The position numbers and the translations under genes were made by a program. From positions 1 to 28,566 of the IMG/VR virus record IMGVR_UViG_3300032753_000132: a stretch of 28,566 nt of DNA; one strand, given 5' to 3'. Below, one piece after another: positions 1 to 28,566 of the stretch (positions are counted from its first letter, which is position 1; the number at the start of each line of letters is the position of its first letter). The notes under the pieces are model-generated. The model worked only from the letters and a program-made list of their open reading frames with translations, was not told the origin of the DNA and did no database searches. The stretch comes from a virus.

Positions 1-2
1 GG

Positions 3-557
3 GGCCTCGCATTCGTTGTCTCCCGCGAGAACCTGGCCGACTTTGAGGTGTTTTTCCTCTCATTCAACCAGGCCGAATTCGACGAGGCCAAGGGCCGCGC
101 TCATCGCGTGATGGCGGCCGTGGAGGGGATTCGCCAGGGCCTCATGACCGAGGATGAAGGGCTTCCCCCTGCTGAGACGGAGCGCGGTTACTGCTCCTCT
201 TGTATCATCGCCGACTCCTGCCCCGCCATGGTCACCGCTCGTGCTTCCGCCGGCTCTGCCACCTTCATCCCTCCCGACGAGATCCCTGATATCGAGGCCC
301 TGGCCGACGAGTATCTGGCCTTGAAGCCCGACGCCGAGCGCTATGAGACGGTCAAGGAAAACTTGAAGGAGCGTCTAGCTGCCATCGGTATCTCCAAGGC
401 CCTCCTCCCGTCTGGCCGTCCTCTTACCCTCTCAGAGCGCCAGGGCCGTGAATCCTGCGACACCAAGGTTCTCAAGTCCCAATTCCCCGATGTGGCCGCG
501 AAGGTCATCTCCCGGGGCGACCCCTTTTTCGTCATGACCTGCAAGGAGGCACGATGA
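3..557 (+). CDS. PD-(D/E)XK (RecB/Cas4-like) nuclease, C-terminal part
   Basis: The reading frame is open from the first bases of the window, so this is the C-terminal part of a longer protein; the GTG at 48 is only an internal valine. The diagnostic piece is a cysteine cluster, GYCSSCIIADSC (C-x2-C-x5-C). In Cas4, AddB and many phage RecB-type nucleases such a C-terminal cluster holds an Fe-S centre. The nuclease core (D...E-x-K) would lie upstream and is not visible. A helical tail of about 90 residues follows. The gene overlaps recT by four bases (ATGA), which fits a phage exonuclease/annealing pair: the nuclease resects ends and RecT anneals the strands. The family call rests on the cysteine motif and the neighbour. 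A YqaJ-like exonuclease is an alternative. Confidence 0.65.
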   Translation, partial: GLAFVVSRENLADFEVFFLSFNQAEFDEAKGRAHRVMAAVEGIRQGLMTEDEGLPPAETERGYCSSCIIADSCPAMVTARASAGSATFIPPDEIPDIEALADEYLALKPDAERYETVKENLKERLAAIGISKALLPSGRPLTLSERQGRESCDTKVLKSQFPDVAAKVISRGDPFFVMTCKEAR

Positions 558-1786
558 CCACCGCCACCCCCGCTCCCCCCGCCAATGGCGTGGCAAAGAT
601 CGATCCCAACAGGCAGCCTGCCACGCCCGCGGACCTCCGCCGGTTCCTGGAGGCCAATGCCAGCGTTCTGAAAAAGGTCGCCTCCTCCATCGATCCCAAC
701 CGGGTGGTTTCGATCATCTGCAGCGCTGCCTCGCGCAACCCCACCCTCGCCAAGTGCACCCCGCTCTCCATGCTCCGCACGCTCCAGCAGGGCGCGGAGT
801 TGGGCCTCGAAGTTGCCGGTGGGCTGCAGGAGTTCCACGCTGTCCCCTACTACAACAATGACCTCAAGTGCTACGAGGCGCAGGGCATCCCTGGGTATCA
901 GGGCCTCGTCAAGTTGGTGAAGATGGGCGGGGAAGTGGCCCGTGTCACCTGTGATCCCGTGTTCAAGGGCGACGCCTTCGACTACCAGCTGGGGGACGAG
1001 CCCTATCTCCGCCACAAGCCCGACCTTGCCATGCTCGGCTCGGATCGTTCGGATGCCGATATCGTGGCCTTCTACGCCATCGCATTCTTCCGTGATGGCT
1101 CCTCTCAGTTTGAGGTCATGGGCCGGCCCGCCGTGGATAAAATCAAGGACCGGGCCCTCGAGAAGAAGAAGAACACCAGTGCCTCGCCCTGGACCACGGA
1201 CTACTCCGAAATGGGTCGCAAGACAGCCCTTCGCAGGCTCTGCAAGCGCCTCCCCAAGACCCCCGCGTTGGCCAAGGCTCTGGACCTCCAGGCCGCAGCT
1301 GAGTCGGGCGAGTTCCTCACCCACGACTTGATCCCCCACGCCACGGTTGAGGGCGAGGTTCTCCCGCACGCCGCTGGTGGGGCGGCTCCTGCTGCCGTCC
1401 ACCCCGACCCTGAGTCCGTGGGCCGGACGGGCGCCACCGCCCCCTCCCACGAGGAGAACGTCGACTACACCTATGGGACGGCCCTCTCTGAGAAGCAGAT
1501 TGGGACCGCCAAGGGCCACGCTGACCGCCTGGGCCTCGACCACAATGCCGCCCGGCGTGTGCTCTCCGTCGTCTCCTTCGGCGAGAAGGCGTTCGCCCGC
1601 ACCTGGATCGACAACATGTTCTCGAAGGACGATGTCCGGATCCGGGCCGCCTTCGAGGCTCACGCCGACTGGGTTGCCGCTCCTTCCGGGCCCCTCCCGG
1701 GCGCCCCTACCAACGATGCCCCGGCCCCCTCAGCATCTGGCCCCTCTGATGGTTTCGATGACACCGGCTGGCCCGAGGAGAGGTAA
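554..1786 (+). CDS. recT: RecT-family single-strand annealing protein
   Basis: RecT binds single-stranded DNA and anneals complementary strands in phage recombination, working with a partner exonuclease. The 410-residue protein shows the RecT core at about residues 20-240: an N-terminal stretch with LRTLQQGAELGLEV, then GYQGLVKLVKMGG, and the very typical SPWTTDYSEMGRKTALRRL near residues 211-230. After about residue 245 comes a long extension rich in proline and alanine, with a second helical patch at about residues 300-360, so the protein is longer than E. coli RecT (269 residues). The ATG overlaps the upstream nuclease stop (ATGA), which suggests translational coupling. The family call is secure; the role of the extension is unknown. 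Confidence 0.93.
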   Translation: MTTATPAPPANGVAKIDPNRQPATPADLRRFLEANASVLKKVASSIDPNRVVSIICSAASRNPTLAKCTPLSMLRTLQQGAELGLEVAGGLQEFHAVPYYNNDLKCYEAQGIPGYQGLVKLVKMGGEVARVTCDPVFKGDAFDYQLGDEPYLRHKPDLAMLGSDRSDADIVAFYAIAFFRDGSSQFEVMGRPAVDKIKDRALEKKKNTSASPWTTDYSEMGRKTALRRLCKRLPKTPALAKALDLQAAAESGEFLTHDLIPHATVEGEVLPHAAGGAAPAAVHPDPESVGRTGATAPSHEENVDYTYGTALSEKQIGTAKGHADRLGLDHNAARRVLSVVSFGEKAFARTWIDNMFSKDDVRIRAAFEAHADWVAAPSGPLPGAPTNDAPAPSASGPSDGFDDTGWPEER

Positions 1787-1789
1787 TCC

Positions 1790-2191
1790 ATGTCCCGCAA
1801 CACGCGCCAGCTTGCCGGGTTCGAATTGGTGGTCAGGGAGCTTGTCCCTGGCCACCAGTATCCCGTCGATCGCATCCTGACCCTCTGCCGGGCCAAGTGC
1901 CCGCGGTTCGGGTTCTCCACCCTCCAAACCTTCCTCCGCCAGTCCGTCTCCTGTGGCTCCCTTTCCCGGGTGGAGCGGGGCGTCTATGTGGCCCCAGATT
2001 CCCAGGGCGCCACCCCTATGCGCCTCGCCGGCCTAACCCCTTCCAGCCCACTTGCGGACGTCTCCGCCCGCCTGGTGCACATCGAGGAGGGCGTTTCGCT
2101 TGCTACCCAGCAGCAGGCCCTCCTGGAGCAGCGTCTGGAGCACAACACCGCGCTCCTTCGGGAAGTGCTTTCTCTCGTGAAGGGGGCCTGA
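1790..2191 (+). CDS. Small protein with winged-helix-like N-terminus and coiled coil
   Basis: I do not recognise a named family. The first 65 or so residues (VDRILTLC..., FSTLQTFLRQSV...GSLSRVERGVYV) read like a small winged helix: helix, helix, then a beta hairpin ending in G-V-Y-V. The last 50 residues (about 80-133) form a leucine-rich helix, probably a coiled coil for dimerisation. The ATG is three bases after the recT stop and is preceded by GAGAGG as ribosome-binding site. It lies between recombination and replication genes, so a DNA-binding or regulatory role is plausible but unproven. Confidence 0.72.
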   Translation: MSRNTRQLAGFELVVRELVPGHQYPVDRILTLCRAKCPRFGFSTLQTFLRQSVSCGSLSRVERGVYVAPDSQGATPMRLAGLTPSSPLADVSARLVHIEEGVSLATQQQALLEQRLEHNTALLREVLSLVKGA

Positions 2192-2439
2192 TGGAACCCT
2201 GGATGAACCTTGCCGATGTGCGCCGTTGGTTCGCCAACCTCAAGCGCATGGAGCCCGGATCCATGGTGGGCGACTCATACGTCACCCGCGCTTGTGAGAA
2301 GGGCCTCCCTTTCCATCGTGATCCTGTGACCGATCGCCGCTACTGGCTCGAGTCTGAACTCTCGGCCTTCGTCCGTATGTCCCAGGAGAACACCAAGAAC
2401 CTTCGGCTGCGCCAGCGGCCGGGAAGGAAGGCCGTTTGA
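2191..2439 (+). CDS. Excisionase/MerR-like helix-turn-helix protein
   Basis: This 82-residue protein starts at an ATG that shares its A with the previous stop (TGATG). The order NLADVRRWF, then SYVTRACEKGLPFHRDP, then RRYWLESELSAFV fits a short excisionase or MerR-like winged helix: a recognition helix, a hairpin carrying the basic pair RR, and a closing helix. A basic tail (RLRQRPGRK) follows. Proteins of this kind bind DNA as small architectural or regulatory factors. A role at the neighbouring candidate origin or in early transcription is inference. No integrase is visible nearby, so excision is not supported. Confidence 0.7.
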   Translation: MEPWMNLADVRRWFANLKRMEPGSMVGDSYVTRACEKGLPFHRDPVTDRRYWLESELSAFVRMSQENTKNLRLRQRPGRKAV

Positions 2440-2591
2440 TGCACGCCCTCCTCCTTCGCCTGAAGAACTTGTTTTTCCCTTCGCCCATTTCACCTGTTCA
2501 GCCCGAGGAGGATCCGAATCGACCCGCATGGAACCGTGAAGCCTGGAAGCAGGCTGGTCGCCGCGGGTATCGCCCGACCGGGGGGCGCTAG
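2439..2591 (+). CDS. 50-residue basic protein of unknown function
   Basis: This short gene exactly fills the space between its neighbours. Its ATG overlaps the upstream TGA by one base (TGATG), and its TAG shares the G of the next gene's GTG start (TAGTG). The 50-residue product has a short hydrophobic start (LLLRLKNLFF), a proline-rich middle and a basic, aromatic C-terminal helix (AWNREAWKQAGRRGYRPTG). No family is recognised. The junctions on both sides are the main argument that it is real, because coupling of the initiator gene would otherwise be broken. Confidence 0.6.
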   Translation: MHALLLRLKNLFFPSPISPVQPEEDPNRPAWNREAWKQAGRRGYRPTGGR

Positions 2592-3547
2592 TGGCCCGGA
2601 TCCGTTCTACCAAGCCAGAGTTCTGGTCCCATCCTGTGATTGGGCGTCTCGACGACTATGTCAAGACCATGGCTCTTGCCCTGTTGAATCTCGCGGATGA
2701 CGAGGGCTATTTCCTGGCCGATCCCATTTTGGTCCGCAATTTCGCACGACCATTCGACGAGGATTCGACGATCACTCGACGAGCCCTCGAAGCCCTCTCG
2801 ATTGCCGAGTGGATTGCCCTCTCTGAACACCCCTCCCATGGCCCCATCGGGCTGATCCTCAATTTCAGGAAGCATCAGAAGATCGACCGTCCTACGCCCA
2901 GTAAAATCAGCATTTACTTTGATTCGTCGATTCCTCGACGAGCCCTCGACGAGCCCTCGTCTCTGGAAGGGAAGGGAAGGGAAGGGAAGGGAACAACTAC
3001 TTCGTCGCCTTGCGGCGACGCGGCGTCTGCTCCGTCTCCCCGGTCAAAGGCCCCTCGGGGACGATCCTTTGGTCTGGTCATGTCGTCCATGCCGGAAGAA
3101 GTCCGCGGGGAGTTCCTTCGTGCATGGGAGGGGTATCCCACCGAGGCGTGGAACTTCGAGACGAAGACCATGGCTCCCCGTCGCCGGAACCAGGAGGGAA
3201 CCGCCAAGCGCTACATGGAGATCCTGGAGCACAACCGGATTCGCACCCCCTGGGGCGATCGGCTCACGGCAAAGGATCTGACCGACCTCACGCTGTTCTT
3301 CGTGGCGGCCCGCAAGCGTCACGCCATTGCCAAGTCGGAGCACCTGAATGTTCCGGGTATCGAGAATTTCTTCAGTTCCATCGATGGGCCCAAGTCGAAC
3401 CCGTGGCAGAACGCCGCGAATGCCTGGCTGGCCTCTCTGGCTTCCGTGAAGGTCGGGGTTGGTGCCCCTCCCCCTTCTCCCGCGGCGCCTGCCCCCCAAT
3501 CCGGCCCGTCGCGGCCCGCCCACGCCCCGGAGGCGTCCCATGTCTGA
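2591..3547 (+). CDS. Phage replication initiator (lambda O-like/DnaD-like)
   Basis: The protein begins MARIRSTKPEFW, the signature opening of phage replication initiators with an N-terminal winged helix. The helix domain runs to about residue 100 and ends in NFRKHQKIDRPTPSK. A Ser/Gly/Lys linker follows (about 105-160), then a C-terminal domain (about 160-300) that probably contacts the helicase. Such proteins bind repeats at the origin and bring in DnaB, whose gene follows directly. GTG is chosen as start because it overlaps the upstream TAG and the protein then begins at the conserved motif. The DNA between about 2750 and 2993 carries phased repeats, an AT-rich stretch and a G-run array, so the gene probably contains its own origin. 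Confidence 0.85.
   Translation: MARIRSTKPEFWSHPVIGRLDDYVKTMALALLNLADDEGYFLADPILVRNFARPFDEDSTITRRALEALSIAEWIALSEHPSHGPIGLILNFRKHQKIDRPTPSKISIYFDSSIPRRALDEPSSLEGKGREGKGTTTSSPCGDAASAPSPRSKAPRGRSFGLVMSSMPEEVRGEFLRAWEGYPTEAWNFETKTMAPRRRNQEGTAKRYMEILEHNRIRTPWGDRLTAKDLTDLTLFFVAARKRHAIAKSEHLNVPGIENFFSSIDGPKSNPWQNAANAWLASLASVKVGVGAPPPSPAAPAPQSGPSRPAHAPEASHV
2754..2960 (+). repeat. Two sets of 11-bp-phased TCGACGA repeats (candidate iterons)
   Basis: TCGACGA occurs at 2754, 2765 and 2776. The inverted form TCGTCGA occurs at 2924, followed by TCGACGA at 2935 and 2946, and a partial copy at 2957. Every step within a set is exactly 11 bp. A further lone copy lies at 2649. Because 11 is not a multiple of three, the copies fall in all three reading frames, so a repeated protein motif cannot explain them. 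A longer unit, TCGACGAGCCCTCG, occurs three times (2776, 2935, 2946). The repeats force CGA-CGA arginine codons, which look unusual here. Repeats one helical turn apart inside an initiator gene are typical of initiator binding sites. Confidence 0.7.
2965..2993 (+). repeat. (GGGAA)5 array, G-quadruplex-capable
   Basis: Five GGG runs, at 2969, 2974, 2979, 2984 and 2989, are each separated by AA. This meets the usual rule for an intramolecular G-quadruplex with two-base loops on the plus strand. In the protein it encodes the linker EGKGREGKG, a low-complexity segment that can tolerate such a sequence. It lies immediately downstream of the second phased repeat set, so it may belong to the origin or act as a replication or transcription pause site. 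The function is inference. Confidence 0.7.
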
Positions 3548-4916
3548 TTGGCTCCCCGAGCGTCTGCCCGAGGATATCGATTGCGAGAGGTCGTTTCTCG
3601 CCACCTGCTGCGCCCCAGGGGCGGGCTATGTCGCCTCCGAGGCTGTGGTGGGGCTCTCGGCTGATGATTTCGTTCACCCATCCCACAAGGCCGTGTTCTC
3701 TGCCTTGGTGGCCCTCATTGCCCGCAACGAGGAGGTGAACAGCCTGACCCTCAAGGTCGAGTTGGAAGCTGCTGACGCCCTTGGCCGTGTGGGAGGCTAT
3801 CCCGGACTGGTGGAATTGCTGGCCGGCGAGGATGTGGAGCGTCCCCATGTGCTTGCCAATGTGATCTTGGAAAAGTCACGCCTGCGGAAGCTTGTTCACA
3901 TGGGCGCTGGCCTCGTCCGCATGGCTGTGGAGGGTCAGGAATCCTCTGGGCTGGTGGAATCCTTCAGCGCTTCGCTCCTCACCATGGCCCAGCCCACTGG
4001 CTCCAAGGGCCTTATGCGTCTCGGGGAATTTGGGGAAACCGCCATGCGGCACGCCTTGGACGTTGCCGAGGGACGCCAGACCCCTGGCACCCCTACCGGG
4101 TTCTCCCGCCTGGACTGGATGCTCGGTGGTGGGTTCAAGCCTCAGCAGATGGTCATCCTGGCTGCCCGGCCCAGTGTCGGGAAGTCCACCCTCCTTGCCC
4201 AGTGGCTGCGCCGGATCTCAGAGCATTCCGCCACCGCGGCCCTGTTCGGCCTGGAAATGGCCGGCGACGAGGTCTGGATCCGTGCCGCAGCCTCGGAGTC
4301 CCGTGTGTCTGGGGGCAAGATCTCCTCCGGCACCTTGGATGCCTCCGAATGGGCGCGACTTCGTGACGCCCAGGGGGCCCTCGCCGCGCTCCCTTTCCTT
4401 GTCTGTGACCGTGCCACCATCACCGTCCCCGAGATCCGCTCCATGTCAGAGCGTGCCTCGGTGAAGTTCGGGAAGCTTGGGCTCGTGGCGGTCGACTACC
4501 TCCAGTTGCTCTCGAGCCCTCGCGGCTCCCAGGCTGCCAAGCAGAACGAGTCTGTTCGTGTGGGTGAGATCAGCCGTGGTTTCAAGTTGATGGCCAAGGA
4601 TCTCGACGTTCCTGCCCTGGTGCTCTCCCAGTTGAACCGCGAGGTGGAGCACCGTTCTGGGGGCCGTCCTCAGCTTTCAGACCTCCGCGATTCTGGCGCT
4701 CTCGAGCAGGATGCCGACGTTGTCTTGTTTCTTCACCGGAGGGGCGAGGCCGGGGCTCCAGATGCGGCCTATGAACTCATCGTCGCCAAGAACCGCAACG
4801 GGCCCACGGGGATCATCCCCATCACGGCCGACCTCGAGCACTACCGCTTCCTCGAAATGTCCCGCATGACCAACCCTCCTTCCTACTCCTCCGACCCCTC
4901 TGGGTCGGACCTCTAA
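3540..4916 (+). CDS. dnaB: Replicative DNA helicase DnaB
   Basis: DnaB is the hexameric ATP-driven helicase that unwinds DNA ahead of the fork. The 458-residue protein has the usual two parts. The N-terminal helical domain (about 1-110) includes GGYPGLVELL. The RecA-like motor has Walker A ARPSVGKST at about 209-217, Walker B LVAVDYLQLL at about 315-324, and the later SQLNREVEHR and LSDLRDSGALEQDADVVLFL motifs with the arginine-finger region. The length matches the family. I chose the ATG at 3540, which overlaps the initiator's stop and gives the normal N-terminus; the frame stays open upstream but that stretch is proline/arginine-rich and not DnaB-like. No separate helicase loader gene is seen. 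Confidence 0.95.
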   Translation: MSDWLPERLPEDIDCERSFLATCCAPGAGYVASEAVVGLSADDFVHPSHKAVFSALVALIARNEEVNSLTLKVELEAADALGRVGGYPGLVELLAGEDVERPHVLANVILEKSRLRKLVHMGAGLVRMAVEGQESSGLVESFSASLLTMAQPTGSKGLMRLGEFGETAMRHALDVAEGRQTPGTPTGFSRLDWMLGGGFKPQQMVILAARPSVGKSTLLAQWLRRISEHSATAALFGLEMAGDEVWIRAAASESRVSGGKISSGTLDASEWARLRDAQGALAALPFLVCDRATITVPEIRSMSERASVKFGKLGLVAVDYLQLLSSPRGSQAAKQNESVRVGEISRGFKLMAKDLDVPALVLSQLNREVEHRSGGRPQLSDLRDSGALEQDADVVLFLHRRGEAGAPDAAYELIVAKNRNGPTGIIPITADLEHYRFLEMSRMTNPPSYSSDPSGSDL

Positions 4917-4927
4917 GGTTCCCGGAA

Positions 4928-5902
4928 ATGACCTTTCTCCAAGGCAAGTCTGTTTCCTACACCCGCTTCCTGGCCGACGCTGCGGATTTCCGCTCGGGCA
5001 TCGATGAGACCCTCGGCAACAAGGTTTTCTCTCCCATCCAGGAGGGCTCCGCGACCCTGGAGCGCATCGGAACCTGCAGCTGGCGCTCCCTTCTCGATGG
5101 CCCCGTGGATCGTGGCTACCTCGACGGAGACCCGGATCTCTACGCCTGTGGTCTGCGTCGGGACGTCAAGCGGGCTCCGGCCCAGCTGGCAAAAGCCGAG
5201 ACGGCGCGTGCCGTCGATGATTACCTCAAAGTCTGCGGGGGCAAGCCCGACCGCAAGCGCATGAAGGAGATCGGCGCCGAGGTGCGCCTGGATCTTGCCA
5301 TGGCTGCCCCGGCACAGCCCTCCCACGGCATCCTCCTGACCAACGTGCATTCCGGCCTGGTGTTGATCGACGGTCCCACTGGCGGCGGCTCCTGGGCCAT
5401 GGAGCACTTGGGCCTGACCCCTCTCTATCGTGAGTCCCCCGATCGGTTCCTGGAGTGGCTCTGCTGGTCTGGCACCCATGAGGACGAGTCTGGCCTGGCC
5501 AACGTCTGGCCCGAGCATGAGGTGACCTTCCGGGATGTGGATGGCGACGGTTCCTCCCATAAGGGCCGGTTCAACCTCGAGTCGGCCCTCAAGGTCGCCA
5601 TTGAGAAGGGCCAGTGGGTTGACCGGGCCAGGTTCTCCTTGGTGCTCGAGGATTTCGCCACCCAGTTGACCATCTGCCGGTCCTCCATGAAGATTGTGGC
5701 CCTCTCTTTCCCTGAAGGGGTTGGGTTTGGTGGAACCCTTGAGGCCCGCCTGCGGGACCGGGCCCAGTTCGTGATGACCGTCGAGCAGGAGTTGTCCCGC
5801 CTGGTGGTGGATTTCGCCAAGCACGCCGAGAACGAGGACTTCCCCGAGGAGTTCAAGGCGCTCTGGGTCAGGGAGCCCGCTGGTGAGGTGGCCAATGGCT
5901 AG
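4928..5902 (+). CDS. RdgC-like recombination-associated protein
   Basis: RdgC of E. coli is a ring-shaped DNA-binding protein that limits RecA filament formation. This protein has a similar length (324 against about 303 residues) and a similar order of features: a front domain, a lysine-rich helix (KPDRKRMKEIGAEVRLDL), the segment HSGLVLIDGPTGGG like the RdgC line of type WIDxxxGLIMVD, an internal FLEWLCW like the family's LTEWV, a stretch AIEKGQWVDRARFSLVLED like EAGKVVTKLALDW, and a terminal FVMTVEQELSRLVVDF like FILMTGELAALI. Sequence identity looks low, so the call rests on the pattern. The neighbours dnaB and recT fit. It could control RecA or protect phage DNA ends. Confidence 0.6.
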   Translation: MTFLQGKSVSYTRFLADAADFRSGIDETLGNKVFSPIQEGSATLERIGTCSWRSLLDGPVDRGYLDGDPDLYACGLRRDVKRAPAQLAKAETARAVDDYLKVCGGKPDRKRMKEIGAEVRLDLAMAAPAQPSHGILLTNVHSGLVLIDGPTGGGSWAMEHLGLTPLYRESPDRFLEWLCWSGTHEDESGLANVWPEHEVTFRDVDGDGSSHKGRFNLESALKVAIEKGQWVDRARFSLVLEDFATQLTICRSSMKIVALSFPEGVGFGGTLEARLRDRAQFVMTVEQELSRLVVDFAKHAENEDFPEEFKALWVREPAGEVANG

Positions 5903-6434
5903 GGGGCAGGGGGTTGCCCATGTCGGCCTGCATGACAAGTTGGTCGTCTGTTTTCATTGCGGGGCGCGGGACGTCGTGATTCATGACGACCAGCGCCATG
6001 GGATCGCCATCAATTCCCCCGCCTGGGCTGGCTTTGTGGCGCATGGGATCGCCTTTGAGAAGGCCCATGCGAAGTGCAAGGAGACGCCGGAAAGCCCGTC
6101 CATTCGTCTCGAGGCCACTCCCGAGGAGTGGGAGCGGGGCCTGTTTGTTGGCTCCTCCTCGGGGACCATCTTCACCGTCTGCATGGGGCGCCGGCCAATG
6201 GGGTTCGCTGCCGATCGCCTTGGGGCCGCTCCCTTGGATCCGGCCGACTTCAACCGCTGCCATCGCCTTCTCAGGGTCCAGCCGGAATGGCGCTCTCGCC
6301 TGGGCGAAGTGGCCTTGGCCTATCCCACTTGGAAGGGGCTCGTGGAGCACTGGGACGAGTTGACCGCGATGCTCGAGGCCAAGAATCCCGCGATGTATGA
6401 CCGGATGCAGGTGCTGCTGGAAAGGGGGCGGTGA
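5895..6434 (+). CDS. Unknown phage protein with N-terminal zinc-finger-like motif
   Basis: The ATG at 5895 overlaps the previous stop and gives 179 residues; the frame is open four codons further up. The first 60 residues carry CFHCG and a later H-x3-C (KAHAKC), spaced like a small zinc-binding unit. The rest (about 75-179) has the pattern GLFVGSSSGTIF ... LDPADFNRCHRLL ... PEWRSRL ... YPTWKGLVEHWDEL. I recall this arrangement from many uncharacterised phage proteins, but I know of no assigned function. It lies between the RdgC-like gene and the DUF5131 gene with one-base overlaps. Confidence 0.72.
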   Translation: MARGQGVAHVGLHDKLVVCFHCGARDVVIHDDQRHGIAINSPAWAGFVAHGIAFEKAHAKCKETPESPSIRLEATPEEWERGLFVGSSSGTIFTVCMGRRPMGFAADRLGAAPLDPADFNRCHRLLRVQPEWRSRLGEVALAYPTWKGLVEHWDELTAMLEAKNPAMYDRMQVLLERGR

Positions 6435-7435
6435 TGGCCGAAAACTCCAGAATCGAGTGGACCCACCACACCGTAAATTTTTGGCACGGTTGCTCGAAGG
6501 TGAGCCCTGGATGTGCGAATTGCTACGCCGAGACCCTGGACGCCCGGTTCCACCCCCTCCGTGCCGATCGCCCCGGCCGTGCTCGGCACTGGGGCAATGC
6601 CCCGCGCATGCTCCGTGTCGAGGCTGGCCGCCGGGAGGCCCTGAAGTATGAGCGCCGTGCGGTGAAGGAGGGCGTCCGGTTTCGGGTGTTCACCCAGTCT
6701 ATGGGCGACTTCTTCGAGGACCGGGGGGACCTGGATGTCGCACGCCTCGAGGCGCTGGATGTGATCCGGCAGACCCCGCACCTTGACTGGCTGGTTCTCA
6801 CCAAGCGGCCGGAGAATGTGCTCCCACTCCTGGCCCGGGCCATCAATGCTACCGATGGTGACGAGTCCTTGGGTGAATTACATGATTGGCTCCATGCCTG
6901 GGGTTCTGGGTTCCCCCCCGCCAACGTCTGGCTCGGGACCTCTGTGGAGGATCAGGAGCGGGCCGACCTTCGGATCCCCGCGCTCCTGCAGGTGCCCGCG
7001 GCCGTTCGGTTCCTGTCCTGTGAGCCACTGCTTGGGCCCGTGGACCTGACCGGCCTTGGCCTTCACAAGGGCTGGTGCCCTACCCATGACTTTCCCGGCG
7101 GGTTCTGCCATGGGTCATGTCCCGATGATCGGCGTCTCGACTGGGTAATCTGCGGCGGCGAGTCCGGCCCCCACGCCAGGCCCATGCTCCCTGAGTATCC
7201 CCGTGGCCTCCGCGACCAATGTGCGGCCGCACGGGTGCCCTTCTTCTTCAAGCAGTGGGGCGAGTTCTGCTGCCCCGATCAGCTTCCCCCCGAGGCATTC
7301 GTCTCCTGGGACGCCCAGGAGAATGCGGCTGGCAATCCCGACCTCGAGCGCCCCCTGCGCTTCGGCAAGGCCCGCTCCGGCCGTCTCTTGGATGAAGTGG
7401 TGCACAGCGCCTTCCCGGAGGTGGCCCATGCCTGA
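6434..7435 (+). CDS. DUF5131 / phage Gp37-Gp68 family protein
   Basis: The opening residues IEWTHHTVNFWHGC...VSPGCANCYAE are the hallmark of the Gp37/Gp68 (DUF5131) family, found in many phages and mobile elements. Three cysteines, C20, C27 and C30 (C-x6-C-x2-C), look like a metal or Fe-S site. Further family features are a conserved F-T-Q-S-M-G-D-F-F segment, WLVLTKRPENV, VWLGTSVEDQ, RFLSCEPLLGPV and WVICGGESGPHARPM, ending with PFFFKQWGE. The family's biochemical role is not established; a radical-SAM-like or metal-dependent function is a guess from the cysteines. The length of 333 residues is normal to slightly long. The ATG overlaps the previous TGA (TGATG). Confidence 0.9.
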   Translation: MAENSRIEWTHHTVNFWHGCSKVSPGCANCYAETLDARFHPLRADRPGRARHWGNAPRMLRVEAGRREALKYERRAVKEGVRFRVFTQSMGDFFEDRGDLDVARLEALDVIRQTPHLDWLVLTKRPENVLPLLARAINATDGDESLGELHDWLHAWGSGFPPANVWLGTSVEDQERADLRIPALLQVPAAVRFLSCEPLLGPVDLTGLGLHKGWCPTHDFPGGFCHGSCPDDRRLDWVICGGESGPHARPMLPEYPRGLRDQCAAARVPFFFKQWGEFCCPDQLPPEAFVSWDAQENAAGNPDLERPLRFGKARSGRLLDEVVHSAFPEVAHA

Positions 7436-7643
7436 CTTCCGTGAGTCCGCGGCGCTCCTGGCCAAGCGCATGCAGGTGATGAAGGATCTGCAGCGGGTGG
7501 CCCGGCAGGAGGGCCGCACCCATCTTTCCATCCACGTCCTGGCGCTGTTCAGCGAGAACGACCAGGCCGCCCTGGACGCCTACGAGCGGGACCTCGCTGC
7601 CTACACCGGGCAGGTCCCGCTCCCTCTGGGGGAGACCGGATGA
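7428..7643 (+). CDS. 71-residue helical protein of unknown function
   Basis: The ATG lies just inside the end of the DUF5131 gene (eight-base overlap), and the stop overlaps the next gene's ATG by four bases. The 71 residues are mostly helical: a basic first half (LAKRMQVMKDLQRVARQEGR) and an acidic second half (NDQAALDAYERDLAAYTG). No family is recognised and no motif suggests a function. The tight fit between two coupled genes and the coding-type base pattern support that it is expressed. Confidence 0.65.
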   Translation: MPDFRESAALLAKRMQVMKDLQRVARQEGRTHLSIHVLALFSENDQAALDAYERDLAAYTGQVPLPLGETG

Positions 7644-7870
7644 ACGAGGTCCCTTGCCCCCGCTGCCATTACCTCCTCATCCCGGAGGCGTATCTCTGCA
7701 CCCACTGCTTCTGGGTGATGCCCTCACCCATGCGGCTGCTTTCCCTCTTGGACCTGGCCAGGAACCACGTGCAGGACGCCGAGCTTCGGGCCGAGATCAC
7801 CCGGATTGTTCCCCCCAAGCCCCGGGACTGGCCCGAGTGGATGCCTCGCTTTGGGGTCCACAATGGTTGA
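7640..7870 (+). CDS. Small zinc-ribbon protein
   Basis: This 76-residue protein carries a zinc ribbon at its N-terminus: C6-x2-C9 and C20-x2-C23, separated by a short loop with aromatic residues. A helix of about 25 residues (MRLLSLLDLARNHVQD) and a tryptophan-rich end (PRDWPEWMPRFG) follow. It is coupled to the genes on both sides by overlapping start and stop codons. Proteins of this type often bridge to nucleic acid or another protein; nothing here shows the partner. The next gene encodes a nuclease, so an accessory role in DNA processing is possible. Confidence 0.68.
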   Translation: MNEVPCPRCHYLLIPEAYLCTHCFWVMPSPMRLLSLLDLARNHVQDAELRAEITRIVPPKPRDWPEWMPRFGVHNG

Positions 7871-8363
7871 GCGCTCCTACCTCTGGCAGTGGGACCGCAC
7901 CCGCTACAAGACGTCCTGGCTCTGCCTCCGGCCCTCCGAGGCCGACATTCAGGCCGCGGCCATCGCCCGCCTGTCCTACCTGGGCATCCCAGCCGCTGTA
8001 GTCGACGCCGGGGCCAAGAAACTCCGGGGGAGGGCCATCGGCGCCCTCCGCCGGCAGGGCCTCGGTGCCCGGGACGCCTCGGCCCTCCTCCGCGGGGAGA
8101 CCGGCATTCTGGCGGGCCTCGTGGACATCGTGGGCACCATTCCCCCCCAGGTGCACCGCTTGGCCTTCCCCTGGGGGATCCCTCTTTACATCGAATGCAA
8201 GGCGGCCGAGCACCTGGAGCCCACCCTCAGTGGCTTCCGGCAGGTGGCGTCGCCCGGGAAGCCCACCCCCGACCAGTTGGCCTTCCTGGACGCCATGCAC
8301 GGGGCAGGGGCCTGTGTCGGTGTGATCTGGTCCTGTGACGATTTGCGCGAGGTGCTGCCATGA
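7863..8363 (+). CDS. VRR-NUC-type nuclease
   Basis: VRR-NUC domains are compact PD-(D/E)XK nucleases; stand-alone phage forms can cut branched DNA such as Holliday junctions. The signature is present: SEADIQAAAIARLSYLGIP at about residues 25-43, the catalytic aspartate in GLVDIVG (D88), the E-x-K pair in YIECKA (E111, K113), and the downstream TPDQLAFLDAM. With 166 residues it is somewhat longer than a minimal domain because of an aromatic N-terminal extension (SYLWQWDRTRYKTSW). The ATG at 7863 overlaps the upstream gene's end; the open frame further up lacks family similarity. It may resolve recombination intermediates before packaging. Confidence 0.85.
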   Translation: MVERSYLWQWDRTRYKTSWLCLRPSEADIQAAAIARLSYLGIPAAVVDAGAKKLRGRAIGALRRQGLGARDASALLRGETGILAGLVDIVGTIPPQVHRLAFPWGIPLYIECKAAEHLEPTLSGFRQVASPGKPTPDQLAFLDAMHGAGACVGVIWSCDDLREVLP

Positions 8364-8722
8364 AGCTCGTTTACATCGCTGGGAAGCTGACCGACCCAGA
8401 CGCCGCCACCATGTTCCACTTCCGCCAGCAGGCCCTCGAGATGGGCATGCTCGTGGAGTCGGCTGGGGACTACATGGCCTTCGTCCCCCATGCTCATGTT
8501 CTGGAGCCCAAGGGCACGCCCGAGGAGGTCTGGAAGGCTGCCATGCGGAAGTGCATCACCATGCTGCGGCGCTGCGACTACCTCGTCCCGTTGGATAACT
8601 GGGTGAACAGCCGCGGGGCCCGGATGGAGGTCTGGCTCTGCAAGCGTCGCTCGGGCTTCCCGAAGGTCGTTGACCTCGGATCCCTTATCCTGGAGGGCCT
8701 CGATGGTGAAGACGTCGCTTGA
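8360..8722 (+). CDS. DUF4406 (nucleoside deoxyribosyltransferase-like) protein
   Basis: The start MKLVYIAGKLTDP, a helix with FRQQALEMGMLVES, and the later segment DNWVNSRGARMEVWLCKRRSGFPKV match the DUF4406 family. That family shares the Rossmann-like fold of nucleoside 2-deoxyribosyltransferases, and the S-x-G-A-x-x-E motif (here SRGARMEV) corresponds to the catalytic glutamate region. Members are common in phages and may act on nucleotides or NAD-like molecules, but most are uncharacterised. The 120-residue length is normal. The ATG overlaps the previous stop (ATGA). Confidence 0.8.
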   Translation: MKLVYIAGKLTDPDAATMFHFRQQALEMGMLVESAGDYMAFVPHAHVLEPKGTPEEVWKAAMRKCITMLRRCDYLVPLDNWVNSRGARMEVWLCKRRSGFPKVVDLGSLILEGLDGEDVA

Positions 8723-9008
8723 TCGGAGGCTCGAGGCACACAAGGCGCTCGGGCTTCGCTTCTGCACCGAGTGCGGGGCGCCCGAGGGCCTGCGGGTGGT
8801 CCGCCTCAAGTCCAACCTCCGGGTCTGGTCCCTGGACACCGACCTCCACATGCAGAACCACCAGACCTACCGGAGCCCGACCAAGGTGGTGCTCCATTCC
8901 GCTGACGAGGGGGTCTGCCGCTGCTGCGCCTCTCCCCGTGGCGCCGATCTCATCCTCCATCAGAAGGCTGTTCGCCGTGCCAAGGAGGCCGCCAATGCTA
9001 AGGACTAG
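8703..9008 (+). CDS. Small zinc-finger protein
   Basis: The gene starts at an ATG inside the end of the DUF4406 gene (20-base overlap), preceded by GGAGGG. The 101 residues have two cysteine pairs, C21-x2-C24 (FCTECGAPEG) and C72-x2-C75 (CRCCASPRG), about 47 residues apart with conserved-looking histidines between them (HMQNHQTY). This may be a split zinc finger or an HNH-like fold, but no clear catalytic H-N-H triplet is visible. A basic helix (RRAKEAANAK) ends the protein. The function is unknown. Confidence 0.65.
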   Translation: MVKTSLDRRLEAHKALGLRFCTECGAPEGLRVVRLKSNLRVWSLDTDLHMQNHQTYRSPTKVVLHSADEGVCRCCASPRGADLILHQKAVRRAKEAANAKD

Positions 9009-9192
9009 CAAAGAAACGGCCATGCGTGCCGCCGAGATCCACAAGGGCAGATCAGCCTTCAGGCGTGGGGGCTCCTTGCTGGAGTGCCCCCACCTGGAAG
9101 GCTCTAGGGAGCGCGAATGGTGGCAGCACGGCTTCCAGCTTGAATCCGAGTTGGTCCAGCTTGGGCTGGGCGGGGGGCAATTTCCCTCTTGA
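8995..9192 (+). CDS. Rmf/CrpP-like small protein
   Basis: The pattern HKGRSAFRRGGSLLECPH...REREWWQHGF matches the ribosome modulation factor fold family: a G-x2-A-x3-G repeat, C-P-[YH], then W-x2-G-[WF] before the end of the helix. True Rmf dimerises ribosomes in stationary phase; the plasmid homologue CrpP was reported as a ciprofloxacin-modifying enzyme. Phage members are common but untested. The ATG at 8995 has AAGGAGG six bases upstream and overlaps the previous gene by 14 bases; an alternative ATG lies at 9022. The 65-residue size fits. A role in adjusting host ribosomes during infection is inference. Confidence 0.7.
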   Translation: MLRTSKETAMRAAEIHKGRSAFRRGGSLLECPHLEGSREREWWQHGFQLESELVQLGLGGGQFPS

Positions 9193-9238
9193 CGGTCCCA
9201 ATCTTATTGGTTCCCTGACGAGTCGCCCGAGGACTCGC

Positions 9239-9622
9239 TTGGATATCGATCAATCCATTTACGTGTGCCTGAATCGCCTGGTTGACGTCATCGAGGACGT
9301 CACTGGGCAGCGTCCCGAGCATGCGGCCCTGTTGGTTGCCCTGTCTCGGCGTGCGGCTGCGACCAAGACCAAACGCTACATCAGCCTCTCTCGCGTGCAG
9401 GTGGTTTCCATCGGCGCCTCCCACGCGAACCGGACCCTGGCCAATCGTGTGGCCCGCTGGACCCTCCGTGCCATGGGCCCCGACACTCCGCTCCTCTACA
9501 GTTATCCCCTTTACCGCGAGATGGCGTCCGTCCGGGGCCTCAAGCCCTGGTCCTACCGCCAGTATCGCCGCCACGCCTGGGGCTACGAGTCCAAGGCACG
9601 AGGTCCCGAAGTTGCCTGCTAA
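9239..9622 (+). CDS. Unknown protein with probable TTG start
   Basis: The frame from 9239 encodes 127 residues with normal codon use. I choose the TTG at 9239 because GAGGA (9229-9233) sits five bases upstream; the next candidate is GTG at 9263. The protein starts MDIDQSIYVCLNRLVDVIED, has a basic middle (SRRAAATKTKRYISL), then a helical stretch and an aromatic, basic end (KPWSYRQYRRHAWGYES). A DNA- or RNA-binding role is possible from the charge, but no family is recognised. It overlaps the methyltransferase start by 11 bases. The 46 bases before it hold only the ribosome-binding region. Confidence 0.62.
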   Translation: MDIDQSIYVCLNRLVDVIEDVTGQRPEHAALLVALSRRAAATKTKRYISLSRVQVVSIGASHANRTLANRVARWTLRAMGPDTPLLYSYPLYREMASVRGLKPWSYRQYRRHAWGYESKARGPEVAC

Positions 9623-11039
9623 AGCGCACCCCAAGAAGAAGCCGGCCGCTCCTCCCGCGGCCCCGCCCAAGAAGCCGGCCGCTGCTGGCCCACCTCCTGC
9701 TGCGCCTTCAGGATCCGACCTCCGGGTTCCCGAGGTGGTCCAGATGAAGGTTCGGGACCTCCGCCCATGGGCTGGAAATCCTCGGGAGCATTCTGCGGAG
9801 CAGCTTCGGATCATTCAGAAGTCCATCGCTCATCATGGGCTGGTCGCCCTTCCTGTGGTCCAGAAGGGAACCAACCGCCTCCTCGCCGGCCATGGTCGCC
9901 TCCAGGCGCTCCTCGATGCTGGGCACGGCGACACCGTCATCCCGGTCATCGTGGCCGACCTGGACGACCGCGATGCCACCGCCTACACCGTGGTTGATAA
10001 CCGGACTGTGGATCTCAGTTCGTGGTCGCTGACCTCCCTGCAGGAGATCCTGGTTGGGCTCGACAATGGCGCCTTCGATATCGAGGCGACCGGCTTCACG
10101 CTGTCTGCCCTTGAGGATCTGTTCGGAACCATCCCGGGTGGCGGGGAACCCCCCAAGGTGGACCCCGACACCGTCCCCGAGCCCCCCGCGGTTCCCGAGA
10201 CGGTGCTTGGCGAAGTCATTCTCATGGGCCCCCACAAGCTTATCTGTGGGGACAGCACCGATCCTTTCGTCTGGCGCACGCTGCTCGGCGGGGAGGAGGG
10301 CGCCCTGGTCCTCACGGATCCGCCCTATGGGATGGACTACTCCTCCAACGCCAAGGGCACAGCTGGCGGGAAGATCAAGAACGACGCCCTGGACCGGGCC
10401 GCCCTCGAGAACCTCCTCACCCGGGCCTTCGCCTGTGTCCGGGCCGCCTCCATGAAGCAGGCCGCCTGGTATGTCTGGCACTCCTACCACCGGCAGCGCG
10501 AGTTCCAGAACGCGCTCGAGGAGGTGGGCCTCCGGGTGAAGACCCAGATTATCTGGGTGAAGCCCTCCGCGGGCCTGGGCATGGACGAGTTCCGCCGGCG
10601 CCACGAGAACGCCTTCCTGGCCGAGCAGGAGGCCGGGGCGGTCCCGGTCGACGTCGTGGGGCGGGGCCTTGTGATCGAGGACCATTCCCAGGGCATCTAC
10701 GCCACCGATTTCGAGGCGAAGCCCACTTGGAAGGGTGGCCGGACCCAGACCACCGTCTGGGAGCAGGGCCGGGAGACGGCTTCGAACGTCCTTCACCCGA
10801 CCACCAAGCCTGTTGCTCTCCTGGACCGGGCTATCAAGCTCTCGAGCAACCCTGGCGACCTCGTGTTGGATGCATTCGGGGGCTCTGGCTCGACGCTCAT
10901 CGCTTGCCACCTGGCCAGGCGCCGGGCGGCCTTAGTAGAGTTGGACCCTAAATTTTGTGACGTCTGCGCTTTGCGCTGGAAGATGATCACCGGCATGGAC
11001 GCCATTCGGGTGAAGCCTGGAGAGGCTTCGCATGGGTAA
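9612..11039 (+). CDS. ParB-like domain fused to beta-class DNA methyltransferase
   Basis: An N-terminal Lys/Pro/Ala-rich stretch (1-35) leads into a ParB/Srx-like domain (about 38-150) with LRPWAGNPREHS and RLLAGHGRLQALLDAG. From about 195 to 460 there is an amino-methyltransferase: the catalytic DPPY at 236-239 precedes the AdoMet-binding DAFGGSGST at 420-428, the motif order of the beta class (as in CcrM). Such fusions are frequent in phages and methylate adenine N6 or cytosine N4, probably to escape host restriction. No cognate restriction enzyme is visible. I choose the TTG at 9612, which has GAGG eight bases upstream and overlaps the previous stop; the open frame above it does not look coding. 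Confidence 0.9.
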   Translation: MPAKAHPKKKPAAPPAAPPKKPAAAGPPPAAPSGSDLRVPEVVQMKVRDLRPWAGNPREHSAEQLRIIQKSIAHHGLVALPVVQKGTNRLLAGHGRLQALLDAGHGDTVIPVIVADLDDRDATAYTVVDNRTVDLSSWSLTSLQEILVGLDNGAFDIEATGFTLSALEDLFGTIPGGGEPPKVDPDTVPEPPAVPETVLGEVILMGPHKLICGDSTDPFVWRTLLGGEEGALVLTDPPYGMDYSSNAKGTAGGKIKNDALDRAALENLLTRAFACVRAASMKQAAWYVWHSYHRQREFQNALEEVGLRVKTQIIWVKPSAGLGMDEFRRRHENAFLAEQEAGAVPVDVVGRGLVIEDHSQGIYATDFEAKPTWKGGRTQTTVWEQGRETASNVLHPTTKPVALLDRAIKLSSNPGDLVLDAFGGSGSTLIACHLARRRAALVELDPKFCDVCALRWKMITGMDAIRVKPGEASHG

Positions 11040-11466
11040 GTATGGGCCGTCCATCGAGACGCCCTGGGGTCGCGCCCAGGTGACGAAGAAGGGGTATGTG
11101 CGCGTCGGCCGCCTTGGTGATCGCCCTGCTCGGATGCTTCACGACCTGGTTTGGGAGGAGGTGCACGGCCCTATCCCTGCTGGGGTTCAGATCCATCATC
11201 GGAACGCCGACAAGCTCGACAACGGCCTGGAGAATCTCGAGGCCCTGGACGCCACCACCCACAAGCGGGAGCACTCGGATTGTGTGCTGGTGGACGGGGT
11301 TTGGTGGAAGCTCTGCGAGAAGTGCAACCAGTCCAAGCCGGAGTCCGATTTCTATTTCTATGCTGCCCACAACCGGCTTTATTACAAGTGCAAGGCTTGT
11401 TCCTCGCGAGATGCCGTGCGAGTGAAACAGGAACGTCGTGCTCGGTGTGCGGCAGGTGCGCCATGA
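11032..11466 (+). CDS. HNH endonuclease with zinc ribbon
   Basis: The 144-residue protein has an HNH_3-type core: VQIHHRNADKLDNGLENLEAL, where the HH pair and the two asparagines form the metal-binding site, preceded by MLHDLVWEEVHG. A second module, CEKCNQSKPESDFYF followed by CKACSS, is a zinc ribbon often attached to phage HNH proteins. These are typically homing nucleases or relate to packaging. It starts inside the methyltransferase stop with GGAGAGG upstream. No intron or split gene is seen beside it, so it may be a free-standing homing endonuclease. The cut site is unknown. Confidence 0.88.
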   Translation: MGKYGPSIETPWGRAQVTKKGYVRVGRLGDRPARMLHDLVWEEVHGPIPAGVQIHHRNADKLDNGLENLEALDATTHKREHSDCVLVDGVWWKLCEKCNQSKPESDFYFYAAHNRLYYKCKACSSRDAVRVKQERRARCAAGAP

Positions 11467-11573
11467 GTATGTCCCTGGGAACCTTCCTGCTCATCCTGGC
11501 CTGCTCCCATGGTATGGCCTACTACCTGGGTTGGTGCCGTGGTCTGGTCTTTCGTCGGGAGCACCGCGGATGA
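11463..11573 (+). CDS. 36-residue single-pass membrane microprotein
   Basis: This microprotein is one hydrophobic helix (LGTFLLILACSHGMAYYLG, about residues 5-23) followed by a basic tail (RGLVFRREHRG). By the positive-inside rule the tail would be cytoplasmic. Its ATG overlaps the HNH stop and its stop overlaps the next ATG, four bases each (ATGA). It has no recognised family. It could be a small holin-like, signal or superinfection-exclusion protein, but the sequence does not decide. Confidence 0.6.
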   Translation: MSMSLGTFLLILACSHGMAYYLGWCRGLVFRREHRG

Positions 11574-11680
11574 ACACCTCCCTTCCTCTCGGATGGGTCG
11601 CCTGCCTCGTGATCGCATCCTTCTTCCTGGGGGTTCATCTTGGCGCCCGGGGGGCCCGCCTCATGCTGGGGCGTCCATGA
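11570..11680 (+). CDS. Second 36-residue single-pass membrane microprotein
   Basis: This gene follows directly on the previous microprotein with a four-base overlap and has the same length. The helix is LGWVACLVIASFFLGVHLGA (about residues 7-26), followed by a basic tail (RGARLMLGRP). The sequence differs from its neighbour, but size, topology and order match, so the two may work as a pair. The stop overlaps the start of the next gene. No family is recognised. Confidence 0.58.
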   Translation: MNTSLPLGWVACLVIASFFLGVHLGARGARLMLGRP

Positions 11681-11925
11681 GTCGCCCCGACCTCCCGACC
11701 TCCCTGGAGAACCTGGCCCAGGCCAATGCGGATCTCCAGCTGTCCTCTGAGGTGATCCGGGCCCTCTTGATCCGTATCGGGGGTGAAGCGGTGATCACCA
11801 AGGACGACCTTTTCGTTGCCCGGCGCTCCTCCCTGCAGGTGGCGGACCTCCATGGTGGGGGCCTGGCCCTCCGTCTCATCCTTCCGGCCGTGATTCCCAC
11901 CGGCCCCGCGGAGTTTGGCCAATGA
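11677..11925 (+). CDS. 82-residue protein of unknown function
   Basis: The product begins with a helix of polar and leucine residues (LENLAQANADLQLSSEVIRALLIRI), contains ITKDDLFVARRSS, and ends in a beta-like, hydrophobic stretch (LALRLILPAVIP). No cysteine cluster or catalytic motif is visible. It is coupled on both sides by ATGA overlaps and lies before a winged-helix gene. I do not recognise it. Confidence 0.62.
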   Translation: MSRPDLPTSLENLAQANADLQLSSEVIRALLIRIGGEAVITKDDLFVARRSSLQVADLHGGGLALRLILPAVIPTGPAEFGQ

Positions 11926-12227
11926 CCCCCCTCTCTCCTGCCAATCGTCGCGTGCTCGAGGCTGGGCTCATCCAGCAGAAGGCCCTTGGTCGTGCTGTCA
12001 CATTGCGGGATTTGTCCGCCTCGACCAAATCCGCTATCAGCACGCTTCATAGGCATGTCGGCACCCTGGTTTCCTTGGGTGTGGCGAAAAAATCCCAAGC
12101 AGGCCCGGGCTGGGTGTTTCGCCGTCCGCAGGCGGAAATTTCAGCAAGCCTCATCGCGGCATGCAAGCGCCTGGGCCTCACGCGAGAGCAGACGGTCGAG
12201 ATCGTCAGGGCCGGGGAGGAGGGGTGA
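11922..12227 (+). CDS. Winged-helix DNA-binding protein
   Basis: The 101-residue protein shows a helix-turn-helix of MarR/IclR-like layout: VTLRDLSASTKSAISTLHRHVGTLVSLGVAKKSQ (about 26-60, two stretches joined by a turn), then GPGWVFRRP as the wing. A C-terminal helical part follows (AACKRLGLTREQTVEIVRAG), which may dimerise. It could regulate a phage promoter, but no operator is visible within the tightly packed operon. The ATG overlaps the upstream stop; the stop overlaps the next ATG (TGATG). Confidence 0.72.
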   Translation: MTPLSPANRRVLEAGLIQQKALGRAVTLRDLSASTKSAISTLHRHVGTLVSLGVAKKSQAGPGWVFRRPQAEISASLIAACKRLGLTREQTVEIVRAGEEG

Positions 12228-12469
12228 TGCTCGACACCCTGTCCATCCTCACCGCCGTCAGGCCATCGGCTGCGATTCGTCTCCTGACCCCCGAGGAGGT
12301 CCGGGCCTCCTTGGGGCTCGATGCTGTGCCCAAGGGCGTCTGGGTCACCCGCATCGGGGAGGCGCCCGAATGGCTGCCCACGATCCCTCCGGCCGGCGCC
12401 CGGTGCTGCTACTGCCACACCCTGGTCCCCTCTGGCACCCGATGCCCTTCCTGTGGAGCGCCCCGATGA
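12227..12469 (+). CDS. Zinc-ribbon small protein, first of three
   Basis: The 80-residue protein ends in a zinc ribbon: C60-x2-C63 and C73-x2-C76 (GTRCPSCGAPR). The front part (LTPEEVRASLGLDAVPKGVWVTRIGEAPEWLP) reads as a small alpha/beta unit. It is the first of three consecutive genes that end in a similar zinc ribbon, and it is joined to the second by an ATGA overlap. Its cysteine spacing (9 residues between the pairs) is shorter than in the other two, so it may be a more distant relative. The role is unknown. Confidence 0.66.
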   Translation: MLDTLSILTAVRPSAAIRLLTPEEVRASLGLDAVPKGVWVTRIGEAPEWLPTIPPAGARCCYCHTLVPSGTRCPSCGAPR

Positions 12470-12588
12470 TCCGTCGCCTCTGGCGCTCTTTTTCCCATTT
12501 CCTGGGGTTCTGCCACCTGTGCGGGCGCCGGGTGGATCGGAGCCCTCGGGGCCTGGTCTACTGCCCCTCGTGTGGGTGTCGCCGATGA
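12466..12588 (+). CDS. 40-residue zinc-ribbon microprotein, second of three
   Basis: The product is a basic helix (IRRLWRSFSHFLG) followed by a zinc ribbon with C16, C19, C33 and C36 (spacing C-x2-C-x13-C-x2-C). It overlaps both neighbours by four bases. Its layout is nearly the same as the next gene's: F-x-F/L-G-F-C, C-G-x-R-V, then Y/F-C-x-S-C-G and an arginine end. The two are probably tandem duplicates. Such small ribbons may bind nucleic acid or a host protein; this is inference. Confidence 0.62.
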   Translation: MIRRLWRSFSHFLGFCHLCGRRVDRSPRGLVYCPSCGCRR

Positions 12589-12725
12589 TTCAGTTCCTGC
12601 GCTACCGCCTCAACTACTGGGTCCGGGTGCTCTGCCACCTGTTCGGGTTCTGCCCGCGGTGCGGGGAGAGGGTGTCGTCCACCCAGCACGGCACGGTGTT
12701 CTGCTCCTCATGTGGTGCCCGATGA
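12585..12725 (+). CDS. 46-residue zinc-ribbon microprotein, third of three
   Basis: The product has an aromatic and basic N-terminal helix (FLRYRLNYWVRVLCHLFG) and a zinc ribbon with C23, C26, C40 and C43, the same C-x2-C-x13-C-x2-C spacing as the gene before. The shared pieces are GFC...CG.RV and the CxSCG end. The overlap pattern (ATGA) is also the same. It is a likely paralogue of its neighbour; the DNA copies have diverged, so the duplication is not recent. The function is unknown. Confidence 0.62.
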   Translation: MIQFLRYRLNYWVRVLCHLFGFCPRCGERVSSTQHGTVFCSSCGAR

Positions 12726-13147
12726 AGCGCTCCCCGCTCCTCCGGCGCACACCCCTCCGGGCCTCCTCCCCGCGGCTGGCCTCCCGGGCGCCAGCTGTCC
12801 GGAAGCCCAGGAAGCGCTCCAAGCGGAAGCCCCCGACCCGGGCCGAGAAGGAGCACATGGACCAGGTGGCCGCTCTCGGGTGCCTGGCCTGCAGGCTCGA
12901 CGGGTTCCCGGGCACGCCTGCGGAACTCCACCACTCCCGGTTGCGCCCGGACGGCACGGCCTACGGGGCGGGGTGCCGGGCCTCCCACTTCGAGGTCATC
13001 CCTCTGGATCCCATCCACCACCGGGGGGGCGCGAAGGGCATCCCTTCCCGTCATCTGGCCGAGGCCGACTTCACCGCCCGGTATGGCGACGACCTCGTGC
13101 TCCTGGCCCACGTGCACCGGCTGCTCTCTCTCGAGGAGGTTTCGTGA
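12722..13147 (+). CDS. Ref-like HNH nuclease
   Basis: Phage P1 Ref is an HNH nuclease that cuts DNA in RecA-dependent displacement loops. This 141-residue protein fits that family: a very basic N-terminus (MKRSPLLRRTPLR...RKPRKRSKRKPP), a C-x2-C pair in GCLACRLDG, AELHHSR, a second histidine pair in IPLDPIHHRGGAKG, and an ending with FTARYGDDLVLLAHVHRL. The histidines are placed as metal ligands. The start ATG lies within the preceding stop (ATGA). It may act with the recombination genes upstream, or on host DNA. HNH families overlap, so the name Ref is tentative. Confidence 0.72.
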   Translation: MKRSPLLRRTPLRASSPRLASRAPAVRKPRKRSKRKPPTRAEKEHMDQVAALGCLACRLDGFPGTPAELHHSRLRPDGTAYGAGCRASHFEVIPLDPIHHRGGAKGIPSRHLAEADFTARYGDDLVLLAHVHRLLSLEEVS

Positions 13148-13434
13148 TCCCCATCCACCCCCGGGCCGTCCGGCCCGCCCGCATCATGTTCATGCTGGCC
13201 GCGGGCGCCACGGTCCTCATGCGTCCCAATGAGGCCACCTTCATGGAGCAGATCGTCTACGCTGTCCGTGTGGGGTCCTGGGCTGACCCCCATGGCCGTG
13301 GGATCGGGGTCCACTTCGACATCAGCCAGCCCCCTGGGGCCGGGATCCCCACGTTCGGGGACCTGGTGAAACTCACCCAGCGGGTGCTCCTGGACGGGCA
13401 TCCGGCCACCCTCGAGTTGGCGGGGCAGCCATGA
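13144..13434 (+). CDS. 96-residue protein of unknown function
   Basis: The start is GTG, sharing four bases (GTGA) with the previous stop. The sequence alternates short beta-like stretches (ARIMFMLAAGATVLM, IVYAVRVGSWA, GIGVHFDIS) with loops and a C-terminal helix (LVKLTQRVLLDG). It has no cysteines and no recognised motif. It precedes the Tad2-like gene with a four-base overlap, so the two are probably made together. I do not recognise a family. Confidence 0.6.
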   Translation: MIPIHPRAVRPARIMFMLAAGATVLMRPNEATFMEQIVYAVRVGSWADPHGRGIGVHFDISQPPGAGIPTFGDLVKLTQRVLLDGHPATLELAGQP

Positions 13435-13673
13435 AGGCTCTGCCCTTCGCCGAGGCCCTGGGCCTCCTCGAGTCCGGTCGGGTCGCCCGTCGGGCCTCCT
13501 GGCCCCAGGGGTCCACCGTTCGCTTGGTCCCTGGCAACCAGATCATGGTCGGGGGGAAGCCCCTGGGCCCGCTCCCCTACTTCCAGGTGCGCCTGGCCTC
13601 CGCCGATTTCGGGATGCCCTGGCACGCGACCTCCCCAGACCTCCTGGCCCGGGACTGGGAGGTGCTCCCGTGA
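13431..13673 (+). CDS. DUF2829 (Thoeris anti-defence Tad2-like) protein
   Basis: The start LPFAEALGLLESGRVARRASWPQG and the end ATSPDLLARDWEVLP match the DUF2829 fold: an opening helix with F-x-E-A-L-x-x-L-x-x-G, then R-x-x-W, beta strands, and the closing D-L-L-A-x-D-W-E-x-L. Members of this family, called Tad2, bind the cyclic nucleotide signals of the Thoeris defence system and so block it. The 80 residues are the normal size. Whether this member acts on Thoeris signals cannot be read from the sequence. The ATG overlaps the previous stop. Confidence 0.82.
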   Translation: MKALPFAEALGLLESGRVARRASWPQGSTVRLVPGNQIMVGGKPLGPLPYFQVRLASADFGMPWHATSPDLLARDWEVLP

Positions 13674-13894
13674 TGCCCGGAGAATCCCTCTCTGCTGAGA
13701 AGTCCTGCGGGCTGTTCTGTGCCCACGCGCTCAAGTCCCGGCTTCACCTGGCCCAGTTGACCCACGCCACCTTCTGCATGGATCGTCTGGCCCTCGGCCT
13801 CGACTCAGGAGAACTCTCCCCCCACCTGGCCGCTGCCACCATCCGGCGGGTGCTTCTCGAGGTCGCCAAGATGGCCCAGCAGGCTCCGGGATGA
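13673..13894 (+). CDS. 73-residue helical protein of unknown function
   Basis: The ATG at 13673 shares its A with the preceding TGA; a GTG one codon upstream is possible. The product is mostly helical (LFCAHALKSRLHLAQLTHATFCMDRLALGL, then HLAAATIRRVLLEVAKMA), with two cysteines and several histidines that are not arranged as a classic zinc site. It precedes the probable small terminase gene with an ATGA overlap. I see no family. Confidence 0.6.
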   Translation: MPGESLSAEKSCGLFCAHALKSRLHLAQLTHATFCMDRLALGLDSGELSPHLAAATIRRVLLEVAKMAQQAPG

Positions 13895-14613
13895 CCGCCC
13901 CCGCCCCGAAGCGTGCCCGGAAGGCCGCCCCGAAGAAGCGCAGGAAGGCTGTCGGCAAGACCGTCGAGAAGCCCAAGGCGCCGACACGCAAGAAGGCGAC
14001 CTCCCCCGTGGTCCCTCCCGACAAGGCCAAGCCCCTTCCCGCCACAGAGTTAGCCACTCAAAACAAGGCGGTTGAGGAGTCTGTCGTAAGTGTTGACTGG
14101 GTGTCGGTAAAGCATCGGTATGTTTGCGGATTCCTGCCAGAAGGGGCCCCTAGCTCCACTCCCGTGAAGTGGGAGTCGCTGGTTGACCTCTCTGCGGCCC
14201 TTGGTTTGGTCCTCCGCACTGTTGAGCGCCATTCGTCGGACGAGGATTGGCCGGAGGCCCGCCTGGCCTTCCAGTCGAAGCTCGGGCTCCGCATGAAGGA
14301 CGAGACCACCAAGCTCCTCTCTGTCCGGCAGGCCCGGGCCCGCGAGACCATCCACGCCGGCGCCCAGTTCCTGGTTCAGAAGGTGATCGAGAAGGCGCAG
14401 CGGGAGCAGGTGTCCATGTCTGACCTCGTCGGGGGCATCACCGGGCTTCACCGGGCGCTGAAGGCGACGACCGAGGCCGCGGACCCGGACATTGGGAAGG
14501 TCGTCCTCCCTGGCGGTGGGGGTGGTCGCTGGCTCCTCATACGTGAGGGCCTGGACCCTGTCGAGGATGCCGACGTTATGGATGTGCTTCCCGAGGAGGA
14601 CCCTGTTGAGTAG
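13891..14613 (+). CDS. Probable terminase small subunit
   Basis: The 240-residue protein has a strongly basic, alanine/lysine-rich start (residues 1-50), then a helix-turn-helix-like part (about 90-130: WESLVDLSAALGLVLRTVERHSSDEDWPEARLAF), a long helical stretch (RMKDETTKLLSVRQARARETIHAGAQFL and onward, in several pieces) and an acidic end (DVLPEEDPVE). Small terminases recognise phage DNA with an N-terminal HTH and oligomerise through helices. The position two genes before the large terminase supports the call, but sequence similarity is weak. The stretch 14040-14130 is less GC-rich than its surroundings. The ATG overlaps the previous stop. Confidence 0.55.
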   Translation: MTAPAPKRARKAAPKKRRKAVGKTVEKPKAPTRKKATSPVVPPDKAKPLPATELATQNKAVEESVVSVDWVSVKHRYVCGFLPEGAPSSTPVKWESLVDLSAALGLVLRTVERHSSDEDWPEARLAFQSKLGLRMKDETTKLLSVRQARARETIHAGAQFLVQKVIEKAQREQVSMSDLVGGITGLHRALKATTEAADPDIGKVVLPGGGGGRWLLIREGLDPVEDADVMDVLPEEDPVE

Positions 14614-15148
14614 TCCCGCGGTGCTCTGTCCCCAGTTCGACCCCGTGATCATCCCTCCGCCCTCGGGCCGGTATGAGTCCGCCTGGTGGGCCCTCCTGCT
14701 GGGGCACGCGGCGGCCCTGGACACCTTCTATGGGCGGATCCAGAAGGCCCACCGGCTGACCGTGACCCTGGACATGATCCAGGAGGAGTCCTTCCGGGCA
14801 CTGGCCCGCCTATCGGGGCGGTCCTATGCGGTCCTGGCCCGCGGTTATGGGAAGGGCGCCGGCCACGATGCCGCCATTGCCATGGGGTGCGAGATCGGCT
14901 GGTGGTCCGAGGCCGCCCGGGCCTCCTTCGCGCTGGCCGCGGTGCTGGGGCTGCATGAGACGCCCCATCCGGACGCGGCCCTGGCCTGCGAGGTGCACCG
15001 GAAGGTCCGGATGGGGGTGTTCTTGATGGTTCCCGACAGCGCCTCGGGGAAGATCCTGCTTCGTGCCACCGGCGACCCCTCGCTGGAGTTTCTGCAGGCC
15101 GTGGCGATCCGGCAATTGGCCGTTGAGGGGGGCGATTGCGTGCGCTAG
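14606..15148 (+). CDS. Unknown protein between the terminase genes, TTG start
   Basis: This 180-residue protein is read from TTG at 14606, with GAGGAGGA ending five bases upstream and an overlap of eight bases with the previous gene. GTG at 14621 is an alternative. It contains ESAWWALLLGHAAALDTFYG, a helical region, ARGYGKGAGHDAAIAMGCEIGWW and DPSLEFLQAVAIRQLAVEGG. No catalytic or zinc motif is recognised. Its place between the probable small and the large terminase genes suggests a part in packaging or head assembly. That is position-based inference only. Confidence 0.62.
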   Translation: MSSPAVLCPQFDPVIIPPPSGRYESAWWALLLGHAAALDTFYGRIQKAHRLTVTLDMIQEESFRALARLSGRSYAVLARGYGKGAGHDAAIAMGCEIGWWSEAARASFALAAVLGLHETPHPDAALACEVHRKVRMGVFLMVPDSASGKILLRATGDPSLEFLQAVAIRQLAVEGGDCVR

Positions 15149-17196
15149 ATGCCCATCCCTCTCCCACGAACCGCGAGGAGGCCCTGGCGGCAGCTGCCCG
15201 GCTGCTGGACCCCCTGCACGGGATGACGGAGCAGAAGCAGATCCGGGCGACCACCCATTCGTTGCTCTTGTTCTGTGCCCAGAACCTTCAGGTCCGGGTG
15301 AAGGACGGCGGGGCCCTCTGGCCCTTCGTCCTTAACCCCATCCAGCGGCGCTACCGGGCCTCGCTCCGTCAGCGGCACGTTGAGGGCTTCCGCGAGAAGG
15401 CCGCCGATCGCTTCCGTGGGATCAGGGACCTCATCGTCAAGCCCAGGCAGCTGGGGTTCTCGACCTTCATCGCGGCCCTGTTCTTCATGGATGGGTTCCT
15501 GAACCCGGGGCGCGTCTCGGTTATCTTGGCCCACGACAAGGACATCGCCGAGATTCTTCTGGAGACCTACCGCATCTTCTGGGACCACCTTCCGGGGCCC
15601 ATGCGGGGGGAAATGCGCCTTTCTTCGGACTCCAAGTATGAGTTCCAGATCGTGTTCCCTGGGGACCAGGCCCTCTTTCCGCCTTCCAAGTTCGTCATCG
15701 ACACCGAGGCGGGCCACCCCTGGCGCGGTGGCGTCATCCACAACCTGCACGCCTCTGAGGCCGCCTTCTACCGGGATTACCAGGGCTTCAAGAACAGCTA
15801 CCTGCAGGCCGTGCCCGCCACCGGGAACGCCATCCTGGAGACCACAGCCAACGGGCAGAACCTCTACCACGCCGACGTCGTGGCCGCCCTCGAGGGCGAG
15901 GGTGACCCCTCGATGCCCTGGCATGTGGTCTACTACGCCTGGTTCGAGCATCCCGAGTATCGGAAGCCCTGGGATCCGAAGACCCAGTCTCCGCTGACCG
16001 CCGAGGAAGCGGCGCTCATGTCGCTCCATGGGCTGGACCTCCAGCAGATCGCCTGGCGCCGGGCCAAGAAAATTGAGGTCGGTTCCAAGTTCCCCCAGGA
16101 GTATCCCGAGACCCTGGCCGGCGCCTTCCTCACCACCGGCACGCCCTTCTTCGACATGGAGGTTGCCGCGGCCCGTCTGGACGACCTTCGGCGGAGCCCG
16201 GTTCCCTTCACGCTCGACCGCACGGGGGCGATGATCTACCAGGACCCCCTCCCGGGCGAGACCTATGTGCTTTCGGCCGACATTGCCGAGGGCCTGGACC
16301 GTGGCGAGTCCTCGGTGGCCGACCCAGAGCAGGGGGGCTCCGACTTCTCGTCTGGCTACGTCATCCACGCCCGGACCCTCCGGGTGGTGGCCGCCCTCCA
16401 TGGCCGCATCCCGCCGGTGGAGTTCGCCCGGAAGTTGGACGCCCTTGGCCGCCGGTATCGGGCCTGCGTCGCCCCCGAGCGGAACAACCACGGCCACACG
16501 GTGGTCCATGTGCTCGAGGAGGCCCAGTATCCCGAGGTCTACCGGCACGCCGAGTATGACCAGGGCGGGCAGCGGTTCCTTCGGCCCGGGTTCCCGACCG
16601 ACACCAAGACCCGGCCCATGATCCTCGACGCGCTGGCAGAGGTGATCCGCACGGGGCTCATCTACTGCCCCGACCCGCGGTTCTGGGTGGAGACCCTGCG
16701 CTTCCACCGGAACAAGCTGGGCAAGCCCGAGGCCCTCCCGGGCTCCCATGACGACCGGGTGATGTCCCTGGCGATCGGCGTCTATCTCTGCACCCTGGGG
16801 CGCTCTGCCTGGGGTCTGGCGGCCGTGGCCGGTTCGGATCGTGCTGGGTTCCCCACGCTGGCCCCCACGCCTGCTCCTGCGGCCGGCCCCGCCCCAGTGG
16901 ACCAGGGCACCCTCGCCAGGCTTCAGGCAGCTGCCACGGCCCCGCCAGGGGTGCATCCTGACCGGGTGCCCTCGCTGGCCGTCTCGGACGGGAGCAACCC
17001 TGTGGCCGTCGTGGCACAGGAGCGGGCTATCCTCACCAGGCGCACCTGCGGGAACTGCACCCACTACCGGGATGCCCTTGGCGGCCTCTGTGGCCTCAAC
17101 AAGTTCCGCGTGCAGGCTATCGACCCGTCCTGTGTGGCCCACTACCCCGCCGACACTGGACCAGTCGAGGACTGGGCGGAGGGCGGCGAATGGTGA
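15136..17196 (+). CDS. terL: Terminase large subunit with C-terminal four-cysteine module
   Basis: The large terminase is the ATP-driven motor and nuclease that packs DNA into the head. The Walker A variant KPRQLGFST is at residues 102-110, and a Walker B-like end with the catalytic glutamate is in ASEAAFY at 206-212. The RNase H-like nuclease has its acidic residues in SADIAEGLD (about 380), APERNNHGH (E448) and DDRVMSLA (D539/D540). After a Pro/Ala-rich linker, residues 638-666 carry C638, C641, C652 and C666, a zinc-binding-like extra module not usual for TerL. TTG is chosen as start, with GAGGGG five bases upstream, overlapping the previous gene. With 686 residues it is longer than most. 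Confidence 0.93.
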   Translation: MRALDAHPSPTNREEALAAAARLLDPLHGMTEQKQIRATTHSLLLFCAQNLQVRVKDGGALWPFVLNPIQRRYRASLRQRHVEGFREKAADRFRGIRDLIVKPRQLGFSTFIAALFFMDGFLNPGRVSVILAHDKDIAEILLETYRIFWDHLPGPMRGEMRLSSDSKYEFQIVFPGDQALFPPSKFVIDTEAGHPWRGGVIHNLHASEAAFYRDYQGFKNSYLQAVPATGNAILETTANGQNLYHADVVAALEGEGDPSMPWHVVYYAWFEHPEYRKPWDPKTQSPLTAEEAALMSLHGLDLQQIAWRRAKKIEVGSKFPQEYPETLAGAFLTTGTPFFDMEVAAARLDDLRRSPVPFTLDRTGAMIYQDPLPGETYVLSADIAEGLDRGESSVADPEQGGSDFSSGYVIHARTLRVVAALHGRIPPVEFARKLDALGRRYRACVAPERNNHGHTVVHVLEEAQYPEVYRHAEYDQGGQRFLRPGFPTDTKTRPMILDALAEVIRTGLIYCPDPRFWVETLRFHRNKLGKPEALPGSHDDRVMSLAIGVYLCTLGRSAWGLAAVAGSDRAGFPTLAPTPAPAAGPAPVDQGTLARLQAAATAPPGVHPDRVPSLAVSDGSNPVAVVAQERAILTRRTCGNCTHYRDALGGLCGLNKFRVQAIDPSCVAHYPADTGPVEDWAEGGEW

Positions 17197-17205
17197 TCTG
17201 GAGGC

Positions 17206-19083
17206 ATGACGGGCCCCCTCTGGTCATTCCAACCCGCGAACGGCGGTGCTCCGTTCGGCCACCTTGGCGCAGCCGAGCGCACGGCCTATGACCCGCACGC
17301 TCCGGCTGACGAGGTGGCGGACGCTGGGCGCCAGGTTCTCAAGGGCTACAACGACCCTGGGCTGATCCCTCCAAACCTGGCCCAGATGATGATGGACTGG
17401 GTCAAGCTTGAGAAGGTCGAGCGCACGGTGGCCAAGGCCCTGGCGACGGGCTCTGTGCAGTCCGCGGACCCCAAGGCCCGGACCAAGCCCATGCTGGCCC
17501 AGCTTGGGGCAGGGGGCCGCTACATCCCCAAGCCTGGCATCCCCTTCGTCGCCCTCCGCCAGTTGGCCACCCGGATTGAGGTCGCCCAGGCCATCCACCG
17601 GACCCGGCGCCGGCAGGTGCTCCGCTTCGCCTCTCCTTCGATGAAGGACGACGAGGTGGGTTGGAAGCTGCGGCACATCGACCATTCTCACGAAATCACG
17701 CCCCAGGACACCGACTACTTCGCCTGGCTCTCCCAGGTCATCAGCTGCGGGGGGATCGAGTTTGACCCGCTGCAGCGCCGGAGGCTGGGCCGGATGGGGT
17801 TCCGCGACTTCCTGTCCGCCCTCACCGACGACACCCTCATGTTCGACCACGTTCCGGTGGAGACCGTGCCCTACACGGCCGCCGGCGGTGGATCGGGCTT
17901 GGATTCCTTCTATGTCCGCGACTCGGCCACATTCTTTCTGTCGTCCACCTTCGGCGACCTCGAGGCTGGGGACGACATCTTCTTGGTTCAGGATGCCGCC
18001 ACCAACGGCATGGGCGCCCCCGGGGCGGTGGAGTTCTCCTATGAGGAGGCGGCGCTGTTCGTCCGCAACCGCTCCACCGACCTGGAGCGCCAGGGTTACG
18101 GGACCTCGGAACTCGAGTCCTCCCTGGAGACCCTGACCAATTTCCTGTCCGCCTGCACCTTCACCCGCGAGGGCATGGACAACAACGCGATTCCCAAGGG
18201 CATCCTGGTCCTCAGCGGCCAGTTCCCTCGGGAGCAGATGATGGCCTTCGAGGCCGGCTGGCAGGCCCGCCTGCGTGGCGCCCAGAACCAGTGGACCCTT
18301 CCCGTGCTCCAGTCCCGGGGCCAGCAGGCGACCGCGAACTACGTCAACACCAACGCCGAGTTCTCCGAGATGGCCTTCGCCAAGTGGATCTCGCTGCAGG
18401 CGTCGATCATGTGTGCCGTCTACGGCATGGACACGAAGGAGATCGGCCTCGAGTCCTTTACCGCGGGCAATACGTCCTCGCTGAGTGGAGACGACACGGC
18501 CGAGAAGCTGGCCGCGGCCCGGGACAAGGGGCTGGACCCGCTCCTGTCTGACATTGAATCCTTCATCACCGAGAACATCACCTCCCGGTATTGGTCGAAG
18601 GCTCGGTTCTCCTTCACTGGGGTTGACCCCGGGGATGTGAAGGCCAAGCAGCTGACCAAGGAGCGTCTGCAGTCCATCGACGAACTGCGGACCTCCCTGG
18701 GAATGGATCCCTATCCCATCGCCTGGGTTGGGCAAATGCCCGCTGACAGTGGTCTTTTGCAGGCCGAGTTCACGCGCCAGAACGCGGTGGGAACCCTCAA
18801 CGAAGGCCGGAAGCTTTGGGGCTTCGAGCCTCATCCGGATCCCATCATGGGCAACGTCCCCCTCAATCCGTCCCTCGGTGCCTCCTACCAGCAGGCGCTG
18901 GCTGGGATCGGGGCCCAGGCCAAGGATGACGAGGCCGGTGGTGGTTCCACGGATGGCTCCTTCCATGCCGACGACCTGGGCGTGGACGACGGCCAGGAAC
19001 CTTCGGCGCCCGAGGGCAAGGCCGGAGAGATCGCGGATTCCCTCGGGGATCTGCACCCAGACCCCACTGGGGGTGATCAGTGA
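17206..19083 (+). CDS. Phage portal protein
   Basis: The portal forms the ring at one head vertex through which DNA is packed and leaves. The 625-residue protein follows the large terminase and shows portal features: the N-terminal part with RIEVAQAIHRTRRRQVLRFA, a middle with GTSELESSLETLTNFLSACTFTREGMDNNAIPKGILVLSG (read as several segments; the N-x-x-x-P-x-G-x-L motif is typical), then NTNAEFSEMAFAKWISLQASIMCAVYGMDTKEIGL, and ERLQSIDELRTSLGMDP near 490. The last 70 residues are acidic and disordered. Spacing to terL is nine bases. The call is secure from pattern and position, though the exact subfamily is not assigned. Confidence 0.88.
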   Translation: MTGPLWSFQPANGGAPFGHLGAAERTAYDPHAPADEVADAGRQVLKGYNDPGLIPPNLAQMMMDWVKLEKVERTVAKALATGSVQSADPKARTKPMLAQLGAGGRYIPKPGIPFVALRQLATRIEVAQAIHRTRRRQVLRFASPSMKDDEVGWKLRHIDHSHEITPQDTDYFAWLSQVISCGGIEFDPLQRRRLGRMGFRDFLSALTDDTLMFDHVPVETVPYTAAGGGSGLDSFYVRDSATFFLSSTFGDLEAGDDIFLVQDAATNGMGAPGAVEFSYEEAALFVRNRSTDLERQGYGTSELESSLETLTNFLSACTFTREGMDNNAIPKGILVLSGQFPREQMMAFEAGWQARLRGAQNQWTLPVLQSRGQQATANYVNTNAEFSEMAFAKWISLQASIMCAVYGMDTKEIGLESFTAGNTSSLSGDDTAEKLAAARDKGLDPLLSDIESFITENITSRYWSKARFSFTGVDPGDVKAKQLTKERLQSIDELRTSLGMDPYPIAWVGQMPADSGLLQAEFTRQNAVGTLNEGRKLWGFEPHPDPIMGNVPLNPSLGASYQQALAGIGAQAKDDEAGGGSTDGSFHADDLGVDDGQEPSAPEGKAGEIADSLGDLHPDPTGGDQ

Positions 19084-19181
19084 TTCGAGGGGCTCTGATC
19101 ATCCTCATTGGGGTTTTCTGCTGCCTGGCGCTCCTGCGCGTCGTGGTGGAAGAGGACGAGGCCAACCATGGCCGTCCTTGA
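19080..19181 (+). CDS. 33-residue membrane microprotein between portal and head gene
   Basis: The GTG start shares four bases with the portal stop (GTGA), and the stop lies 14 bases inside the next gene. The product has one hydrophobic helix (GALIILIGVFCCLALLRVVV, about residues 4-23) and an acidic tail (EEDEANHGRP). The composition is unlike the structural proteins around it. The overlaps on both sides and the clean hydrophobic segment suggest it is real, but at this size chance is possible. It could be a small membrane protein made with the head genes. Confidence 0.48.
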   Translation: MIRGALIILIGVFCCLALLRVVVEEDEANHGRP

Positions 19182-20226
19182 CGCCCGCCTCGGGGCCGCT
19201 CTGGCCGATCGGGACACCCGCCTCCCTGCGGCTGTTCGCCTGGCGCTGAAGGCGATCGGTCGGCGTCGCATGCCTGCCACGCCCCCCACGGCCCAGCAGG
19301 TGGAGGCCGAGCGGCCGTTCTGGGGTCCACACCCCGATCCTGTCATCGCCTCCATCGAGGCCGATTTCTACGATGTAGGTGCCGAGTTCCTGCGGGGCCT
19401 CCTGGCGAACGTCACGGGGCGGCCGGTGCGAACGGTGCTCAAGGCCCTCCCTCCTTCTCCTCATGTGCCGGGTTGGGGCGCCATCGCCGACCTGTTCCGC
19501 TCCGACCTCCAGCCCGAGCGGCTCATGCAGGGATGGCAGACCGTCATCGACCGCCTGGTGGGGGCCCTCCTCCCCGGGGAGTCCATGGAGCAGGCCGCCC
19601 AGGCGCTGGCCCTCCGCACCCACCTGATGCACCGGGCCGGGGAGCGCGTGGCGCATCCTGACCAGTTCCCATCTTGGGGTGGTGCGCTCAAGGATGGGTC
19701 CAAGGCGACCTCGTTCTCCCTCCAGTGGACGAAGGTCCGGGCGGTCGAGCACATGACCAACCTGTCGGCCCAGGCCCGCCACAACCTCCTCACCTGCCTC
19801 GTGACCTCCAAGGAGGCCGGCGACGGCTCGGGGAAGCTGCAGCAGCGGTTGTTCGACCAGTTCTCTGCCATGAACCGGGATTGGCGCCGGGTGGCGCTCA
19901 CCGAGACGGCCTTCGCCGTGTCCAACGGCACGCTCTCCTCGGTGGACCCGGCGGAGGGTTGGGCTGCCGAATGGCACGCTGCCCCGAATGCCTGTCCCTT
20001 CTGTCGTCACCAGAACATGCGTCGGTTCCGCGTGGTGGCGCCCGATGCTCCAGGGAAGAACGGCGACACCCAGATCTGGGTCGGCAAGTCCAATGTCGGC
20101 CGCTCTGCCTCGCTCTGGTCCCGGAAACTCGGCCGGGAGCGCGTGTCCTCCGAGTTGTGGTGGGCGGCCTGCCCCTGCCATCCGAATTGTGCCTGCACCC
20201 TCGTCCTCCGCCGTCTCCGTTCTTGA
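19168..20226 (+). CDS. Mu gpF-like minor head (head morphogenesis) protein
   Basis: Proteins related to phage Mu gpF sit inside the head near the portal and are needed for assembly. The 352-residue protein has the typical C-terminal region: DWRRVALTETAFAVSNGTL (helix around residue 235), WHAAPNACPFCRHQNMRRF, and the ending ACPCHPNCACTLVL with clustered cysteines. The N-terminal 200 residues are helical and variable, as in the family. The gene follows the portal gene, the usual order. I use the ATG at 19168; the open frame above it overlaps the microprotein and looks non-coding. Confidence 0.85.
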   Translation: MAVLDARLGAALADRDTRLPAAVRLALKAIGRRRMPATPPTAQQVEAERPFWGPHPDPVIASIEADFYDVGAEFLRGLLANVTGRPVRTVLKALPPSPHVPGWGAIADLFRSDLQPERLMQGWQTVIDRLVGALLPGESMEQAAQALALRTHLMHRAGERVAHPDQFPSWGGALKDGSKATSFSLQWTKVRAVEHMTNLSAQARHNLLTCLVTSKEAGDGSGKLQQRLFDQFSAMNRDWRRVALTETAFAVSNGTLSSVDPAEGWAAEWHAAPNACPFCRHQNMRRFRVVAPDAPGKNGDTQIWVGKSNVGRSASLWSRKLGRERVSSELWWAACPCHPNCACTLVLRRLRS

Positions 20227-20234
20227 GGTGACCC

Positions 20235-20564
20235 ATGGCCACTCCTGTCCTCCCCCGCAACGTCATGCCCATCCTCTCCGGTGGCCAGGCCGTCAGTGCC
20301 GCGGGCGCTGTGTTCGTGCCCATCAACGGCCGACCCCAGCGGAACGTGCAGGCCAACCTCTCTGGCACCGGCGCCCTGACCGCCACCGTGCTGGTCAAGG
20401 TGTCCCTGGATGGCGTCAACTTCGCCACGGCAGCCACCCTGACCCTCAGTGGCTCCGGATCCGACACGCAGGCGTCCGCCGTTGTGTGCGAGGGCGCTTG
20501 GGTCCAGACCATCGTCACAGCCCTCACTGGCACGGGTGCCTCGGTCAACACCTTCGTCTCTTAA
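20235..20564 (+). CDS. Small beta-rich virion protein (decoration or head-fibre candidate)
   Basis: The 109 residues are low in charge and rich in Ala, Thr, Ser, Val and Gly, with alternating patterns typical of a beta-sandwich (VQANLSGTGALTATVLVKVS; WVQTIVTALTGTGASVNTFVS). Its position after the head gene, with GAGGTGACCC upstream of the ATG, suggests a virion surface or decoration protein. The motif V-S-L-D-G-V-N-F is common to such modules. No enzyme motif is present. Whether it coats the capsid or belongs to a fibre cannot be decided. Confidence 0.6.
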   Translation: MATPVLPRNVMPILSGGQAVSAAGAVFVPINGRPQRNVQANLSGTGALTATVLVKVSLDGVNFATAATLTLSGSGSDTQASAVVCEGAWVQTIVTALTGTGASVNTFVS

Positions 20565-20599
20565 CCCTTTTTCGCGCCTGACCGCGCACAGGAGTTTCC

Positions 20600-21073
20600 A
20601 TGAGTGCAATGTCGGATTTCCTCGAGAACCACTTCATCGACTGGTATTTCCGGGCCCAGGCTTTCGGCGTCACCGGCGCCTCGGCTGGGGCTGGCACCGG
20701 GCCGACCTCCCTCTATGTCGCGCTGTTCACCACGGCCGACAACGACGCCAACAGCAGTGAGGTGGAAGTCTCGGGCGGTTCCTACGCCCGTGTGGCCATC
20801 ACTTCCTCGCTGGCGAACTGGGCGGGCACGCAGGGTGCGGGGACCACGGTCGCCAGCACCGGGACATCCGGCACGACCTCCAACAACAACCCCGTGACCT
20901 TCCCCTCGCCGACGGCCTCCTGGGGTGTCGTGACCAGCTTCGGCATCTACGATGCGCTCACCGTGGGCAACCTCCAGTTCTACGGCAACCTCGGCACCTC
21001 GAAGACCATCAACAACGGCGACGCGGCGCCCTCCTTCGCCGCCGGCCAGTTGTCCGTCCAGATCGACAACTAA
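20600..21073 (+). CDS. Beta-rich phage virion protein
   Basis: The 157-residue protein follows a pattern I recall from many phage virion or tail-fibre-associated proteins: LYVALFTT..., EVSGGSYARVAI, then NPVTFPSPTASWGVVTSFGIYDA, and LQFYGNLGTSKTINNGDAAPSF followed by AGQLSVQI. It is nearly all beta, with few charged residues. AGGAG lies seven bases before the ATG. The function is probably structural. It is followed by a GC-rich hairpin, which may end or weaken transcription here. Confidence 0.68.
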   Translation: MSAMSDFLENHFIDWYFRAQAFGVTGASAGAGTGPTSLYVALFTTADNDANSSEVEVSGGSYARVAITSSLANWAGTQGAGTTVASTGTSGTTSNNNPVTFPSPTASWGVVTSFGIYDALTVGNLQFYGNLGTSKTINNGDAAPSFAAGQLSVQIDN

Positions 21074-21093
21074 GGCGGGTGACCCACAGCTGC

Positions 21094-21119
21094 GGGGCCC
21101 GCCTTTCGGGGTGGGCCCC
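21094..21119 (+). terminator. GC-rich hairpin, possible terminator or attenuator
   Basis: Ten bases (21094-21103, GGGGCCCGCC) pair with 21110-21119 (GGTGGGCCCC) around a six-base loop, TTTCGG; one pair is a G-T wobble. The hairpin lies in one of the few true intergenic gaps (21074-21136), between two virion genes. There is no run of T after it, so a standard intrinsic terminator is not shown. It may lower read-through or protect the upstream RNA 3' end. Confidence 0.5.
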
Positions 21120-21136
21120 CTATCCATCGAGGCCCC

Positions 21137-22693
21137 ATGACACTCACTCCTAGTCCCGTTCAGGTCGCTCCCGCTGGCGGGGGCCCGAACGTCGATGCTG
21201 TCCAGCTTACCAATTCGGGCTCCACGACCGTAGACCGCCAGGTCATCAGCGTTGGCGATCCTCAGAACTGGAGCAACGTCGCCGCGGTCAAGGCCGCCTC
21301 CACCGCTCCTGTGGCGGCGGATCCGGCCCTCGTGGTGGCGATGTCGCCCAATTCGGTCATGAACGTCAACGATGTGGACGCCTCCGTCCTCCAGACCGGC
21401 ACCATCTCCACCCCGGCCCCGCAGACGGCCATCGACACCATCGGGCAGGACACCCTGGTCATCCAGCTTGTGGGGGCCTGGAACGGGTTGATCACTGTGG
21501 AGGGGTCCAACGACCAGAGCACGGGGTCGTGGTTCCAGCTTCAGGTGATGGGCCTGGACGAATTGGTCACCACGGATTCGATCACGCGATCTGGCATCTT
21601 CGTCCTCAAGGTGGCGACCCGATACGTCCGCCTGAATGCGGAGGCCATGCAGGGCTCGGTGGTGACCAATGTCATTGGCCGGTGTGTCGTGGGCGACTAC
21701 GGCATGGACCGGCTCACCCAGGCGCTGGACCCACAGACGGGCGTGGCGCTCTCTGTGGTGCCCGGCCTTCCGGGGCAGCAGCCGTCCACGAGGTCCATGC
21801 CCGTTACCATCGCGTCGGATCAGGCCCAGGATCTGCTGATTGTCGGACAAGCCTTCTACTTCCCGTCCGCAGCATCTCCTGCCCCTTGGAATGTGCTGAC
21901 GGGCAACACCGCTCCTATCGACACGATGGCCGGGGGCACCACTTCCTACCGATCCTTTCTCGCTCAGATCAATATCGGGGCAGGGTTGTCGCAGGGCAAC
22001 TACATCTTCGAGGAAAGCAATGATGGCGTTAGCTGGGTTGCGGTGCCGGTCTACGACATTTCGGTTTTGACGGGGATCCCGGTTAACGCCCTAATTAGCC
22101 CGAGTGCCAGCACGCATAATTTTTACTCTGGAAAATGTAACCTCCGTTACCTTCGGTGCAGATCCAACGCCTACTTGGTCGGCGCCGTTTGCCAAGGTTT
22201 CACCCGGCTCTCAACGACTGATCTGAACCCTCAGATTCTATCTGTGACACAGAATACGGCAGGAAGTCTGCTTTGTACTGCTTCCCAGGGTGGAACTTGG
22301 ACCGCCCAGATCGGGAACACGCCGAACACGACCCCCATTCTGGACTCGCCATGTCCGAGCACGAGTGCGACGGCGGCCCTCTCCAATGTGAACGTGAACG
22401 CCACGGGCGCCCTTACGGCTCTCAAGGCTTCTGCGGGAAGCCTCTACGGCTTCAGCATCCTCAACAATACGGCGTCCCCGGTCTACCTCAGTTTCTGGAA
22501 CGTGGCCTCGGGCAGCGTCACCTTGGGCACCACGGCCCCGACTTGCGTTTTCCTCATCCCCGCCAGCGCCAGCCTCACCGTTATGTCCCCCCTCGGGATC
22601 ATGAACGGCGCCAGCGCCATGTCCTTTGCCTGCGTCACCGGATACAACGGATCCACCACCGCCTCCATCACCGGCAGCATCTTCTACAAGTGA
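21137..22693 (+). CDS. 518-residue beta-rich virion protein (head fibre or adhesin candidate)
   Basis: This large protein has repeated beta-sandwich character. It opens like other phage virion proteins (TVDRQVISVGDPQNW), has two carbohydrate-binding-like segments with similar wording (LITVEGSNDQSTGSWFQL and NYIFEESNDGVSWVAV), and ends with a module of its own (LYGFSILNNTASPVYLSFWN ... GSVTLGTTAPTCVFLIPA). Such proteins often project from the head or act as fibres. Charged residues are rare. The DNA at about 22080-22260 is visibly poorer in GC than its neighbours, which may mark an exchanged segment. It is not a recognisable major capsid protein. Confidence 0.65.
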   Translation: MTLTPSPVQVAPAGGGPNVDAVQLTNSGSTTVDRQVISVGDPQNWSNVAAVKAASTAPVAADPALVVAMSPNSVMNVNDVDASVLQTGTISTPAPQTAIDTIGQDTLVIQLVGAWNGLITVEGSNDQSTGSWFQLQVMGLDELVTTDSITRSGIFVLKVATRYVRLNAEAMQGSVVTNVIGRCVVGDYGMDRLTQALDPQTGVALSVVPGLPGQQPSTRSMPVTIASDQAQDLLIVGQAFYFPSAASPAPWNVLTGNTAPIDTMAGGTTSYRSFLAQINIGAGLSQGNYIFEESNDGVSWVAVPVYDISVLTGIPVNALISPSASTHNFYSGKCNLRYLRCRSNAYLVGAVCQGFTRLSTTDLNPQILSVTQNTAGSLLCTASQGGTWTAQIGNTPNTTPILDSPCPSTSATAALSNVNVNATGALTALKASAGSLYGFSILNNTASPVYLSFWNVASGSVTLGTTAPTCVFLIPASASLTVMSPLGIMNGASAMSFACVTGYNGSTTASITGSIFYK

Positions 22694-22701
22694 GGTAACC
22701 C

Positions 22702-23334
22702 ATGCTTCTCCAGTCCCAGGTCGGCGCACAGGCCACCAACCCCGCCCTCGGCGTCAACACGCCCGCCATGCTCCGGTCAGGCCGCCTCGCGGAACTGATC
22801 ATGCAGGAGCTTCACGGGCGCTACTACGAGACGGCATACAACAAGGCCCTATTCGCCACAGCCAATCAGGCCGCCGTGGCGACCTCGGCGGCCTTTGCGA
22901 CCACCTACACGGGCCTTTGCCTGTCGAACCCCATCGGCAGCACGGTCAACCTCGTGCTCAACAAGGTGGGCATCGCGCAGATCCTGGCCCAGACCACGAC
23001 CCTCGCCTTGGGCCTGATGACCGGATTCAACAACGGGACCAACGTCACCCACACGACGCCCCTCACGCCGTCCAACAATTTCGTCAATGGGCCGAGCGGC
23101 CAGGGCCTCGTGGACGCAGCCGCCACGCTCCCCACCGCTCCGGTGCTCCGTGACATCTTCGGCGAGATCGGGACGGCGGCGGTCAGCGCCTACGGCGTAC
23201 AGCCCTTCCAGCTTATCGACCTGGAGGGGAGCGTCATCCTGCCGCCCGGAGGCTACGCCTGCGTCTACACCAACATCGCGTCCGTTGCGGCCTCGCTCCT
23301 TCTGTCCATGCAGTGGGAAGAAGTCCCGACCTAG
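22702..23334 (+). CDS. 210-residue virion protein of unknown role
   Basis: The protein resembles a family I recall in phage structural clusters: MLRSGRLAELIMQELHGRYYETAYNKALFATANQA, then TTYTGLCLSNPIGSTVNLVLNKVGIAQ, and near the end EGSVILPPGGYACVYTN with a closing SLLLSMQWEEVP (read in pieces). It is Ala/Thr-rich with predicted strands and little charge. It lies eight bases after the large virion gene with GAGGTAACCC as ribosome-binding site. It might be a decoration or fibre-base protein. A role as major capsid is possible by elimination but not supported by any motif. Confidence 0.62.
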   Translation: MLLQSQVGAQATNPALGVNTPAMLRSGRLAELIMQELHGRYYETAYNKALFATANQAAVATSAAFATTYTGLCLSNPIGSTVNLVLNKVGIAQILAQTTTLALGLMTGFNNGTNVTHTTPLTPSNNFVNGPSGQGLVDAAATLPTAPVLRDIFGEIGTAAVSAYGVQPFQLIDLEGSVILPPGGYACVYTNIASVAASLLLSMQWEEVPT

Positions 23335-23348
23335 TAGGCGGTTCCTAA

Positions 23349-25106
23349 ATGCTTCTCGCCCTCCGATCCGTCTACGAGGCGTCCGGCTCATCGGGCGCCT
23401 CGTTTGGCGCGTCGGTTTCGGCGCAGGCCACGGCCAGCGGGTCCTTGACGACAGGGATCCCGTTGGCCGCCTCTGTTTCCGCGGCCTCCTCGTCGTCTGC
23501 CACCCTCTCCACTGGGGTTGCCCTTGCGGCCTCGCTGCAGGTGGTGGCCACCGCGGGCCCTGCAGGGCTCACCACTGGCATTCCCCTTTCCGGCTCCGCG
23601 GCATGCGCCTCGACGGCGACCGCGGCCCTCTCGACGGCGATTCCGCTCCTGGGTCCGGCTCTGGCGGCTGTTGCGAACGTCATCACGGCCAATCTGACCA
23701 CAGGCATTGCCCTGGTCGGTTCCGCGGCCTGTGTGACCTCGACTGGTCCGACTGACCTCACCACGGGTGGCGGGAGCATGACGGGGACGGCCGCGGTTGC
23801 CTCCAGCGCCTCTGCCTCCTTGACGACCGGCATCCAATTGGTAGGGTCGGGCCCCTGCGTGGCCTCGGTCATCACGGCCCAGTTGCTCATCCCGAAGGCG
23901 TTGACGGCTTCGATCGCCTGCCAGGCGACCGCGGGGCCGGCTGCGCTCTCGACGGGGATTGCGCTCACGGGCGCCCTCTCCTGCGTCGCCTCCATTCAGA
24001 TTGCCGGGCTGATTACCCAGATCCAGCTGCTCGGGTCGGCCTCCGCGGTCGTGTCCAACGTCGGGTCCGCGGTCCTCACGACCCAGATCCGCCTGGCGGG
24101 GGCCCTGGCTGCCCAGACCACTGCGACCGTCTCCCTCTCGACGGGCATCGCCCTGGCCGGGGCCCTGCAGGCTGTGTCCACGGCCGCCCCGCCGGCTCTC
24201 GCCACCTCCATCCTGCTGTCCTGCGCCCCTTCGGCGCTCAGTTCGGCCTCTGGCGCCCTGTCAACCGGCATCCACTTGGTGGGCTCGGCTCTGGCCTCTG
24301 CCTCTGCCACGGGCTCCATGTCCTCCGGCCTGGTGGGTGCCGCGGCGTCCTCGAGCACGGCTTCAGGCGCTCTTTCGACGGGGATCCCTCTCGCGGGGTC
24401 GTTGGCCTGCGTCGCCAGCATCCCAACCGCCAACCTGGCGACCGCCATCCCTCTGCTGGGCCCCGTCCTGGCGGCCGTCTCGAATGTGGCGACAGCCACC
24501 CTTTCCACTGGCATCAGCCTCGTGGGCTCTGCCCCCTGTGTGGCGTCCGTCACCGGCAACCCGACGCTGTATCGGCCCCTCACCGGCGCCCTGGCCGCGG
24601 TGTCGTCGGTCATCACGGCCACCTTGACCACGAAGGTGCAGCTGGCCGGCACGGCCTCGGTGGCGTCCTTCGGCCTGGGCAACCTCTATTCGAACATCCA
24701 GCTTCTGGGTTCGGCCGCGGCCCTCGTGTCCAACGTCGGGGGCGCCAACCTCACCACGGGCATCCAGCTTGTGGGTTCCCTGGCCTCGGTGGCGACGGTC
24801 GCCCCGGCCGCGCTGCAGGTGAAGACCCAGTTCCAGGGCACGGCCGCCTGCTCGAGCACGGCCTCTGGGAACCTCTCGACCGGGATCCCCCTCGGGGGGA
24901 CGGCCAGCACGGTGGCCTCGGCCCCGGCCGCCTTGACCACCGTCATCCGATTCGTGGGCTCCGCCATCCTCCAGTCCGCGGCCGTGGCCCTCCTCACGAC
25001 CTCCATCAACCTGTCCGGTGTGGCCGAGGTCACGCCCTCGATGGCCCCGGCTGCGCTGTCTGTCCGGCCCTTGTTCCGCGTGTCCTTCTGGGTGGAGCGC
25101 CTATGA
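23349..25106 (+). CDS. 585-residue repeat protein, 26 copies of a 21-residue unit
   Basis: Almost the whole protein (residues 33-569) is 26 tandem repeats of 18-22 residues, average 20.7. The consensus is L-[ST]-T-G-I-x-L-x-G-S-A, followed by a loose Ala/Ser/Val stretch. Charged residues are nearly absent. Eight repeats have cysteine at position 13. The alternating small and hydrophobic residues suggest a beta-solenoid or stacked hairpins. A basic and aromatic cap (RPLFRVSFWVERL) ends the protein. The position among virion genes suggests a fibre, spike or surface protein; the function is unknown. The ATG lacks a strong ribosome-binding site. The gene overlaps the next by four bases. Confidence 0.72.
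   Translation: MLLALRSVYEASGSSGASFGASVSAQATASGSLTTGIPLAASVSAASSSSATLSTGVALAASLQVVATAGPAGLTTGIPLSGSAACASTATAALSTAIPLLGPALAAVANVITANLTTGIALVGSAACVTSTGPTDLTTGGGSMTGTAAVASSASASLTTGIQLVGSGPCVASVITAQLLIPKALTASIACQATAGPAALSTGIALTGALSCVASIQIAGLITQIQLLGSASAVVSNVGSAVLTTQIRLAGALAAQTTATVSLSTGIALAGALQAVSTAAPPALATSILLSCAPSALSSASGALSTGIHLVGSALASASATGSMSSGLVGAAASSSTASGALSTGIPLAGSLACVASIPTANLATAIPLLGPVLAAVSNVATATLSTGISLVGSAPCVASVTGNPTLYRPLTGALAAVSSVITATLTTKVQLAGTASVASFGLGNLYSNIQLLGSAAALVSNVGGANLTTGIQLVGSLASVATVAPAALQVKTQFQGTAACSSTASGNLSTGIPLGGTASTVASAPAALTTVIRFVGSAILQSAAVALLTTSINLSGVAEVTPSMAPAALSVRPLFRVSFWVERL
23445..25055 (+). repeat. Tandem protein-coding repeat, 26 units of about 62 bp
   Basis: The units encode L-[ST]-T-G-I-x-L-x-G and vary at the DNA level, so the array is old rather than freshly amplified. 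A higher-order pattern is visible. Repeats 4-6 and 17-19 match best (…IPLLGPALAAVANVITA against IPLLGPVLAAVSNVATA), an offset of 13 units. Repeats 11 and 22 also match (LLGSASAVVSNVG against LLGSAAALVSNVG), an offset of 11 units. This points to past block duplications with later loss or gain of units. Unit length varies between 18 and 22 codons. Confidence 0.85.
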
Positions 25107-25570
25107 GCATCCCGACCTTCTTCCGCGGTGACATGCCGGACCTCTGGATCAGTCTGTCCGCCACGGACGTCCTGGGGCTCATCGGGGGCACATCGCTCGT
25201 CCAGGATGCCCATGGGGTGGGGGGGCAGGTGACCCTCCGGAACGTGTCCTCTCTGGCCGAGGTCCCCGTTCCTGTGGTCGCATGGGGCTCGAGTGGCAGG
25301 GACCTGGGCGGGCGCGTCTCCCTGGGACTCCTCGTGGCGGGTGGATATGAGATCGTCGGCCAGGTCATGAGCATGGCCGGGTCGCTGTTGGACCTGGGCC
25401 TGGAGTTTCAACTGGTGGATGGCCCCGCCCCGCTCAATGGGACGGTGGTTCTCCCGGCGTCCGGGGCCTTGGCTGGCGCCGTGCTGCGTCCCGGCACAAG
25501 CGTGGGGTTCGTCCCTCCGGGGCCGGCCGTCGTGACCTTCACTCCCCCCACCACTTCCCTGGAGTTCTGA
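25103..25570 (+). CDS. 155-residue protein of unknown function, probably virion-related
   Basis: The protein starts MSIPTFFRGDMPDLWISL and then has beta-rich stretches (HGVGGQVTLRNVSS, VPVPVVAWGS) and a glycine-rich middle (RVSLGLLVAGGYEIVGQV). Its end is proline-rich (VGFVPPGPAVVTFTPPTTS). The ATG overlaps the repeat gene's stop and the stop shares a base with the next ATG (TGATG), so it belongs to the same unit. A partner or cap of the repeat protein is possible. No family is recognised. Confidence 0.62.
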   Translation: MSIPTFFRGDMPDLWISLSATDVLGLIGGTSLVQDAHGVGGQVTLRNVSSLAEVPVPVVAWGSSGRDLGGRVSLGLLVAGGYEIVGQVMSMAGSLLDLGLEFQLVDGPAPLNGTVVLPASGALAGAVLRPGTSVGFVPPGPAVVTFTPPTTSLEF

Positions 25571-25866
25571 TGAGCGTGCAGGCTGGCAGCTTCGGTTATG
25601 TCCTTTCCCTGGCCACCGGCCTTGATCTGAGCGCGGCGACCGCCGTCAACCTGGTCATCAAGGCGCCGGCCTCCCTTCCGACGACGGTTCCCATTCCCCT
25701 CCCTGTGGGGCTGGTGGACGGCCCGTCGGGGAAGGTGGCCTACCAGGTGGGCGCCGGCGACTTCCCTGTGGCGGGGGTTTACCAGCTGCAGGTGCAGGAT
25801 GCCAGCACGGGTCGCTCGGTGTTCAGCCGGGTGTCCTCGCTGGTGGTGGAGCCCAACCTGTCTTGA
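25570..25866 (+). CDS. BppU-like small beta-sandwich protein
   Basis: The 98 residues follow a common phage layout: GSFGYVLSLATGLDLSAATAVNLVIKAP, a middle GPSGKVAYQVGAGDFPVAGVYQLQVQ, and a closing strand RVSSLVVEP (read in segments). This resembles the N-terminal domain of baseplate upper proteins (BppU) and the many short phage proteins of that shape, which anchor fibres or receptor-binding proteins. The alternating strand pattern and the G-V-Y-x-L-Q motif are the main evidence. If correct, it would link the virion proteins upstream to the particle. The call is by pattern only. Confidence 0.62.
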   Translation: MSVQAGSFGYVLSLATGLDLSAATAVNLVIKAPASLPTTVPIPLPVGLVDGPSGKVAYQVGAGDFPVAGVYQLQVQDASTGRSVFSRVSSLVVEPNLS

Positions 25867-25887
25867 GCGCTCTTAATGGGGTGGCCC

Positions 25888-26019
25888 ATGAAACCAGACG
25901 AAAGGCTAGAGCAGATCTGGGCGAGGCATGAGCGCAGCCGGTGGTCCCTGTTGGTAGAGGCGTTCCTTGACTTCTTCGCGGCCCTCGGGCGCCTCGTGTT
26001 CGGGTGGCTCGACCTCTAG
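25888..26019 (+). CDS. 43-residue amphipathic protein, last gene of the rightward block
   Basis: The product has a charged first half (MKPDERLEQIWARHERSRWS) and a hydrophobic, aromatic second half (LLVEAFLDFFAALGRLVFGW), which could be one membrane-associated helix. An in-frame ATG at 25876 would add four residues (MGWP); the ATG at 25888 has GGGGTGG just upstream, so the start is uncertain. The stop TAG shares the palindrome CTAG with the stop of the convergent gene on the other strand. It could be a small membrane or lysis-related protein, but the sequence does not prove this. Confidence 0.5.
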   Translation: MKPDERLEQIWARHERSRWSLLVEAFLDFFAALGRLVFGWLDL

Positions 26020-26423
26020 TCGCTGGCCCGGGTGATCGTCGCTCCGTCCAGCGGGTGTCCCGGGTAGTGGATGGTCATTCCCTCGGCCAGCGGGCCGGAG
26101 GTGAGCGCCACCACTTCGGGGCCTACATGGACGGTTCCGGTGTCATGCGTGAACCCCTTGGGGGCTGGGAATCCCTGGAACACGGGCTCGAGTGTGGTGC
26201 TCTGGGCCCCGAATAGGAGGGTGTCCTCCATCGTCTTGTGGATGGCTCGGAGGGCCTTGTCCTGGGCGTCCCACGTTTCCAGGAGGGCCTTCTGCTCCTC
26301 GGGCGTGGCCCGGATGAAGCGCTTGAGGAGGGCCACTTCATTCACGAGGCGGGCTGTCCGGTCATCGAGTGCTGCCACCTGGGCCGCAAGCGCCTTGATC
26401 TTGGCCTTCAGCTTCTTCTTCAT
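26016..26423 (-). CDS. 135-residue protein with N-terminal coiled coil
   Basis: This is the last gene of the leftward block. The first 55 or so residues are a basic, then heptad-like helix (LKAKIKALAAQVAALDDRTA; LVNEVALLKRFI), probably a coiled coil. The second half is beta-like (FQGFPAPKGF, GTVHVGPEVVALTSGP, GMTIHYPGHPLDG) and has no known motif. The ATG overlaps the upstream gene's stop by four bases. The stop TAG lies on the CTAG shared with the opposite gene. It may be an oligomeric accessory or virion protein; I do not recognise it. Confidence 0.65.
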   Translation of the reverse strand: MKKKLKAKIKALAAQVAALDDRTARLVNEVALLKRFIRATPEEQKALLETWDAQDKALRAIHKTMEDTLLFGAQSTTLEPVFQGFPAPKGFTHDTGTVHVGPEVVALTSGPLAEGMTIHYPGHPLDGATITRASD

Positions 26424-26602
26424 GGCTTCTCCTTGGCGAGTGCCTCGCGCAGCAGGCGCAATTCCTTGACCAGTTGGGCCATGGTGGGCGTGCCGATGAA
26501 GTATTGTGTGCCCTCGAACAAGGCGCGGATCTCTGGGTCGCAGAGGCTGAGTTCATCGGGGGCCGGTTGGCATGTCGCTGAGACTATGACGGGTTTAGGC
26601 AT
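26420..26602 (-). CDS. 60-residue protein of unknown function
   Basis: The ATG at 26602 is preceded by AGGAG with four bases between, better than the upstream alternative ATT/ATG region of the open frame (to 26623). The product is MPKPVIVSATCQPAPDE, then LSLCDPEIRALFEGTQYF and a closing helix TMAQLVKELRLLREALAKE. The helix could pair with the coiled coil of the next gene, which overlaps by four bases. No family is recognised. Confidence 0.6.
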   Translation of the reverse strand: MPKPVIVSATCQPAPDELSLCDPEIRALFEGTQYFIGTPTMAQLVKELRLLREALAKEKP

Positions 26603-26619
26603 GGGGCTCCTGGACAAGA

Positions 26620-26847
26620 TCACTTGCGGTTAATTTGAAGGAGAACATTCGCACCAGCCCAGCAGCCACAGCCCATCAATATCCACGGCTCAACCGGGTC
26701 TTCTGGATGCAGGTCTATCTCTACATCAACCTCATCGGTGGGATCGTCCAAGTAGAAAAACACTTCCACCTTCCCGTCAAAGTGGTGGGTGCCTCGGCTT
26801 TCCTTCTCGATGTATTGGAGTTTTTCGATGAAGTCTTTGAGCAGCAT
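26620..26847 (-). CDS. 75-residue acidic protein of unknown function
   Basis: I choose the ATG at 26847, where AGAGG lies eight bases upstream; the open frame continues further but that part overlaps the next gene and looks non-coding. The protein has a helix (MLLKDFIEKLQYIEKES), a strand (KVEVFFYLD), a very acidic middle (DDPTDEVDVEIDLHPEDPVE) and a hydrophobic end with GCGCW. The order helix, strand, acidic strand, strand resembles small phage proteins of unknown function. No motif is assigned. Confidence 0.55.
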   Translation of the reverse strand: MLLKDFIEKLQYIEKESRGTHHFDGKVEVFFYLDDPTDEVDVEIDLHPEDPVEPWILMGCGCWAGANVLLQINRK

Positions 26848-26870
26848 GTGGTGTGCCTCTGGACATACGC

Positions 26871-27131
26871 CTACTTGGCGCGGTTGAATCGGTCTAGGGT
26901 GTTTTGCGCGGCCTGGGCGGTGTTGGTGGCGTCCTGCTCGGAGGTGCCATAGACCTGATGGGCGTCCGTGTGGGTGCTGGCGCACCATGCGAGGTTTACC
27001 AGTTCCTGGAATAGGTTGCTTGGGATTTCGATTCGGCCAGGACGAGGTGGACGATTCCCCCACCGTGCCCCGACCTTGAACCCAAGAAAGAGGGCCAGAC
27101 AGACCAGGAGGTAAACAAGCGAGAAGTTCAT
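26871..27131 (-). CDS. 86-residue protein with N-terminal membrane anchor
   Basis: The ATG at 27131 has AGGAG six bases upstream. The first 25 residues form a membrane helix (FSLVYLLVCLALFLGFKVGA), followed by basic residues (RWGNRPPRPGR), so the C-terminal part probably lies in the cytoplasm. The remainder is a mostly helical domain with polar, alanine-rich sequence (FQELVNLAWCASTHTDAHQVY; TAQAAQNTLDRF). No lipobox or signal peptidase site is evident. The function is unknown. Confidence 0.62.
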   Translation of the reverse strand: MNFSLVYLLVCLALFLGFKVGARWGNRPPRPGRIEIPSNLFQELVNLAWCASTHTDAHQVYGTSEQDATNTAQAAQNTLDRFNRAK

Positions 27132-27150
27132 GTCAGACTCCTGGACAGAT

Positions 27151-28068
27151 TCAGTTTTTGATGGTGCGTTGGATCTCAACCTCGCCAACCTCGTCAGCGT
27201 TCACAAGGCAAGGATGCAACCATTGGACCTTGGGGATTTTTGGCCCAGTTCCCGTCTTGCTACCTTTCCCGGTCCAGTAGAGATGCCAGTGCCCAGCGCG
27301 AAGGTGAGGTTTGGTATCGCCATGTGTAATTGACGTGGCGGCTCCGGTAGATCGGGTCTTGCGATAACGGTTCAGCGCTGAAACGAACTTCCCACCAATG
27401 ATCCTTCGGGTGGCTGGCTGCTTCATGAAGTCGGGTTTGTTTCGATTCTTCTTCCCGCCACCAATCGGGGGCACATCGACATCTTCATAGTCATTGGTAG
27501 CCGACAGAAACAGGGCCACCTTCACGACTGTCTCCAACATCTCAAACATCTTCCCTTCTGGCGTATAAGATCCGTCACCACGGAATGGCCCGATCTGAAA
27601 TTCCGTTTTACGAATGGAGTCTGCGACGGAAAGACCCGGAATAAGTTTTACGGGAAGCGACCCGGTCGGCATGAACACGGTGAGCACCCGGAACCCGTCA
27701 AAATGATCCATGGCCAGGAAGTAGAAGAACCCCTTTTTTGTTTCTTGGTCGAATGCCCGAAGAAAGATCCTTGGGTGAGGGATCACGATAAGCTCGGTTG
27801 GAATATCCTCCGGGTCGATCTTGGATGCTTGTAGCTCCTTGTACAAATCAATTGGCACCTCATAGGCCACCCGGATGTTCCCAAGTGTTGATGCCCCTGC
27901 CAGCATCCGGTGGTTAGACCTTTCCATTTGGTCGGTCATCGTGGAAGTCACCAGGACGCTTCTCCGGATTGCTTCGTCAGGCGGGACATTGCGCCCCAGC
28001 CCAGCGGCAGCTTCCATGATCCGATTTAGATGGTCAATGGCGCTCACAGTGCCTCCGATCTTGGACAT
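27151..28068 (-). CDS. AcrVA2-family protein (anti-CRISPR-like)
   Basis: AcrVA2 of Moraxella is an anti-CRISPR of about 322 residues that lowers Cas12a by triggering loss of its mRNA; relatives are spread in phages and plasmids whose hosts often lack Cas12a. This 305-residue protein resembles it along its length: PTELIVIPHPRIFL near 90, GFFYFLAMDHFDGF, a GLSVADSI segment like GQSVAEVL, ALFLSATNDYEDVDVPPI, and the marked C-terminal PHLRAGHWHLYWTGKG...VQWLHPCLVN (about 254-293), against PHIRRGHWHGYWQGTG in AcrVA2. The comparison is from memory, not a search. The ATG at 28068 overlaps the upstream stop (TGATG). GC content is lower than in the rightward genes. Confidence 0.72.
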   Translation of the reverse strand: MSKIGGTVSAIDHLNRIMEAAAGLGRNVPPDEAIRRSVLVTSTMTDQMERSNHRMLAGASTLGNIRVAYEVPIDLYKELQASKIDPEDIPTELIVIPHPRIFLRAFDQETKKGFFYFLAMDHFDGFRVLTVFMPTGSLPVKLIPGLSVADSIRKTEFQIGPFRGDGSYTPEGKMFEMLETVVKVALFLSATNDYEDVDVPPIGGGKKNRNKPDFMKQPATRRIIGGKFVSALNRYRKTRSTGAATSITHGDTKPHLRAGHWHLYWTGKGSKTGTGPKIPKVQWLHPCLVNADEVGEVEIQRTIKN

Positions 28069-28442
28069 CAACGGCAGAAGTTACCGTCGATGAGGTTGTG
28101 GGCATTCGCCCAAGGAAGGTTGATATTGGAGTGTTCGCCAATGTCCTCGCGGAAGTGGCGGGCGATGGCTTCAGCCAGTTTGTCCGCCCACTCCTCGGCG
28201 TGGTCACGCTCCTCCGCCAGCCCACGCTCTGACCGTTCCAGATCCTTAACGCGGAGGGCGAGTCGCCGGATTCCATCGGCTAGGCTTTCGTCCTCAGCGC
28301 ATTGGACGGTTGCCCTGAGTTCTTCATACTTCTGGTGTTCGCGCTCGTTATAGCCCACGCCGAAGATTTGTTCCCCGGCTTTCAGGTAGTCAGCCATCAG
28401 GTCGCCTAGTCGTTTCGGTTTTCGCTTGAATGGGTTCCACAC
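28068..28442 (-). CDS. Coiled-coil protein of unknown function
   Basis: The open frame reaches 28538, but I choose GTG at 28442: AAGGAA lies seven bases upstream, and the 124-residue product then starts with the natural-looking MWNPFKRKPKRLGDL. The middle (about 45-100) is rich in Glu, Arg and Leu with heptad-like spacing (KYEELRATVQCAEDE; ALRVKDLERSERGLAEERDH), which suggests a coiled coil. The C-terminal part has NLPWANAHNLI. It is coupled to the AcrVA2-like gene by TGATG, so the two may be made together. No family is assigned. Confidence 0.62.
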   Translation of the reverse strand: MWNPFKRKPKRLGDLMADYLKAGEQIFGVGYNEREHQKYEELRATVQCAEDESLADGIRRLALRVKDLERSERGLAEERDHAEEWADKLAEAIARHFREDIGEHSNINLPWANAHNLIDGNFCR

Positions 28443-28470
28443 GGCGAGGTTCCTTATCTTGGACAAGAGC

Positions 28471-28566
28471 CTATTCGGCGGGGTTGATGAAGCCACAGGC
28501 AAGACACGGCTGCTCAAGGCGTTCCTTGAGTGTCGCAATCTGGGCGCGGAGGTTGTCGTTCTCCTC
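28471..28566 (-). CDS. C-terminal end of a gene cut by the window edge
   Basis: Reading leftward from the window end, a frame stays open for 31 codons and ends at TAG (28471-28473). It encodes a heptad-like helix (ENDNLRAQIATLKERLEQ) and a cysteine pair (PCLACGF). The pattern continues the style of the coiled-coil gene downstream. The start lies outside the window. At this size the call is tentative; the family is unknown. Confidence 0.5.
   Translation of the reverse strand, partial: EENDNLRAQIATLKERLEQPCLACGFINPAE

Follow-up and report, generated by a model that had tools for sequence, protein, structure and literature searches.

Analysis of a linear virus record of 28,566 bases (the window, that is, the whole stretch of DNA analysed) indicated that a replication origin probably lies within its replication initiator gene, at positions 2754–2993, where iterons would be bound by the initiator, an adjacent array of GGA-containing units opened and the helicase loaded. 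Elements at 2649 and 3003–3020 are possible accessories. This model is supported by an excess of the motifs over shuffled sequences, conservation of synonymous sites, a fixed register between iterons and array, recurrence across a family of phages, and persistence of the layout outside the gene; a silent GC skew, an array that is not A+T-rich and the lack of a GGA chain in some relatives count against it. Origin status of the segment is strongly supported by these comparisons, which would place the start of replication there. The preliminary description of this DNA, which had proposed an intragenic origin selected as DNA, is thus upheld in its core; a G-quadruplex and an A+T-rich element, which it had also put forward, do not hold in the form that it gave them, and the GC skew, which it had named as a check, lends no support.

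The initiator gene (2591–3547, plus strand) has a GTG start and encodes 318 residues. Its product matches two PHROG families annotated as replication initiation proteins, 1408 (E 8e-16, residues 1–149) and 16167 (E 4.5e-15, approximately 150 N-terminal residues). No O-like PHROG was among its matches, profile searches gave no Pfam match (RepA_N domain included), no AAA+ initiator was recognised in the gene, and a PDB search by sequence returned no useful match. An AlphaFold2 model of residues 1–110 (2591–2920, plus strand; mean pLDDT 94.2) predicts a winged-helix DNA-binding domain with helices at 22–34, 45–52 and 60–71 and a hairpin at 75–89. The top PDB folds found with this model by Foldseek are the RepA_N plasmid initiators 4pt7, 4pql and 5kbj, which are weak matches (E 7e-3, TM approximately 0.5), and some of its viral structure matches carry the annotation replisome organizer. 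The gene is preceded by a RecT gene and overlaps at its end with a gene for a DnaB-like replicative helicase (3540–4916, plus strand; Pfam DnaB_C, E 5.5e-71, and DnaB, E 2.4e-9; PHROG 19, E 7e-84). Farther along, the window carries a DUF5131 family gene (6431–7435; Pfam E 1.5e-74; PHROG 2045, function unknown) and a ParB-like domain fused to a DNA methyltransferase (9282–11039; PHROG 498, E 1.6e-108). The GC content falls from approximately 0.65 to approximately 0.54 over 26500–28500, possibly reflecting later acquisition.

The iteron TCGACGA (or its complement TCGTCGA) occurs nine times in the 28.6 kb, where 3.5 copies are expected, and nine or more copies arose in none of 100 shuffles. Seven of the nine lie inside the initiator gene, the other two being at 79 and 18677. 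As the preliminary description had reported, three copies on the plus strand start at 2754, 2765 and 2776 (first set, 2754–2782), and a second set comprises an inverted copy (2924–2930, minus strand) followed by plus-strand copies at 2935–2941 and 2946–2952, all in 11 bp steps and with all three reading frames occupied by the copies in the gene. To these we add a partial fourth site of the second set, TCGTCTC (2957–2963, plus strand), absent from that description; the four members of the second set begin at −41, −30, −19 and −8 relative to the start of the array. An outlying TCGACGA is found at 2649–2655 (plus strand), and the equivalent position of the gene is occupied in one relative (L112). 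The clustering that had been suspected was borne out by 2000 synonymous-codon shuffles of the gene: the seven copies compare with a shuffled mean of 1.5 and maximum of 6, and the four pairs exactly 11 bp apart with a maximum of 2. From the winged-helix topology of the model, helix 60–71 is likely to be the recognition helix, and its codons (2768–2803, plus strand) overlap the first-set iterons at 2765 and 2776. The same base pairs would then serve as a binding site and encode its likely reader, and any association of the helix residues with the iteron centre is confounded because the first set itself encodes them.

Directly after the second set lies the array GGAA(GGGAA)5 (2965–2993, plus strand; purines on the coding strand), found where it had been described, which amounts to 5.8 perfect copies of a 5-mer and is proposed to be the strand-opening and helicase-loading element. 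Tandem Repeats Finder detected one weak repeat in the window outside the initiator gene, leaving the iterons and the array as its only notable tandem repeats. More than half of the array bases are G, and it is not A+T-rich, which is the composition of classical opening regions. The stretch before the second set (2900–2924) is indeed 76% A+T, as the preliminary description had noted, but its counterpart among the relatives described below is at most a dip of about four GC points confined to −50 to −41; its role is doubtful, and it is considered minor. Just 3′ of the array, a hairpin absent from the earlier description (CGTCGCC-TTGC-GGCGACG, 3003–3020, plus strand; 7 bp stem, −9 kcal/mol) is a possible accessory origin element; stems of at least 6 bp follow the array in 35% of relatives, against 12% of synonymous shuffles and 6% elsewhere in the genes. 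The skew minimum expected at the site was not seen: cumulative GC skew declines over most of the 28.6 kb to a minimum at about 25 kb, which is a weak test on a linear fragment.

The first relatives collected had been partly seeded on the array peptide EGKGREGK and were excluded from all frequencies; relatives were sought again in viral contigs and bacterial genomes using the N-terminal domain alone, giving a non-redundant set of 115 genes with pairwise identity below 70%. Of these 115 initiators, 101 contain at least four GGA in a chain with steps of 4–9 nt and 92 contain at least five, the mean chain being 6.4, whereas synonymous shuffles average 2.8. Chains of five or more are found in only six of the 1668 remaining ORFs at these loci, and in two of the six cases the locus has its own element outside the gene set (L046 and L192). 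The steps are predominantly 5 nt (331), followed by 7 (136), 6 (99) and 8 nt (27), with units that include GGAAA, GGAAG, GGAACAG, GGATCAG and GGAACAGG. Arrays are approximately 37 nt long irrespective of their step (36.8, 40.6, 37.7 and 35.2 nt at dominant steps of 5, 6, 7 and 8, respectively), and the coding strand of the 101 arrays is purine-rich (T 3%, C 4%). On a tree of 101 rows and 107 columns, parsimony gave at least 27 changes in unit length and at least 17 in iteron class, counts that carry the uncertainty of a tree with many unresolved forks. The other 14 relatives have no GGA chain, and some of them carry other short repeats; no clear GGA array was seen in the cultured phages JBD44, LESphi2 and Mx8. 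In Redi and Brujita, phages that infect M. smegmatis mc2 155, the arrays have 8-nt units. The closest relative, L084 (61–63% identical in the domain), has a different iteron and a 7-nt array. At five loci (L231, L237, L247, L252 and L270), GGA is replaced by 7-nt arrays, for example (GACCTAC)n or (GGACCTA)n, downstream of the iterons.

The spacing of the iterons is equally widespread. Across the family, self-similarity in the 70 bp upstream of the array peaks at lags of 11, 22 and 33 (z 18, 17 and 6) and in the part of the gene that holds the first set at lags of 11 and 22 (z 17.9 and 11), and the lag-11 periodicity is absent between the two sets. When relatives are aligned on the array, T recurs at −8, −19, −30 and −41 and A at −13, −24 and −35, position −8 being T in 75% and −7 being C in 63%. 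This register is strong whichever of the two common reading frames the array starts in, and weaker in the third, which is represented by eight genes only. Many relatives have iterons of the form TCNNNGA, with central triplets that vary between phages (GAC, ACT, CAA, AAT and CCC); the two sets of one phage share their centre in 31 of 39 genes, compared to 11.8 expected. Other phages carry other motifs, for example the TACC class. The preliminary description had judged that the array and the one-turn phasing appear distinctive; in the sequences compared, they are not peculiar to this phage, and the combination is instead a hallmark of a large family, its register-locked layout recurring in about 100 distantly related phages.

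Four independent lines of sequence evidence show iterons and array to be selected as DNA and not as protein, which extends what had been argued from the use of three reading frames. In a group of nine genes, identical residues are encoded by identical codons at fractions of 0.70 in the first set, 0.87 in the second set and 0.72 in the array, whereas the remainder of the domain reaches 0.37 and the C-terminal part 0.34, so the predicted conservation of synonymous sites was found. In the TCACTGA class of iterons, the frame in which TGA would end translation contains the variant TCACGGA in 18 cases and TCACTGA in none, compared to 7 and 46, respectively, in the remaining frames (p 1.5e-11). That TGA is missing from the stop frame follows necessarily from translation, but the reading frame does not require the G variant to take its place. 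Unit lengths are mixed in 71 of the 101 arrays, a pattern not expected of simple slippage. Finally, copies exist outside the gene: at six loci (L291, L313, L352, L365, L375 and L431) the initiator gene stops 42–165 bp 5′ of the array, which is kept, and in most of them 11-bp iterons precede it. At L352, L365 and L431 no frame takes the array into a recognised protein; at L291, L313 and L375 an open frame continues to the next gene, but the ATG is 3′ of the array. The small proteins encoded downstream at these loci (L291, L313, L352, L375 and L431) form one family, and the initiators are apparently split in two around the proposed origin. At two further loci, L295 and L383, a GGGAA array follows repeats of GTGACGCGTGTTT approximately 5 kb downstream of the initiator gene, in probably non-coding DNA; their origin may have moved away from that gene.

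A reverse search of viral contigs for (GGGAA)4 found, among the matches listed, at least 119 places, at least 87 of which lie within ORFs bearing the N-terminal domain; no array among these matches had a domain ORF only on the opposite strand. A further 21 array ORFs among the matches listed were scanned, and at least 11 of these match replication or primosomal families. DUF1376 was found in L344, L354 and L378, with L301 borderline, Phage_rep_org_N matched L357 weakly, and O-like C-termini occur in L324 and others. In these other initiators, repeats at 11, 12 or 21 bp stand directly 5′ of the array. The array therefore goes with origins of several kinds and not with one protein. We tentatively propose, at a little under even chances, that in the GGA array tailed phages have a general, so far undescribed origin element, retained by unrelated initiators (the window family, DUF1376/YdaU-like, Phage_rep_org_N and those with lambda O-like C-termini) beside their own iterons and read as a single strand during opening or helicase loading, as a phage counterpart of the DnaA-trio. 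A search for (GGGAACA)3 was less specific, with many matches in unrelated genes, among them those for tail fibre, portal and endolysin. In ydaU of the Rac prophage of E. coli K-12 (L515, 2620–3477), TGTTCAAACA-like repeats at 11–12 or 33 bp are followed by AAAGATACAGATAAAGAT and a C-run/G-run, the same layout except that a GAT array replaces GGA, which makes this a lead in a laboratory strain. An active origin, oriJ, has been reported for Rac (PMC3945230).

A mechanism is proposed where the winged-helix domain of the initiator binds the 7-bp iterons, one per helical turn and all from the same side of the helix. Between the end of the second set and the approximately 37-bp purine tract with its GGA every 5–8 nt the distance is fixed; assembly of the initiator, by bending and underwinding the DNA, could open the tract. 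Lambda serves as the model for this step, and lambda and plasmid pSK41 as precedents for an origin within the initiator gene. The assembly would then hold one strand while the helicase encoded next door is loaded at the opened array. Flexible steps of 5–8 nt within one array would fit reading of a single strand better than of a rigid duplex. Replication genes also neighbour the initiator in the relatives, including a DnaC-like loader in Mx8 and LESphi2, which may serve instead in such members.

Other explanations of the array were considered. One is a flexible charged protein linker (GKGRE, EQGTGNR) grown by replication slippage, with the DNA pattern as a by-product: the array codes for a hydrophilic stretch linking two domains, and slippage generates short tandem repeats. 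However, steps of 5, 7 and 8 nt are not multiples of three, the length is constant, and 71 of the 101 arrays mix unit steps, which simple slippage would not give. The conserved synonymous codons, the fixed register of the iterons in both common frames and the arrays kept outside the initiator frame at L352, L365 and L431 also speak against a linker, and this explanation, already largely refuted, is extremely improbable. The array could alternatively form a G-quadruplex, as the preliminary description had suggested, or provide an R-loop or RNA-primer site through transcription of the G-rich coding strand. All 101 arrays contain at least four GG runs, the array was never found with an initiator ORF solely on the opposite strand among the reverse-search matches listed, and activation of the lambda origin requires transcription (PMC5043065). 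Against a quadruplex, only 28 of 101 arrays contain the three-tier motif (four GGG runs), and the base preceding GGA is A in 287 cases and G in 302, tracking the GC content of the gene (r 0.42). The quadruplex was accordingly rejected as a conserved property of the array; strand orientation, for its part, cannot tell an R-loop from other strand-specific roles, and taken together these alternatives appear unlikely.

The iterons could also be operator or partition sites, serving autoregulation or as a centromere. Phage centromeres can be short direct-repeat arrays, such as parS of RedRock (PMC7157519), and the window has the ParB-like/methyltransferase gene at 9282–11039. Nevertheless, the repeats are located within and beyond the gene rather than at its promoter, the layout goes with the initiator domain in phages that infect many hosts, and replication initiators of unrelated types have similar arrays behind their repeats, all of which makes this role very improbable compared with that of an origin.

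Although origins inside initiator genes are textbook knowledge, we provisionally regard as new the GGA array, its constant length, the iteron register and the sharing of the array among unrelated initiators, none of which we found described in open-access papers, the literature covered by the search; nor was an initiator–DNA complex or a mapped origin found for any member. To our knowledge, very few sequenced phages have a known origin. If the model is correct, the origin could be read directly from the initiator gene in phages of many bacterial phyla, and an A+T-rich tract would be shown not to be indispensable for opening an origin, which raises the question of what reads GGA every 5–8 nt over approximately 37 nt.

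Among known systems, the origins of mycobacteriophages with RepA have no repeats reported near repA (PMC7157519). The lambda origin resembles that of the window in lying inside the initiator gene, O, and in having repeats followed by a strand-asymmetric region: O bound to the iterons opens approximately 40 bp in which one strand consists almost entirely of purines (PMC5043065), and O proteins bind A/T-rich single strands (PMC7466680). In contrast to the 7-bp sites at 11-bp steps described here, lambda iterons are 19-bp near-perfect inverted repeats that bind O dimers, its opening region is A+T-rich rather than a GGA-punctuated tract, and the window protein stands outside the O family, with matches to other PHROG families and none in Pfam. 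RepA_N plasmid initiators also have a winged-helix N-terminal domain, as the model predicts for the window protein, and one of them binds boxes in the middle of its gene; in pSK41 the origin is in the centre of rep, and the central protein segment or linker that it encodes is dispensable (PMC5703833). The window protein differs in having no Pfam sequence match and only the weak fold match given above, and the RepA_N review (PMC5703833) describes no GGA array. PHROG 1408 and 16167 are the protein families that the window protein matches, and DNA layout is not part of their description. In some DUF1376 (YdaU-like) and Phage_rep_org_N initiators, (GGGAA)n likewise follows immediately on repeats spaced at 12 or 21 bp; their N-terminal domain and iteron spacing are different. 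The DnaA-trio of bacterial oriC is likewise a short-unit repeat on one strand beside double-stranded initiator sites; its units are of 3 nt and are read by DnaA, whereas the GGA units of the phage arrays measure 5–8 nt.
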